Source: Gemmata massiliana | Lineage (GTDB): Bacteria > Planctomycetota > Planctomycetia > Gemmatales > Gemmataceae | NCBI GenBank assembly: GCA_000531095.1 | Contig: HG799467.1 | Span: 132,544 to 196,543, forward strand | Length of the DNA: 64,000 nt | Reading direction: 5' to 3' | Shown here: positions 1-64,000 of the stretch, one piece after another | How the letters are laid out: each line of letters starts with the position of its first letter | Position numbering within the stretch: position 1 is the first letter of the stretch | The notes under the pieces: generated by a model | What the model saw: the letters and a program-made list of their open reading frames with translations, nothing else | Databases searched by the model: none | What the model was told of the DNA's origin: nothing | Made by a program: the position numbers and the translations under genes

Positions 1-2993
1 CGTTCTTGAACAGGTTGACGGTGATCCCGGAGCGGGGTGTCGTCGGAGCTGAAGCTGTCGCCCGTGATGTCCGTGTACTTCGTGCCCGCGATCGTTATGT
101 TCTTGAAGTTACCGAAATTATTACCAGCGGACGTGCCGCCGCTGGTCACACCGCCGGGACCGACGGTGATGGTGTACCCAGCAATGCCGGCGGTCTGCGT
201 CGAGCCTGCGGGCACGAGTTCCTGGACGAAGTAGGTACCCAGATCCAGGTTCCCGAACGAGTAGGTGCCGTCGCTGGCGGTGGTGGTTGTGGCGATCAGT
301 GCGCCACTGGCGTTGTTCTGGTACAGGTTAATCGTGATCCCGCCCAGGCCCGCGTCGTCGCTCGTGATCCCGTCGCCCGTCTTGTCGGTGAACTTGGTCC
401 CGGTGATCTGACCGCGATAGAAGTTCGCAAAGTTATTACCGGAAGACGTGCCCCCGCTGCCCACGCCGCCTTGTCCGATGACCACCACATAGCCGGCACT
501 TCCGGCCGTTTGTGTCGCACCTGCGGGCACGAGTTCTTGGACGAAGTAGGTACCGGGCGCGAGGTCGCCAAACGAGTACGCACCGTTGGCCGCAGTTACG
601 GTGCTGGCAACGAGTGTGCCCGCGGTCGAGTTGCCGGAATAGAGGTTGATGGTGACACCACCGAGCCCGGTGTCGTCGCCCGAAAGCCCGTTGCCGGTGA
701 GGTCCGTGTACTTGGTCCCGGTGATCGATCCCTTCTGGAAGTTGGCAAAGTCGTTGCCCGAGGAGGTGCCCCCGCTGACCACGCCGCCGGGTCCGACAGT
801 GATGGTGTAGCCCGCGTTTCCACCGGTCTGGACGTATCCGCTGGGGACGAGTTCCTGGACGAAGTAGGTGCCGAGGTCCAGATCCCCGAAGGAGTACGTA
901 CCGTCGGCCGCGGTTACGGTGCTCGCGATCAGAGTGAGTGTGGACGTTGCCTTGTACAGGTTGACGGTGACGCCACCGAGCCCGGTGTCATCGGCGCTGA
1001 GTCCGTTGCCGGTGAGGTCGGTGACCTTCTTGCCGGTGATCTGGCCGTGGTAGAAGTTGTCGAAGTTGTTGTCGGCGCTGTTCAGGCCGCTAGTGGCGGC
1101 GATGGTGTACCCGGCGTTGCCCCCGGTCTGCGTGGCGCCCGCGGGCACGAGTTCCTGGACGAAGTAGTTACCCGGCCCGAGGTTCTCGAACTTGTACGTG
1201 CCGTCGGCCCCGGTCACGGTGCTGGTGACGAAGCTCCCGTTCTGGTACAGGTTGATGGTGACGCCGGCGCGGGGGGTGTCGTCGGAGCTGAAGCTGTCGC
1301 CCGTGATGTCGGTGAACTTGGTCCCGGTGATGGTGACCTGTTTGAAGTTGGCGAAGTTGTTGCCGGTGGCGGTTCCCCCGCTCTGGACCCCGGTGCCCCC
1401 GACGGTGACGGTGTCGTCGGAGCTGAAGCTGTCGCCCGTGATGTCGGTGAACTTGGTCCCGGTGATGGTGACCTGTTTGAAGTTGGCGAAGTTGTTGCCG
1501 GTGGCGGTTCCCCCGCTCTAACTTCGTATAATGTATGCTATACGAAGTTATTACGCTGGTGCCCGCGGGAACGGTGGACTCGTATAACTTCGTATAATGT
1601 ATGCTATACGAAGTTATTACGCGACGAGTGCCCCGCTCGCGTTGTTCTGGTACAGGTTGATGGTGACGCCACCGAGCCCGGTGTCGTCGCTGGTGATCCC
1701 GTCGCCGGTGATGTCGTTGACCTTCTTACCGGTGATCTTGGCGAGTTGGAAGTTGTCGAAGTTGTTGCTGCTGCTGACGAGGCCGCTGGTGGCGACGATG
1801 GTGTAGCCCGCGTTGCCCCCGGTCTGCTGATACCCGGTGGGCACGAGTTCCTGGACGAAGTAGTTGCCCGGGCCCTGGTTCGCGAACGAGTAGGTGCCGT
1901 CGCTGGCGGTGGTGGTGGTGGCGACGAGGGCGCCGTTCTTGAACAGGTTGACGGTGATCCCGGCGAGCGGGGTGTCGTCGGAGCTGAAGCTGTCGCCCGT
2001 GATGTCCGTGTACTTCGTGCCCGCGATCGTTATGTTCTTGAAGTTACCGAAGTCGATACCGGTGATGTTCGAGCCGCTGACCGTTCCGATGTCGCCCGGG
2101 TTCGCCGTGATTTGGGTCCACCCGGCTTGGTTCACTTCGCGAACCCGGTAAATGCCCGGGGTGAGGTTGGTGAACGAGTACGAGCCGTCGACCGCGGTGA
2201 GCGTAGTGGCCAGTACATTGTCGTTGGTATCCAGTAACTGGATCGTCCAACCCAACAGACCGCTCTCGCCACCCTCGCGCGTGCCGTTGCCGTTCACGTC
2301 CTCGAACTTCGTTCCGTGGATCTCGGCCTTTTGTTCCGGGCTCGCGGTGATCGTGTTGAGGTTGTTCAGGCTCAGGTTGATCGGGGTGCTGTTCTTGAAT
2401 ACGAGCCGGAGTTGCGTCGTGGACGAGTAGGGGACCGTGTCGCTCACCACGAGAGACCCGCTCGCCGGGATGATCTTGGCGCCAGTCGTGTCGCCGGTTG
2501 TCCCGAATAGTGTGTTGCCGTCGTCGACCCACGTTTGTGCGGTCACGGTCCCGCCCGAGGGGGTCGAACCGGTGAAACTGTAAACGAGCGTTTGGGGCGC
2601 GGGGGCCGTGGTGAGGTCGTCGAGACTTGCCTGGACGACGATGTCGTGCCCGACCGTGGCCGAAGCCGCCGCGGTACCCGTAACGGCTAAGTTCAGGGTC
2701 GTGCTCGCGGCACTGGTGGACCCCAGGGACGAGGCCTTGATCGAGATGGCCCCGATGTTCACGCCGATGGTGCCGGCTAGTGGGTCGGTGTCGTTGATGC
2801 TTCCGTCGGTGACAGCGGCCCCGAAGGTCGCGCCGCCGTTGGTACTGAACCGCAGCGCGAACGAGGGCACCAAGCGGTCTTCGAGTTGTTCGATGGCGAG
2901 GGGCTTGAGGCGCCGCGTGCGCACCGGGCGCCGCCCGGTACCGGAAATCGTCGAGTGGAGCCGCGAAAGGAACGTCTTCCACGTAGGCGTCAT
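1..2993 (-). CDS. SdrD-type B-repeat surface protein (3' partial, interrupted by library linkers)
   Basis: The N-terminus (ATG at 2993) has basic residues followed by the motif IEQLEDRLVPS near residues 33-43, a planctomycete-type N-terminal motif of very large secreted proteins. A beta-rich domain follows (about residues 45-230) that resembles the secreted protein encoded at 3317-3991. From about residue 230 come prealbumin-like SdrD B repeats of about 100 residues, each with a 'GTKYTDITGD..SSDDT' type core and a 'DGTYSF.NLGPGNYFVQE' type end; about nine are visible down to position 1. As read, the frame stops at 1617-1619, inside a sequencing linker. On the far side of the linkers (1517 downward) the same frame stays open with the same repeats, so this is one gene. 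A 2-base deficit near position 30, relative to the copy at 1934-2051, shifts the frame again. The gene leaves the window at its 3' end. It is probably a cell-surface or adhesive protein; ligand unknown. Confidence 0.82.
1275..1519. repeat. Exact 110-bp direct duplication (1275-1384 = 1410-1519)
   Basis: The two segments are identical over 110 bp at an offset of 135 bp, which keeps the reading frame. The second copy runs directly into linker 1. Natural repeat units in this gene differ at many positions, so an exact copy abutting a linker suggests an assembly join rather than a biological duplication. Confidence 0.8.
1519..1555 (+). other. 454 mate-pair linker remnant (loxP core), copy 1
   Basis: This segment carries the loxP site lacking only its first base: 13-base inverted arms of the type ATAACTTCGTATA around spacer ATGTATGC, followed by TTACG. 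It corresponds to the Roche 454 Titanium paired-end circularisation linker. It is not planctomycete DNA. It begins exactly where the second copy of a 110-bp repeat ends. Confidence 0.95.
1580..1621 (+). other. 454 mate-pair linker (complete, loxP core), copy 2
   Basis: The full 42-bp linker is present: TCGT, the 34-bp loxP site at 1584-1617, then TACG. Only 24 bases (1556-1579) separate it from the first linker. It introduces the in-frame TAA (1619-1617, minus strand) that truncates the surface-protein gene. Its presence means untrimmed mate-pair reads were built into the contig. Confidence 0.97.
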
Positions 2994-3101
2994 GACGGAG
3001 GTTCCTGAATCTGGGTGAGGGCTCTAAGGGGGAGCCACAGTGTTGAGTGCTTTCGTCAACCGCCTGAACGGACACGCGATTGGCGGAAGCGTCCAAAAAT
3101 C

Positions 3102-3138
3102 AAAAAAACGAGCTGCGGCCGAAGCGGGCCGCAGCTCG
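3102..3138 (-). terminator. Rho-independent terminator (minus strand)
   Basis: A perfect 12-bp GC-rich stem pairs 3109-3120 with 3127-3138 around a 6-base loop. On the minus strand it is followed by seven T residues (3108-3102) and then a further T-rich stretch. It lies between the secreted-protein gene (ending at 3317) and the start of the surface-protein gene at 2993, so it acts as a second, stronger stop after 3264-3294 or as a leader attenuator. Confidence 0.75.
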
Positions 3139-3263
3139 CGGGCAAACAAACGTCCGATTCCGTGGAAGCACGCTTCCCGGAGCCTGATTCATCGCACTAT
3201 CTGAAGCGGGTTTGATTCGACGCGGCGGCGCGCCCGACGTTAAAAATTCAGAGGGCCAGAATC

Positions 3264-3294
3264 CCCTTGGTGCTCGGGTTGAGCACCAAGGGGA
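3264..3294 (-). terminator. Terminator hairpin after the secreted protein gene
   Basis: A perfect 13-bp stem (3264-3276 with 3282-3294) has a 5-base loop. It sits 23 bp past the stop of the minus-strand gene at 3317 and is followed by a short T-rich tract about 13 bases further on. Confidence 0.65.
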
Positions 3295-3316
3295 GCCGGT
3301 CTCGGTGAGCGGATCG

Positions 3317-3991
3317 TTACGCCACCGGCGCGGCGAGGTTCCGGCGGCGCAGTCGCGCGATGCCGAGGAGCGGCAACCCGCTTAGCACCAAGACGATCCC
3401 GGCGGGGGCCGGGGTCGGGGTGACCACGTTGTCGATGTCCGCCCCGAGATTCACTTCTTTTCTACCTTCCGTGGCGATGGTGATCTGTGTCGTCAGGGAG
3501 TACGGTACGTTCCCCGTGAAACTTCCAACGAAGTCGGGGGTGATCCCGTTGCCCGGGACAATGCTCCCGGTGGTGAAAGTGCCTGGGATTCCAAACAAGT
3601 TGTTGGCGTCGTCTACCCACGACTGCCCGGTGAAGGTCGCCGTCCCCGTGCTGGTGCCGCCGGTGAACTTCGTGGTCAGCGTTTGGGGCGCGGGGGCCGT
3701 GGTCAGGTCGGTCACCGTTGCCTGAATCACGATGGTGTGCGTTTCGCTGCTCGGGATGAAGGTACCGGTCACGTGCAGGTCGAGGAGCGAAACCGTCGGG
3801 TCCGTGTAGCTCGACGCGGTGATCTTCAGGCCGGCAACGGAGTCGCCGTCGTTGATCGTGATGAACGTGCCGCCGTCGATGCTGTACTGAATGGCGAACG
3901 CGGCCTGCGCCTGAGTCGGCGCTCCAAAAATAGCTGTGCCGACCAAAACGGCGGCCAGCACGCGCAGAACATTTCGGAAACGACTCATCAC
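3317..3991 (-). CDS. Secreted protein with PEP-CTERM-like C-terminus
   Basis: This 224-residue protein has a clear signal peptide (hydrophobic stretch ending APTQAQA about residue 30). Its C-terminus runs from a Pro-rich stretch (PTPAPAG) through a short hydrophobic segment (GLPLLGI) to an arginine cluster (RLRRR), the layout of PEP-CTERM exosortase substrates, although the PEP triad is only approximate. The central domain matches the N-terminal domain of the neighbouring surface protein: both contain DLTTAPAPQTL, a WVDD.N.LFG stretch and VPYS.TTQ. A GAGGAGG ribosome-binding site lies about 8 bases before the ATG at 3991; a second ATG at 3988 is equally usable. It is probably exported and membrane-anchored or surface-associated. 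Function unknown. Confidence 0.8.
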   Translation of the reverse strand: MMSRFRNVLRVLAAVLVGTAIFGAPTQAQAAFAIQYSIDGGTFITINDGDSVAGLKITASSYTDPTVSLLDLHVTGTFIPSSETHTIVIQATVTDLTTAPAPQTLTTKFTGGTSTGTATFTGQSWVDDANNLFGIPGTFTTGSIVPGNGITPDFVGSFTGNVPYSLTTQITIATEGRKEVNLGADIDNVVTPTPAPAGIVLVLSGLPLLGIARLRRRNLAAPVA

Positions 3992-4074
3992 AGGAGCCTC
4001 CTCGGGGAATCGGCGGGGAACGGGAACCGCGACACCGAACGCGGGGCGTGAGGGGCACGTCCCGCGTTACCTTT

Positions 4075-4863
4075 CTTGACGCGCCGAACGTGCCGCGTTT
4101 GGGGGCATCGCCGTTCGGTGTTGGCCACCAACACCCACCGTGAACCGCGAGCGGTCACAGTGACTTGCGCCGAAGGTCAAGTCCCACGCAGGGCGCGGGA
4201 AACGAGCAGTTTACCACGACGAGGAATAACCTTCCCAAAGCAGTAAACACTGCCGAAAGAAGCGTTAGCATCGGCATGGGCGAATCCGGGTTGGGGCGCA
4301 TCAACTCCGGCGGGCTACCGCGCCAAGCAGGCGACGGGCTAAGTTCGTAACTGGTGTTTGGGGCACCGTTGTGTGAGTGAGTATAGCAATTGCAAGTTAC
4401 ACGAGTTAAGGGGGATGTGCGAAAATTTCTAGCATGCAGCAACCATCTTAGGCGGGTACGAGTTGCGGCACCGTATCCTATGTTCGTTTCTACAAGTCGT
4501 TTGTCACTAAATACATCGGGTAGTTGGCCCGTGCACGAGAGCAGCCGGAGAGTACAGAACTTGCTGTTGCGCGCTTCTTTTTGGCAACACATTAACCGCT
4601 GCTCCGGGGCTACCGCGCGAGGCCGACCGGTCCGATTTCGGAAGGAGTTACACGCCCGTGTCCTTTTGTGAAGAGATTCTTCACTGATGGAGCTGGAAGA
4701 GGCGGGTGCGCTCTTGGGTTTGAAATGGTGGTAGGTCGAGGGGGAAATCGGGGCCGGGCGCTCGGGGTAAGCCGGCTTGTTCTGCTCGGGCGGGAAGGTT
4801 ATAACGCCGCGCTCGGCGCCCGCGAACTGTGGGTTCCGAGGTGAGTGGGGAGAGTTGAGACCG
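4075..4863. other. Long gene-free stretch upstream of the ABC exporter operon
   Basis: About 790 bp without a convincing gene. The open frames on both strands lack family features and run antisense to, or into, the exporter gene. The segment 4330-4680 is visibly less GC-rich than its surroundings and is where the operon promoter should lie, but no promoter was recognised with confidence. Confidence 0.5.
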
Positions 4864-6978
4864 ATGCGGAACTTCCGGCGCAGCGTGTGGTTCTCGTGGC
4901 CGTACCGGCAGCGGTTGGTGGCGTCGGTCTTTTGTGCGCTGGTCGTGGCCGTTCTGTGGAGCGTGAACCTCGGCGCCATTTACCCGGTGCTCAAGCTCCT
5001 CAGTTCCGGCAAGAACCTCCAGCAGTGGGTCGACGAGGAGATCGCGGAGCAGCAGAAGCAGCGCGAAATTCGCGCGCGGGAGGTCGCGAACCTCAACTTC
5101 GCGCTGGCCACACTGGAAACCAAGCCGGACACCCCCGAGCGCGAGAAACAGAAGCGGAACTACTCGGCCGACCTCGCCCGCGCCACGGACCTGCAGGACT
5201 ACCACGCGAGTTGGGACTACCGCTACCAGTGGCTGCGCGCGAAGCTGATCCGGTACATGCCGACGGACCGGTTCGAGGCGTTCCTGTGGATCATGGTGGG
5301 GGTGCTGGTCTGCGTGGTCGTGAAGGGCGTGTTCGAGTTCCTTCACGAGTCCCTGGTCGGCTGGGTCACGAACCGCACCCTGTTCGATTTGCGCAACTCG
5401 TTCTTCCGCCGGGTCGTTAGGCAGGACGTGCGGCAACTGTCCTCGGCCGGGACCACCGATCTCATGGCCCGGTTCACCAACGACACGGAGCAGATCGGGT
5501 CCGGGGTCAAGGTGCTGTACGGGCGCGTGGTCGCCGAGCCGCTCAAGGCGGTCGCGTGCTTTGCGGCCGCGTGCTTCATTTGCTGGCAGCTCGCGATCAC
5601 GTTCGTCGTGGTCGTCCCGCTCGCGCTGTACGTGCTCATGCGCGTGAGCAAGGCCATGCGGAAGGCCTCGAAGAAGGCGCTCCAGCGAATGTCGGCGATG
5701 TACAAGATCCTGAACGAGACGTTCGGCGGGATCCGGGCGGTCAAGGGGTTCACGCGCGAGGCCCACGAGCGGCGCCGGTTCCGGCAGGCGAACTACGAGT
5801 TCTACCGCAAGGCGCTGCGGCTCGTGAACATCGATGCGTTCACCAACCCCGCGATCGAAATCTTGGTCGTACTTTCGGTCGGGCTGGCGCTCGGGGCCGG
5901 CGTGTATCTGGTGGTCAGCCAGAACACGCACATCGGCATTTTCCGCATGTGCTCGCAGCCGATCAGCTTTGAAACGCTGTTGCAGTTCTACGTGTTCCTT
6001 GCGGCCATCGCGGACCCGGTGCGCAAACTGTCGAGCGTGTACACCAAGCTCCAGGGCGCGGAAGCGGCGTCGGCCCGGATCTTCGAGCTGTACGACCGCG
6101 AACCGACGATCCGCGGGAACGCGGACGGCCCGCGCCTGACCGAAGTGAAGAAGCGGATCGAGTTCCGGCACGTCTGCTTCGCGTACAACCCGGCCGCGGA
6201 TACCCCGACGCTCGACAACGTGAGCCTGACCGTCAAGGCGGGCGAGACGATCGCGGTGGTGGGCGGGAACGGGTGCGGGAAGACGACGCTGCTCGCGCTG
6301 CTCCCGCGGTTCTTCGACCCCGATTCGGGCGCGGTGCTCATCGACGGCGTGAACCTGCGCACCGCGCACCTGCGCTCGCTCCGCAAGCTGATCGGCGTGG
6401 TCACCCAGGACACGCAACTGTTCGACGACACGGTGCTGGCCAACATCGCCTACGGCAAGCGCGGCGCCACCCGCGACGAGGTGATCGCGGCCGCGAAACA
6501 GGCCCGCGCGCACGAGTTCATCGAGAAGAAAGAGGGCGGGTACGACGCGCTGATGGGCACCGCCGGGAGCAACTTCTCCGGCGGCGAGCGCCAGAAGGTC
6601 GCGCTCGCGCGGGCCATCCTCCGGAACCCGCAGATCCTGATCCTCGACGAGTTCACCAGCGCCATCGACATGCAGAGCGAGATCGACATTCACGACGCGC
6701 TCAAGGAGTTCGTGAAGGGCCGCACCACGTTCCTCATCACGCACAAGCTCCACACGGTGCCGGAGATCGCGGACCGCGTGGCGATAATGGACGCCGGCCA
6801 GTTGCTCGACTTCGGCACTCACGCGGAACTGCTCACGCGGTGCGAATCGTACCGCCGGCTGTTCGAGTCGGTGCAGATGTGGAAGACGGACGCGGCCGCG
6901 CCGGGCGGTACGAAGGAGTCCGCCCCTCTCACCGAAACGCCCAAGCCCTCACACCCGACCCAGCGCGGCGCGGCATGA
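4864..6978 (+). CDS. ABC transporter, fused permease and ATP-binding protein (MsbA-like)
   Basis: A type-IV exporter half-transporter of about 704 residues. The frame is open from 4777, but the ATG at 4864 is preceded by GGGGAGAG and starts a typical basic N-terminus before the first membrane helix. After that helix is an unusual charged insertion (about residues 45-135) rich in Glu, Lys and Arg before the second membrane segment. The C-terminal nucleotide-binding domain shows Walker A GGNGCGKT (residues 467-474), the signature FSGGE (about 571-575), Walker B ILILDEF and the switch histidine in LITHKLH. It is expected to work as a dimer in the cytoplasmic membrane, flipping a lipid-linked substrate. 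It overlaps the next gene by ATGA and heads an operon with glycosyltransferases, so a glycolipid substrate is likely. The substrate itself cannot be read from the sequence. Confidence 0.9.
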   Translation: MRNFRRSVWFSWPYRQRLVASVFCALVVAVLWSVNLGAIYPVLKLLSSGKNLQQWVDEEIAEQQKQREIRAREVANLNFALATLETKPDTPEREKQKRNYSADLARATDLQDYHASWDYRYQWLRAKLIRYMPTDRFEAFLWIMVGVLVCVVVKGVFEFLHESLVGWVTNRTLFDLRNSFFRRVVRQDVRQLSSAGTTDLMARFTNDTEQIGSGVKVLYGRVVAEPLKAVACFAAACFICWQLAITFVVVVPLALYVLMRVSKAMRKASKKALQRMSAMYKILNETFGGIRAVKGFTREAHERRRFRQANYEFYRKALRLVNIDAFTNPAIEILVVLSVGLALGAGVYLVVSQNTHIGIFRMCSQPISFETLLQFYVFLAAIADPVRKLSSVYTKLQGAEAASARIFELYDREPTIRGNADGPRLTEVKKRIEFRHVCFAYNPAADTPTLDNVSLTVKAGETIAVVGGNGCGKTTLLALLPRFFDPDSGAVLIDGVNLRTAHLRSLRKLIGVVTQDTQLFDDTVLANIAYGKRGATRDEVIAAAKQARAHEFIEKKEGGYDALMGTAGSNFSGGERQKVALARAILRNPQILILDEFTSAIDMQSEIDIHDALKEFVKGRTTFLITHKLHTVPEIADRVAIMDAGQLLDFGTHAELLTRCESYRRLFESVQMWKTDAAAPGGTKESAPLTETPKPSHPTQRGAA

Positions 6979-8519
6979 GTAGCGTTCCGTTAACTCTCGG
7001 TCGCAGCACGTCGAATCGGTTCGTGCTGCGATGGTTCCCGTTCGTCACGTCTGCGGTTCCCGTTCTCGCGCTGATCCTGTTGTTCTTCTTCCAGCTCGGT
7101 GCGCGCGACCTGGTGAGCAGCCACGAGGCCCGCGCCGCGCAGAACTCGCAGCGCATGCTCGACACGGGCGAGTGGGGGCTGCCCACGCTCTTCGACGAGC
7201 AGCGCGACCTTCAGAAGCCCCCCGGTTACTACTGGCTCGGCGCGGTCGCGGGGTATTTGGACGGCGGGCGCGTGTCTCCCTGGGCCGCGCGCTTTCCGGC
7301 CGCGGCGAGTAGCATTCTGGCGGTGCTCCTCGTGTACGGCTTTCTCCGGCGCGAAAGCGGGAAAACCACCGCGCTCGTGGCGGCGGTCGCGCTTGCCACT
7401 GCGAACCACTTCATCACCATCGGGCGCACCGCCCGTATCGACGTTCCGCTGACGTGTGCCGTGACGGTGGCTCTATTCGCGTTCTACCGCGGAACCACGG
7501 CCGGGGTGGGCACACGCGCAGCAAGGAGGGAAGGGTGGTTCGTCCTCTCCGCGCTCGCGGCTGGCTGTGCGGTGTTGCTCAAAGGCCCGGTGGGATTGGC
7601 TCTGATCGGAAGCACCGCGGTCGCGTTCCTGATCGCCGAGCGGTCCGCAACGGCGCCCGCGGACCGCGCCCGTCTGCCGCCGCTCTCGGCGATTGTGGGC
7701 GTGATCGTGGTCGCGCTCGTCGCGGTGCCGTGGTTCGTGTGGGCACAGCACGCGACGCGGGGCGAGTTCGTGCGCGTGTTCTTCTGGCACCACAACGTCG
7801 AACGGTTCGCGGGCACGTCCGAGGCGCTCGCGTCGCACCCCTGGTGGTACTACGGTCCGCGGTTCGCGATGGCGTTCCTGCCGTGGACGCTGCCGCTGGT
7901 GCCGCTCGTGTGGTGGGGACTGCGGTCCGGCGTTTGGAAAGAAGACCGGGCCTTCCGTTTGGGCGTGTTGTGGCTCGTGGTAATGGTCGCGGTGCTGTCG
8001 GCGTCGCGCTTTAAACGTGCGGATTACCTGCTGCCCGCGTTCCCGGGAGCGGCCATTGCTCTGGGCTGCGCGGCCGCGCGCTGGCTCACGTCGCGTGCCG
8101 ATGCGCGGTCCGCGGTGCGTGCGAAGTGGGGATTCGGGGCACTCGTGGCGGGCGCGCTCGCGGTGTGCCCGGTCATGTGGATCGTGGTCGAACCGGCGGA
8201 AAACGCCCGACAGGAGAAGCGCCCGTTCGCCGCTGCGATCCGCGAATACGCTCCGAAACCGCAAACAATTCTGCTGTTTCGGGCCGAGTCGCATTTGCTC
8301 GCCTACCATCTCGGTGCGCCGCTGCATACTTTGGTGGAGTGGGGCGAACTGAGGGAAGTGCTCGCGGTGCCCGGTCCGCACGCGGTCGTGATGCCGCCCG
8401 AGTACGTGGACGAGGCCGAGCGCATCACCGGCCGAAAACTCGTGCCGGTCGCGACGCTCGCGGACTTCACCTCCGTTCGACCGCCCCGCCCGCTGGTGTG
8501 CCTCCGCACCGCGGAGTGA
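6975..8519 (+). CDS. ArnT-like (GT83) membrane glycosyltransferase
   Basis: About 514 residues with a dozen hydrophobic segments. The first external loop carries the acidic motif SSHEARAAQNSQRML, matching the conserved Asp/Glu region of PMT/ArnT-type enzymes that use polyprenyl-phosphate sugars. A second conserved patch is QKPPGYYW. The start at 6975 overlaps the exporter stop (ATGA), so the genes are translationally coupled. The C-terminal 100 residues form a soluble domain. It probably transfers a sugar from a lipid carrier to a lipid or protein on the outer face of the cytoplasmic membrane. Donor and acceptor are unknown; assignment to the aminoarabinose transferase itself is not supported. 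Confidence 0.85.
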   Translation: MSSVPLTLGRSTSNRFVLRWFPFVTSAVPVLALILLFFFQLGARDLVSSHEARAAQNSQRMLDTGEWGLPTLFDEQRDLQKPPGYYWLGAVAGYLDGGRVSPWAARFPAAASSILAVLLVYGFLRRESGKTTALVAAVALATANHFITIGRTARIDVPLTCAVTVALFAFYRGTTAGVGTRAARREGWFVLSALAAGCAVLLKGPVGLALIGSTAVAFLIAERSATAPADRARLPPLSAIVGVIVVALVAVPWFVWAQHATRGEFVRVFFWHHNVERFAGTSEALASHPWWYYGPRFAMAFLPWTLPLVPLVWWGLRSGVWKEDRAFRLGVLWLVVMVAVLSASRFKRADYLLPAFPGAAIALGCAAARWLTSRADARSAVRAKWGFGALVAGALAVCPVMWIVVEPAENARQEKRPFAAAIREYAPKPQTILLFRAESHLLAYHLGAPLHTLVEWGELREVLAVPGPHAVVMPPEYVDEAERITGRKLVPVATLADFTSVRPPRPLVCLRTAE

Positions 8520-8525
8520 CCGGGT

Positions 8526-8644
8526 GAACCCCTCCCCGTTTGCTCCGCTCGCTGTTCCTCTGCCGGGAGCTGCGGACAGCGTTTCGTTTTGCCCCCTTCC
8601 TCCCAGTGGGGAAGGCGGGGGGTAGGTTCTGTGCTCCTCCATCT
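8526..8644. repeat. Dispersed-type palindromic intergenic segment
   Basis: The 125-bp gap in the operon holds runs of C and G that form an imperfect hairpin around 8588-8622, resembling other short G/C-run palindromes in the window. No gene is present. It may be a REP-like element that separates the two coupled gene pairs of the operon. Confidence 0.35.
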
Positions 8645-9559
8645 ATGGCCAAACCTACTACCCCACACGACGGCGTGACCGTCGTCGTTCCGGTTCACAA
8701 CGCGGCCGCGCAGCTCGAAAAGATGCTGCCCGCGTGGGGACTGGTGCTCGGTAAACAGAACCGGCCGTACCAGATCATCGTCGTGAACGACGGCAGCACC
8801 GACGGCACCGCAGCCACCTTAGAGAAGCTCGCACCGCGGGTCTCGCACCTGCAAGTGCTCACGCACGACGCCCGCCGCGGGTTCGGCGCGTGCCTCCGAA
8901 CCGCGCTCGCGGAAGCCACACAGCCACTCTTCATGTACGCGGGGATCGATAACCAGTACACGCCGAACGACATCCGGTCGATGCTGGAGCGGATCGAGCT
9001 GCGCGACGAGATCTTCGGCAAGCAACCGGACCTCATCAGCGGGTTCCGCGCCGGCCAACCGCGCCCGACTCTTGTGAAGGGGATCAGCTTCCTGTGGAAA
9101 CTGTTCTGGCGCGTGTTCGCGGGGCTACCGATCGTCGATTCGCCGCCGTGGTACGGGTGGGGGCAGTGGTGGTACAAGAACCGCGCGAGCTGGGTCTTCG
9201 GCGTGCCGCTGGCGGACGTGAATAGCGAGTTCAAACTCTATCGCACCGCGTTCCTGAAGCGCGTGCCGATCCAGTCGGACGGGGACTTCGTTCACGTCGA
9301 ACTCGTCGCGAAGGCGACGTTCCTTACCAGCATCATGGACGAGATCCCGCTCACCCCGAAGACCGAGCCGTTCCCGCCACTCGGTTCGGTGTCCGCGGAC
9401 CGGAGCAAAGTGTTCAGCGATCCGAAGTTCGCTTTCAACACACCCGCTGAAGTGAAGCCGCCGGAAACGGGGAACGCGCCCACCGCGCCCGACGTGCCCG
9501 CGACGGAGGCGAACGCCGGGGGACTCGGTTCCCCCGGTTCTCCAGTGCCCGCGTCATGA
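8645..9559 (+). CDS. Family 2 glycosyltransferase
   Basis: About 304 residues. The N-terminal GT-A fold shows VTVVVPVHNAA, the NDGSTDGT nucleotide-binding motif at about residues 46-53, and GIDNQYTPND in the position of the metal-binding DxD region. The first residues of the longer open frame (from 8540) come from the upstream repeat, so ATG 8645 is preferred, although no strong ribosome-binding site precedes it. The C-terminus is a disordered Pro/Ala-rich tail. It overlaps the next gene by ATGA. It may make the polyprenyl-phosphate sugar used by the upstream GT83-like enzyme; this is inferred from gene order and DPM1-like features. Confidence 0.85.
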   Translation: MAKPTTPHDGVTVVVPVHNAAAQLEKMLPAWGLVLGKQNRPYQIIVVNDGSTDGTAATLEKLAPRVSHLQVLTHDARRGFGACLRTALAEATQPLFMYAGIDNQYTPNDIRSMLERIELRDEIFGKQPDLISGFRAGQPRPTLVKGISFLWKLFWRVFAGLPIVDSPPWYGWGQWWYKNRASWVFGVPLADVNSEFKLYRTAFLKRVPIQSDGDFVHVELVAKATFLTSIMDEIPLTPKTEPFPPLGSVSADRSKVFSDPKFAFNTPAEVKPPETGNAPTAPDVPATEANAGGLGSPGSPVPAS

Positions 9560-10971
9560 GTGCGCCCGCGCCTCTCCCGCGCATTCTGTTCATCACCGGG
9601 AAATTGGCAGAGCCGGCCCTTCGGCGCGTCGTGGAAGAACTCGCACCGAAGGCCGCGTTCGAGCCGCACGTCGCGGTGCTCCCGATCACCGTCGCGGCGC
9701 TGATGACGACCAACTGGGTCTCGCGCCACCTTCCACCACTGCCGCCCGATCTCAATCGCGTGATTCTCCCCGGGTTCTGCCGCGGGGAAATCGAGGACGT
9801 GTCGCGCGCGGTGGGCGCTCCCGCCGAGCGCGGACCGACCGACCTCCGCGACCTGCCCGAGTTCTTCGGCAAACAGTCCGCTCCGCGCGACTACGGGAAG
9901 TACGACATCGAGATTCTCGCGGAGGTGAACCACGCCGCGAAGAAGTCGCTCGATACGATCGTGCGCGAAGCCCGGCGCTATCGCGATAGTGGCGCGGACG
10001 TGATTGATCTGGGCTGTGATCCCGGTCCCGCGTGGGGCGGTGTGGGCGACGTGGTCCGTGCCCTCCGAGCCGACGGGTTCCGCGTATCGATCGACAGCTT
10101 CAATTCGGACGAAGTGGACGCCGCGCTCGCGGCCGGTGCGGAACTCGTGTTGAGCGTGAACGGCACGAACGTCGAGCACGCGCGCCGGTGGCACGCCGCG
10201 TACCCGCACGTCGAAGTCGTTGCGATCCCGGACACCCCGAGCGATTCGGACAGCCTCGAACGCACGGTCGACGTTCTTCGCGGTATCGGGATCAAGCACC
10301 GCCTCGACCCGATCCTCGAACCGATCGGGTTCGGGTTCGCGGCCTCGCTCGGGCGCTACGTCGATTCGCGGCGCCGGTTCCCCGACGCGGAACTGATGAT
10401 GGGCGTGGGGAACCTCACGGAACTCACGGACGTCGATTCCGCCGGGCTGAACGTACTGCTCGCGGGGTTTTGTCAGGAACTCGGCATTCGCAGCGTGCTG
10501 ACGACGGAAGTCATCAATTGGGCGCGCTCGTCGGTGAAGGAGTTCGACCTCGCGCGCCGGCTCGTGTTCCACGCGGTCCGCGAGAAGGTGCTCCCGAAGC
10601 GCCTCGAACCGGGCTTGGTGATGCTCCGCGACCCGAAGGTGCCCGAACAGGGCGAGGATCTGCTGCAAGAACTGGCGCGCCGCGTGACCGATCGGAACTA
10701 CCGCATCTTCGCGGAGCGCGGGGAACTGCACGTTATCAACGGGAGCACGTACTTGCGCGGCACGGACCCGTTCGCGCTGTTCGCGCAACTCGCGGCGAAC
10801 GACCCCAAGCTCGACCCCGCGCACGCATTTTACCTCGGCTACGAATTCGCCAAAGCCGTAACCGCCCTCACTCTCGGAAAGGCCTACACGCAGGACCAGG
10901 CCCTGCGTTGGGGCTTCCTCACCGTACCCGAGACGAGTCACCGCAATTCGGGCGACCACACCCGGGGGTGA
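9556..10971 (+). CDS. Dihydropteroate synthase-like protein (archaeal-type, DUF6513)
   Basis: 471 residues. The N-terminal third (ILFITGKLAEPALRRVVEEL) matches the domain preceding the pterin-binding barrel in archaeal DHPS-like proteins (the TIGR00284 type). The barrel shows GADVIDLGCDPGP, the counterpart of the 'dvGgeStrPg' loop, then VSIDSF and LVLSVNGTN. Family knowledge: these proteins occur in organisms with tetrahydromethanopterin (H4MPT) and are thought to act in its synthesis. Planctomycetes possess H4MPT-linked C1 genes. The start overlaps the GT2 stop (ATGA). It is odd to find it in an operon with an exporter and glycosyltransferases. The last about 20 residues run into a repeat and may not be conserved. 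Confidence 0.82.
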   Translation: MSAPAPLPRILFITGKLAEPALRRVVEELAPKAAFEPHVAVLPITVAALMTTNWVSRHLPPLPPDLNRVILPGFCRGEIEDVSRAVGAPAERGPTDLRDLPEFFGKQSAPRDYGKYDIEILAEVNHAAKKSLDTIVREARRYRDSGADVIDLGCDPGPAWGGVGDVVRALRADGFRVSIDSFNSDEVDAALAAGAELVLSVNGTNVEHARRWHAAYPHVEVVAIPDTPSDSDSLERTVDVLRGIGIKHRLDPILEPIGFGFAASLGRYVDSRRRFPDAELMMGVGNLTELTDVDSAGLNVLLAGFCQELGIRSVLTTEVINWARSSVKEFDLARRLVFHAVREKVLPKRLEPGLVMLRDPKVPEQGEDLLQELARRVTDRNYRIFAERGELHVINGSTYLRGTDPFALFAQLAANDPKLDPAHAFYLGYEFAKAVTALTLGKAYTQDQALRWGFLTVPETSHRNSGDHTRG

Positions 10972-10979
10972 ATTCCCGG

Positions 10980-11450
10980 ATTTCGCTTTGGGGCGCAAAC
11001 ACCGTGCGTTGTTTTCGGACCCCGAAGGGGGCACCGGTAATAGCCCGGGGTTTCAACCCCGGGTGTGGGCTCCGGGTCGTGCGTTATTTTTGGATCCCGA
11101 AGGCGTCACTCCGGGGTGGCTCGTCTCCGCAACCCGGGTTGAAATCCCGGGTACGAGAGCCCATTGCCGGCCCCGCATGGTGTTTCGGGCGCCACCGGGC
11201 GTGGCTCGTCTCCGCAACCCGGGGTTGAAACCCCGGGCTATTACCGGTGACCCCATTCGGGGTCCAAAAGGCATTGTGTTTCGGACCCCAACGGCGCCAC
11301 CGGGCGTGGCCCGTCTCCACAACCCGGGGTTGAAACCCCGGGCTATTCCCGGTGACCCCCTTCGGGGTCCAAAAGGCATGGTGTTTCGGACGCCAACGGT
11401 ATCACCGGGCTACTCCCGCTGGGCAACCTCGGGTGCGAACTTCTCAAATG
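10980..11450. repeat. Cluster of REP-type palindromes
   Basis: Four near-identical 19-20-bp hairpins (11044-11063, 11133-11151, 11218-11237, 11323-11342) of the form CCCGGGGTT-N2-AACCCCGGG sit among direct repeats. The unit 11216-11320 recurs at 11321-11425, including a secondary GACCCC..GGGGTC palindrome. The stretch lies directly after the operon stop at 10971 and may also end transcription. Spacers are not unique, so it is not a CRISPR array. Confidence 0.8.
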
Positions 11451-11608
11451 AGGATTCTGATTTTAGACTTTATGACGCGAGGTGCTTCTGAGTGACGAAT
11501 ACCTGTTTCCCTTTGCTCGTCTAATACGTTGGCGTAAACTGAGTTGGTTCCCGAACGGCTCACGCGGGCCGTTTCGCTCGTATCCCCCTTCACCGTAAGG
11601 ACGCCGCA

Positions 11609-12766
11609 ATGCGCCTGCTTTGTGCCGCCGCGCTGTCCTTGTCCGTGGGCCTGTGGGTCGCCTACGCACAAGACAAGAAGCCGGCCGATGGGCCGAAGAC
11701 CGACCGGGCCGAGAAGTTCGCCGCCCTCAAGAAGAAGTTCGAGGACGAGAACAAGGAACTCGCGACCCAGCTCTCGAAGGTCGAGAACCCCGGCGACGCG
11801 CGGGCGATTCAGGGCGAGATGAAGGAGCTCGTGCTCCTCACCGCGGGCAAGGCGTTCGAGATCGCGAAGGACGACCCGAAGGACGACGTCGGGTTCGATG
11901 CCGCCGCGTTCGTCGTGCAAATCGCGGGGCGCATCGGTGCGAACAACGAGGACGTGGACAAGGCGACCCAGATGATCGCCCTGCACCACGCGGCCAGCGC
12001 CAAGGTCCGGGACCTGCTCGTTCCCGCGATGCGCCTGGGCGAACCGGGCGACAAGCTCCTCAAGGCCGTCTCCGAGAAGGCCACCGACAAGGACACGAAG
12101 GGCGTCGCGACGTTCATCCGCGGGTACAAGATCGCGCAGGCGATTGAAGAAGAAGAGGACGAGAAGCAGATCGCGCTCATGGTGAAGGACGCGACCGCCA
12201 TGCTGGAACTGGCCGCGAAGGAGGCCCCGAACGCGAAGATCAACCCGTCGGCCCCCAAGAGCCCCACGGTGGGCGACCTCGCAACCAAGGAGATCGAGAA
12301 CCTGAAGGCCGTGACCTCGGTGGTCGTGGGCAAGGCCGCACCGGAAGTCGAATCGATGACCCTCGACGGCAAGAAGGTCAAGATCTCCGACTACAAGGGC
12401 AAGGTCGTCCTGTTCGACATCTGGGCCACGTGGTGCGGGCCGTGCAAGGCGATGATCCCGCACGAGCGCGACCTGGTGAAGAAGATGGAGGGCAAGCCGT
12501 TTGAGCTCATCAGCGTGAGCGCGGACAACAAGAAGGAAACGCTCGAAAAGTTTCTGGAAGGCGAGAAGATGCCGTGGACCCACTGGTGGGACAACGGCCC
12601 GGAAAGCCCGGTGCTGAAGAAGTACCGCGTGCGCGCGTTCCCCACGCTGTACGTGATCGATCACACCGGCGTGATCCGGCACAAGTGGGTCGGCAACCCG
12701 GGTAACGACAAGGTCGACGCGGCGATCGAGGAACTGGTGAAGGCCGCGATCAAGGCGAAGGGCTAA
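11609..12766 (+). CDS. Secreted TlpA-family thioredoxin-like protein
   Basis: 385 residues. A short signal peptide ends near AYAQDKK. A mostly alpha-helical, Lys/Glu/Ala-rich region (about 30-225) precedes a redoxin domain that starts VGKAAPEVESMTLDGKKV. The active site is WCGPC at residues 275-279 (ATWCGPCKAMIP), and the cis-proline loop is RAFPTLYVID. These features predict a periplasmic thiol-disulfide reductase related to TlpA and ResA. TAAGGA lies about 8 bases before the ATG. There are no co-directional partners nearby, so it is monocistronic. Its redox partner, and whether it acts in cytochrome maturation as ResA does, cannot be told. Confidence 0.88.
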   Translation: MRLLCAAALSLSVGLWVAYAQDKKPADGPKTDRAEKFAALKKKFEDENKELATQLSKVENPGDARAIQGEMKELVLLTAGKAFEIAKDDPKDDVGFDAAAFVVQIAGRIGANNEDVDKATQMIALHHAASAKVRDLLVPAMRLGEPGDKLLKAVSEKATDKDTKGVATFIRGYKIAQAIEEEEDEKQIALMVKDATAMLELAAKEAPNAKINPSAPKSPTVGDLATKEIENLKAVTSVVVGKAAPEVESMTLDGKKVKISDYKGKVVLFDIWATWCGPCKAMIPHERDLVKKMEGKPFELISVSADNKKETLEKFLEGEKMPWTHWWDNGPESPVLKKYRVRAFPTLYVIDHTGVIRHKWVGNPGNDKVDAAIEELVKAAIKAKG

Positions 12767-12889
12767 TAGTGCCTTTGTAACGAGTTTCCCCAGCCAGTAG
12801 TTCCGAGAGATTTGGTAGTGCCGCACGGGAGTTCCTAAGCTCAATGTTCTCAGACACTTGAACGGGACGCTCCCACGCGACGTGGTTAC

Positions 12890-13337
12890 TCTGCGGTCAC
12901 CCCGACGGTGGTCCACGCACTGACGCGCCGGACCTTGGAACGGGTCCTCAATTGGACCGACTACAAGGGATCCGCCACCTGGGGCCAACTGATCGACGTG
13001 GTGCTGTTAGTGGCGGCCGCTACCCAGACCCTGTTCGCGGTGGCGACCCGGTACTTCCACTCCTCGCACGAGACTGAACGATCTGTCGTTAGTGCGATAT
13101 TTTGATCTGGTGGCCAACTCACGGCGGTTGGTCGATGCCCTTCATGACGTGGCCGCGTTCACCCGCCGGGATCGGAACCGCTGGTGGACGTGTGCCCTCG
13201 ACGTGCACTACGTGCCGTTCTACGGGGACCACTCGACCCCGGGCACCATCGGCGCACCCAAGAAGGCCGGAACCTCGTTCTTCCGCAGGGTTTTGGCCTT
13301 TATCCAGGGCCAACGCATCTTAGTAAGCACCTGATCG
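12890..13337 (+). pseudogene. Truncated, frameshifted DDE transposase relic
   Basis: Two overlapping frames (about 12908-13105 and 13092-13334) join into one transposase-like sequence. Part one reads as an N-terminal helical region (LERVLNWTDYKGSATWGQL). Part two contains CALDVHYVPFYGD, resembling the first catalytic Asp region of DDE transposases, and then stops before the rest of the catalytic domain. A one-base shift separates the parts near 13095. No terminal inverted repeats were recognised. The IS family is uncertain. Confidence 0.6.
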
Positions 13338-14165
13338 CGCCTGGGTTGTGTTTCGTTTTTTAACGGCGCGGCGTTTCACGAGCGGGGGAGGGCGAACCCG
13401 TACTCGCGTATCGCACTTTTGCAATCTGATGATCGAGGTCGGCTACGGGTGACAGTTAAATAAAACAGCGCCGGATCAGCGACATATCTCGACCGCACCT
13501 CTGAGTACAATCACCTGTTCACTGGCGTATAATTGCTAAGCCGAAGCCGTGCAGATACTCCGGCGGCGACAAGACAATGACGCTTCGGGGGACGAGAGCG
13601 TCAGCCTGTTGTTAGCTCGGTTCGGGGGCGAAATGGAGGCCTTGAAGCCGTATTTAGCCGATGTTAGCAATTTGTGTGAGCACTACGCGGGTCGAATCTG
13701 CGATAACATATTGCACAGGCAATACTTGGGGATTGAAGCCGCGAGAAATTCTCGGCGCGGGCCGAAAGCGTTAGCGTTTGTTACCTCACCCGGATCTGTG
13801 GAGCGGTGGGTACGCGGCGCTGTGCTGGGTGCGAGTAAGTGTCCGGTGTTGAGAGGAAGAAGCAAGAGCCACGGATCACGCGAACCCTGGTTCCCGGTTT
13901 TAGTGACAATGCGGTGTCACTCCTAAAGGCGCGGCGCTCGCGCCTCGCCTCAATTGGCTCGATTTCTCGTGAGTCCGTGCGGCGAACGCTTGCTTTCCCC
14001 GTGCGCCGTCCCTACCATCATGCCCATATCACCACGGCAGTTCGGCGTGGGAGGTCACACGTAGCGGGCGCCCCGAGGACGACGGTGCCCGCGGGTCCGC
14101 GGTCGGGATCACCCGGCACCACGCACGGACGGCGGCCCCTCCCCGCACCAGGACGGAGGCGACGT
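13338..14165. other. Gene-poor stretch with no recognised feature
   Basis: About 830 bp. An open frame at 13549-13926 (+) encodes 125 residues without recognisable motifs and without a clear ribosome-binding site, so it is not called. The composition is mixed and less GC-rich than the flanks, consistent with old mobile-element debris continuing from the transposase relic. Confidence 0.45.
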
Positions 14166-14555
14166 ATGGGGAGAAAAAAGGTGGACGCCTCCGCGGTTTC
14201 GCTCACCTCGCTCCGGGCGGCACGCCTGTACCGCCTGCTCACGCTGCTCCGCAGCGGTCCCCAAACGCGCGCGGCGCTCCTCCGGCGGCTCAAGCTCGAC
14301 GTCCGCGGGTTCTACCGTGACCTCGAATCGCTCCGCGCGCTGGGCATCGAGGTGAACGTCGGCGACGACACCAAGTACACGCTGGTGGGCGAGGTGGACG
14401 ACGCGCTCGCGAAGCTGCCGTTCCCCGACCCCGGGCTGAACGTGCGCGACGCGCTCCAGCTCTCGATCGGTAACTCCTCCGCGCACCGCAAGTTGAAGCA
14501 GCGGGTCAATTCGTTCCTGAACGGTCCGCGCGGCGGGCCGAACAAGCCGCGCTGA
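14166..14555 (+). CDS. Small HTH (winged-helix) DNA-binding protein
   Basis: 129 residues. After a basic N-terminus, residues 15-75 (AARLYRLLTLLRSGPQTRAA... through the FYRDLESLRALGIEV stretch) fit the winged-helix domain found at the N-terminus of WYL/DeoR-type regulators. The effector domain is missing; the remaining about 50 residues end in a basic tail. GGAGG lies about 8 bases before the ATG at 14166. It is probably a transcriptional regulator or a stand-alone HTH protein. It converges on the next gene, sharing a long hairpin between their stops. Confidence 0.7.
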   Translation: MGRKKVDASAVSLTSLRAARLYRLLTLLRSGPQTRAALLRRLKLDVRGFYRDLESLRALGIEVNVGDDTKYTLVGEVDDALAKLPFPDPGLNVRDALQLSIGNSSAHRKLKQRVNSFLNGPRGGPNKPR

Positions 14556-14626
14556 GCGATTGATGTGACAAAGCACAGCGGCCCCGGAACAGACCCGGGG
14601 CCGCTGTGCTTTGTCACATCAATCGC
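14556..14626. terminator. Perfect 32-bp inverted repeat between convergent genes
   Basis: Arms 14556-14587 and 14595-14626 are perfectly complementary over 32 bp with a 7-base loop. The hairpin fills almost the whole gap between the plus-strand stop at 14555 and the minus-strand stop at 14629. It should act as a bidirectional terminator, although it is far longer than usual and has no clear T-tract. Confidence 0.75.
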
Positions 14627-14628
14627 GG

Positions 14629-15507
14629 TTACTTCTTCTTGAACTCCTTGCGCATGGTGCGGACGTTGTCCTGCACCACGAGCGGCAGTTTCGAGCGGAG
14701 CAGGTTCGCGCCGTCGAACCACCCGGTCGGCTCGGCGAACACGATGTGCTGTTCGACGAACAGCGCGCCGGCCGGTTCCGCGAGCTTGGTGATCTTCAGG
14801 TACATCGCGGCCCCGCCCCACGGGTTCGGGTTACCGACCTTCGTCTGCCCGCCGGTCTTCGTGATCGAGCGCCACTCGTTCGGGAACTCCTTGTCGTCGC
14901 GGAACCGGGGATCGACTTCCGCCGCGGCCAGGACCGACTCCCCGTTGCGGCTCCACATCGCGTGCCCGGTCGCCCGCAGGCGCACCTTCTCCAAGAAGTC
15001 GAACTCGATGGTCCCGTAACCCTCGCGCTTCTCGTCACCCTTCTTGATCTCGATGTTTCGCTTGGTGAGTTCGGCCGCGGGCAGCGGGCCGCCCTTACCC
15101 CCGCCGCTTGACTTGCCCGCGCCGATCAACTTGTCGAGGAACTTTTCGTCCTCCAACAGTTTGAAATCGCCGTACACGACGAACCACACGTCCACGGCCC
15201 GCGCCGGTGCGGTCTTGTCCGCCGGTTCGAGGTCGCGGATCTTCATCACCTGCGGCGCCACCACGGAGTCGCGGACAAATTCGTCGTAGTTGTAGTCGGT
15301 CCCGATCGCCGATTTGATGATCGCCTTCTGTTTGTCCGCGGTCAGCCCGTCGGCCATCGTCGGCGCCGGGAACTTGGCCTTCGCGTTCGGGCCGACCTCG
15401 AGTCCCGGGTCCATCAGGCGCTTGAACAACGGGTTCAGATCGTCGTGCTTGTCGCCCGCGGGTTGTGCGGGCGCGAGCGCCAGGGCCGCGAGAAGTATTG
15501 TGCTCAT
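14629..15507 (-). CDS. Secreted hypothetical protein
   Basis: 292 residues with a short signal peptide (MSTILLAALALAPAQPA). Apart from a Gly/Ser/Lys-rich loop near residue 135 it looks like one globular domain, with no recognisable catalytic motif. AGGAAGA precedes the ATG at 15507, and the gap to the upstream gene stop (15527) is 19 bases, so the two are probably one transcript. Family not recognised; the sequence looks like a lineage-specific planctomycete exported protein. Confidence 0.7.
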   Translation of the reverse strand: MSTILLAALALAPAQPAGDKHDDLNPLFKRLMDPGLEVGPNAKAKFPAPTMADGLTADKQKAIIKSAIGTDYNYDEFVRDSVVAPQVMKIRDLEPADKTAPARAVDVWFVVYGDFKLLEDEKFLDKLIGAGKSSGGGKGGPLPAAELTKRNIEIKKGDEKREGYGTIEFDFLEKVRLRATGHAMWSRNGESVLAAAEVDPRFRDDKEFPNEWRSITKTGGQTKVGNPNPWGGAAMYLKITKLAEPAGALFVEQHIVFAEPTGWFDGANLLRSKLPLVVQDNVRTMRKEFKKK

Positions 15508-15526
15508 CGTGATTCTTCCTGAAACG

Positions 15527-16462
15527 TTAGGGGCGGGCCTCGGCCGTTAGCTTCCGCAAACCGGCTTCGAGCGCGCGGGCTTCGTCGGGGGTGAATTTGG
15601 TCCTCCCGACCAGTTCGCGCAGTTCGGGCGGGACCGCCATCTCTAACCGATACGGGGGCAGTTTGTCCACCGCGAACGACAGGTCCGACGGGATGTTCCC
15701 CTTAAATTCTTCGGGGTCGGGCACCAACTCCGCCGGGTCAATGCAGTTCGGCTCGATCCAAACCGCTCGTGTCAGATCGTTGCACTCGCCGCCGTCGCCT
15801 CCGAGGAGCCACAGTAACACATCCAGCGAACCCGTTTTCGTGTCCACGAGCAGCGCGTACCGGTACCGGATCGTCCGGTGTTTGTTCCCGCAACGGCTGA
15901 TGACTGGCGTGTCGAGAAGTGCAAACGACGGACCGTGGACGGGGATGATCGCCTGTTTTTGAATGCGGTACCCGGTGTCCAGAACCTGTCGTTTGATCGC
16001 GTTCATATCGGCGCCGTGTTGCCCCGCCGTGGCCGTCGTGATGACGACATCGCGCCCGTTCACGTTCGTGCCCAGCCCCAGTCCGATCGCGCGGAGCCGG
16101 TACCGGGTTTGGTCCCCCTGGTGCTCCTGAACCACGTCCGCGGTGAACGCGGTGAACATCCACGCGACCATGCGCACGGTCAAGTCACGGCCGACGATCG
16201 GGAGACTCGGTACGTGCTCCACTTCGCTTGGGCGCACGCGCGGCAAACTCTTGATGACGAGGTGCGACCACCCCTTCGGCGCCGCGCTCTCGATCACCGT
16301 TCCCGGCGCGATGGTTTCGGGGGCGGACGCGGTCACATCGTACTCGTCCACCCACGCGGGCGTCACGGGGTTCGGGCGCAACAGACGTATGGCCGCGCCG
16401 ACCGCGATCAGCGCGGCGAGCGCGACGATGGTGAGAGCTAGTAGCGCCTTCCGGACTCGCAT
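15527..16462 (-). CDS. Membrane-anchored hypothetical protein
   Basis: 311 residues. One N-terminal transmembrane segment (about residues 5-27, AxxALxIVALAALIAVGAA type) is followed by an extracytoplasmic domain with a few cysteines but no known motif. It is co-directional with, and 19 bases upstream of, the secreted protein gene at 15507, suggesting an operon. Function not recognised. Confidence 0.65.
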   Translation of the reverse strand: MRVRKALLALTIVALAALIAVGAAIRLLRPNPVTPAWVDEYDVTASAPETIAPGTVIESAAPKGWSHLVIKSLPRVRPSEVEHVPSLPIVGRDLTVRMVAWMFTAFTADVVQEHQGDQTRYRLRAIGLGLGTNVNGRDVVITTATAGQHGADMNAIKRQVLDTGYRIQKQAIIPVHGPSFALLDTPVISRCGNKHRTIRYRYALLVDTKTGSLDVLLWLLGGDGGECNDLTRAVWIEPNCIDPAELVPDPEEFKGNIPSDLSFAVDKLPPYRLEMAVPPELRELVGRTKFTPDEARALEAGLRKLTAEARP

Positions 16463-17016
16463 GTTCCCCTCGCACCAAGTGCGAGATTGAAGATACTCAC
16501 ACGCCGCGAATCGAGAAGCGCCTTTCTATTCGTCGGTAAAGTTGACCCGTAATTCGCATCTTTCCTAGTTTCAAACCGGCTCGCTATTCGTGCGCGCTCG
16601 GCAATCGAAAATCGCGCGGTCGAAATTGGCCGCGACGCGGCAAGCTGCGTATTTTGAGCGTCACGACGGCCGGCCCGAAGTAGCACGAGAATCGACCCGG
16701 GACCGAGAAAATTGTGAGTTCAGGATCGATCTGCGCTGGGTTCTGAGTGCCCGGTACCTGACTATTGCGAAACCAATTTTCATTCACGTCGGATCACATC
16801 CACCGCGATATTTCTGGTGAGATAAAAAGCCGTTGGTGGCGGGGGAAGAAATCTCTTTCCACCCGTGAACAATGCTTTGAGAAAACTCGTATTTAAACAG
16901 AAATTCCACTAGTCAAGGAATTTCGACTGCGACAGAATCACGTGTGAGTTGACTCGCTACCCGTCGGCTCACTCGCCAGATGAACTCTGGCACCCCCTCA
17001 ATGCAGAAAGGTTTCC
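16463..17016. other. Divergent intergenic region
   Basis: About 550 bp between divergently transcribed genes; it must hold both promoters. The half nearest 17016 (about 16800-16960) is markedly AT-richer. No clear promoter hexamers, RNA genes or repeats were recognised. Confidence 0.45.
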
Positions 17017-17229
17017 ATGAGCTTCCGCGCCCGTCTGTCTGTGTTCGCCCTCGAACAGCGCGAAAACCCGAGCGTGTCCGTTCTCGATCCGATCGGTATC
17101 GAAACGCCGCCCCTGACCGAGCCGGTGCCGCCGCCCGCGCCGACGACCCCGGTCGTTGTCGCCCCGACGCCCCCGACCGATCCGCTGCTCGGCACCAACC
17201 CGATTTACCAGATCCCGCTCGTCCCGTGA
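17017..17229 (+). CDS. 70-residue protein with LEDR-like N-terminal motif
   Basis: The N-terminus SFRARLSVFALEQRENPSV carries the LExRExPS-type motif also seen as LEDRLVPS in the surface protein at 1-2993. The rest is Pro/Thr/Val-rich and looks disordered. AAAGG lies about 6 bases before ATG 17017, and a strong terminator follows at 17296-17330, which supports a real short gene rather than a fragment. The role is unknown. It may be a minimal substrate of whatever pathway reads the motif. Confidence 0.65.
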   Translation: MSFRARLSVFALEQRENPSVSVLDPIGIETPPLTEPVPPPAPTTPVVVAPTPPTDPLLGTNPIYQIPLVP

Positions 17230-17295
17230 TGTGAACCCGCGCGGGCGCGCGGAACCGCTCCTCCCATCCGGGCGGTACGACGGGCCTGAAACGCG

Positions 17296-17337
17296 AACGG
17301 CCCCGACCAGAGGATCTGGTCGGGGCCGTTTCTTTTA
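17296..17337 (+). terminator. Strong rho-independent terminator
   Basis: A perfect 15-bp stem (17296-17310 with 17316-17330) with a 5-base loop is followed by TCTTTTAG. It ends the 70-residue gene. Its position next to the stop of the minus-strand kinase gene (17366) lets it serve both strands. Confidence 0.85.
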
Positions 17338-17365
17338 GTTGAGTTTTAGTTGAGTTCGAGCGGGG

Positions 17366-19156
17366 TTACTTGACGAGGCGGTTGGCCGCGTAGCTGATTC
17401 CCTCGAACTCCTTGGATTTGCGCACGGGTTCGAGGTCGGGGTCTCGCGCCAACCCCGGGAGGTTGCTGTACCCGTCGCGAACGGCCTGGCGCAAGAACTC
17501 CAGTGCCTTCGCCTTGTCTTCCGGGTTCGTCGCGGAGGTCAGCGAGTACACGCACGCGGCCTGGTAGCTCACCTCGGCGTCGTCGGACAGGAGCAGGGCT
17601 TGCTCGACCTCTTTGTGCGCGCCGTCGCGATCCTTGAGGCGGGCGAGGAGGACCGCCCGGCCCGAGCGCCCGAGCGCGAACTCCGGGTAGAACTCGACCA
17701 CCCGCGTCGCGACCTTGAGCGCCCCGCGCGGATCCTTCTCTTTCAAACGGTCGGCCAAAACGTGGGCCTGGTTCTGGAGCGCGACCAGGGACCGCGGGTT
17801 GAATTCCTCGGCGCTGCGGAAGTCCGCGAGTGCGCCCGTCGGGTCGTCCGAGACGCGCACCGTTCCGCGGACCAGGAAGTCCATTTCGGTCGTCGCGGTG
17901 AGTTTGCCGGCGGCCTCGCGGTCCGCCTTCGCGCCCAACGGGTCGCGCCCGTCCCGCGCCGCGGCCCGGAGCAAGTGAATGTGGAGCGGGGACGCGCCGC
18001 GCTCGAGGGCGCACGTGTAGTCCTTGTCCGCGGCCTCCAGTTGCGCGCGGGCGGCGGCGGCCCGGCCGGGGCGCGCCTCGTCGGTTCTGGCGAGCCGGTA
18101 GCGCGTCAACCCGCGTGCGCGGTACGCCTCGGCGTAGCCCGGGTCGAGGTCGATCGCCTTCGTGAACTCGGCCTCCGCGAGCGCCGGCTTCTTGCACAGG
18201 CCGTAGATCGCCCCGCGCTGGAGCGCCGGGCGCGGATCCTTGGGGAGCAGCACGCGGGCCACGTCGTAGCGCTCCAGCGCCCGCGTGTACTGGCCGAGCT
18301 GCTGGCGGCAGTACGCGAGGCAGAACTGCGCCGCGCCGTGGGCCGGTTGGTCGGCGATCGCGCGGTCGAGGAGCGGGACCGCGGTGGCGTAGCGCCCGCT
18401 CATCAGCGCGAACGCGGCCTCGATGAATTCCGTGCGCGCGCCGGGCACTTTTGCGGGGTTGGGGGCCTCGAACACTTCACCGACTGCCGGTGCGATGAGC
18501 GCCGCTTGCCGGTCGAGGGCGGCCGGGGCCGCGCTCGCGCCGAAGCACGCTTGGGCCGCGCGGTTCAGCTTCCACGCTTGGGCCGCGCGCTCGCGGCGCT
18601 CCGATTCCGGGCGCGTCTCGAAGCCCTGCCACCGGGCCTGGGCCAACAGGAGCAGCAGTTCGCCCAGGTCCGCGGTCAGGGCGCCGCGCTCGGTCTCGGT
18701 GAGCCGGCTCACTTCGGGGCGCTTCTGCCAGTCCGGGTCGCCGGGCAGCCCGTAGGCCGCGAGCAGTTCCCCGGCCCGCTTCTCGCCGCGCTCGTGGGTG
18801 GTTTTGTCGCCGTACAGGATCAGGTCGATGCGCACCGTGTCGAGCGCGGCGCGCGTGACGCGGGCCTGCTCCACGGCGCCGACCCGGGCGGTGGCCTCCG
18901 CGCGCTGGTGGAGGATGCCGCCCAGCCCGAGTGCCAGCCCGATGAGGCCCGCGGCCATCAGGCGCACGGTCAGCCCCGGGTTGCGCCGGCGCCACTTCCC
19001 GAGGCGCTCGGTGACCGAGGTCTCGCGGGCGTACCGGAGCGGTTGGTCGTTCAGATGGCGCTCGAGGTCGGTCCGGAGCTGCTCGGCGCTCTGGTACCGG
19101 TCTTCGGGTTCGGCGGCGAGCAGCTTCCGCACGATGGCCTCGACCGCGGGCGTCAC
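17366..19156 (-). CDS. Ser/Thr kinase-TPR protein, C-terminal part (TM and TPR repeats)
   Basis: This is the downstream part of the kinase gene whose 5' part lies at 19229-20378. It starts with the end of the kinase C-lobe (ILLAAEPEDRYQSAEQL-like consensus region), then a basic linker, a single transmembrane helix (about LMAAGLIGLALGLGGIL) and roughly eight degenerate TPR units with typical A..Y..RG..Y and F.KAIDLDPGYAEAY patterns. The frame is open upstream to about 19240. Reading across the shift gives a protein of about 1,000 residues with a cytoplasmic kinase and an extracytoplasmic TPR region, a common planctomycete architecture. On its own this part has no catalytic residues. Confidence 0.8.
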   Translation of the reverse strand: MTPAVEAIVRKLLAAEPEDRYQSAEQLRTDLERHLNDQPLRYARETSVTERLGKWRRRNPGLTVRLMAAGLIGLALGLGGILHQRAEATARVGAVEQARVTRAALDTVRIDLILYGDKTTHERGEKRAGELLAAYGLPGDPDWQKRPEVSRLTETERGALTADLGELLLLLAQARWQGFETRPESERRERAAQAWKLNRAAQACFGASAAPAALDRQAALIAPAVGEVFEAPNPAKVPGARTEFIEAAFALMSGRYATAVPLLDRAIADQPAHGAAQFCLAYCRQQLGQYTRALERYDVARVLLPKDPRPALQRGAIYGLCKKPALAEAEFTKAIDLDPGYAEAYRARGLTRYRLARTDEARPGRAAAARAQLEAADKDYTCALERGASPLHIHLLRAAARDGRDPLGAKADREAAGKLTATTEMDFLVRGTVRVSDDPTGALADFRSAEEFNPRSLVALQNQAHVLADRLKEKDPRGALKVATRVVEFYPEFALGRSGRAVLLARLKDRDGAHKEVEQALLLSDDAEVSYQAACVYSLTSATNPEDKAKALEFLRQAVRDGYSNLPGLARDPDLEPVRKSKEFEGISYAANRLVK

Positions 19157-19228
19157 CGCCGGGTTCAGCGGGCGCAGCGCGGGCGGTCCCTGGCGCCGGA
19201 GCGCGACCTGGCCGTCGATGTCGCGCAG

Positions 19229-20378
19229 CCCCTTCGGGTCGGGGGAACGGCACGGATCCCGTGAGCATCTCGAACGCCATCGCGCCGAGCGCGTACAGGT
19301 CGGTGCGCTGGTCGAGGGCGCCGGCGCCGCGGTTCCGCATGTCGAGCAGTTGCTCGATCGCCATGTACGGCATCGTCCCGCCGACGAGTTCGCGGTCCGG
19401 GCGGGCGGCGTCGAACGACAGGTTGAAGTCGAGGAGCATCGGCTCGCCGGTGTCGGCGAGGAGCACGTTGGCGGGCTTCAGGTCGAGGTGCAGGATGCCG
19501 CGCTCGTGGGCGTGCGCGAGGCCCTCGGCGAGTTGCACGAGCGCCTGCACAACGGTCCGCGGGTCGCCCACGATGGGCGGCGGGTCCGCGGAGTCCCAGG
19601 TCCAAACGGGCACCCGCGGGGCGCCCGAGCGCCCGTCGGAGGCCGGGACCGATTTGCTGTCCGTGGTCAGCGTCGTGCGCGCGCCGCGCGCCACCGTGCT
19701 CCGGCGCCCGGCCACCCGCGAGGGATCGGAGCGGTACACCCGGAGCAGGTCCGCGATCGTGACCTTGCCCAGGAACGGCATGCAGAGCACCTGCACGGGG
19801 CCGTCGGTGTGGACCGAGTACACGGGCACGATGTTCGTGTGCTGGAGCCGGGCGAGGCGCTCGGCCTCGTGCGTCGGGCGCAGCGTGACTTTGAGCGCGA
19901 CGGGCCGGTTCGCGAGGCTCTCCTGGTGCGCGAGGTACACTCGCGCGAACGCCCCGCGCCCGAGTTCCCCAACAAGTTTGAACCCGAGCACCGTGTCCCC
20001 GACACGCGGGGGCCGGCGTGCCCCCGGGAACATGGACTCACCGTCGTCGTCCCATTCCGAGCTCCAGTCGGAGCCCGAAAGGTTCGCGATCCCGAGCGGC
20101 GCGTTTGATAGTGGGGCGAGGCGCCCGCGCTGCGGGGGGGTCACCACCGGGAACGCCTCGGCCGACGCCGGCAGGGCCGCGGGAACCCGCATCGTCGGCT
20201 GGTCCTCCGCCCCGGGCGCGGGGCGCGCGGGTTCCGGGGCGGGCACGAACCTCGGGTCGTTGCTCGGAAAGACCGTCGTGGGATGCACGGGCAACTCGGG
20301 CGAAACAGTATGGGCGGCGGCCGGATTTTCACCGACCGGAACGACCCGCGCCGGGGGCACGGGTTGTAACGAATACAC
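19229..20378 (-). CDS. Ser/Thr protein kinase, N-terminal catalytic part (frameshifted)
   Basis: GTG start at 20378 with AGGGCAAG about 10 bases upstream. The first about 125 residues are Pro/Ala-rich and disordered. Kinase motifs follow: glycine loop GELGRGAFARVY (about residue 137), ALKV with the ATP-binding Lys, the catalytic loop HLDLKPANVLL, LLDFNLS in place of DFG, and GTMPYMAIEQL in place of APE. The HRD arginine is replaced by Leu and the DFG glycine by Asn, a variant seen in planctomycete kinases. The frame is lost after TGSVPFP. Removing one base from the C run at 19229-19232 or the G run at 19241-19245 joins it to the TPR part. A sequencing error is the simplest explanation. Confidence 0.85.
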
Positions 20379-20508
20379 TGCCGTACTTGCCCTGTAGAAC
20401 GGAAATGCCTGGCTGCTGGGGGAAGCTGGGCAATTTCCGTAAAATTCTCTTTCGCCAGAAATGAAAAAAACGCCGTTGTTGCGCTCGGAGCCAAATTCGC
20501 GCGGCGCG

Positions 20509-22422
20509 TTACACCGCGGGCCGGTCGAGCACCTCGCGAACGAGCCGCGTGAGCACTTCGGCCGTGAAGGGCTTGTGGAGGAACACCGCGGTCGATTCCG
20601 CGAGCCCGCGCTCGACGAGCGCGTCCTCGGTGTACCCGGACACGAACATCACCTTGATCCCCGGGCGCAACGGGACAACGGCCTGGGCCAGTTCGCCGCC
20701 GCTCATCCCCGGCATCACGACATCCGTGAGGAGCATGTGGATCGGCCCGGCGTGCGCGCGGGCCAGCCCCAGGGCCTCCGGTCCCGAAGAGGCGTCGAGT
20801 ACCGCGTACCCTTTTTGTGCCAGGAGCATCGTGATGACGCGCCGCACCCCGGCGTCGTCGTCCGTGACCAGGATCGTTTCGGACCCGCGGTCCGTCTGCG
20901 GCCCGCCCTCCGCGGCCCGCGGGTCGGGGAGCGGCTCGGACACCGGGAGGTACACGCTGAACGTGGTCCCGCGCCCGGGGGCGCTGACGACCCCGACGTC
21001 GCCCCCGGTCTGGCTCACGATACCGTACACAGTTGAGAGCCCTAAGCCCGTTCCTTGATTGCCTTTAGTGGTGAAGAACGGCTCGAAGATCTTGCCCTTC
21101 ACCTCGTCGGTCATGCCCGAACCGGTGTCGGTCATTTCGAGCACCGCGTAGCGCCCTGGTTTCAGCCCCGGGATCGGCGGCACGGCCCCGTCGTCGAGGC
21201 GCAGGTCCGAGGTGCGAACCGTGAGCCGGCCCCCGCGCGGCATCGCGTCGCGGGCGTTCAGCGCCAGGTTCATCAGCACCTGGGTGATCTGTGTCGGGTC
21301 GGCCATCACCGACCCGAGGAACGGGTCGGCCTCGGTCGCGAACTCGATGTGGCTGCCGATGAGCCGGCGCACCATGCCGGCGGTGTCGCGCACCACGGCG
21401 TTCAGGTTGAGCGCGCACGGGAGCAGGATCTGCTTGCGGCTGAACGCGAGGATCTGCCGGGTGAGGGCCGCGGCCCGGTCGCTGGCCGCCTTCACCTCCT
21501 GGAGGTGCTCGCGGACCTCGCTCGGGGGCAGGATGCCGGAGAGGATCAGCTCGCTGAACCCGCCGATCACGGTCATGATGTTGTTGAAGTCGTGGGCGAT
21601 CCCGCCCGCGAGCCGGCCCACGGCCTCCATCTTCTGGGCCTGCCGGAGGTGCTCTTCGAGGCGCTTGCGCTCGGTCACGTCGCGGAACACCAGAACGGCC
21701 CCGGCGAGGCGCCCGTTGGCGTCGCTGATCGGGGCCGCGCTGTCGTCGATCGGCACCTCCCCGCCCGCGCGCTGGAGGAGCAGGGTGCCCTCGGCGATCG
21801 CGGCCGGCTGCCGGGTCCGCAGGGCCTCGAGCGCGGGGTTCGTGACCAGCGCGCGGGTGCGGTCGGAGACGATCGGGAACACTTCCTCGACCGGGCGCCC
21901 CTGGGCGTCGACCGCGGCCCACCCGGTCAGTTGTTCGGCCAGCCCGTTCATGAACCGGACGCGCCCGCCCTCGTCGATCGCGATCAGCCCGTCCCCGATG
22001 CTCCCGAGCGTGGCCGCGAGCCAGCGCTCGTTATCGCGCAGCCGGCGCTCCATCTCGTGCTTGTACAGGGCCATTTCGATCGCGGTCTGCAGGTCGCGGT
22101 CCTCGTAGGGCTTGAGGACGTACCCGTAGGGCTCGGTGATCTTGGCCCGGCGCAGCGTTTCGGGGTCCGAGTTGGCCGTCAGGTACACGACCGGCAGGTC
22201 GAGCTGGCCGCGGACGCGCGCCGCGGCCTCGATCCCGTCCATGTCCCCTTCGAGGCGGATGTCCATGAGCACGATGCTCGGGCGCAGGTCCGTCGCCTTG
22301 CGCACGGCGTCGGCCCCGGTCGCGGCGAGCCCGGCGATCGAGTACCCCATGCTCGTCAGGCGCTTCTGGATGCCCAGAGCGATGATGCGCTCGTCCTCGA
22401 CGATCAGTACGCTGGTTGGCAT
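20509..22422 (-). CDS. Hybrid histidine kinase (REC-PAS-HisKA-HATPase-REC)
   Basis: 637 residues, cytoplasmic, no membrane segment. The N-terminal receiver has VLIVEDE and phospho-acceptor Asp54 in VLMDIRLEG, with the conserved Lys in YVLKPYE. A PAS domain spans about 130-255. The HisKA box is GGIAHDFNNIM (His about 275). The HATPase shows NLALNARDAMP, the G1 box MTDTGSGM and the TGLGLSTVYGIV loop. A second receiver (about 515-630) has TDDD and Asp in LLTDVVMPGMSGG. The N-terminal receiver suggests control by another kinase, plausibly the MASE1 kinase encoded immediately upstream (28 bases away on the same strand). Confidence 0.92.
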   Translation of the reverse strand: MPTSVLIVEDERIIALGIQKRLTSMGYSIAGLAATGADAVRKATDLRPSIVLMDIRLEGDMDGIEAAARVRGQLDLPVVYLTANSDPETLRRAKITEPYGYVLKPYEDRDLQTAIEMALYKHEMERRLRDNERWLAATLGSIGDGLIAIDEGGRVRFMNGLAEQLTGWAAVDAQGRPVEEVFPIVSDRTRALVTNPALEALRTRQPAAIAEGTLLLQRAGGEVPIDDSAAPISDANGRLAGAVLVFRDVTERKRLEEHLRQAQKMEAVGRLAGGIAHDFNNIMTVIGGFSELILSGILPPSEVREHLQEVKAASDRAAALTRQILAFSRKQILLPCALNLNAVVRDTAGMVRRLIGSHIEFATEADPFLGSVMADPTQITQVLMNLALNARDAMPRGGRLTVRTSDLRLDDGAVPPIPGLKPGRYAVLEMTDTGSGMTDEVKGKIFEPFFTTKGNQGTGLGLSTVYGIVSQTGGDVGVVSAPGRGTTFSVYLPVSEPLPDPRAAEGGPQTDRGSETILVTDDDAGVRRVITMLLAQKGYAVLDASSGPEALGLARAHAGPIHMLLTDVVMPGMSGGELAQAVVPLRPGIKVMFVSGYTEDALVERGLAESTAVFLHKPFTAEVLTRLVREVLDRPAV

Positions 22423-22450
22423 GTGCCCCTCTGCTGACGTGCCTGACCGC

Positions 22451-24421
22451 TTACCCGCGGGCCGGGAACCGGATCGTGAACCGCGTTCCCCCGGTCCCGT
22501 TCAGGGTGATTTCCCCACCGAGCTGGTCGACCAACGTGTTTGCGAGTTGAAGGCCGAACGAGGTCGACTGCCGGAAATCGAACCCGGGCGGCAACCCCAC
22601 GCCGTCGTCGGCGACGGTGAGGACGTTCGTACCGGGTTCCGCGCGCACTAAGGATACCTCGATCATACCACCTTCCCGGCCCGCGAAAGCGTACTTTAAA
22701 CAATTCGAGACCAGTTCGTTGATCAGCAGCCCGCACGGGATCGCGATGTCCAGTGGTACGGGCGGGACCGTGACCGACACGGTCAGCCGGATCGCCTCGT
22801 CGTCGGCCCGGTACGCCCGGAACAAATCTTCTGCCAAGTTCAAGACATACGTCCCGAACTCGACGCTGGCGAGGTTCTCGGACCGGTACAGGCGCTCGTG
22901 GATCAGGGCCATCGACCGGACGCGCCCGCGGCTCTCGCGGAACGCGGCCAGGGCCTCGGGGTCGGTGATCCCGTCCGCCTGGAGGTCGAGGAGCGTCGAG
23001 ATGATCTGCAAGTTGTTCTTCACCCGGTGGTGGATCTCCTTGAGCATCACCTCTTTTTCGTGGACCGACGCGAGCAACCGGGCCTCGGCCCGTTTCCGTT
23101 CCGTGATGTCCTGGATCTGGGAGATGAAGTACAGCGGCTCCCCGCGCGCGTCGCGCACCAGCGAGACCGCGAGCAGCACGTCGATGACGTGCCCGGACTT
23201 GTGGAAGTATACATTATACATCTGGTACGACGCTAACTCGCCGCGGAGTACTTGTTCGACCAGGGCGAGGTCCGCCCCGAGGTCGTCCGGGTGCGTGATC
23301 GTCTGGAAATCGATGGTGAGGAGCTCGGCTTCCGAGTACCCGACCAGCGCGCACACGGACTGGTTCACCTTGAGCCAGCGCCCTTCCGGGGAGACCAGGG
23401 CCACCCCGATGGGCGCGGCATCGAACGCGCTGCGGAACCGCTCCTCGCTCTCGCGCAGCGCTTCGGCGGCCCGGATGCGGTCCGTGATGACCTGTGTGTA
23501 GAACACGAGCCCGCCGATCTCGCCCCCGGCCTTGCGCCAGGGCCGGGCCTCCCACTGGAGCCACTCGATGTTTCCGTCGTCCCGCGGGAACGGGTCCTCG
23601 GAGCACATCTCGACGGCCCCCTCGAGGACGCGCCGGTGGATCCTCTTCCAGCGCTCCGGGATGTCCGGGAACACCTCGTAGTGTGAGCGCCCGATGACGT
23701 TCTGCCCGGTGAGGTGGTAGTCGGTCAGCCACCGGTCGCTGGCCTGCACGTACCGCATCTCGGTGTCGAGCATGGCGATGGCGGCCGGGGCGTGCTTGAT
23801 GAACTGGCGCAGCAGCATGTCGGCCGCTTCCAGGGCGTCGGCCGAGCGCTTGATCGCGGTGATGTCGCGCCCCTCGGGGATGAGCAGGGTCACAGTCCCG
23901 TTCTCGTCGTGGAACGGTTTGAGCGAGAAATCGACCCACAGCAGTTCGCCGTTCGCGGCGCGGTGCGTGGTTACGAACCGCACCGTTTCCCCGCGGTTGG
24001 CCCGGGCGATCGCGTCCCGCAGACGGTCCTGTTGGACCGGGTCGTGGGTCCACCAGGGCGTTTCCCAGAACGGCTTCCCCAGAACCTCGTCTTCGGACAA
24101 CCCGGCCGCGGCCAGGGCGGTCCGGTTCGCCTCGATGACGGTGCCGTCGGCCGTCATCAGCCCGATGAACTGGAACGTCTGGTCGAAGATCGCCCGGAAC
24201 CGCTTCTCGCTCTCGCGCAGCGCGCGCGCGGCGGTCCGCGCGTCCGACACGTTGCGGATCGCGATCACCCCGCCCTCGACCCCGTTGGGACCGAGGATCG
24301 GGCGCCCGGTGACGCTGATGGGGATCCCGTCCGGGTGCGCGTTACTGACGGTCATCAGCTCCACGTCGTCGCACGACTCGCCGCGCATGGCCAGGAAGAT
24401 CGGGAGCCGGTCCGGGGGCAC
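22451..24421 (-). CDS. Multi-PAS histidine kinase, C-terminal part (PAS x3-4, HisKA_2, HATPase)
   Basis: 656 residues as read from ATG 24421. It begins mid-PAS (PPDRLPIFLAMRGES is the interior of a PAS fold), so the true start is upstream in another frame (24355-26388). Three more PAS domains follow at about 68-190, 195-320 and 323-445, each ending in a D.T..K-type stretch. The kinase core is of the HisKA_2 class (KEIHHRVKNNLQI, His about 459), with NELVSNCLKYAF and the ATP-lid residues TVADDGVGLPPGF. This class differs from the HisKA of the downstream hybrid kinase. It is separated from the hybrid kinase gene by 28 bases. Confidence 0.88.
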   Translation of the reverse strand: MPPDRLPIFLAMRGESCDDVELMTVSNAHPDGIPISVTGRPILGPNGVEGGVIAIRNVSDARTAARALRESEKRFRAIFDQTFQFIGLMTADGTVIEANRTALAAAGLSEDEVLGKPFWETPWWTHDPVQQDRLRDAIARANRGETVRFVTTHRAANGELLWVDFSLKPFHDENGTVTLLIPEGRDITAIKRSADALEAADMLLRQFIKHAPAAIAMLDTEMRYVQASDRWLTDYHLTGQNVIGRSHYEVFPDIPERWKRIHRRVLEGAVEMCSEDPFPRDDGNIEWLQWEARPWRKAGGEIGGLVFYTQVITDRIRAAEALRESEERFRSAFDAAPIGVALVSPEGRWLKVNQSVCALVGYSEAELLTIDFQTITHPDDLGADLALVEQVLRGELASYQMYNVYFHKSGHVIDVLLAVSLVRDARGEPLYFISQIQDITERKRAEARLLASVHEKEVMLKEIHHRVKNNLQIISTLLDLQADGITDPEALAAFRESRGRVRSMALIHERLYRSENLASVEFGTYVLNLAEDLFRAYRADDEAIRLTVSVTVPPVPLDIAIPCGLLINELVSNCLKYAFAGREGGMIEVSLVRAEPGTNVLTVADDGVGLPPGFDFRQSTSFGLQLANTLVDQLGGEITLNGTGGTRFTIRFPARG

Positions 24422-26388
24422 GGCGCGCTCCCGTCGGGCAGGTACACCCCGTTGACGCGGGCGCGCTCGATGGGCGAGAGGTGCTCGGTCGGCTCCGGGT
24501 GCAGTTGCCGGAACGCCCGGTTCTGCATCAGGAACTTGCCGTTCTTATCGACCACGAGCACGGCCTCGCCCAAACTGTCGAGGACGGTCTGGAGGAGCTG
24601 TTTCTGCTCGCGGAGCGCCCCGACCGCGCGCTGCAACTCGGTCGCGCGCGCCTCGGCGATCGCGGTGCGCTCGGCGACCCGCTGTTCGAGTTCGGCGTTC
24701 AGCCGGCGCACCTCGTCCTGGGCGAGCTTCTGCTCGGTGACGTCCACCGAGAACCCGATGAGCCCGGTGACGCGCCCGGTCGCGTCGCGGTAGGGGAGCT
24801 TGGACGTCTGGAGCCACCGGGTGCCGGCGAGCGTGTAGAGCGGCTCGATGACCCCGCGCACCTCGCGGGCCTCGGTCATGATCGCCTCGTCGTCCCGGCG
24901 GTACTGCTCCGCGTGCGGGGAGCCGATCTCGGCGTCCGTGCGCCCCTCCAGGGCCTCGCGCGGGAGCCCGACGAGCCGGACCAGTTCGTTGTTCACCCGC
25001 ACCAGGCGGTGGTCCCGGTCCTTGTGGAAAATGAGGGCCGGGACGGTGTCGAGGATCAGTTGCAGGTCGGCGCGCTGCCGGACCAGTTCGGCCTGCGCGC
25101 GCTTCAGCTCGTCGATGTCCGTCGACGTCCCGATCCGGCCGGCCGGCGCCCCGTCGGGCCCGACTACCGCCACGGACCGCACGAGGAACCAGCGGTACTC
25201 CCCGCCGCGAACCGGGCGCATCCGGAACTCGCTCTGGAACACGGCCCCGGCCCGGCGCGCGTCCGCGTGCGCGCCTAGTAAGCGCTTCAGATCGTCGGGG
25301 TGGACCACCCGGGCCAGGTCGTCGGGGGCCGCCCCGGTCAGCCCGGTGTACTCGGTCCACTGCTGGTTCAGGTACGAGACGGCCCCGTCCGGGGTGGTCC
25401 CCCAAACGATTTGGGGGATGGCCTCGGCGAGGTTCCGGAACTGCGCCTCGCTCGCGCGCAGCGCGGCCTCGATGTCGGCGCGCTCGCGGAGCACGGCGCA
25501 CAGCACCAGGGAGGTGACGACCGCCACGGCGAGGAACACGTCGAGCAGCAGCAGGGACTCGTACACGTCCGCGCGCACGAACGGCCCGGTCCCGCGGACC
25601 GTGCCCCAGACCGCGAACGCCGCGATCACCACGACCGTCAGGGCCGCGCCGCGCGGCCCGAACCGGACCGACGCCCACACCAGAAACGGCAGGCTCAGGT
25701 ACGCGAGCGGGCTGGCGCGCGCGCCCGTGTGCTCCCAACCGCCGAACGCCAGTACGCTGGCGCCCAGGAGCAGCGCGAACATGCCGACCGCTTCGCCCGC
25801 GCCCGGGCGGTTCGCCCCGGGCGCCCGGGGCCGTCCCCAGGTCAGGAGCACAGGTGCGACCACCAGTACGCCGACCGCGTCGCCCAGCCACCACGTCCAC
25901 CACAGTGTGCCGAACGCCCCCCAGGGGGCCAACCCGCTCGTACACAGCGCGGTCACCCCGATCGTGGCCGCGATCAGGCACGCGCCGGGCACGAGTGCCA
26001 CGAAGCGGAACACGTGGCGGGCGCGGTCCAGGGGCGGTACCGCGCCGGCGGCCCGGCGCACGAGTTGCGCCCCCGCGAGGGCTTGAAGGGTTGATCCCGA
26101 TGCGATCGCGATCGCGGCGCCGAGATGCGCGCCGAACGCCCCGGCTCCCACGGGAGTAAAGGCGTCCCACACGTTGGCCAGGACCGCGCCGAGCCAGATC
26201 CCGGGCCACACGCGGGGGCCGAAAATGAGTACGGCCGCGAACGCGATCCCCGACGGGGGCCAGATCGCCGTCACCTTGTGGTCCGGCGGGAGCCCCAGGG
26301 CCAGACCCATCCGGGCGGTCGCGGCGTACACCAGTGCCAGCCCGGGCACGACGGCCCACCGGCGCCAGCGCGAGTGTCGTGATTCCAT
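24355..26388 (-). CDS. MASE1-PAS sensor, N-terminal part of the multi-PAS histidine kinase
   Basis: As read, 677 residues. A MASE1 integral membrane sensor of about eight to ten helices (residues 10-300, with IWPPSGIAFAAVL and WWTWWLGDAVGVLVVAP) is followed by PAS domains at about 325-440 and 445-570, a short coiled coil (LNAELEQRVAERTA) and the start of a third PAS. The frame then diverges after GVYLPDGSA. The expected continuation (PPDRLPIFLAMRGES) is in the frame of the 22451-24421 gene. One base appears to be missing at about 24421-24433. The intact protein would be about 1,300 residues. MASE1 ligands are generally unknown. Confidence 0.85.
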   Translation of the reverse strand: MESRHSRWRRWAVVPGLALVYAATARMGLALGLPPDHKVTAIWPPSGIAFAAVLIFGPRVWPGIWLGAVLANVWDAFTPVGAGAFGAHLGAAIAIASGSTLQALAGAQLVRRAAGAVPPLDRARHVFRFVALVPGACLIAATIGVTALCTSGLAPWGAFGTLWWTWWLGDAVGVLVVAPVLLTWGRPRAPGANRPGAGEAVGMFALLLGASVLAFGGWEHTGARASPLAYLSLPFLVWASVRFGPRGAALTVVVIAAFAVWGTVRGTGPFVRADVYESLLLLDVFLAVAVVTSLVLCAVLRERADIEAALRASEAQFRNLAEAIPQIVWGTTPDGAVSYLNQQWTEYTGLTGAAPDDLARVVHPDDLKRLLGAHADARRAGAVFQSEFRMRPVRGGEYRWFLVRSVAVVGPDGAPAGRIGTSTDIDELKRAQAELVRQRADLQLILDTVPALIFHKDRDHRLVRVNNELVRLVGLPREALEGRTDAEIGSPHAEQYRRDDEAIMTEAREVRGVIEPLYTLAGTRWLQTSKLPYRDATGRVTGLIGFSVDVTEQKLAQDEVRRLNAELEQRVAERTAIAEARATELQRAVGALREQKQLLQTVLDSLGEAVLVVDKNGKFLMQNRAFRQLHPEPTEHLSPIERARVNGVYLPDGSAPCPRTGSRSSWPCAASRATTWS

Positions 26389-26684
26389 CGTGCGTTCCGG
26401 TTGCCGTGCGGGTCGGGAGAGGGCGCGCCCGGGCGCGCCGGACCGGTACCATCATTAATTTATGGTAGAACCAAAATTGATCCGACGCACTGATTATTAT
26501 GTGAGGAGAGAGCCGCGCTCGGCGGGTCCGGTCGGAAGGGGACGTGTTGAGGTTAATCGCAGCCAGCGCCATCGTTTGCGCCGTTCCAACGGAACGGCAC
26601 GAGGCCCGCGGAGCGATTGAGTAACTCAGTTGATTGTTAGAAGGGCACCAATTCGCGCGACACGGTATTTGTTGGTGCCGACCG
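26389..26684. other. Intergenic region upstream of the sensor kinase gene
   Basis: About 300 bp. The part from 26455 to 26510 is AT-rich and could contain the promoter of the minus-strand kinase genes. No RNA gene or repeat was recognised. Confidence 0.4.
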
Positions 26685-27182
26685 TCACTCGGTTCGGTTC
26701 CCGGCATTCTGGGCGAAGTCGATACCGATCCCGCTCGCCATTTCGCGCTCGGGGACGGATTCGAGGTCGCCGAGCGCCTTGAGTTTTGTGGCCGTGTCCC
26801 GGCTCAAAACGTCCAGCAGGTCGAGCGTCTCCGCTGGGAGGACGCCTTCGCCCTCGATCCGGACCAGTTGGAGCCCGTTCAGGAAGTTGTTGACGATGTC
26901 GTGAACGGTCCGCATGGTCGCTTTCAGCACCCGGAGTCGCTCGGTTTCAAGTTCGCGCTCCCGGCGCAACCGGCCCGCGGCCACTGTGCGGTCCAACCCG
27001 AAGGCGCCAACCAGCAAAACCAGAGCCAAACCGAGGTCATCGAACTTGTGAACCGGGCGCGTTTCTTCCGCGAAAAATTCCAGGTGTACGACGTCGGTGC
27101 CCGTCGCGAGCATGAACAGCCCCGCGGCCCCACTGAACAGGAGCGCCGCTCCTGTAAACGGGAACGTTTGAATCACATTCAT
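26685..27182 (-). CDS. Two-helix membrane protein with a DHp-like helix, no ATPase domain
   Basis: 165 residues. Two transmembrane segments (about residues 8-25 and 48-65) flank a short loop. A charged helix (RRERELETERLRVLKA) leads to TMRTVHDIVNNFLNGLQL, which resembles the phospho-accepting H-box helix of histidine kinases (HD.NN). A second helix (LDLLDVLSRDTATKLKALGDLE) follows, as in a DHp hairpin. There is no HATPase domain, so it cannot be a kinase itself. It could be a membrane phosphotransfer or scaffold protein for the kinases downstream on the same strand. The start at ATG 27182 has no strong ribosome-binding site. Confidence 0.6.
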   Translation of the reverse strand: MNVIQTFPFTGAALLFSGAAGLFMLATGTDVVHLEFFAEETRPVHKFDDLGLALVLLVGAFGLDRTVAAGRLRRERELETERLRVLKATMRTVHDIVNNFLNGLQLVRIEGEGVLPAETLDLLDVLSRDTATKLKALGDLESVPEREMASGIGIDFAQNAGNRTE

Positions 27183-27729
27183 GCCGCGTTCCGTGTGTCG
27201 GACCGGTAACCGTACCCGGGCGAAAACGTCTCGGACCTCCGGCCCGCGACCGTGGAGATTATTATCGTCGCTAGATCATCAAGGGCGGCCCCTCGATCGA
27301 ACTCATCGCCGTACCAAGCATAGGTTGGCAACTTCGCGTGGGGAATCAATCGAGAGCGGTTTTTGTTTCGCGTCTGATTCGCGGCGCCTCGAAATTGAGG
27401 CCACGGGGCAATCCGGTGCGCGCAAGACCTGTCGGAAACTCGCTTTTCGGCTCGAAAAAAGCCTTTGACAAATTCTGTTAGGTCGGCGAGATTGATGGCA
27501 TCACGTGATCCGTTCCGGCGCCCCTCACACACCACGCGATCTCGCGCGGCGGTCGACAGCTCCCTTTGATGGCGTGTGACTGACGTAACTCGCGCTGGAA
27601 TGGCGCTCACCTCGATAGCGCTCGTGCGGTGCGGTCCGTGCGGGCTTTCGTGGGAGGAACCCGTGTACCCGTCCACCGATAACACGCGGCGCGTCGCGCG
27701 CCGCCCATCTCGGACCGAGCGGAGGGACC
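27183..27729. other. Divergent intergenic region without a recognised gene
   Basis: About 550 bp between the minus-strand membrane protein and the plus-strand glucosidase. The stretch 27350-27480 is AT-richer. Open frames here are short, lack motifs and overlap on both strands. GAGCGGAGG-like purines just before 27730 supply the glucosidase ribosome-binding site. Confidence 0.45.
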
Positions 27730-28843
27730 ATGAACGCGGAAGCGGCGAGACTTGAAGAAGCGCGAGCGGGGGCGCCCTGGCGCAAGTGGGGGCCGTATTT
27801 GAGCGAGCGGCAGTGGGGAACTGTACGCGAGGATTACAGCGCGTCCGGCAACGCCTGGGACTATTTCAGCCACGACCAGGCCCGGTCCCGGGCCTACCGC
27901 CGCGGCGAGGACGGACTGGCCGGGATCTCGGACGACAAGCAGCACTTGTGTTTCGCGCTGGCACTGTGGAACGGCGCCGATCCTATTATCAAGGAGCGCC
28001 TGTTCGGGCTGACCAACAGCGAGGGGAACCACGGCGAGGACGTCAAGGAGTACTACTACTACCTCGACAGCACGCCGACGCACTCGTATATGCGGTACCT
28101 CTACAAGTACCCGCAGGGCGCGTACCCCTATTCCGACATCGTCGACACCAACCGAAGGCGCGGGCGCACCGAGCCGGAGTACGAGCTGATCGACACCGGG
28201 GCGTTCGCGAACAACCGGTACTTCGACGTGTTCGTTGAGTACGCGAAGGCCGCGCCGGAAGACGTACTCGTCCGCGTCACGGTCGCCAACCGGGGGACCG
28301 AGGCCGCCACGCTCCACGTACTCCCGACGCTCTGGTTCCGCAACATCTGGTCGTGGGGCGCGGCCCCGGCGCCCAAGCCCGCGCTGCACGAGGTCGACGG
28401 CCCGCGCGGGCTGCGGACGGTGGTCGCGGCCCACGAGGAACTGGGGCCGCGCTGGTTCTACTGCGACGGCGAACCGGAGCTGCTCTTCACCGAGAACGAG
28501 ACCAACAACGAGCGCGTGTTCGGCTCCCCCAGCGCGTCCCCGTTCGTCAAGGACGCGATCGACCGGTACCTCGTTCACGGCGAGCGCGCCGCGGTGAATC
28601 CGGCGCGCACCGGGACCAAGGTCGCGGCCCACTACACGATCACGGTGCCCCCCGGCGGGCAAACCGTGATCCGGCTGCGCCTGTCCGATACGCCCCCCGG
28701 GAGCGCGCAAGCTGCCCTTCGGCTCCGCGGCCGACGCCGCTTTCGGCGCGCGCGCGCGAGAAGCGGACGAGTTCTACGCCAAAGTCCTCCCGCGCGCCGC
28801 GACCGCGGACGAGGCCGCGGTCGCGCGCCAGGCGCTGGCCGGT

Positions 28844-30460
<1,617 letters not shown>

Positions 30461-30496
30461 CGCAGCATTGAATTGGTGGAGTTGATCTTTGGTTTG

Positions 30497-30553
30497 GTGG
30501 CACAGGCCTCTGGCCTGTGTGAGCGCCTCCACAGGCCTCTGGCCTGTGCCACG
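30497..30553. repeat. Tandem pair of 19-bp perfect palindromes
   Basis: The palindrome CACAGGCCTCTGGCCTGTG (allowing for the odd centre base) occurs at 30501-30519 and 30530-30548. Flanking bases extend a larger inverted repeat over 30497-30553. A related motif (ACAGGGC..GCCCTGT) recurs at 31559-31582 and 31684-31706, so this is a dispersed family. Confidence 0.8.
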
Positions 30554-30631
30554 AACACAAAACACGCGCTTTCACGCGGCAAAGCGGTGACGGCCGAAGT
30601 GTTGGGGCCGTCGAACCCGAGTTGGCCTCGT

Positions 30632-30725
30632 TTGTTTGTCTTCTGTAGCCGGCCTCTGCGAGGCCGGGATGTCCTGTGTTTGTGGCTCACCGGCCTCGCA
30701 GAGGCCGGCTACAGAAGACAAACAA
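30632..30725. repeat. Perfect 36-bp inverted repeat
   Basis: Arms 30632-30667 and 30690-30725 match perfectly over 36 bp around a 22-base loop. Each arm contains the shorter palindrome CCGGCCTC-N2-GAGGCCGG. It lies between the convergent glucosidase and receiver-protein genes and may terminate transcription from both sides. Confidence 0.85.
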
Positions 30726-30807
30726 TCAGCACGGTTTGGTGCGAACCATTAATTCGGCGCTGGTGCAGAATTGAGACACGAGCGGTGTGTGGAAATGCGG
30801 CGCGCGC

Positions 30808-31401
30808 TCAGGATTTCTTGGAGTCGCGCTCGTCTTTGAGTTCCTTCACTTCGCGCTTCAGTTCCTTGACGTCCTGTTTGACCTCCCTCACCTCTTCCTT
30901 GACTTCTCTCAAAAGCTCTTTGGTTTGTCCGGCTAGTTCGACGTTCTGTTGAGCCAGTTCTTGCGTCTGGGTCGCGAGTTTCTTGATTTCCTCGATCATG
31001 GTTAACACCTCCAACAGTTCTTGTGTGTCGCTCGCCTTGGTGATTTGGTGATCGAACCCCGCGCCCGCGGCCCGGTGTACGTGCCCCGCGTCGGAGAACG
31101 CGGACAGTGCGACCAGTTTCGTCTCGGCCAGGGCAGGGTCCGCGCGAACGGCCCGCGCGAGCGCGTAGCCGTCGAGTTCCGGCATCTGGATGTCCGAGAT
31201 CACGCAGTCTGGAACCCACTCGCGCGCGACGCGCAGCCCGTGGGAACCGTCGTAGGCGGCCCGAACCTCGTACCGGCGCAGTTCGAGGAGCATGGCCAGG
31301 GTGTCGGCCGCGTCCCGGTTGTCGTCTACGACCAGAACCCGGAGTGCGGCCGGGCGAAGCGTATCCACGATGACCTCGGCGGCGACAACGAACTCGTTCA
31401 C
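30808..31401 (-). CDS. Receiver-domain protein with C-terminal coiled coil
   Basis: About 197 residues from GTG 31401. The frame is open to 31527, but those extra residues look unlike protein family sequence. The receiver domain starts RVLVVDDNRDAADTL. The phospho-acceptor Asp is in CVISDIQMPELDGYA, and the conserved Thr/Ser lies in VALSAFSD. The Lys position is less clear (QITKASD). After the domain is a coiled coil of about 70 residues rich in Glu/Lys heptads (VREVKQDVKELKREV). There is no DNA-binding or enzymatic output domain, so the output is probably protein-protein contact. No kinase gene is adjacent; candidates are the kinases at 20-26 kb and 35 kb. Confidence 0.75.
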   Translation of the reverse strand: MNEFVVAAEVIVDTLRPAALRVLVVDDNRDAADTLAMLLELRRYEVRAAYDGSHGLRVAREWVPDCVISDIQMPELDGYALARAVRADPALAETKLVALSAFSDAGHVHRAAGAGFDHQITKASDTQELLEVLTMIEEIKKLATQTQELAQQNVELAGQTKELLREVKEEVREVKQDVKELKREVKELKDERDSKKS

Positions 31402-31724
31402 GAAGAATAGTGAATAACCTGGGCGCCCGGCTCCGCCTAGTCCGAGTAACGCGCCGGGACCAATTATGGCAAGTGAGCCGGTGCGGGGCGTCGCCCGTAA
31501 CCGTCCCGCACCGGTCACCGCCGACATACTGCTTTAGCAAGTCGCGTGCCGTATTAGGCCACAGGGCTCCCGCCCTGTGCTACGAACGCATTGGAAGTGC
31601 TAATCTTCGCACCGCGAGGGACCGTGGTGCACCAACGCTGTAGTTGGTGATTTTTATTTTCGCCCCGGAGGGGCCGACTGACGTAGCACAGGGCGGATGC
31701 CCTGTGAATCTTTGTGACCTCACG
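31402..31724. other. Intergenic region with dispersed palindromes
   Basis: It contains the pair of ACAGGGC..GCCCTGT palindromes at about 31559-31582 and 31684-31706 in opposite contexts, bracketing about 100 bp. No gene is seen. The bracketed arrangement resembles a small non-autonomous element, but no target duplication was identified. Confidence 0.45.
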
Positions 31725-32560
31725 TCACGGCGTCAGGTCGCCGTCCAGAGGGAAATCGAAGACGTTGTCGGTCTTGGCCACGACGTCGGCCGTGAGGCGG
31801 GACGTTTCCGGCGAGAAGTATTTCTTCGGGATCAGTGGTTTGCCCGGCATCCGGAGCGTTTCCGCCGCGGCCTCGGCTTTAGCCAAGTGTTCCGGGAGCG
31901 GCGGGGACGGACCGGTCAGCGAGATCGCCACGCGGCACCGACCGACCGGGGGCCGGGCTCGCCCCCCCGTGTATCCCAGATCCCCGCGCACCGACGCCGT
32001 CCGGGACGATTCATCAGCCGGGACCGGTCCGACCGCTTGATGTCCGCTCACCACCCGGATACCGAATCGGACACGTACACAATCCGCCCGGACTCTTCGT
32101 CCGCGGTGAGTTTTCAGGGCGTGGGCGCTCTTCGTGCCCGAGTCGCGCGCCTGCTGGCTGGGCCCGCGGCTCGAACGAATCGATGACGCCCGGCGGCGCG
32201 GGGTACCCGGGGGCCGGCATTCGCATGGTGCCCCGCCCGGCCTTGGCCAGCACCGGCGCGCATCGGTTCCGAACCCGGCTGGCGGTCGAGTCGGACACTC
32301 CGAATAAGAACCCGAGGGCCTCGTTGGTCGGGTACTGGCGCAACCAGATGACGGTTCGGAGCACCTGATCGGTGAGCGACAGGTCGAAGTCGTCGCCACC
32401 GCCGACGGCCCGTTTCCGGTTCGGCCGATCGAGTGCACTTGTAGTGCGCGGCTTCGACGGCCGGAACGACCTGCGTGGCCAACTCATCGAATGCGGCAAC
32501 CGCCAGACCGGTCAGGTGACCGAACACGGACGGTTGCTTTCGCAGGTTGTCGAGACGCGC
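31725..32560 (-). pseudogene. Degenerate DDE_Tnp_4-type transposase
   Basis: Three minus-strand frames together read as one transposase. The N-terminus is FGHLTGLAVAAFDELATQVV. The HTH_Tnp_4 region follows (DQVLRTVIWLRQYPTNEAL, GVSDSTASRVRNRC). A decayed catalytic part includes a GDLGYTG stretch and a basic C-terminus. At least two frameshifts separate them, and the first catalytic residues cannot be recognised. It is inactive and old. Confidence 0.65.
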
Positions 32561-32654
32561 GATCGTAATGAGGGATCACCAAACGGAGATTCGTCCCGGC
32601 ATCCTACGAAACGACAGCTATCGTGAATACGGTCTGATGACTGTCCTGCAGAGG

Positions 32655-33085
32655 CGTGAGGCATTCCGGTAACAAAACGGGGGCTCATCATTGATCGGGT
32701 GAAGTCGCCAGGACATGATCCGAATCATGGCCAGTTGGATCATGGCGCGGCTCGAGCGGGTGCTTTTCTCCCGGTCCACGGTCAGACGCACCACCGCTTG
32801 GGCCACGCGAACGTGCATTCCACAACCCGCTGCCGGGGCAACTTCACCACTCCTTCGTTCCTTCCGGCCGGCTTACCGCCGCGATCTCGTACCCGGTGCT
32901 CTGGGCCACCCGCGTACAAACTGTGGTTGTGGTACTTGTTGTCCACCTACAACAGCCGCAGTCGCAATTGAGTGCTCGTGACCTCACCCACACGACCGTG
33001 ACTGTGATCCCGTCGTCACCGCGGCCACGAGCCGGCCTATCGCGTCCACGACGACCGCGTGCCGCTTGCGCGCATTGACCTTCTT
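32655..33085 (-). pseudogene. IS5-family transposase C-terminal relic
   Basis: Minus-strand translation gives PNKKVNARKRHAVVVDAIG, the 'KKVxGRKRHxxVDxxG' signature of IS5-type transposases. After a frameshift it gives LPRQRVVECTFAWPKRW, the 'LPRRWVVERTFAWL' box with the catalytic Glu region, and IQLAMIRIMSWRL, the usual C-terminus. One catalytic-box Glu is retained, but the reading frame is broken. The N-terminal half could not be recognised upstream. Confidence 0.6.
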
Positions 33086-33681
33086 GTTGGGCGTCGTATC
33101 TGCGCGCCTCGCCGCTCTCGGTTGGGTGCGGTGACCTTGGGCTTCGATCACGCGGTCGAATATCTGCGAAGCTGGCCCGCGCGTTACACCCGACCGACGA
33201 AGAGGGCGCGCAGAGCCGGACTGTGGCGCGGGCGCGTGACTCCGGGATGAAGGCAGTGAGGTCTTGATCGCGGTGCTAGTAAGAATGGGCGTGGCCCAAT
33301 CGCAAAGGGGTGCCCGCGGTTCGTGCGGAAGTGTCGGGGCTACTTCGGCAATCAGGCGCGTCGAATGGATTACCCCGTCTAGAGGTCAACAGCGGGTGCA
33401 CCGGCTCGGGTACCGTGGCGCGTACAAGACGGTCGTTGGCCAACGGCTCAAGGGTTGGAGGATGCGGTGGAGCGAAGGCGGGCACACGCACTCTGCCACG
33501 TCCGCGCGCTGCACCGCAGCGAACTGGGCCAGTGGACCGACTTCTGGAGACGGGCCACGGCTGCTTGACGCAAACGTCCACAAGGGACACGGTCGGGTCT
33601 CGACCCGCACCCTGACGGCCCCCGCCCTGGCCCAAAAGCCCGTGCGACCGGCCCTTGCGGGCGGGGTTCACCGAAGCGATG
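33086..33681. other. Gene-free stretch, probable insertion-sequence debris
   Basis: About 600 bp of high-GC sequence with overlapping open frames on both strands and no recognisable family sequence. Its position between the IS5 relic and the phosphofructokinase stop suggests decayed mobile DNA. Confidence 0.4.
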
Positions 33682-34968
33682 TCACTTCACCAGGTACCCG
33701 AAGCGGTCGCGGAACTGAGCCGGGGTCATCTTCACTACCGCGGCGAGGCGCTCGATGCGGCTCGCGTCGTCGAAATCACTCTGTTCCAGCCGGATCATGT
33801 AGCGGCGGGCGACCTCGTAGTTCTCGCCGGTGATGTCCACCAGCCGCGCCCGCATCTTCTTCGTGGCCGGGTCGATCATCTCCTGGAACGGGCACGGAAC
33901 CATGTTCCCGCCCACGAACGTGATGACCACGCCGTTCTTCTCCGCCGCCGGCGACAGCAGGAACTTCACCGCCCCGTACCCGAGGTTGCGGGTGTACTCC
34001 GCGTCGAACGGGATCGGGTCGGCGCACCGCAGTTCGTAGCCCAGGTCCTTGTCCACCATGTCGAACTTCAGACCCAGATCCTTGAGCCGGCTCGCGATCG
34101 TGGTGCGGATCATGCGCCCGAACTCGATCTCGCCCAACCGCAGGTGCCCGAAGGCGTCGAGTTCGATGTTCCCGAACTTGCCCGGGTTCTTCTCCATTAG
34201 TTGGCGCAGGCGCTCCTCGCCGATCTCCTCGAGGAGCCCCTCGGCCAGCACCGCGACGCCGTAGCTCTTGCCCTGCGCCTTGCGCTTGATCATCGAGCCG
34301 ATGACCACGTCGCAGATGAGTTCGAGCGAAACGTCCTTGCCCTTCAGCTCCTCCGCGATCAGCGTCACGGTGGCGGCCGACGCCTTACCGATGCCGAGCG
34401 CCAGGTGCCCGGCGGCGCGGCCCATGCTCACCAGGATGTACCACCGCGTGGTGGTCTTCGCGTCCTCGTGCAGGTTCCGCGCGACCTGCACGCCGTAGTG
34501 CCGGGCGGTCTCGAACCCGAACGTGGGGATGCCCGGGGGCAGCGGCAGGTCGTTGTCGATCGTCTTGGGCACGTGCGCGACCTTGATCGCGCCCTTCGCG
34601 TGCGCGTACACCTGCGACCCGCTGTACGCGGTGTCGTCGCCGCCGATCGTGACCAGGTACTTGATGCCGAGCTTGTTCAGCCCGTCGAGCACGGCCGCCA
34701 TGTGGTCCGGGTTCTTCGCCGGGTTGGTGCGGCTCGTGCCGAGCAGCGCGCCGCCGCGCTGGTAGTAGGGCGCGACGTCCGGGATCGTGAGCGGGCGCAC
34801 CTGAGTGATGTCGCCGGCCGCGAGGTTCTTGAACCCGTCTCGAATGCCGACGACCTCGAGCCCGCGGTTGATGGCCTCGATCGTGACCGAACTGATTACG
34901 CCGTTAATACCGGGCGCCGGGCCGCCGCCGACCACGATACCGAGCTTACCGCGAGTGGAATCCGCCAT
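33682..34968 (-). CDS. pfp: Pyrophosphate-dependent 6-phosphofructokinase
   Basis: 428 residues from ATG 34968 (MADSTRGKLGIVVGGGPAPG); the longer frame to 35019 adds unconserved residues. It phosphorylates fructose 6-phosphate using PPi, or runs the reverse reaction, in the cytoplasm. PPi rather than ATP use is indicated by GGDD at residues 109-112 (Asp in place of the Gly of ATP enzymes) and Lys135 in VPKTIDND (ATP enzymes have Gly). SMGRAAGHLALG is the sugar-phosphate loop. The gene is transcribed alone on the minus strand. The divergent histidine-kinase gene begins 158 bp away, and a pyrophosphatase gene lies 3 kb downstream of that. Confidence 0.9.
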   Translation of the reverse strand: MADSTRGKLGIVVGGGPAPGINGVISSVTIEAINRGLEVVGIRDGFKNLAAGDITQVRPLTIPDVAPYYQRGGALLGTSRTNPAKNPDHMAAVLDGLNKLGIKYLVTIGGDDTAYSGSQVYAHAKGAIKVAHVPKTIDNDLPLPPGIPTFGFETARHYGVQVARNLHEDAKTTTRWYILVSMGRAAGHLALGIGKASAATVTLIAEELKGKDVSLELICDVVIGSMIKRKAQGKSYGVAVLAEGLLEEIGEERLRQLMEKNPGKFGNIELDAFGHLRLGEIEFGRMIRTTIASRLKDLGLKFDMVDKDLGYELRCADPIPFDAEYTRNLGYGAVKFLLSPAAEKNGVVITFVGGNMVPCPFQEMIDPATKKMRARLVDITGENYEVARRYMIRLEQSDFDDASRIERLAAVVKMTPAQFRDRFGYLVK

Positions 34969-35125
34969 GATGGGGGTCCAAGTTATGGAGACCGGAATGA
35001 CCCGGAGTACAGGGGACAAGGAGAGGCCGGGCCGACACGGAATAGGATTGGAATCCGCGGGGCGTTTTCAAGGGCGCCCCCGCCCGCGCCGGTGCGTAGA
35101 TTAAGTGATCAGAGGAGGCCCCGCC

Positions 35126-35887
35126 ATGAACGATCCCGCGGTCCTCGACACCCCCGCCGTCCCGTGCGAAAACACCTGCGCCGATCCCGCGCCGGGCGCG
35201 GCCGAGGCGACCGGCATCGCGGAACTCGCGGCCGGGTTCATCCACGAGATCAAGAACCACATCGGAACGCTCTCGCTGAACCTGCAACTGCTCGCCGAGG
35301 ACTTCGAGCGCGCCGAGACCCCGCGCGAGCGCCGCGCGCTCGACCGCGTGTCGCGGCTCTCGGGCGAGTGCCGCAAGCTGCTCGACCTGTCGAACGACTT
35401 CCTCCGGTTCGCGCACCTGCGGGAGTTGCACGTGCGCCCGGTCGAACTTGAGGAGGTCGTGTCGCGCATGATCGACTTCCTCGGGCCGACCGCGACCCCA
35501 CGCGGGGTCGAGATCAAGTGGTTCTCGGACCCCGACCTGCCACTCGTGTGCCTCGACTGTGACCTCTTCGAGCAGGGGTTACTGAACCTCATGCTGAACG
35601 CAGAGCAGGCGATGCCCGAGGGCGGTACGCTCACGCTCATCGGGCGCACGGACGGGGGGCGGGTGCTACTCGACGTGATCGATACGGGCGTCGGGATCGA
35701 TCCGGGATCAATGGCGAAGGTGTTCCGCCCGTTCCACACCACAAAACCGGACGGGAACGGGCTGGGCCTCGCGACCACGCGCAAAATTGTCGTCGCCCAC
35801 GGCGGAACGATCGAAGTACAGAGCGCCCCCGGCCGCGGAACGAAGTTCACCATCGCACTTCCGACCGCACCGGGGCCGCAAAGCTGA
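35126..35887 (+). CDS. Soluble orphan histidine kinase
   Basis: 253 residues from ATG 35126, which has AGAGGAGG 8 bases upstream (the ATG at 35105 lacks one). After a short disordered N-terminus, the HisKA box is AAGFIHEIKNHIGTL (His about 45). The HATPase domain follows with NLMLNAEQAMPEGG (N box), DVIDTGVGID (G1) and GNGLGLATTRKIV (G2). There is no sensor domain and no membrane segment, so input must come from a partner. No response regulator is adjacent. The receiver-coiled-coil protein at 30.8 kb is the nearest candidate. Confidence 0.85.
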   Translation: MNDPAVLDTPAVPCENTCADPAPGAAEATGIAELAAGFIHEIKNHIGTLSLNLQLLAEDFERAETPRERRALDRVSRLSGECRKLLDLSNDFLRFAHLRELHVRPVELEEVVSRMIDFLGPTATPRGVEIKWFSDPDLPLVCLDCDLFEQGLLNLMLNAEQAMPEGGTLTLIGRTDGGRVLLDVIDTGVGIDPGSMAKVFRPFHTTKPDGNGLGLATTRKIVVAHGGTIEVQSAPGRGTKFTIALPTAPGPQS

Positions 35888-36150
35888 CAGTCTGACAGTT
35901 CGTGCGCGCCGGTTACTTGCGTTCTGTTCGCTCACAGTCTCGTCACAACTCGGCAATTTTTCTGCGATTCCGCCGCGCGTAGCCGTCCAGTTCGTGGTGA
36001 CGGAGCGAATTGGCACGCGGGTTGAATATTCAAATTTCGCTGTCCCGCGGAGAAAAGGATCGAATCCTTTCCCGTGCGCCACACTCGAATCTAGTGCTCC
36101 GGGAAACACGCTCCGCGAGATCCTTAACCACTTTAACTCGAGGCCCAACT
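35888..36150. promoter_or_regulatory. Upstream region of the small heat-shock gene
   Basis: About 260 bp that must carry the hsp20 promoter. It is AT-richer than its flanks near 35935-35965 and 36015-36050. No CIRCE element (the TTAGCACTC..GAGTGCTAA pair) was found, so HrcA control is not indicated. Confidence 0.35.
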
Positions 36151-36591
36151 ATGACCCGTAACCGCCGAAACCCGCTCGGGGTGTTCCTGCACGAAGTGAC
36201 CGCCGCGGGGGACGAGTTCGCCGCGCTCTGCACCCGGCTCGCCGGCCAAGACGCGCCCGCTGCGACCTTCCCGATCAACGTTTGGCAGGACGAAAATGCC
36301 GTCTTCGTGGAAGGCGACCTGCCCGGTGTCGACCGCGCAAGTTTGGACGTGACTGTAACCGGCGGCGACACCCTGACGATCCGCGCCGAGCGCCCCGCCG
36401 CGACCCCGGCCGAAGGTACGGCGTGGTTGCGACGCGAACGCGCGATCGGCAAGTTCTCCCGCATTCTCAACCTCTCAACGCTCGTAGACGCCGAGAAAGT
36501 CGAAGCGAGCTACGTCAACGGCGTGCTGAAAGTCACGCTGCCGAAGGTCGCCGCGGTCAAGCCCCGGACGGTACCGATTAAGGCCGAGTAA
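36151..36591 (+). CDS. Small heat-shock protein (Hsp20/alpha-crystallin)
   Basis: 146 residues. The alpha-crystallin domain spans about residues 38-135: FPINVWQDENAVFVEGDLPGV, then the LDVTVTGGDTLTIRAER strands, and YVNGVLKVTLPK with the conserved GVLxVxxP box. The C-terminal VPIKAE carries the short I/V-x-I/V type anchor. It is an ATP-independent holdase that forms oligomers in the cytoplasm. The ATG at 36151 is preceded only by a weak purine run (CGAGG). It is followed by a hairpin at 36653-36681. Confidence 0.9.
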   Translation: MTRNRRNPLGVFLHEVTAAGDEFAALCTRLAGQDAPAATFPINVWQDENAVFVEGDLPGVDRASLDVTVTGGDTLTIRAERPAATPAEGTAWLRRERAIGKFSRILNLSTLVDAEKVEASYVNGVLKVTLPKVAAVKPRTVPIKAE

Positions 36592-36652
36592 GCGATGTTA
36601 TAAGCGAATTGCCCGGCGAACCGCTGGCTTGTCGGACACTTAAGTACAATGA

Positions 36653-36690
36653 GAGGAACGGAGCACACGGCTCCGTTCCTCACTTCTTTT
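36653..36690 (+). terminator. Terminator hairpin shared by convergent genes
   Basis: An 11-bp perfect stem (36653-36663 with 36671-36681) has a 7-base loop, followed on the plus strand by ACTTCTTTT. The right arm overlaps the stop codon of the minus-strand gene at 36680. Confidence 0.7.
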
Positions 36691-37678
36691 CCTGGGTGAA
36701 CGTGTAGGTGATGCTCCACTTCGTATCTTCGCCCGGCTTCAGGTCGATCGCCATGTAGGGTTCCGGGCAGATGGTCGTAACGATGCCCCAGACGTTAAAC
36801 TTGGCGAACGGGTAACTGTGCCCGACCGCGATCGAAACACCGCTCGGTTCGTGGCGCATATCGAATTGGCGGTCCGCTTTTGCTTGCGGATCGAACCCGG
36901 TGAGGCCCGCCATCACAAAGTCCGAGTTCGGAATCTTGGCTTTGAAGTGGAACTCTTTGTTCTTCAGTTCCACCAGATCGGCGAACTTGCCCTTTAACTC
37001 TTTCGCCTTCGGCTCCCACGGGAACGCGAACGAGTAATTCGGCCCGACCGCGTCCCCGTCCACGTTGAAGAAATTGTGGTTGTAGAAGTCCGTTGTGATC
37101 CGCTTCTCGCCGATGTTCTCCAGTGCGTACTCCAGGGTAATCACGGTGCCTTTTTTGTCGGAGACGAACAGCGTTTTGGTGAAGCGGTATCCGTAACCGT
37201 TCGCTTTCTGCTCCCCCACCCATTTGTGCATCAACAACCCGTCCACAACGGGTTCGCTCCGCTTCCATTCGAGCGGCTTCACGATCTTGTACTTGTTCGC
37301 GAAGCTGTACTGTGCCTCAATAGGCTTCTCCAACACCCCCACCCCGATCTTGAGAAACGTCTCGCCGACCTTCGCGTCGTCGTAACCGAGAGCCTTCTCG
37401 ATACCGAACTCGTCGCACGGACCGACAATGTCGTCGTGATTGGTCGGGTCGTGCGAGCCCTTCCAGGGGCCGAAAATCTTGTGACCCGCGAATTCGACGT
37501 GACCGAACACCCCGGCGTGGTCGAACCGCGTCCCGCGGTAGAACCCGCGTGTTGCATCTGCCTCATACAGTGTGAACTTCAAATCGTCATTTTTCAGGAC
37601 GATGTGCGGGGGATCGGTCGCCGCAACGCTCGATACGAACAGCGAGAGCGATACGAGCGCGGCAAATGTCCGGCGCAT
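36680..37678 (-). CDS. Secreted mutarotase-fold protein
   Basis: 332 residues with a signal peptide (FAALVSLSLFVSSVAA). The body resembles the galactose mutarotase-like beta-sandwich: early strands contain GFYRGTRFDHAGVF, mid-protein HKWVGE and EYALENIGEKRI, and later YNHNFFNVDGDAVGP. The catalytic His/Glu pair of true aldose epimerases cannot be assigned with certainty. It is probably a periplasmic carbohydrate-binding or epimerase-like protein. The start is ATG 37678. It is convergent with hsp20 and divergent from the pyrophosphatase gene. Confidence 0.7.
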   Translation of the reverse strand: MRRTFAALVSLSLFVSSVAATDPPHIVLKNDDLKFTLYEADATRGFYRGTRFDHAGVFGHVEFAGHKIFGPWKGSHDPTNHDDIVGPCDEFGIEKALGYDDAKVGETFLKIGVGVLEKPIEAQYSFANKYKIVKPLEWKRSEPVVDGLLMHKWVGEQKANGYGYRFTKTLFVSDKKGTVITLEYALENIGEKRITTDFYNHNFFNVDGDAVGPNYSFAFPWEPKAKELKGKFADLVELKNKEFHFKAKIPNSDFVMAGLTGFDPQAKADRQFDMRHEPSGVSIAVGHSYPFAKFNVWGIVTTICPEPYMAIDLKPGEDTKWSITYTFTQEKK

Positions 37679-37803
37679 TGGGAATCCTCCGAAGTGGGAC
37701 CGCGAGTGTACCGCGCCCGTCGCTACTGTACACCTGCCTTTCGGCCCGCCGGCGCTTACTCTATACAGTCTGACGAGAACTCGGACCCACGAAGGAACGA
37801 CGT

Positions 37804-38364
37804 ATGTTCGCTCGGCGCGACTACATCCGCGATTACATGATGATCCCGCCCGGCACCGGCGAGGCCGCAGTGGTGAACGTGATCGTCGAGATCCCGAAGG
37901 GCCGGCGCAACAAGTACGAGGTGGACAAGGTCACCGGCCTCATCAAACTCGACCGGTACCTGTACAGTTCCGCCGTGTACCCCGGGGACTACGGGTTCAT
38001 CCCGCAAACGCTCGCCGAGGACGGCGACCCGCTCGACGCGCTCGTCATGGTGAACGAGGCGACGTTCTCGGGGTGCCTTATTGAAGCCCGCGTGGTCGGC
38101 ATTTTCCGGATGAAGGACAAGGGATTCAACGACTTCAAAGTGCTCGCGGTCCCGCACAAAGACCCGCTGTTCGCGCACATCAAGAAGCTCGAAGACGTGC
38201 CCGTTCACTTCGTGCGCGAGGTCGAGTTCTTCTTCACGACCTACAAGCAGCTCGAAGGGGTGTCGGTCGAGGCGCTGGGGTGGGCGTCGAGCGAAGAGGG
38301 AACGTCCGAAGTGCGGTCGTCGGTGGACCGGTTCCGCTCGTCGCTGGGCAACGTGCGCGACTGA
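37804..38364 (+). CDS. ppa: Inorganic pyrophosphatase (family I)
   Basis: 186 residues. It hydrolyses PPi to phosphate with Mg2+ in the cytoplasm. The family signature DGDPLD is at residues 73-78. Other family I stretches are EIPKGRRNKYEVDK, YPGDYGFIPQTL and the lysine-bearing HKDPLF. AAGGAA precedes the ATG by about 7 bases. A strong hairpin at 38405-38430 ends the unit. The Ser/Glu-rich C-terminus (about residue 160 on) is not part of the fold. Confidence 0.93.
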   Translation: MFARRDYIRDYMMIPPGTGEAAVVNVIVEIPKGRRNKYEVDKVTGLIKLDRYLYSSAVYPGDYGFIPQTLAEDGDPLDALVMVNEATFSGCLIEARVVGIFRMKDKGFNDFKVLAVPHKDPLFAHIKKLEDVPVHFVREVEFFFTTYKQLEGVSVEALGWASSEEGTSEVRSSVDRFRSSLGNVRD

Positions 38365-38404
38365 CCGGCACGACCAGGAATTAAAAGACACGCAGCGAAA
38401 CGAC

Positions 38405-38430
38405 GCGGGCCACCAAACTTGGTGGCCCGC
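38405..38430. terminator. Terminator hairpin after ppa
   Basis: A perfect 12-bp stem (38405-38416 with 38419-38430) lies about 40 bp past the ppa stop. The T-tract is weak (GGCATTTCG). Confidence 0.65.
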
Positions 38431-38543
38431 GGCATTTCGTACTTATTCGGCCCGCAGTTCCTCCCTTAACCGCAATTACCTGCTCCCGACAGCGAATACG
38501 ACTGAGGGATAAGGGCAGCCGGATTTCCGGCGAAGGGGATGCG

Positions 38544-39362
38544 ATGCTTGAGAAGTATGCGGATCAAATTCTCGGCGCGGTGTTGACGGGAGGTGGTGCA
38601 GTGCTGACCGCAGCCCTCGCGTGGTCGTGGAAGCGAGCAAACGATTGGTGGAACCAGCCTCGTGTCGTCATCGAAGTGAGCAACGCCGAAGGGCACATCT
38701 ACGAGAACGTGCTCATCAAAAGTTACCCCAACGGCGTTGGCGGTTCTCCAACGCAGATTAGACGGGATGCGATCTTCGTCCGGGCGAAGGTGACGAACAA
38801 GGAAGGCAAGTATCGCACACCGGGGAAGGCCACCGGCTGCGTCGGTTATTTGGCCGGGTTGGAACAATGGGACGTCGCCAAATGCGAGTTCTCGCCTACC
38901 AAGTACCAAGATTTTTTGCGTTTGGAGTGGAGCTTTAACAAAGAATCGCACGGCATGGACCTGCTGCCGGGAATCCCGGTGTGGCTGGATGTCGTCTATG
39001 TCCTGCCTCCGAAGATTGCGCTTGCTCCACAACTAACGCCGGAGGAACGGCAGAAGCGGACGATGTGGGATGAGCCGCAGAATCATGTGAATGAACCAAC
39101 ATTGCTGAAAATCGCGAGCAACCCACCCGTCCATCGTTACATGGAAGGGTTTGAAGTACCAGGCATGTACCGGGTGAAGGTGCAGGTGTCCGGAGAGAAC
39201 TGCGGAGCACAGTCAGTTCAGTTCTACGTACTGATTCAGACTTGCTCAGTGAAGCCGGAGGTGCTGGACGAAATTTCGTGGCGGGGACGGCTTTCGGCCT
39301 TAGAGCAAATCCCCGTTGAACAGGTGCAAGCGTTCGTAGAAGCCAACTCTGACTCGAAATAG
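38544..39362 (+). CDS. Hypothetical protein with one N-terminal membrane helix
   Basis: 272 residues. Residues 8-28 (ILGAVLTGGGAVLTAALAW) form a membrane anchor; the rest is a soluble beta-rich domain with several cysteines and a Pro-rich central part. No family recognised. The sequence is less GC-biased at third positions than its neighbours (many A/T-ending codons), consistent with horizontal acquisition. GAAGGGGATGCG around the start provides a GGGG ribosome-binding site about 4-7 bases before ATG 38544. Confidence 0.65.
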   Translation: MLEKYADQILGAVLTGGGAVLTAALAWSWKRANDWWNQPRVVIEVSNAEGHIYENVLIKSYPNGVGGSPTQIRRDAIFVRAKVTNKEGKYRTPGKATGCVGYLAGLEQWDVAKCEFSPTKYQDFLRLEWSFNKESHGMDLLPGIPVWLDVVYVLPPKIALAPQLTPEERQKRTMWDEPQNHVNEPTLLKIASNPPVHRYMEGFEVPGMYRVKVQVSGENCGAQSVQFYVLIQTCSVKPEVLDEISWRGRLSALEQIPVEQVQAFVEANSDSK

Positions 39363-39420
39363 CGGAAGAAAGAAACAGCTTGCGAGTGCGGGCAAATTAC
39401 CCCTCGACGGACACTCCGCG

Positions 39421-39870
39421 TCAGCGGAGTTCCTCACGCAACCGCATCAGGAGTTGGCCCAAGCGGTTCTTACCGCCCCCATCACCGCCGTCGGCCCAGT
39501 ACGAATCGTTCGCGGTGTGTTCGACCAGTTTCGCGTCACCGGTACCGAGCCGAATCGCCTTCAGGTCGTCGTGCTGGGTGAACTTCGCCCGCAGCGCGTC
39601 GAGCATGATCTGGTCTTTCACGCTCTCCCAGTCGCGCCGGAGCGGGAGCTTGCGCGACCGCCCCATGTTGGCCGCGTCGCTCGGCCTCTTGCACATCCGA
39701 ACGGCCTCTTCGTGGGCCGTACCCGCAAACTTCTGGGCCTGGAAGTAGTGTTCAGTGGTGGCCCACCGCTTCCCCTTCAGGTGGATCGAGTGCCGCGAGA
39801 AGTTCGAGAAGCACCCGTATTCACCGGTGGTGGAGTAGAACTCGATCACGGTCGGAACCGGCTCGCCCAT
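39421..39870 (-). CDS. NADAR (YbiA-like) N-glycosidase domain protein
   Basis: 149 residues covering one NADAR domain. Motifs are IEFYSTTGEYGCFSNFS, KRWATTEHYFQAQKF, ANDSYWADGGDGGGKN and LGQLLMRLREEL, all in family order including the conserved Glu and Trp residues. Known members cleave N-glycosidic bonds: YbiA acts on early riboflavin intermediates, and some homologues remove ADP-ribose from guanine in DNA. Which applies here is not evident. No DarT-type toxin is adjacent, which argues for the metabolic or a stand-alone repair role. ACTGGAGA precedes the ATG. Confidence 0.88.
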   Translation of the reverse strand: MGEPVPTVIEFYSTTGEYGCFSNFSRHSIHLKGKRWATTEHYFQAQKFAGTAHEEAVRMCKRPSDAANMGRSRKLPLRRDWESVKDQIMLDALRAKFTQHDDLKAIRLGTGDAKLVEHTANDSYWADGGDGGGKNRLGQLLMRLREELR

Positions 39871-39957
39871 GACGGTCTCCAGTGTTGGGAAGTGTGAACA
39901 CTACCTCACCGGAGGACCGGGCACCGATGTCGGTTCGCGCGGCGCAGCGGACCGTGG

Positions 39958-40078
39958 CTATTTCACCATTCGGCGGAGTTCTTCGGTGTGTTTTTTGAAC
40001 TCGGTCGTTTCGACGAGCGTGCCGAGCAAATCCCGAAGGGCAGCGGCTTTATCGTCGCGCCGTGCGATCTGAGACGCG
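39958..40078 (-). pseudogene. C-terminal remnant of a gene cut off by insertion elements
   Basis: The minus-strand frame reads about 36 residues (ending TTEFKKHTEELRRMVK) with a stop at 39958-39960, and runs straight into transposase debris upstream. It looks like the tail of a truncated gene. Family not recognised. Confidence 0.35.
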
Positions 40079-40300
40079 CCCCTGCACGTCAAACTCTTCG
40101 GGCGACAAGAACCTCAGAGCGGACTGACGGCGAACGCGGTTGTAGAACGCCTCCGGGCACTTGAAGATCCCGGCCCGCGCCTGGTCGCGGGGCACGAACA
40201 TCGGACCCGATGCCATCTCGTACTTGAGTCGTCCGAAGAGCGACCCCATCGGGGTGTTGCCCCAGCTCGGGCCGTAACTCGTCGTACCGGTCGAGCCGGT
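40060..40300 (-). pseudogene. IS3-family transposase (orfB) C-terminal fragment
   Basis: The minus-strand translation contains SLFGRLKYEM and then FYNRVRRQSALRFLSPEEF, the conserved end of IS3 integrase-core proteins (SFFxxLKxE ... FYNxxRxHSaLgxlSPxxFe). The His and Gly of that motif are altered. Only about 75 residues remain, fused to an IS5 fragment upstream. Confidence 0.7.
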
Positions 40301-40326
40301 TGGTGACGGACGGCGGCGTAGATCCG

Positions 40327-40584
40327 CTATCCGAAGCCGCTCCAGCGGCGGAAGCGGTCGTACACCGACTGCCGCGGGCCGAATTCGTCCGGCACGTTCC
40401 GCCACCGGCCCCCGTCGGACCGCGCCCACTGGATGCCGTCGATCATCGTCCGATGGTCGTGCCACTGGCCGCCGCGCTTGCCCCGGTTGGTCGGGAGCAC
40501 GTCGCGCAGGGCGGCCCACTGGTCGTCGGTCAGTCGGTACGTCGGGAGTCGGCCATCGGAATCCTTCGGGGGGTAGACGGGCAT
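40327..40584 (-). pseudogene. IS5-family transposase N-terminal fragment
   Basis: 85 residues starting at ATG 40584. They match the N-terminal DUF4096-type domain of IS5 transposases (YRLTDDQWAALRDVLP, HRTMIDGIQWARSDGGRWRNVP, VYDRFRRW). The catalytic domain is absent because the sequence switches to IS3 debris below 40327. Two different IS types therefore recombined or inserted here. Confidence 0.75.
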
Positions 40585-40632
40585 CTACCCATAGGATGGA
40601 CCCGCGGCACAATTGGATTCACCAGACGCGGC

Positions 40633-42765
40633 CTAGTACTTCTTCGGCGCGGCCTTCAGTTGTTCGAGCGTCGCTTTTGCCGTAGCGATTTCGGCGTTGA
40701 GCGCGTCGAGCGCAGCTTTTGCGGGAGCGACCGCTGCATTGGCGGCATCAGCCGCGGCTTTTGCGGGAGCCACAGCGTCCGCGGCGGGCTTTTGCGTGGG
40801 CGTGAGCGTCGCCACTGTCTTTTGGTTGGCAGCGACCGTCGCCGTTGCGTCGGTGTACGCTTTCGATTGAGCCGCGTGCTTGTCGGTCGCTGCTTTGAGG
40901 GTGGCGGCGGTATCAGCTTGGGCCTTCTTCGCGACGGTCAGTTCCGCGTTGAGAGCAGCGAGTGCATCGGCCTTTTTCTTTGCTTGCGCGACGAGGTCCG
41001 CGTTCGCGGGCGTTTTCGTCGAAGCGTCGGCGATGGCCTTTGCCGCGACGGTTTCCGCGCTCACCACCGCTTCGAGGGCAGCGGCCTTGTTTGCTGCTGC
41101 GGTCGCGATTGGCGTCGCCTTGTCCACTTCGGCCTTCGCCGCGTCCATTTGCGGCTTCGCGGCGTTCGCGGCGGCGGTGAAGTCGGTCACGGCCTTGTTT
41201 GCTGCAGCCAAGTCTGCGTTGATCTTGTTCACGTTTGCGACGGCCGCGTTGTGGGCGTCGGCCGCTTGCTTCGCCTTGAGTGCGGCCGCATCGAACGCGG
41301 CTTGAGTCGGCTGAATCTTCGCGGTCGCGGCGGCGATGGCGGTTTCGGCCTTCTTCAGCCGTTCGGCGGCCGGGAGCGGGTTCGCGTCGAGCGTGGCGAC
41401 CGCTTTTGCATCGGCCGCGGTCCACGTCTTCACCACGCCGGACCAGTCTCCCGCGATCACGCGGGCGTTGTCGTGCGTCACCGCGACCTTCAGCCCCAGG
41501 TCCGGGAACGCCTCGAAGGTCTTCAGTGCGGTGCCGTTCTGGTCCCAGAACTTCGTGACCCGGTCGCGCCCGGTGCTGGCGAGCTTGCCGTCGTGCGTGA
41601 ACTGCACGCTCGCGGCGCCACCGCCGTGCGCCCCCCAATTCTTGATGTTCCCGCCGTTCTCCATTTCCCAGAGCTTGATCGTGGTGTCTTCACTGCACGT
41701 CGCGAGCACGTTGGAATCGTCGCGCCACGACACGTCTGTAATCATCGCGGTGTGCCCGCGGAGGCTGAAGTACTCGCGCCCGGTGAACGCTTCCCACACG
41801 AACACGCCGCCGTTGCGGTCGCCGGTCGCCAGCAGCACGCCGTCGGCGCTGTACTCGACTGCCGTGACCCAGTCGGTGTGCTTCTTGATCTCGCGGATCA
41901 CCTTCCCGTCAACGGTGGAGTAGATGCGGACGAGCTTCGACGGGCTGCCGACGGCGATCTGCGTTTGGTCCGCGGAGATGTCCGCCGCGAGGATCGCGTC
42001 GTTCTCGATGCCGACCTCGATCACCTTCTCGCCGTTCTCCACCTTGTAAAGCACGGCCTTCCCGGACGACCCGCCCTTACCGCCCGCGACCAGGAGGAAC
42101 CGGGCGTTGCGCGAGAACTTGATGCTGTTGATCTGCCCGTGCTCGAACGGGATGAACCCGATCAGCGCGCCGGTGTCGGTGTTGTACAGGATGACCTGCT
42201 TCTGCCCGCCGATGGCGACGAGGGGCGCCCACGGGCTGGTCGCCATCGCGAGGACGGCCCCCGGTCGGCGTGCGGTCACCACCGGGTCGAGCTTCAGTTT
42301 GCCAACGGCCGGCATCGGCGGCGGGCCTTCCGGCCGTCCCTTCACGACGGACTTCAGCCCGATGTCGGCGGTGGGCTTGGGCATCGCGGCCGCTTTGCTC
42401 CCGGCGTTCTCTCGCGCACCTTGCTCCACCCACAACTTGATGACCGCGAGCTGCGCATCGGGCATTTTGTTCCCGTTGGGCGGCATCTTCGGTTCTTCGA
42501 TGTGCGCGGAGAGCGTGTAGACGCGCGACTTTGCCGGGTCGCCCGCCTTCACTGCGGCCCCGGACGAGCCGCCCTTTTGCAGCGCGGCGAAAGTGGCGAG
42601 GTTGAGGTCACCCTTTTGCTTGTCGTTGCCGTGGCAGTTCACGCAGTGCTGCTTGATGATGGGCAACACGTCGTCGTCGAAGGTCGGGTTCTTCGCGTCC
42701 GCGAGGACGCGGGCACCGCCCGCAAGGACCGTGACCACGGAACAGAGGAATGCCAGTTGCCGCAT
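40633..42765 (-). CDS. Planctomycete cytochrome-WD40 protein with Ala-rich coiled-coil tail
   Basis: About 710 residues. ATG 42765 is preferred over ATG 42780, because an AGG ribosome-binding site lies within the first codons of the longer form. A signal peptide (LAFLCSVVTVLAGG) precedes a PSC1-type cytochrome domain with one CVNCH heme motif and MPPNGNKMP, whose Met may ligate heme. Six or so WD40 blades follow (GHTAMITDVSWRDDS, CSEDTTIKLWE). The last about 210 residues are extremely rich in Ala, Lys, Asp and Thr and predict a long coiled coil. It is likely periplasmic and a partner of the DUF1549/DUF1501 proteins in the same strand block; redox role unknown. Confidence 0.87.
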   Translation of the reverse strand: MRQLAFLCSVVTVLAGGARVLADAKNPTFDDDVLPIIKQHCVNCHGNDKQKGDLNLATFAALQKGGSSGAAVKAGDPAKSRVYTLSAHIEEPKMPPNGNKMPDAQLAVIKLWVEQGARENAGSKAAAMPKPTADIGLKSVVKGRPEGPPPMPAVGKLKLDPVVTARRPGAVLAMATSPWAPLVAIGGQKQVILYNTDTGALIGFIPFEHGQINSIKFSRNARFLLVAGGKGGSSGKAVLYKVENGEKVIEVGIENDAILAADISADQTQIAVGSPSKLVRIYSTVDGKVIREIKKHTDWVTAVEYSADGVLLATGDRNGGVFVWEAFTGREYFSLRGHTAMITDVSWRDDSNVLATCSEDTTIKLWEMENGGNIKNWGAHGGGAASVQFTHDGKLASTGRDRVTKFWDQNGTALKTFEAFPDLGLKVAVTHDNARVIAGDWSGVVKTWTAADAKAVATLDANPLPAAERLKKAETAIAAATAKIQPTQAAFDAAALKAKQAADAHNAAVANVNKINADLAAANKAVTDFTAAANAAKPQMDAAKAEVDKATPIATAAANKAAALEAVVSAETVAAKAIADASTKTPANADLVAQAKKKADALAALNAELTVAKKAQADTAATLKAATDKHAAQSKAYTDATATVAANQKTVATLTPTQKPAADAVAPAKAAADAANAAVAPAKAALDALNAEIATAKATLEQLKAAPKKY

Positions 42766-42802
42766 ATCAAGAAGCCTCATCGGAATCGTTTGTCGTTGTG
42801 CT

Positions 42803-42866
42803 TTCAGCCCGGGGGGGCGACTGACAGTAACCAGGAGTGAAACGCGCTAACGCGGTGCGACCCAGA
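42803..42866. repeat. Copy of a dispersed repeat family
   Basis: The sequence from TTTCAGCCCGGG on resembles both arms of the inverted repeat at 53157-53360 (AGCCCCGG.. GGGGCGA.. GTAGCCAGGGGTG), with several mismatches. It fills the short gap before the cytochrome-WD40 gene. Confidence 0.6.
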
Positions 42867-42868
42867 AA

Positions 42869-43189
42869 CTAAGCGATGCGGATTGTCAGCAAACTGTCGC
42901 GGTGCTCGATTGCGTATCGTCCGAAACAGCGGCAGTTGAACAAAGCAGTTGCGGCAGCCTTGATGCGAGCAGGAAATCGAGACGAGTCTGAACCCGTCCA
43001 ATCTGTTCCGAACATTGCCGTGTCAGTTTCTCGGATCTCAATCTCGATACACCCCGCGTACCCAGATTCTTCCGCCGCCAAGTGAATCTCGACTGTATCG
43101 CCTGCATCGAGTCGGGACCGGTGTTGGCGGATGGCGCTTTCACAAGGTGCGATGAAATCCGAGGATTTCACGTTGTACCGGATATCCAT
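42869..43189 (-). CDS. Small hypothetical protein
   Basis: 106 residues without a signal peptide or recognised domain. Several Cys and Arg residues are spread through it. It lies 13 bases before the stop-side end of the upstream DUF1549/DUF1553 gene (43202) on the same strand, so it may be part of that operon. It is less GC-rich than its neighbours. Function unknown. Confidence 0.55.
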   Translation of the reverse strand: MDIRYNVKSSDFIAPCESAIRQHRSRLDAGDTVEIHLAAEESGYAGCIEIEIRETDTAMFGTDWTGSDSSRFPARIKAAATALFNCRCFGRYAIEHRDSLLTIRIA

Positions 43190-43201
43190 TACCTATTCCG
43201 G

Positions 43202-45613
43202 TTAGTGGTTGAACATGAACTCGCGCGAGTTCATCACGGCCCAGAACACGTCTTCGAGCGCCTGCTTCTTGTCCTTCGCGGCGTCCACGATGGCGGTGAG
43301 GTTCTTCAATTCTTCCGGCTTGGGAGCGCGCGTGAGACAGCGAACGTAAATCTGCTCGATGATCTGCGCCGGGGACTTCTTCTCCTGGAGCATCTTGCCC
43401 ACCAAGTTGCCCTGCGCGATCTTCGGTTCCACGGTTTCGCCGTTCAGCAGGTGGAGGCTCTGGGAGAGGGTCGGTTCGAGCCGCACCTCGCACGAGCACA
43501 CCGTTTCGCGCGTGGGCCGGCCGAAGGTCGTGAGGAAGTACGTGCTCACGCCGCCGTCCGCGATCTGTACGGCCCGCGCGCCCAGAGGTAGCCCCTGGAA
43601 CTTGTTCTTCGTGTCCGTCACCTGCGTGATGACGTCGAGCATTGTTTCGGCCCGAATCCGGCGAACCGGCCCGCGCGCGAAGTTCCGCGTGTCGCCCTCG
43701 TTGGTCTTCGTGGGCTGCGTGCTGCGCTGGTACGTCTGCGACGTGCAGATGTCGCGCACGAGTTTCTTGAAGTCGTACTTGTACTCGGTGAACTTCTTGC
43801 CCAGGGTATCGAGTAACTCCTGGTTGCTCGCCGGGTTCGAGATGCGCACGTCGTCCACTTCGTTCACAATGCCCTGACCGAAGAAGTGGTTCCACACGAC
43901 GTTCGAGAGGTTCTTGGCGAAGTACGGGTTGTCCGCGCTCGCGAGCCAGTTGGCCAGCACCGTGCGGCGGTCCTTCCCGTTCACGTCGGGGGCCGCGCCG
44001 CCGAGGAACTTGGCCGGCATCGGGCGCCCGCGCACCGGGTGGTTCACCTCGCCGCCGCCGCTGTTGAACACGACCAGTTCGCGGGCGTCGTCCGTGCCCT
44101 TGCGCCCGATCTGCGTGAAGAAGCTCGCGAGCCCGTAGTAGTCGTCCATCGTCCAGCGGTCGAACGGGTGGTTGTGGCACTGGGCGCACTGGATGCGCAT
44201 GCCCATGAACACCTGGGCGACGTTCTCCGTCACCTTCAGCACGTCGCGCTCGAGCTGGTAGTAGTTGGTCACGGGGTTCTTGAACGTCCCGCCGTTGGCG
44301 CCGAGCAGTTCCTTCACCCAAACGTCCGTGGGCACGTTCTTCGCGATCTTCTCTTGGAGCCAGCCGTAATAGAGGAGCATCGCCTTGTAGCTGACCTCGT
44401 TCGACGAGCGGATCTGGAGCAGTTCCGCCCACTTGAGCACCCACAGTTCCGCAAACTCCTTGCGGTCGAGCAACTCGTCGACGAGCAGGTCGCGCTTGTT
44501 CGGTAGTGCGGACACCATGAACCGGGCGTACTCTTCGGGCGTCGGCAGCCCGCCGATGATGTCCAGGTACACGCGGCGCACGAACGTCGCGTCATCGCAC
44601 ACGCCGGACGGCTCGATACGGAGCTTCTTCAGCTTGTTGTGAACGAGCGTGTCGATGTAGTTCGTTTCGGGCGCGTTGGGCCACGCGAACTTCAGATCTT
44701 TCGGCAGCGTGATGAACGGCACGCCGATGGTGAACGTGTAGAACCGGGCCATCACGAACGCTTCACCGCGCTCGCCCGCGGTCACGGCGCCGGAGTCGTC
44801 GATCTTCGCGGCCGTGTCGTTGTTGGTGAGGAAGAGCGCGAGGTTCGTCACGTCGCGGTCGGTGCCGTCCGAGTACTTCGCCCGGACCACGATGCGCTGC
44901 TTCTCGCCCTTGCCATCGAGCACCGCACTCGGGGGGAACACTTCCATGCTCACCGGAAGCGCGATCGTGGGGGCGTCCATCGGGGCGTCGGCTTCGAGCC
45001 AGCGCGTGATCGCCTGGTAGTACTCGTCGCCCTCTTTGATCTTCCCGCCGCCGGTGTGGGCGACCTTGCCCGTCGCTTTTTCGAGGAGCGTGCTCTCGGC
45101 CGGGAGCGCGAGGTTGATGCGCCGGCCGTTGAGTTCGCGCGTGAGCCGGAAGTGGTCGCCCTCGGGGTCGAAGCCGAACAGCGACAGCCGGAACCCGTCC
45201 TTCCCGCGTGCGGCCCCGTGGCACCCGCCGGTATTGCACCCGGCGTGCATGAACACGGGCATCACGTCCTGCTTGAAGGAGATCGCGCGATCGTCCTTCG
45301 CCTTCGTGACCTTCACGGGCACCTTGACCGTTTGCCCGCTGAACGCGACCGCCATTTCCGTGGCCCCGTCCGCGACGGGCAGGACGTTGAACTTGTCGAG
45401 CTTCACGAGCGCGGGGTTCGCGAACGTGATTTGCGCCTGGGCGGTGACGTCCCGCGTGATGCCGTCGGGCTGCGTGAGCTGCACCACGAACGATTGCCGG
45501 TCGCGGCTCGTTTCGAGGTTAATGTCGGGCGGGTAAACGGCGATCGTTTGGGCGAACGATTCACCGCCGAACGCGCAGAGGGCACAGAGCGAAAGCAGGT
45601 AAGCAAGGCGCAT
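43202..45613 (-). CDS. DUF1549-DUF1553 protein with two BIG2 domains
   Basis: About 803 residues. ATG 45613 is chosen because AGG within ATGAGGCTT at 45628 serves as its ribosome-binding site; the frame opens further, but without one. A signal peptide (LSLCALCAFGGESFAQ) comes first, followed by a BIG2 Ig-like domain (about 25-105) and a cysteine motif CNTGGCHG. A second BIG2 domain is at about 205-290, then DUF1549 (YIDTLVHNKLKKL ... RRVYLDIIGGLPT) with CAQCHNHP, then DUF1553 (RTVLANWLASADNPYFAKN to the end). This is a hallmark planctomycete secreted protein. It is presumed to work with the DUF1501 partner (48836-50161); its biochemical function is not established. Confidence 0.9.
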   Translation of the reverse strand: MRLAYLLSLCALCAFGGESFAQTIAVYPPDINLETSRDRQSFVVQLTQPDGITRDVTAQAQITFANPALVKLDKFNVLPVADGATEMAVAFSGQTVKVPVKVTKAKDDRAISFKQDVMPVFMHAGCNTGGCHGAARGKDGFRLSLFGFDPEGDHFRLTRELNGRRINLALPAESTLLEKATGKVAHTGGGKIKEGDEYYQAITRWLEADAPMDAPTIALPVSMEVFPPSAVLDGKGEKQRIVVRAKYSDGTDRDVTNLALFLTNNDTAAKIDDSGAVTAGERGEAFVMARFYTFTIGVPFITLPKDLKFAWPNAPETNYIDTLVHNKLKKLRIEPSGVCDDATFVRRVYLDIIGGLPTPEEYARFMVSALPNKRDLLVDELLDRKEFAELWVLKWAELLQIRSSNEVSYKAMLLYYGWLQEKIAKNVPTDVWVKELLGANGGTFKNPVTNYYQLERDVLKVTENVAQVFMGMRIQCAQCHNHPFDRWTMDDYYGLASFFTQIGRKGTDDARELVVFNSGGGEVNHPVRGRPMPAKFLGGAAPDVNGKDRRTVLANWLASADNPYFAKNLSNVVWNHFFGQGIVNEVDDVRISNPASNQELLDTLGKKFTEYKYDFKKLVRDICTSQTYQRSTQPTKTNEGDTRNFARGPVRRIRAETMLDVITQVTDTKNKFQGLPLGARAVQIADGGVSTYFLTTFGRPTRETVCSCEVRLEPTLSQSLHLLNGETVEPKIAQGNLVGKMLQEKKSPAQIIEQIYVRCLTRAPKPEELKNLTAIVDAAKDKKQALEDVFWAVMNSREFMFNH

Positions 45614-45644
45614 GTCGAAAAGCCTCATGCGGTGGGGCGTGTCT

Positions 45645-45935
45645 TCAGTTCTTGGGCAGGCGGTTCTTCCAGTAACCCGGTCTTCGGGCGTTGTGCGCGA
45701 AAGCCACAACGCGGATCTCGTCTGCGGTTTCGGCGTAAACAATCGAGTACGGTATGCGGCCGGTAAGGATGTACCGCCGAAACCGCGAGCGACCGATCCG
45801 AGTCGCAATCATGGGATTGGCCCCGATTGCGGCGAGGGCACGATCAACTGCTATTCGGAGCCGGCCCGCATTTCGCGAAATCGCGAGCGCGTTGGCAATT
45901 TCGTTTTGCGCCTCGGGAGCGATGACCGGAGTCAC
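45645..45935 (-). CDS. RelE/ParE-family toxin
   Basis: 96 residues in the ParE/RelE toxin fold: an N-terminal helix pair (EAQNEIANALAISRNAG), then beta strands with RFRRYILTGRIPYSIVYAE and VVAFAHNARRPGYW, the typical C-terminal strand and its 'H..R.P.YW' ending. Members inhibit gyrase (ParE) or cleave mRNA (RelE); the two cannot be told apart here. The start overlaps the antitoxin stop by four bases (45932-45935), so translation is coupled. The pair sits between the PPC gene and the DUF1549 gene of one strand block. Confidence 0.88.
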   Translation of the reverse strand: MTPVIAPEAQNEIANALAISRNAGRLRIAVDRALAAIGANPMIATRIGRSRFRRYILTGRIPYSIVYAETADEIRVVAFAHNARRPGYWKNRLPKN

Positions 45936-46189
45936 CCGTACTTCTCCTTCATGCGCTTCATGAACTCGTCCGCGGGTACGGCTTTCGACTTACCGGAGTC
46001 CAGGTCCGCGATTCGGCGTTCGCCCTCTTCTATCCAAACCGCTTCCCACTCTTCCGAAGCGAGGTTCTCTTCGCCGTCGTCGTTCGCGCGGTCACCGTCG
46101 AGTGCGTCGATGTACTCGGCCACCTCTGCTCGCTCCTCGGCGGTTAGCGCGGCCAGCAGCGGTTTCAGCTTTTCGGTGGCTTCGCTCAT
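45932..46189 (-). CDS. Addiction-module antitoxin
   Basis: 85 residues, very acidic, in the putative addiction-module component family (CHP02574-like). It begins with a helical EKLKPLLAALTAEERAEVAEY stretch and ends in a toxin-binding segment (PADEFMKRMKEKYG). It has no classical HTH or AbrB DNA-binding domain, so autoregulation may be indirect. Gene order is antitoxin first, overlapping the toxin by ATGA, as in most type II systems. Confidence 0.85.
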   Translation of the reverse strand: MSEATEKLKPLLAALTAEERAEVAEYIDALDGDRANDDGEENLASEEWEAVWIEEGERRIADLDSGKSKAVPADEFMKRMKEKYG

Positions 46190-46227
46190 GGCTTCTCCGT
46201 GTCGAGTGGGCGTCGCGCCTCATCTTA

Positions 46228-48753
46228 TCACGGCTTTTTCGGTTCTTCTTTCTTGGGCGGCGGTTGCGTTCCGCCGGCCGCGGCCTTCTCGCGTTCCTCG
46301 GCTTCTTTGCGGAGCTGTTCGAGGCGCGTGAGGCGCTTTTCGGGTGTCGCCGGGGTCGGGGTGGGCGGCTTCGGCGTCATCGGGGTTGGTTGCGGTGTCG
46401 GAGTGGCCGCGGCCTTCGGCGGGAGCGGGGCGTCGATGCGGAGCTGTGTACCGCCGGTGTTCCCCGTAATGAGTTCGCCACCCTTATCGATCACCACCTG
46501 CGCGAAGACGTTGTGCTGACCGATGGGGCTGGTCTTGTCCGCGACGATCGGGAACACGATTTCCTTCGTGTCCTTCGTTACTTCCAACACCTGAGTCGTG
46601 ACCTTGGCCGGAAGTCCGTAGACCGTCACCTTCGCCTTGCCCTCGAACGGCCGCGTCACTGCGACTTTGCAGAACAGTTGCGTTTGCCCACCCTGTTCAA
46701 CGGCCGGGCGCTCCATCGCGAGCGTGACAACGGGGGCCGCGACTTCGAGCGCGAACAGTTGGCTCGAAACCCAGACCGGGCCTTTGCCCGCGTCCGCAAC
46801 CGCGTGAACCGCGGTCTTCCACTTGCGGGCGCCCGCGTCCGGGGCCGCGTTCATCGGCAGGACGGTTTCTGTTTGGCCCTCGGGGATCACCGCGGAGCCC
46901 TGGATGCCCATGCCCGGCGGGGTCCACAGTGGGAACACCGTGATCGCGCCCTTAAAACCGTCCGCGCGCTTGGCGACGACGCGGAGGTTGAACGAGCCGT
47001 TCTGCACGAGCGGCACTTTCGGCTCGATCACCTCGATCGAGTACGGTGCGACTTCACCGACCGCGACCGCGGTGCGATTGATTTCGTGCCGCGCGTACAC
47101 GGTCTGGTTCGGCGGGCCGAGAACGAGTGCCGCGTCGAGCGACAGTTTGTACGGCGCTTTCACGTTGGGGTCGGGGTGAACTGCGGTGATCGCTGCGAGG
47201 TGACCCGCGGTCGGTGCGTCCGGCTTGGCGTCGAACACCACGGGAACGACGTTTAGCCCTGCTTCCATTTGCTCCGCAGTCAGCGTGACGCCCGCGGGGA
47301 GCTTGTCCAACCCGATGTTGAGCGGGCCGCCGAAGTCGGCGCGGTTCGCGATCACGAGTACCGCGTTCCGCCCGCCCTTCGGAACGGTAATCGTTTGGCG
47401 ATCCTGGTTCGCGGGGTTGTTGCCGTCCACTTTCGGAATGGTGGTGCTGATCGCAGCCGCGACCGGCGTCAGTTCGATGCGGTAGAAGTAGTCCGCGCCG
47501 CCCTTCTTCAAGTGGTCGTGAACCCAGAGCGTGTAGTCGCCGTCGGCCGGGATCGTGATGCGGAAGTAGCTGTCTGGGGTGCCGTTGTCGTCGTTGGCGG
47601 CGATCACGCCACCGGTCGCGTTGCCGAAGTAGAGCACCGAGTCGAGCGGCGAGCCGAGTTGCCGGGCGAAGCACCGGGCGTCGAATACCTGACCCTTCTT
47701 CGCGCTGAACTTGAAGTAGTCGACTTCGTTCGGGGCGCTCACGACGCCGTTGAACGCGCCCGGTGCTGTGCCAGGGCTGGCGGTCGCGGGCGTGCCATTG
47801 TTCGGCGTTTCGAGTGCGTTGGGCAGGTTCGCGATACGGAACTTGAAGCCGGTGGGGTGAATGCCTTCAGGCGTCTGGCAGTGCAGCCGCCACTGGTCGT
47901 CTGGGTTTGCAGGGAGCTTGACCTTTTGCTTGATCGGGCCGGACGGATCGCCGAGGAAGGTGACTTCCAGTTCTTCGCCCGGTTTGCCACCTGCTGGCAC
48001 AACCGCTGTAGGCCGCGGGAAGTTACCGATGTGCAGACGGTACTGGCACGCGCCGTTGCCGCCGTAAGCACTCTCGCGGATCTGGACAATGTACTTGCCG
48101 TCGGCCGGGATCACGACCGAGCACCCGCCGTCCTGTGCGCTGAGCGCGGAGTCGTCGCCGGTCGCGAGTTCAAATCGTTTCGCGTCGAGGATCGCGACGT
48201 AGGGGTCGAAGAACGTGACGCCCAGGCGCATGCCTTCGACTTCGACCGAGAGGCGCTGGCCCTTCTTGCAGTCGACAACGAAGTAATCCTGGTCTTCCGC
48301 TTGCACGACGCCGTGAACGGTCACGTTCAGTGGGATCGGTTGCGGTTTGTCGAAATCGTTGTTCGGCTCGACCTCTTCCACAACGGGAAGAGCCCCAACC
48401 CAGAACGTCCGCACTTCCGAGATACCCGAGGCCGTCCGAACACGGAAAGCGTGCTCGCCGAGGGGACAGTCCGGGGCGATCGTGACCGTGGCCTTCAGCG
48501 TCGCGTCGTTGACAACTTCGAGCTTCTTGACCGCGATGCCGGGGTAGTAGACGAGCACTTCCTGCGCGTCCGCGAGGCGCCCGCCGGAGAACGTGAGTAC
48601 AGATTCGGTGCCGCGCTGAGCACCGCGTGGCTGAATGGCGCCCACCGACGGGGACGCCGCCTCGGCTGCCGGGGCCACGAGCCCCAACAATGAAAGGGTG
48701 AAAAGGTGAAGGGGCGAAAGGGCGAGTCGGAGATTGCGGCGTAGTGCGGTCAT
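46228..48753 (-). CDS. Secreted multi-domain protein with PPC domains
   Basis: 841 residues with a signal peptide (LFTLSLLGLVAPAAEAA). An Ig/IPT-like domain (about 38-120) precedes two prepeptidase C-terminal (PPC) domains: EVEPNNDFDKPQPI...YFVVDCKKGQRLSVEV, and PNEVDYFKFSAKKGQVFD..YFRITIPADGDYTLWV. Further beta-sandwich regions follow and a Pro/Thr/Lys-rich charged tail (from about 785). No catalytic motif is seen. AGGATG lies about 9 bases before ATG 48753. It is probably extracytoplasmic and co-transcribed with the DUF1501 gene 83 bases upstream. Confidence 0.85.
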   Translation of the reverse strand: MTALRRNLRLALSPLHLFTLSLLGLVAPAAEAASPSVGAIQPRGAQRGTESVLTFSGGRLADAQEVLVYYPGIAVKKLEVVNDATLKATVTIAPDCPLGEHAFRVRTASGISEVRTFWVGALPVVEEVEPNNDFDKPQPIPLNVTVHGVVQAEDQDYFVVDCKKGQRLSVEVEGMRLGVTFFDPYVAILDAKRFELATGDDSALSAQDGGCSVVIPADGKYIVQIRESAYGGNGACQYRLHIGNFPRPTAVVPAGGKPGEELEVTFLGDPSGPIKQKVKLPANPDDQWRLHCQTPEGIHPTGFKFRIANLPNALETPNNGTPATASPGTAPGAFNGVVSAPNEVDYFKFSAKKGQVFDARCFARQLGSPLDSVLYFGNATGGVIAANDDNGTPDSYFRITIPADGDYTLWVHDHLKKGGADYFYRIELTPVAAAISTTIPKVDGNNPANQDRQTITVPKGGRNAVLVIANRADFGGPLNIGLDKLPAGVTLTAEQMEAGLNVVPVVFDAKPDAPTAGHLAAITAVHPDPNVKAPYKLSLDAALVLGPPNQTVYARHEINRTAVAVGEVAPYSIEVIEPKVPLVQNGSFNLRVVAKRADGFKGAITVFPLWTPPGMGIQGSAVIPEGQTETVLPMNAAPDAGARKWKTAVHAVADAGKGPVWVSSQLFALEVAAPVVTLAMERPAVEQGGQTQLFCKVAVTRPFEGKAKVTVYGLPAKVTTQVLEVTKDTKEIVFPIVADKTSPIGQHNVFAQVVIDKGGELITGNTGGTQLRIDAPLPPKAAATPTPQPTPMTPKPPTPTPATPEKRLTRLEQLRKEAEEREKAAAGGTQPPPKKEEPKKP

Positions 48754-48795
48754 AGTCGAAGCATCCTGGTGCGTGGATCGAATCGGGGTGTCTTC

Positions 48796-48846
48796 TCACC
48801 CCTTCACCTCTTCACCCCTTCACCTCTTCACCCTTTCACCCCTTCA
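48796..48846. repeat. TTCACC(C/T)CT-type short tandem repeat
   Basis: About six alternating copies of TTCACCCCT and TTCACCTC sit between the PPC gene start and the DUF1501 stop. A related purine-side series (GGGTGAAAAGGTGAAGGGGCGAAAGG, broken) falls within the PPC signal-peptide codons at about 48693-48722. It may be variable by slippage. Confidence 0.7.
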
Positions 48847-50161
48847 ATTTCGTCACGCCAACAGTTCCTTGCGGGTCTTCCCCTCGCGGACGATGTCGAT
48901 CGGGCGGTCGCCGGGCGACATCAGTTTCTTGGTCGCGTCGGATACCCAGGCAGTCGTAAACGGTGTGCGCGAGGTCCTCGACCGTCAGCCCGTCCTCGTC
49001 CGGCTCGCTGGCGGTCGCGTCGGACTTGCCGTAGATGAAGCCCTTCTTGATGCCGCCCCCGGCGAGCACCACGCTGAACACCTTCGGCCAGTGGTCGCGG
49101 CCGGCGGTCCCGTTGATCTTCGGGGTGCGCCCGAACTCGCTCGACACCATGATGAGCGTGCTGTCGAGCATCCCGCGCTGCTTCAGGTCGGTGACGAGGG
49201 TCGCGAACGCCTGATCGAATTGCGGGAGCTGGCTTTTCGTGCCGTTGATGATGTCGTTGTGAAGGTCCCACCCGCCGTAGGTCAGCGTGACGAACCGGAC
49301 GCCGCCCTCGACGAGCCGGCGGGCCATCAGCATCCGCTGGCCGGCCGCGTTGCGGCCGTAGGCGTCGCGGAGTTTGCCCTCTTCCTTGTTGATGTCGAAG
49401 GCGTCGCGGGCCTTCTCGCTGGAGATCAGGCCGTAGGCGCGCTGGTAGAAGGTGTCCATCGCGTCGATGTTGTCCGACTTTTCCTTACCGGCGAAGTGGG
49501 CGTTCACCGCGTCGAGCATGTTGCGCCGGGTGGCGAACCGGTCGGGGGTGACGCTCCCCGGAAGGCTGAGGTCCTGTACGCGGAACCCGCCGTTGGCCGG
49601 GTCGCTACCCAGGCTGAACGGCGCGAAGGACGACGACAGGTACCCGCTGCCCGCGTCGTTCGCCGGCATGTTCGGCACCGCGACGTAGGGCGGGAGGTTG
49701 TTCCGAACTCCGAGTTCGTGGCTCACCACGCTCCCCATGCTCGGGAACTTGAGCGCAGGGCTGGGGCGGTAGCCGGTGAACATGTTGTGCGTGCCGCGCT
49801 CGTGGGCGGCTTCGCCGTGGGTCATCGCCCGGCACACGGCGATCTGGTCCGCGATCGCCGCCGTCTTCGTGAGGCACTCGTTGAAGACCTCGCCCTCGAT
49901 CTTGGTCTTCACGGTGCCCATCTGCCCGCGATACTCGACCGGCGCGAACGGCTTCGGATCCCAACTCTCTTGGTGGGCCTGGCCGCCGGGCAGGAAGATG
50001 TGGATGCACGCTTCGGCCTTCGGCTTCTTCTTCCCGGCCGGTTCCGCGGCCTGGAGCCGCATGTACTGGTCGAGAGTCAGGCCGAGAGCACCAATTGCCC
50101 CGACGTGCAGGAAGCTTCTCCGGCTGAGCGGCGAACCCATGCAACGAGACAGCAAGTTCAT
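48836..50161 (-). CDS. DUF1501 protein (Tat-exported), 3' end frameshifted
   Basis: As read, 441 residues. The N-terminal twin-arginine signal SRRSFLHVGAIGALGLT predicts Tat export. The body has the alkaline-phosphatase-like DUF1501 fold: IFLPGGQAHQESWDPKP, THGEAAHERGTHNMFTGY, GWDLHNDI and SEFGRTPKINGTAGRDHWP. The ending after YDCLGI is out of register. Dropping one base at about 48940-48941 gives DATKKLMSPGDRPID and a stop at 48853, the usual family ending. It is a probable partner of the DUF1549/DUF1553 protein on the same strand. Enzymatic activity has not been established for the family. Confidence 0.88.
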   Translation of the reverse strand: MNLLSRCMGSPLSRRSFLHVGAIGALGLTLDQYMRLQAAEPAGKKKPKAEACIHIFLPGGQAHQESWDPKPFAPVEYRGQMGTVKTKIEGEVFNECLTKTAAIADQIAVCRAMTHGEAAHERGTHNMFTGYRPSPALKFPSMGSVVSHELGVRNNLPPYVAVPNMPANDAGSGYLSSSFAPFSLGSDPANGGFRVQDLSLPGSVTPDRFATRRNMLDAVNAHFAGKEKSDNIDAMDTFYQRAYGLISSEKARDAFDINKEEGKLRDAYGRNAAGQRMLMARRLVEGGVRFVTLTYGGWDLHNDIINGTKSQLPQFDQAFATLVTDLKQRGMLDSTLIMVSSEFGRTPKINGTAGRDHWPKVFSVVLAGGGIKKGFIYGKSDATASEPDEDGLTVEDLAHTVYDCLGIRRDQETDVARRPPDRHRPRGEDPQGTVGVTKLKG

Positions 50162-50719
50162 CGGCAGGACTCCTGTCGGAAAGAGTGCGTGATGTTATTG
50201 GGGCGGGTCAGTTTCAGGGTGTCGGACGTAGAACGCAGGCTCGGGCCTGGGGAGGGCAGGCAGCGCGGTTATTGGCAGGACGTCAAAACGTGGCAGCGCG
50301 CGAACGCCGTGGCAGCGTCATTCGCGCAGGTAGAACATAGGCGGTCGGAGAGCGGTAGTCAATTCATTCCTTTGGCCCCCCACCGAAATTACCCAGACGG
50401 TAAGGTCGAGTGGTTCTGGTAGGGCCAAAGTATGAGAGCACGCGGGCTTTACGGGATACAGGGGCCGGGCGAACGGCCGTTAGAGGCGGTACCGCTGCCG
50501 GTCGTTCGAGAGCTTCAGCTCGTCGTGAATCTTAAAAATGACGATGAGAAATTCGCAGCGGGGAGATCCGTGAAACACAGGGCCGGCTCTGCGCCAAGTC
50601 CGGGCCGTCGTCCCGTCAATTGTTCGCGAGTCTGTCATTTCCTTGAACGCGGCACGCGAATCGTTTAGTGTGTCTGCGCCCCCCGCGCTCGCACTCTGCC
50701 TTCCTCGGAACGCCTTCCC
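50162..50719. other. Divergent intergenic region between two cytochrome/DUF1501 blocks
   Basis: About 560 bp that must contain promoters for both the minus-strand DUF1501 block and the plus-strand cytochrome block. No gene, RNA or clear palindrome was recognised. Confidence 0.45.
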
Positions 50720-53149
50720 ATGCGGTTCTTCCTCTCTCTCATGGCCTTGGCCCCGTGTTCGGTCCGCGCCGCGGAGCCGGTCGATTACCGCAAGGACATC
50801 AAGCCCCTGTTGCAAGAGCGCTGCTACGCCTGCCACGGCGCGCTAGCACAGAAGGGGAAACTGCGCGTCGATAGCGGTGCGAATCTGTTGAAGGGCGGGG
50901 CGGTCGTTCCCGGGATGCCCGATACCAGCGAACTCGTTCTGCGTGTCGTTTCCGATGATGAAGCGCAGCGGATGCCGCCAGAAGGCCACCCGCTCAAACC
51001 CGAACAGATCGCGAAGTTAAAGGCGTGGATCGCGCAGGGCGCGAAGGTGCCGGCCGACGACGCGCCCGAACCGGACCCGCGCGATCACTGGGCGTTTCGG
51101 GCCCCTGTGCGCTCGAAAATGCCCGCGAGCGCGGATCGCAGTACACAGAACGCGAACCCGATCGATGCGTTCGTGACGGCCCAGCGGCAGAAGCACGGAC
51201 TCACCCCCGTCCAGCCCGCGGATAGGGGCGTGCTCCTGCGCCGAGTGTACTTGGACCTCATCGGTTTGCCACCCACTGCGGCACAAACGGATGCGTTCGT
51301 GAGGGACACGTCCCCCGACGCTTACGAGAAGGTGGTCGATCAGTTGCTCGCGTCGCCCCAATACGGCGAGCGCTGGGGGCGGCACTTCCTCGACATCTGG
51401 CGCTATTCCGACTGGTGGGGGCTGGGATCGGAACTCCGCAACAGCCAGCGGCACATCTGGCACTGGCGCGACTGGACCATTGAGAGCTTCAACGCCGACC
51501 TCGGTTACGACGAGATGATTCGGCAAATGCTCGCCGCCGACGAACTGTACCCCACCGAGCCGAAGAAACTCCGGGCGACGGGGTACCTCGCGCGATCGTA
51601 CTTCCTGTTCAACCGCACGTCGTGGCTCGATGAGGTCGTGGAGCACTCGGGTAAGGGGTTCCTCGGGCTGACGCTCAATTGCTGCAAGTGCCACGACCAC
51701 AAGTACGACCCGATCAAGCAGGCCGACTACTACCAGTTCCGCGCGATCTTCGAGCCGTATCAGGTCCGCACCGACGTGGTACCGGGCGAACCGGACGTGA
51801 CGAAGGCCGGTATCCCGCGCGTGTTCGACTGCAACCTCGATGCGAAGACACCGTTCCACATTCGCGGCGACGAGCGCAACCCGGACAAGGACCGCGTGGT
51901 GCTTCCGGGCCTCCCGCAGTTCCTCGCGGCCGGTGGGCTGAAGATCGCGCCGGTCCAACTCCCCGCGGAGTCGCACGAACCGCTCCGGCGCGCAGAAATT
52001 GCAGAGACTTATCGCGTTGTGGTCGAAACGAGATTGAAGGAGGCCAAAGCCGCTCTCACGCACGCAGAAACCGTGGCGAGTCGCGGAGCGTTTCAGAGTT
52101 GGCGCGTGCTCCCGGCTCGTGCGGCTCACACCGCTGCGGTCAGGGAACGCGATGCGCTCGACGCAGCCATGCGCGACCCGAAGAGCGCGCCCACAAGTTA
52201 CCGCGGCGCGGTGAAGAGTGCTGAGTCGAACGTGGAGGACGCCAAGTCGCAGGGGCGGCCGTTCCCCAATACGAGCACCGGGCGCCGAACTGCGCTGGCG
52301 AACTGGATCGCGGACGCGAAGAACCCGCTCACGGCTCGTGTCGCGGTGAACCACCTGTGGGTGCGGCACTTCGGCGTGCCACTCGTGCCCAGCGTGTTCG
52401 AGTTCGGCCGTAAGGGGGTACTGCCGTCGAACCCGGAACTGCTCGACTGGCTCGCGTGCGAACTGGTCAACCCTCAATACAGAGTTGGCAGCAGCGCGAA
52501 ACCGTGGAGTTTCAAACACCTGCACAAACTCATTGTAACGAGTAACACGTACCGGCTCTCCTCGTCCGCTGCGGGCGCTGACGCGAACGTGCGGCTAGAC
52601 CCCGAGAACAAATACCTCTGGCGCATGAACCCGGTCCGCATGGACGCCAATACCGTTCGCGACAGCCTGCTCCATTTGGCCGGCGACCTCGACCTCACTC
52701 AAAGTGGCCCGCCGGTGCCGATGCCCCAGCAGGAGGTGTCGCGGCGCCGGTCACTGTACTTCTTCCACTCGCACAACGAGCACAACAAGCTGCTCGACAT
52801 CTTCGACAACGCGAACGTGCTGGAGTGCTACCGGCGCAGCGAGAGCATCGTGCCGCAGCAGGCGCTCGCGCTGTGGAACAGCAAACTCGCGCAAACGATG
52901 GCCGCGAAAATCAACGACCAACTCCACGCTCGCCTCAAGGACGCCGACGACACGCGCTTCGTGACGGCCGCGTTCGAGACGGTGCTGGGCACATCACCCA
53001 CGAAAGACGAACTCGCGACGTGTCTGACCGCACTCGCAGAACTACGCACCGAACTGAAAGCTGTGCCACTCGCCGAGCAAACGAAGCGCGCGCGCCTGCA
53101 AGTGATTCAGGCGCTGATTAATCACAACGATTTTGTCACCGTCAGGTGA
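50720..53149 (+). CDS. Planctomycete cytochrome-DUF1549-DUF1553 protein
   Basis: 809 residues. A signal peptide (FFLSLMALAPCSVRA) is followed by a PSC1 cytochrome domain with heme motif CYACH (about residues 35-39) and RMPPEGHPL. DUF1549 follows (about 145-350: RRVYLDLIGLPPT, YGERWGRHFLDIWRYSD, and CCKCHDHKYDPI as a second CxxCH). A helical insert and DUF1553 (RTALANWIADAKNPLTARVAVNHLW to the end) complete it. Full family length with no shift. It is followed by its DUF1501 partner after a repeat, the reverse orientation of the block at 43-50 kb. It is likely periplasmic and heme-binding. Confidence 0.92.
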   Translation: MRFFLSLMALAPCSVRAAEPVDYRKDIKPLLQERCYACHGALAQKGKLRVDSGANLLKGGAVVPGMPDTSELVLRVVSDDEAQRMPPEGHPLKPEQIAKLKAWIAQGAKVPADDAPEPDPRDHWAFRAPVRSKMPASADRSTQNANPIDAFVTAQRQKHGLTPVQPADRGVLLRRVYLDLIGLPPTAAQTDAFVRDTSPDAYEKVVDQLLASPQYGERWGRHFLDIWRYSDWWGLGSELRNSQRHIWHWRDWTIESFNADLGYDEMIRQMLAADELYPTEPKKLRATGYLARSYFLFNRTSWLDEVVEHSGKGFLGLTLNCCKCHDHKYDPIKQADYYQFRAIFEPYQVRTDVVPGEPDVTKAGIPRVFDCNLDAKTPFHIRGDERNPDKDRVVLPGLPQFLAAGGLKIAPVQLPAESHEPLRRAEIAETYRVVVETRLKEAKAALTHAETVASRGAFQSWRVLPARAAHTAAVRERDALDAAMRDPKSAPTSYRGAVKSAESNVEDAKSQGRPFPNTSTGRRTALANWIADAKNPLTARVAVNHLWVRHFGVPLVPSVFEFGRKGVLPSNPELLDWLACELVNPQYRVGSSAKPWSFKHLHKLIVTSNTYRLSSSAAGADANVRLDPENKYLWRMNPVRMDANTVRDSLLHLAGDLDLTQSGPPVPMPQQEVSRRRSLYFFHSHNEHNKLLDIFDNANVLECYRRSESIVPQQALALWNSKLAQTMAAKINDQLHARLKDADDTRFVTAAFETVLGTSPTKDELATCLTALAELRTELKAVPLAEQTKRARLQVIQALINHNDFVTVR

Positions 53150-53156
53150 CACCGCG

Positions 53157-53360
53157 TTTTGTAGCCCCGGTAGGGGCGACAGATGGTAGCCAGGGGTGGA
53201 GCGAAGCGCAACCCCTGGCGGACTGGCTGGCGGACGCCCCGAAACGCAAATCCGGTGACCGACGTGCGACGTTTGCCGTTGGTCCGCGACACCCGCCAGG
53301 GGTTGCGCGCTGCTTCACCCCTGGCTACTCGCTCGCGCCCCTAACCGGGGCTGAAAAGTG
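53157..53360. repeat. Large imperfect inverted repeat (dispersed family)
   Basis: Left arm 53157-53221 and right arm 53290-53360 are inverted copies of a sequence with GTAGCC-CCGG-GGGGCG, then GTAGCCAGGGGTG and CAACCCCTGGCGG. A decayed copy lies at 42803-42866. The repeat sits between the cytochrome gene and its DUF1501 partner. Confidence 0.75.
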
Positions 53361-53378
53361 AATTCGCACGGTGCCATT

Positions 53379-54806
53379 ATGAACCGCCGCTCTTTTCTCA
53401 GTGATTCGTTCCGGAGTTTTTCGGGGCTTGCTCTGGCGGCCATGCTCCACCGCGACGGGTACTCCGCCGAGGATAAGTGGGCACCGCCCGACGGTAAGCC
53501 GCACCACGCGCCGAAGGCCAAGTCCGTCATCTGGCTGTTCATGAACGGCGGCGTCTCGCACATGGAGACGTTCGACCCCAAGCCCGCGCTCACGAAGTTC
53601 GCCGGGAAGACCATCAAAGAATCGCCGGTCCCGGACGCGCAAGACCCGGAGAAACTCAAACTCGCGCGCGTGACGGTCGTCAACGACGCGAACGGCCAGC
53701 AGCGGAACAAACTCTACCCGCTGCAAGTGGGCTTCAAGAAGTACGGCAAGTCGGGCATCGAGTTGAGCGACTGGCTGCCGCACACGGGATCGTGCATTGA
53801 TGACATCGCGCTGATCCGATCGATGTGGACGACCGATGACAACCACGGCGCGCAAACGCAGTTCCACACCGGCCGGCACATGCTCGACGGCGAGTACCCG
53901 ACGCTCGGCGCGTGGGTGCATTACGGCCTTGGCACGCTCAACGAGAACCTGCCGCAATTCGTCTCGATGGGATTCCGCGAATACTGGAACATCAAGGACG
54001 GCCACTACCTCGGCCCGGCCCACGACGCGGTGCCAATGCGCGTCGATCCCGCGAACCCGCTGGACTATGGCAAACCGGAAGTGCCGGTCACGGCGGCCGA
54101 GCAGAAGGCCGGTTTCGCGTTGTCGGGCAAGCTGAACAAGCTCCGCGAGAAGCAGTACCCCGGCGACGCGGCCCTCGACGCCCGCATCAAGAGCTACGAA
54201 CTCGCGTTCCGAATGCAGAAATCGCTGCCGGAGGTACTCGACTTCGCGAAAGAGACCGTGGAGACGCAAAAACTGTACGGCCTCGATCGGCCCGAGACGA
54301 AGGCGTTCGGGATGCAACTGCTCGCGTCGCGCCGGTTAGTGGAACGCGGCGTGCGGTTCATTCAGATCCAGCACGGTGCCGGCGGCGCCGGTGTGTGGGA
54401 CGCGCACGGCGGGCTGAAGGCCAACCACGCGAAGAACTGCCTCTCGATCGACCAGCCGATCAGCGGGTTGCTCAAAGACCTGAAACGCACGGGGCTTTTG
54501 AAGGACACGATTGTTGTGTTCTGCACGGAATTCGGGCGCACGCCGGGCACCCAGGGCAGCGACGGGCGCGACCACCACATCTACGGCTTCAGTACGTGGA
54601 TGGCCGGTGGCGGGCTGAAGGGCGGGATCGTTCACGGGGCAACGGACGAAATCGGCTTCCACGCGGTCGAAAACCGGCACTACGTCACCGACGTCCACGC
54701 GACGATCCTGCACCAGTTGGGCCTGGACTCGCGCAAACTCGAAATCCCCGGGCGCAAGCGCCTCGACATCGATCACGGGAACGTGATTAAGGAGATTTTG
54801 TCGTAG
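53379..54806 (+). CDS. DUF1501 protein (Tat-exported)
   Basis: 475 residues from ATG 53379 (the ATG at 53358 lies in repeat-derived sequence). The signal is [21 protein letters not shown]1501 motifs are [56 protein letters not shown] and [20 protein letters not shown], so the likely metal-binding His and Asp residues of the phosphatase-like fold are kept. The full C-terminus is intact, unlike the frameshifted paralogue at 48.8 kb. It is predicted to pair with the cytochrome protein encoded just upstream. Confidence 0.92.
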
Positions 54807-55217
54807 AGTCGGCACCACTCGCCGGACCGTGCTCAACCTCGTGGTCTTTTCGCAGAGATGCGGGGCGATTTCGTGTGGGCGGGTACTGGGGCTCCCGTTC
54901 GTTAACACTCGTCGTTGGCCCGGAGCTTTCTTGGCGAACGGCCGGTGCTGTGTGAACGCAAGAAACATTTTTGACAGGATTAACAGGATCAACCGGATCA
55001 AGACCGAATGCGACGTTGTCTTTTGAATCCTGTCGATCCTGTTAATCCTGTCAAAAATGCTTCTGTATTCTTGGCGAACCGCGAGTGCCAACGAACAGGC
55101 GGGTTTACGCAACTACGAGAACTCAACGGCCCCAGCTGAGGCGCCCGGGCGCTCGGGGCGCGGGTTTGTTATGGTGGTGCTTTCGCAGGGTGATCGGCCC
55201 GAATTGGAGCGTTCCTG
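54807..55217. other. Intergenic region holding a GACAGGATTAACAGGAT hairpin
   Basis: About 410 bp without a gene. It contains the inverted repeat at 54966-55059, and flanking traces of it (TTCTTGGCGAAC at both sides) suggest a larger decayed palindrome. No promoter for the sulfatase was recognised. Confidence 0.5.
54966..55059. repeat. 25-bp perfect inverted repeat, GACAGGATTAACAGGAT family
   Basis: Arms 54966-54990 and 55035-55059 are perfectly complementary. Each arm contains two or three AGGAT steps about 10-11 bases apart. A second member lies at about 58676-58757. Confidence 0.85.
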
Positions 55218-57020
55218 ATGTTCCGCCTCTCCTTCGCGTTGTGCTTTCTTTGTCTGGGCAGTTCGCTTTTACCTCTTCGGGCGGCCGACAAACCCAATGT
55301 CGTGCTGATCGTGATCGACGATTTGGGCCAGCGCGATCTCGGGTGTTACGGGAGCACGTTTTACAAGACGCCGAACATCGACCGCGCGGCGAAGGAGGGC
55401 GTGCGCTTCACGGACGCTTACGCCGCGTGCCCGGTGTGCTCCCCGACGCGGGCCAGCATCCTGACCGGGCGGTACCCACAACGAACAGGCATTACCGACT
55501 GGATTCCCGGGCGCAAAGACGCGCCGGACCAGCGGCTCAATCGCCCTGAAATCCGGAACGAACTGCCGCTCGAAGAAACCACGATCGCGAAAGTGCTTCA
55601 GCAGAACGGGTACGCCACCGCGCTTATTGGGAAGTGGCACCTCGGCCGGAAGGGGTTCGAGCCGGAGAAACACGGCTTCGACGTGAACATTGCCGGCGAC
55701 GAGACCGGTACCCCGCGCAGCTACTTCGCCCCCTTCGAGAACAAGCTCGGCAAGATGCCGGGGTTGGAAAGCGCGAAGGAGGGCGAGTACCTCACGGACC
55801 GGCTCGCGGCCGAGGCCGAAGGGTTCATCGAGAAACACAAGGACAAACCGTTCTTCCTCTATTTGCCGCACTACGGGGTTCACACGCCACTTAAAGCGCC
55901 GCAAGCGCTTGTCGACAAGTACAAGGCGACGCCGACGCACGGTAGGCAGAGTAATCCCGTGTACGCGGCGATGGTCGAGAGCATGGACGCGGCCGTCGGG
56001 CGCGTGCTGAAGAAGCTCGATGACCTCAAACTCTCCGACAACACACTCGTCATCTTCACGAGTGACAACGGCGGACTGGCGACGCTCGAAGGGATGCCGT
56101 TCGCACCGACCATCAACTCCCCGCTGCGCGAGGGAAAGGGCTACCTCTACGAAGGGGGCGTCCGCGTGCCGCTCGTCGTGAAGTGGCCCGGTAAAGTGAA
56201 ATCGGGCACAACGGACCAAGTGGCGTGTAGCATCGACTTCTTCGACACGATCCTGGACGCGACCGGTACGAAGAAACCCGCGAATCTCAAGACAGACGGA
56301 GTGTCGCTCCTGCGCACAGTCACGAGTTGCGACGCGCTTGCTCCGCGTGCGATCTATTGGCATTACCCGCACTACGCGAACCAGGGCGGTCGACCCGGCG
56401 GCGCGGTGCGGTCCGGGGATTACAAGCTCGTCGAATACTACGAGGACGGGCGCCGGGAACTCTTCGACGTGCGCAAAGACCTGTCCGAGTCGCGTAACCT
56501 CGTCAACGACGCGCCCGAGACCGTGAAGGCGCTGGCCGAGGCGCTCGATTCGTGGCGAAAAGAGGTCGGGGCGAAGATGCCGACGCCGAACCCCGATTAC
56601 CGTCCGAACCCGCCCGACAAAGACGGCGTGATTACGATGCCCGCGCGGACCGCGCTCGTGAAGGGTGTGATGCTGAGGTTCGAGCCGCTCCCGCACAAGA
56701 ACACGCTCGGGTTCTGGGTGAACAAGGACGATTCGGCCGCGTTCGATTTCACGGTCGAGAAGGGCGGGGCATTCACGGTGGAAGTATTCCAGGGGTGCGG
56801 GAAGGGGAGCGGCGGCGCGGACGTGGAACTCGCGGTCGGGGACGAGAAGGTCGTTTTCACCGTGAAGGATACGGGCGGGTTCCAGAACTTTGAGGCCCGC
56901 GCGGTCGGCACACTCAAGATCGAGAAGGCGGGGCGGTACACGATGACCGTGCGCGCGAAAACCAAGCCGGGCGTCGCGGTCATGGACCTCCGTCAGATCG
57001 TGCTCCGACCCGCGAAATAA
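55218..57020 (+). CDS. Secreted sulfatase (arylsulfatase A-like)
   Basis: 600 residues with a signal peptide (FALCFLCLGSSLLPLRA). The sulfatase signature is C74-S-P-T-R78 in PVCSPTRASILTGRYPQR; Cys74 would become formylglycine. Metal-ligand stretches are VLIVIDDLGQRDLG and FTSDNGG, with the substrate-binding IGKWHLG. After the catalytic domain (to about 445) there is an extra beta-sandwich domain (about 480-600, FEPLPHKNTLGFWVNKDDSA) that may bind carbohydrate or act as a sorting domain. It hydrolyses sulfate esters, probably of sulfated polysaccharides, outside the cytoplasm. It requires a formylglycine-generating enzyme, not seen in this window. Confidence 0.93.
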   Translation: MFRLSFALCFLCLGSSLLPLRAADKPNVVLIVIDDLGQRDLGCYGSTFYKTPNIDRAAKEGVRFTDAYAACPVCSPTRASILTGRYPQRTGITDWIPGRKDAPDQRLNRPEIRNELPLEETTIAKVLQQNGYATALIGKWHLGRKGFEPEKHGFDVNIAGDETGTPRSYFAPFENKLGKMPGLESAKEGEYLTDRLAAEAEGFIEKHKDKPFFLYLPHYGVHTPLKAPQALVDKYKATPTHGRQSNPVYAAMVESMDAAVGRVLKKLDDLKLSDNTLVIFTSDNGGLATLEGMPFAPTINSPLREGKGYLYEGGVRVPLVVKWPGKVKSGTTDQVACSIDFFDTILDATGTKKPANLKTDGVSLLRTVTSCDALAPRAIYWHYPHYANQGGRPGGAVRSGDYKLVEYYEDGRRELFDVRKDLSESRNLVNDAPETVKALAEALDSWRKEVGAKMPTPNPDYRPNPPDKDGVITMPARTALVKGVMLRFEPLPHKNTLGFWVNKDDSAAFDFTVEKGGAFTVEVFQGCGKGSGGADVELAVGDEKVVFTVKDTGGFQNFEARAVGTLKIEKAGRYTMTVRAKTKPGVAVMDLRQIVLRPAK

Positions 57021-57145
57021 CGCTTGGTGCTTCAATCCGGGCACGGTGCGCGGTTGGGGTTGCTCGTTTTTCGAGCAACTGTTACACCCCTGTACCTGAT
57101 TTGAGCGAACGGGCGGCAGGATTGTCAGCCGCACGGGGGTTCATG

Positions 57146-58624
57146 ATGTCCGCGGTGAAGTTTAGCGTAGTGATCCCGACGCGGGAGCGCGCCGAGACGC
57201 TCCGGTTCGCACTGCGCACGTGCCTGGACCAGACGTTCGACGACTACGAGATCATCGTTTCGGACAACTTCAGCTCGCCCGCAACGAAGGCCGTAGTCGA
57301 CGAGTGCGGATCGCCCAAAGTGCGGTACGTGCGCACGTCCGAGCCGGTGGCGATGAGCACGAACTGGGAGTTCGGGCTCTCACACACCCGGGGCGAATAC
57401 GTTCTCCTGATCGGCGACGACGACGGGCTGCTTCCCCACGCGCTAACCGAACTGGACCGGCTCTCGCGCGAACCGGGGGCGCGGGTCATTCGGTGGAGCC
57501 CGATTTATTACACTTGGCCGAACGTGGCACTTCCGGGCCAGGGCGATTACATCGAGATGTCGTTCGGGTGTACGCTGCGGAACCGCGACGGGCGCACGGT
57601 GATCCGCGAGGTGGCGGCGTTCCGCGAGTTCTACACGGCGCTGCCGATGCTGTACAACGCGGCCGTTCACCGGGACGTGCTCGCGACCCTGCGTGCGCGG
57701 GTGGGCCGCGTGTTTCCGCACCCGGTTCCGGACGTGTACTCCGGGTTCTCCATCGCGCACGCGGCCGAGCGGTTCCTTTCGACCGCGGTCCCGATGTCGG
57801 TTTCGGGCCAGTCCGCAGCGAGTAACGGGATCGCGACCCTGTTCAACCGCGGGCGCAACGCGATCGACCGCGAGTTCCACGCGCTCAACGCGCGGGACGG
57901 GCTGCGGTCCGAGCCGACGGTGCCGGACCTGCCCGTGTATCCGCACGTCCCGGTCGCCGATGCGTTCGCGTTCGCGAAGCGGACCCTGTTCCCGGACCTC
58001 GACGCGGACCTGGACCGGCGGGTGCTGGCCCGCGTGTGCGTGACCAACGCCCGCGTCTCGCGGGACGATTGGCCAGCGGCGCTGGCGGCCATTCGCGACT
58101 CGTTCGCGGACGATCCCGAGTCGCAAAAGTGGTTCGACGCGGAACTCGCCGCAACGCTGTATACGCCTCCGGCGCGGGTCCAATTGCGCCCGGAGCGCTT
58201 GGGTTTTGATGGCCGGCTCCTGCACCTGGACGCCGCCGCGTTCGGGGTTTCTGATGTGGCCGGGGCCGCTCAGTTGTGTGCGCACCTGCTGAACTACCGC
58301 GACCAGCCGGTGCAGTACTCGCACTCCGAGGACGACCGGCACATCGCGGCGATGAAGATCGCCGACCTCGCGCACGTGTGCAACGAGCGCGAGCGGGCCA
58401 TTTTGCGGGTTCACCTGTCCTCGACCGACCTGATCCAAACCGTACACCGGCTCCAGGGCGTGTGCGACGAGCGCGAAAAGATTATTCTGCGCGCGGACGC
58501 TCAGGCACGCGAACTGAACCGACAGCTCCGCGAGGAGCGGCGCTGGTCGCTCAAGCGCCCGCTCCGGGCGGCGAAGCGCTTGCTCACCAGTGCTATCGGT
58601 CGAGTTCCTGTCCCAAAAGTGTGA
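57146..58624 (+). CDS. Family 2 glycosyltransferase with C-terminal helical extension
   Basis: About 492 residues. GT2 motifs are FSVVIPTRERAETL, YEIIVSDNFSSPAT and the DxD region LLIGDDDGLLP (about 87-97). CGGGGG supports ATG 57146 or the adjacent ATG 57143. The GT domain ends at about 260; the rest is helical, with Arg/Glu-rich heptads (VCDEREKIILRADAQAREL) suggesting a coiled coil. Although on the opposite strand, it adjoins the sugar cluster at 58.8-64 kb, and the two probably serve one surface glycan. No frameshift detected. Confidence 0.87.
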   Translation: MSAVKFSVVIPTRERAETLRFALRTCLDQTFDDYEIIVSDNFSSPATKAVVDECGSPKVRYVRTSEPVAMSTNWEFGLSHTRGEYVLLIGDDDGLLPHALTELDRLSREPGARVIRWSPIYYTWPNVALPGQGDYIEMSFGCTLRNRDGRTVIREVAAFREFYTALPMLYNAAVHRDVLATLRARVGRVFPHPVPDVYSGFSIAHAAERFLSTAVPMSVSGQSAASNGIATLFNRGRNAIDREFHALNARDGLRSEPTVPDLPVYPHVPVADAFAFAKRTLFPDLDADLDRRVLARVCVTNARVSRDDWPAALAAIRDSFADDPESQKWFDAELAATLYTPPARVQLRPERLGFDGRLLHLDAAAFGVSDVAGAAQLCAHLLNYRDQPVQYSHSEDDRHIAAMKIADLAHVCNERERAILRVHLSSTDLIQTVHRLQGVCDEREKIILRADAQARELNRQLREERRWSLKRPLRAAKRLLTSAIGRVPVPKV

Positions 58625-58675
58625 GGCGCATTGCGCGAATCAAACGATCACTTCCGATCAGTCGAAAAGAAACTC

Positions 58676-58757
58676 CGACAGGATTAACAAGATGAACAGG
58701 ATCAAGCACCAAAATGAGGTGCGTTTTGAATCCTGTCGGCCCTGTTAATCCTGTCAA
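58676..58757. repeat. Inverted repeat, GACAGGATTAACAGGAT family (second copy)
   Basis: GACAGGATTAACAAGATGAACAG (broken) on the left pairs with the run ending CCTGTTAATCCTGTC on the right, with a few mismatches. It lies between the convergent glycosyltransferase and CmcI-like genes, in the place of a terminator. Confidence 0.75.
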
Positions 58758-58777
58758 AACGCTTTGCGTAATCTTCC

Positions 58778-59544
58778 TTACGCGACCCGGCGCAGGTAGG
58801 CCGACGGCCAGTGCGTGACGTGCTGTGTGATCTTCCCTTCGTTGAACAGGAACCCCGGTTCTTCGAGTGAGAAGTGCGGGTTCGCGGTTGCGAACTCGCG
58901 GGCCGCTTCCGAGGGGTTGTCCCATTCCCAGCCCGGCTTCGACCCCGGGCGCCGGCCACCAGGCTCATGATGCCGTCGGTCGCCACGATGTACGACCCGG
59001 GGCTCACGAACCCGGCGTACAGGTCCAGTTCCGCCCGCACGTGCGCCTTCGTGTGGTTCGAGTCGAGCAGAACAAGTACCCGCTCCCCGGGGCGGATCAG
59101 CGAGCGCACGCGGTCCACTGTCTCCGGGGCGGTAGAACTGCCCTCGACGAGCGTGATGTAGCCCGTGAGCGGGTGGGCCTCGATCGCGGTCCGGTTGTGC
59201 GGCCGGATCTCGATGTCCACGCCGATCACGCGCCCGCGGTCGGTCGCCTTGCACAGGCTCGCGTAGTAGACCAGCGACCCGCCGTGCGCGACCCCGGTTT
59301 CGAGGATCACGTCCGGTTGCACCCGGTGAATGATCTCCTGAATGCGAATCATGTCTTCGGGCAACTGGATGATGGGGCGCCCGAGCCAGGTGAACCCGTA
59401 GGTGTACTTCTGGGTCCACCCGACGGTGAGCCAGTGCTCGGTGATGAGCCGGAACGCCTCGGGCGAGTCGAGCGGGTGGTCGTGCGGCCCGTTCGCGGTC
59501 TGTTCGGTGACGGTCCGCGCGTCCGTGTCGATGATTAGCCGCAT
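58778..59544 (-). CDS. CmcI-like (cephalosporin hydroxylase/O-methyltransferase family) protein, frameshifted
   Basis: About 255 residues when the frame is restored. CmcI-family features are TYGFTWLGRPIIQLPEDM, ILETGVAHGGSLVYYASL (the SAM-binding glycine motif), VIGVDIEIRPHNR, VLVLLDSNHTKAHV and PGSYIVATDGIM. After SLVAGA the frame is lost. Adding one base in the CCCCGGG run at 58943-58949 continues as PGSKPGWEWDNPSEAA to the family-typical end at 58778. The start at ATG 59544 overlaps the upstream epimerase gene by 10 bases. In glycan clusters this family often methylates sugar hydroxyls; that is inference here. Confidence 0.82.
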
Positions 59545-60458
59545 TTGCGTACTCCTTCACTTCCCGTTGTGCGCCACCAGCCCACGGTTTCGCGTAGTCC
59601 GCGTGCCAGTTCGATGTGCGGGTGCCACCCGAGTTCGTTCCGAAGGCGCCCGGCGTCGGCCACCAGTAACGGCGGCTCGCCCGCGGGCGTTTCGCGCGCT
59701 CCGAGTTGCACCAGGTCCGGGCGCCCGCACGCGCGGGCCACGTGCCCGATCACGTCCCGGACTGCGACCGCTGAGCCGGAGCCGATGTTCACGGGACCGG
59801 TCAGTTCGCTCCGCACGAGAGCCACGAGTGCGTCGGCCGCGTCCTCGACATGGAGGAAGTCGCGCTCCTGTGTGCCTGTGGAGCACGCGGCCGGGGTTCC
59901 GGCGAGTAACGCACGCGCGACCGACGGGACCAGACGCGCGGGGTGTTCGCCCGGACCGTACAGGAAGAACAGGCGCCCGCGCGCGACGCTTATGCCGCGT
60001 GCCGAACCGAGCGCCTCGGCCCACTTCCCGAATTCGAGCTTGCTGCGACCGTAAGTGGTGCGCGGGCGCGTCGGAGTGTTGTGCTCGTGGCACACCCCGC
60101 TCGCGCCCCAATCGTACTCGGCACACGACCCGGCGACGACCGCACGTTCCCCGCCGTACCGTGCGAACGCGAGGAGCAGGTGCTTCGACGCCTCCGCCCA
60201 GCGGTGATTTTCCGGGGAGGTCCAGTACACACCGGGGGTCGCGACCCACGCCAGGTGGAGCAGGTGCGTCGGGCGGACGGTTTCGATCAGGCGCGCGGTC
60301 TTATCCGTGTTCAGAAGGTCGCACGGGTGGAACGACACCCCCGCGTGTGCCCCGCGAGTCGCGCGGGCCGTCGCGTGGACCTCGAAGTGGTACCGAGCGA
60401 GCCGCACGACGGGTTCGCCGATGAACCCCGTCGCACCGGTAACGAGCAGCCGCTTCAT
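59535..60458 (-). CDS. NAD-dependent sugar epimerase/dehydratase
   Basis: 307 residues. It is an extended SDR with the Rossmann motif VTGATGFIG (about residues 6-14) and an active-site YGRSK (Tyr-x3-Lys). A Ser in SCAEYDWG occupies the catalytic Ser/Thr position, and the substrate region is LYGPGEHPARLVPS. It shares an ATGA overlap with the 3,5-epimerase gene upstream and a 10-base overlap with the CmcI-like gene downstream. It probably reduces or epimerises the 4-keto intermediate made by the dehydratase and C-methyltransferase of this cluster. The exact product sugar is unknown. Confidence 0.87.
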   Translation of the reverse strand: MKRLLVTGATGFIGEPVVRLARYHFEVHATARATRGAHAGVSFHPCDLLNTDKTARLIETVRPTHLLHLAWVATPGVYWTSPENHRWAEASKHLLLAFARYGGERAVVAGSCAEYDWGASGVCHEHNTPTRPRTTYGRSKLEFGKWAEALGSARGISVARGRLFFLYGPGEHPARLVPSVARALLAGTPAACSTGTQERDFLHVEDAADALVALVRSELTGPVNIGSGSAVAVRDVIGHVARACGRPDLVQLGARETPAGEPPLLVADAGRLRNELGWHPHIELARGLRETVGWWRTTGSEGVRKCG

Positions 60459-60988
60459 ATCGGCAGATCCGGGAATGACAGGTCGCGGGGGGCGATGACG
60501 CGCTGCGCACACGCCGGCCACGCGATGCCCAGCGCCGGGTCGTCCCAGCGGGCGCCGCGGGCCGCGTCCGCGACGTAGAACGCGGACATCTGGTAGAACA
60601 GTTCGGTCCCGTCGGCGAGCGTTTGGAACCCGTGCGCCAACCCGCCCGGAATGTACACGGCTCGCCGGTTCTCCGCGGTGATCTCCACCGCGACCCACTT
60701 CCGGTACGTCGGCGAATCGGGCCGTGGGTCCGCGATCACGTCGAGAGCCGCGCCGCTCGTACAGCGCACAAGCTTCACCTCTTCGTGCGGCGCGGACTGC
60801 CAGTGCATCCCGCGGAGCGTGCCGGCCCTCGTGTTGAACGACACGTTGCACTGGACCCAGTCGGTACAGAGACCGTGTGCGGCGAACTCGTCGCGGCAGT
60901 ACGTCCGCGCGAACAGTCCGCGATCGTCGGCCCTCGGCTCCGGCTCGATCACGAACACGCCCGGCAACTCGGTGGAGAGAAATCGCAT
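60455..60988 (-). CDS. rfbC: dTDP-4-dehydrorhamnose 3,5-epimerase-like protein
   Basis: 177 residues of the RmlC cupin. Conserved stretches are DDRGLFARTYCRDEFAAHG, VSFNTRAGTLRGMHWQ (the catalytic His in RGxH), PGGLAHGFQTL (second conserved His) and FYQMSAFYV (catalytic Tyr). It inverts C3 and/or C5 of 4-keto-6-deoxy nucleotide sugars. With a CDP-glucose pathway upstream and no dTDP genes here, it may act on the CDP sugar or on a branched intermediate. It is the first gene after a 42-bp inverted repeat at 61003-61149, which may separate its transcript from the upstream genes. Confidence 0.88.
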   Translation of the reverse strand: MRFLSTELPGVFVIEPEPRADDRGLFARTYCRDEFAAHGLCTDWVQCNVSFNTRAGTLRGMHWQSAPHEEVKLVRCTSGAALDVIADPRPDSPTYRKWVAVEITAENRRAVYIPGGLAHGFQTLADGTELFYQMSAFYVADAARGARWDDPALGIAWPACAQRVIAPRDLSFPDLPI

Positions 60989-61002
60989 GGTTACGTGGGT
61001 GA

Positions 61003-61149
61003 GAGAAAAGCGCCGCGGATCACGCAGATAACACGGATCAAGACAAGAGAATTAAAACGTGCGATAATGGCGCGCTGAGTCATCCGCTTTCGTGCCTCTG
61101 TTCTTCAGTCTTGATCCGCGTTATCTGCGTGATCCGCGGCGCTTTTCTC
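61003..61149. repeat. 42-bp inverted repeat (one mismatch) between sugar genes
   Basis: Arms 61003-61044 and 61108-61149 are complementary over 42 bp with a single mismatch. They contain CGCGGATCACGCAGATAACG-type steps about 10-12 bases apart. The loop is 63 bases. It lies between the methyltransferase stop (61158) and the 3,5-epimerase start (60988). Confidence 0.85.
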
Positions 61150-61157
61150 CACCTCCC

Positions 61158-62393
61158 TTATGCGACACGCGGGAGCGGTACGGGCAGGATGAACCGGCCG
61201 CCGCGGTTCTGGTACTCGGTCTGCTGCTTCAGGATCTCGTCCGCGAAGTTCCACGTCAGCAGCAGCGTGTAATCCGGCATGTCTTCGAGCAGCTTTTCCG
61301 GCGCGTGGATCTGGAGCCGCGTGCCGGGAGTAAACTTACCTTGCTTGACCGTGCTCCGGTCCACGATGAAGTCGAGCGTTTCGGGGCCGATGCCGCAGAA
61401 GTTCAGGAGCGTGCTCCCCTTCGCCGACGCGCCGTAGGCCGCGATGCGCTTGCCTTCGCTTTTGAGGCGCTTTAGCAAGTCGCGCAGGCCGTGCTTGATC
61501 GCCGCGACGCGCTCCGCGAACGCACGGTACGGCTCGAACGTGCCCACGCCCCAATCCGCTTCTTCGGCCAGCAAGTTCGTGACGCGCGGGGACACTTCGT
61601 CGACGCTCTCGACGGGCGCCGCGAACAGTCGGAGCGAGCCGCCGTGGATCGGCACGCGCTGCACGTCGCGGATCACGAGATCGTGTCGGCGGAAGCAGGC
61701 GTCGAGGGCGGTGAGCGAGAAGTAGCAGAGGTGCTCGTGGTAGATCGTGTCGAACTCGCAGTGGTCGAGCATGTCCTTGACGTAAGGGGCTTCGATCACC
61801 GCGACGCCGGTCGGCTTCAGTACCGCGCGGATACCGGCCACGAACCCGTTCAGGTCGGGGACGTGGGCGAGCACGTTGTGCGCGTGGAACACGTCGGCCC
61901 GGTAGCCCTCGGCCGCGAGCTGTTTCGCGTAGGAGCGCCCGAAGAACTCGGCGCGCGTCGGGATGTTGTGGCGCTCGACCGCGATGCGGGCGATGTTGCG
62001 GGCCGGCTCGATTCCCAGCACGCCAACCCCGGCGCCGGCGTAGTTCTTGAGCAGGTACCCGTCGTTGCTCGCGGCCTCAATGACGAGGCTGTCAGAGCCG
62101 AGCTTCTCGGCGCGAATCAGATCGCGCGCGAGATCGGCCGCGTGCCGGAGCATCGTGTCCGAGAAGGACGAGAAGTACACGTAGTCGCGGAACAGGTCTT
62201 CGGGCGGCACCTCGGCGGTGATCTGCACCAGCGCGCACCGGGGGCACACCGCGAGGTCCAGCGGGAACGTCGCCTCGGGCGCGCCCAGATCGTTCGCGCC
62301 GCGGAGGGCGTTCGCGAGGGGCGTGTTGCCGAGCGAGAGCACCGGCGCGAGCGGGGCGCTCCCGCACGACCGGCAAGCGGGAATGGCGGTCAC
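61158..62393 (-). CDS. Nucleotide-sugar C-methyltransferase (three-domain type)
   Basis: 411 residues from GTG 62393, which overlaps the dehydratase stop (GTGA). The N-terminal zinc-type domain has CRSCG and CPRC (Methyltransf_13 type). The central SAM-binding domain shows [15 protein letters not shown] and [11 protein letters not shown]. The C-terminal Methyltransf_14 domain has [13 protein letters not shown] and [12 protein letters not shown]. This is the architecture of TylC3/NovU-like 3-C-methyltransferases that act on 4-keto-6-deoxyhexoses bound to a nucleotide. The HEHLCYFS stretch is a conserved active-site region. It indicates a C-branched sugar product. Confidence 0.88.
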
Positions 62394-63376
62394 GCGGCTT
62401 TCCTCGTCGCCAGGAAGTTTCCGTACCAGGGCACCGTCCTGCGCAGCCCTTCGTCCAGGGTGAACAGCGGGTGCCAGCCCAGGCGCTCGCGCGCCTTGCG
62501 GGCGCTCAGGCTCTGGTGCTTGATCTCGTGGCTCGCCTCGTTGCGCACGTCGGGCGTCAGGCGCGATCCCGTGAGGTCGAGGAGCTTCTGCACGAGTTCG
62601 AGGACGGTGACCTGCGTCTCGTTCGAGAAGTTGAACGCCTCGCCGTGCAGCGACGGGTCGGCCGCCATTTTCTCCGCGAGCATGAGGTACGCCGCGGCGC
62701 CGTCCTCGACGTAGAAGTAGTCGCGGATGTGGCTGCCGTCGGAGCGGATCACCGGGCGCTCGCCGCGCTGGACCGAGCGGATCGTCCCGGGCACGATCCG
62801 GTTCCAGTTCAGGTCGCCGGGGCCGTAGAAGTTGCCGCACCGCGTGATCGCGACCGGCAGGCCGTAGGTGGTCGCGTAGGACTGCGCGATGAGGTCCGCG
62901 CACGACTTGCTGACGTCGTAGGGGTGCCGCCCCTGGAGCGGGGTCGTCTCGTCGTAGGGCAGCTTGTCGGCATCGCCGTAAGCTTTGTCGGACGACGCCA
63001 GAACGATCTGCTTCACGCGCGGGCTGCGCCGGCACGCTTCGAGCAGCGCCCACGTGCCCGCGATGTTGCTCTCGAACGTCGCGACCGGGTTCCGGTTCGC
63101 GACCGGGACCAGCGTCTGTGCCGCGAGGTGGATCACGGTGTCGATCTCGTACTCGCCGCACACGCGCTCGATCAGCTCCTGATCGCACACGTCCCCGCGC
63201 ACGGTCTTCACTTGCGGGAGCAGCCCGCCGCGCACCAGCTCGCTCTCGGGAACCCAGTCGCGCACCAGGCACACGACGTCCGCCTGCGCGCGCAGCAGCC
63301 GGCGCACGACCCAGCCCCCCACGAGGCCGGTCCCACCGGTTACGAGCGTCGGACGGTCCTGCCAGAACCCGCTCAT
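62390..63376 (-). CDS. rfbG: CDP-glucose 4,6-dehydratase-like protein
   Basis: 328 residues from ATG 63376, overlapping the cytidylyltransferase stop by ATGA. It is an extended SDR with [12 protein letters not shown] (NAD binding), [21 protein letters not shown] and the YDVSK active site, then [15 protein letters not shown]. It starts with FWQ, as do CDP-glucose 4,6-dehydratases. It would convert CDP-glucose to CDP-4-keto-6-deoxyglucose. The coupling to a glucose-1-phosphate cytidylyltransferase supports the CDP assignment over GDP-mannose. Confidence 0.85.
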
Positions 63377-64000
63377 GCGGCCCTCCACGGTGCGCGGCCT
63401 TCCTGCCACAATGCTTCCAACTGCCGCTTGTCACGGAGCGTGTCCATGCACTGCCAGAACTTGGCGTGCTTGTACGCGGCCAGTTCGCCGTCGGCCACGA
63501 GGCGCGGGAGCACGTCGTTCTCGAAGCTCTCGTCGTCGCCGCCGATGTAGTCGAGCACCTTCGGCTCGAGCACGAAGAACCCGCCGTTGATCCACCCGTC
63601 GCCGGTTTGCGGCTTCTCGGAGAACGCACTCACGAGGTCGCCGTCGAACCGCAGCTCGCCGAACCGGGCCGGCGGGCGCACGGCGGTCACGGTCGCGAGT
63701 TTGCCGGTCGCGCGGTGGAACCGGAGCAGCGCCTGCACGTCCACGTCGCTCACCCCGTCGCCGTAGGTGAGCATGAAGGTGCCATCGTTCACCCACGGGG
63801 CCGCGCGCTTCACGCGCCCGCCGGTGTTCGTGTGCAGCCCGGTATCGAGGAGGTGAACGGTCCAGTCCACGTCGACCGTTTCGTGGTGCGAGACCTCGCC
63901 GCGCGCCAGGTTCACCGACAGGCTGCCCATGTACCGCGCGTACTCGATGAAGTACCGCTTGATGACGTCGCTCTTGTACCCGAGCGCGACCACGAACTCG
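63373..64000 (-). CDS. rfbF: Glucose-1-phosphate cytidylyltransferase (5' end outside window)
   Basis: The visible 206 or so residues are the C-terminal four-fifths. They start within [16 protein letters not shown] (just after the missing nucleotide-binding N-terminus) and include [27 protein letters not shown] (the metal-binding Asp), [16 protein letters not shown] and [15 protein letters not shown] near the end, all typical of RfbF. It makes CDP-glucose from CTP and glucose 1-phosphate, the first step of the CDP-deoxyhexose pathway. The gene continues beyond 64000. Confidence 0.92.

Follow-up and report, generated by a model that had tools for sequence, protein, structure and literature searches.

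Sequencing libraries in which the two ends of a DNA fragment are joined through loxP have been described for more than one platform. Circularisation by Cre and linkers of 42 bp have been reported for such libraries, and Cre-Lox mate-pair libraries have been made for Illumina as well (PMC6992861). For 454 sequencing, loxP libraries of 2.5-3 kbp are on record (PMC2731171), and reads have been sorted by means of their LoxP linker (PMC3507753). The DNA described below resembles the 454 Titanium linker in its 42-nt length, its loxP core, the genome-wide mate-pair geometry of its flanks and its closeness to scaffold gaps; a complete copy shows no difference from that linker in the features tested, and another copy is 5 nt short. 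The loxP of phage P1 has the identical 34-nt core, but its outer bases differ (match of at most 37 of 42 nt) and only distant relatives of Cre are encoded by the present genome. The interrupted gene shares its domains with surface proteins containing SdrD B-like repeats (PF17210), but the interruption itself is absent from two close orthologues.

The stretch of DNA analysed here (the window, 64,000 nt) is C6:132544-196543 of a Gemmata massiliana genome of 22 contigs and 9,269,192 bases. For G. massiliana strain IIL30, 454 Titanium sequencing with 3-kb paired ends and assembly by Newbler 2.8 into 22 scaffolds of 9,249,437 bp were reported, the libraries listed all being for 454 (PMC4672568). 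The present assembly is 19,755 bp off the published size, and we infer that it comes from the same project.

Two linker copies inside a surface-protein gene

The window was scanned for the 34-nt loxP sequence. A perfect match was found at 1584-1617 and a match with one mismatch at 1518-1551, and no match appeared across 100 shuffles of the window. The perfect site lies in a 42-nt sequence at 1580-1621 that is identical (42/42 nt) to the 454 Titanium paired-end linker, and the second site lies in a sequence (1519-1555) matching the last 37 of these 42 nt. Thus both a complete loxP within a 42-bp linker and a nearly complete second copy, as claimed in an earlier note on this DNA, were found where that note had placed them. 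The G+C content was 31% in each linker copy vs 65% for the window. The features of the locus, as read here, are as follows.

1..2993, minus strand: gene encoding a repeat-rich protein with SdrD B-like / SpaA domains, almost certainly falsely interrupted; ATG at 2993; extends past the window edge
1410..1518, no strand assigned: false tandem duplicate of 1275-1383, the opening part of a chimeric block; left edge uncertain by ~15 nt
1519..1555, plus strand: second linker, truncated (37/42 nt), with the first 5 nt missing; equals the linker's last 37 nt
1556..1579, plus strand: inter-linker stretch of 24 nt; its source was sought in the assembly and no second copy was found
1580..1621, plus strand: complete 454 Titanium paired-end linker of 42 nt; 42/42 nt identity; loxP core at 1584-1617

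Both linkers sit within the minus-strand frame starting at 2993, whose product was predicted to contain SdrD B-like and SpaA (prealbumin-like) domains; Pfam PF17210 was detected on two pieces of the gene (E-values 1.9e-26 and 1.1e-39). Five in-frame stops were identified on the minus strand (1617-1619, 1614-1616, 1551-1553, 1548-1550 and 1518-1520), the last of them straddling the linker edge. The linkers do break the gene, as had been proposed, but through five stops and not the single one of the earlier note.

The disturbed region extended beyond the linkers. DNA repeats of the gene were spaced at 291-318 nt, except for spacings of 135 and 270 nt spanning the linker place. Directly before the first linker, positions 1410-1519 were exactly identical to 1275-1384 at an offset of 135, a duplicate absent from the earlier note. 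The 24-nt stretch between the linkers (1556-1579) had no second copy anywhere in the assembly when up to three mismatches were allowed. Since the duplicated repeat stretch belongs to it, the false block spans about 1410-1621 and is larger than the linkers alone.

Comparison with relatives gave an uninterrupted version of the gene. A match to the protein was obtained in 35 of the 41 genomes searched (own genome included), and two genomes of the same genus, G009 (1 contig) and G011 (3 contigs), contained close orthologues that matched the 458-residue query along its full length (89% and 87%, respectively), in open frames without stops of 2539 and 2038 aa. The G009 sequence aligned in order to window positions 30-1414 (93%) and 1621-3000 (89%), with 116 nt between the aligned blocks vs 206 nt in the window; that of G011 aligned in order to 23-1425 (78%) and 1621-3000 (87%), with 105 nt vs 195 nt. 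Colinearity ended at 1414 (G009) or 1425 (G011), near the left edge of the duplicate. Weaker alternative alignments were also present because the gene consists of repeats. The loxP site itself was found in none of 94 other genomes of the family and in none of 391 other genomes of the phylum, the latter a sample from a larger group (up to two mismatches in both searches).

Linkers across the genome and the geometry of their flanks

At up to three mismatches, 47 loxP sites were found genome-wide, and a reversed loxP pattern used as a control had no match in the same genome. Searching 44 fetched stretches with the 26-nt core gave 48 sites. Half-linker searches (up to one mismatch; no match for the reversed half-linker controls) added 16 separate partial linker places, a damaged linker at C1:1103787 / 1103810 being counted once among them. 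Users of this assembly are therefore warned that it carries 47 near-complete loxP linkers and 16 partial ones, and that at least one gene is falsely broken.

The ends of the 48 core matches fell into a few patterns. The outer bases were intact at both linker ends in 15 sites; 12 sites had lost exactly 4 nt from the 3' end alone, and 10 had lost exactly 5 nt from the 5' end alone, as has the window's copy at 1519-1555; the other 11 showed other patterns. Flanks varied between sites, that is, the linkers were scattered with unrelated sequences on either side. A run of N (five or more) lay within 300 bp of 18 of the 48 sites vs 692 of 20000 random points (3.5%) in the same stretches, and some sites touched N runs.

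If a linker joins the end of a fragment to its start, a same-strand copy of the left flank is predicted downstream, and one of the right flank upstream. A total of 88 flanks were tested (8 further ones were dropped for N), a copy being defined as a junction-anchored 25-nt match with at most one mismatch inside the fetched stretch, which extended ~10 kb in either direction for most sites and was shorter in one direction at a few. Junction-anchored copies were found for 12 of the 88 flanks, and 11 of the 12 agreed with the prediction in both strand and side. Offsets were 1818-2454 nt for seven of these 11 copies, which agrees loosely with a 3-kb library, and 89, 89, 226 and 6104 nt for the other four. 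Of the 7922 control flanks, 100 had at least one copy; the copies followed the predicted polarity in 46 cases and departed from it in 61, and those at 1.7-2.6 kb followed it in 11 cases and departed from it in 8.

The one copy of wrong polarity belonged to the left flank of the window locus (offset -135) and was within the tandem duplicate. The copy of the right flank, at -1818, fitted the prediction and is one of the seven above, but it lies inside the tandem array and may be a natural repeat copy. Mate-pair geometry is thus shown genome-wide but is ambiguous at the window locus, since one copy there is contrary and the other possibly natural.

Origin of the insert

Identity with the linker, genome-wide scatter, closeness to gaps and the mate-pair geometry of the flanks agree with one another, the site was missing from all 485 other genomes searched, and the orthologues in two relatives are unbroken. 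The linkers are therefore almost certainly untrimmed 454 mate-pair linkers, an artefact of assembly and not biology, as the earlier note had proposed, and the locus adds nothing new on biology.

The course of events may be pictured as follows. To make a 454 Titanium paired-end library, DNA is sheared, and the fragments receive loxP adaptors and are circularised by Cre; a useful read then consists of the fragment end, the 42-nt linker and the fragment start. Part of the linkers would have been left in before or during assembly, and two of them would have entered the consensus inside the tandem-repeat surface-protein gene, a place prone to misassembly because repeat copies are hard to place. A normal repeat of ~105-116 nt (its length in the two relatives) would have been swapped for the tandem duplicate, the two linkers and the 24 nt between them. 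We infer that linker-bearing reads in this hard-to-assemble repeat caused the error at the locus.

A linker from another loxP mate-pair chemistry, such as Illumina Cre-Lox, instead of 454 Titanium is very unlikely. Libraries of that kind do exist (PMC6992861), but 454 libraries are the only ones described for the matching published project (PMC4672568).

It is extremely improbable that the copies are native lox sites, dispersed over the genome and belonging to a P1-like Cre/lox element or phage, even though they share the 34-nt core of the P1 loxP and three places in the genome encode Cre relatives. These relatives are distant (27-30% identity), with no close Cre among them; P1, P7 and ten other phage records, those of phage Q33 apart, match the linker in at most 37 of 42 nt vs 42 of 42 in the window copy; and the flank copies show mate-pair geometry, and 485 other genomes of the phylum lack the site. 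A native Cre/lox system was rejected on the match beyond that of P1, the presence of distant recombinases only and the 485 genomes without the site.

Deliberate insertion of loxP-flanked cassettes in the laboratory deserves practically no credence. loxP is a common engineering site, but here 47 sites are dispersed, a mere 24 nt separates the two copies at the window locus, and many copies are truncated, some touching N runs. That a mobile loxP-like element of natural origin has spread within a single Gemmata-like genome is likewise next to impossible.

The same linker in other records

The exact 42-mer was found in at least 100 stretches from at least nine named genomes of diverse bacteria. 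The full linker persists in records of Candidatus Paracaedibacter symbiosus, a Rickettsia endosymbiont MAG, Legionella tunisiensis, Clostridium sartagoforme, Kitasatospora cheerisanensis, Agrobacterium genomosp. 13, Litoribacter populi, Paenibacillus sp. PAMC 26794 and Streptococcus macacae. It also occurred in four viral contigs, one of which equals a listed Clostridium contig in length. The 134 full linkers in 104 loci (viral ones included) had 127 and 128 distinct flank 10-mers and no fixed flanking base, the strongest skew being T (43%) at the second 3' position.

Two small scaffolds of L. populi (L033 and L056) contained four linkers each, regularly spaced at 129 and 123 nt, and are perhaps concatenated linker reads.

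According to the earlier note, databases are known to contain phantom proteins that are translations of this linker. The literature did not bear this out: no report of linker-derived phantom proteins was found in the titles or abstract starts among the matches listed, which is weak evidence that none exists.

Of the 14 phage records compared with the linker, both records of Lactococcus phage Q33 matched it in 41 of 42 nt, and the other 12 in at most 37. In the Q33 record JX564242.1 the annotated portal gene, with its end at L177 1508, runs into the linker (17544-17584; L177 1501-1541), and the annotated C-terminus of the Q33 portal protein may be a linker artefact.
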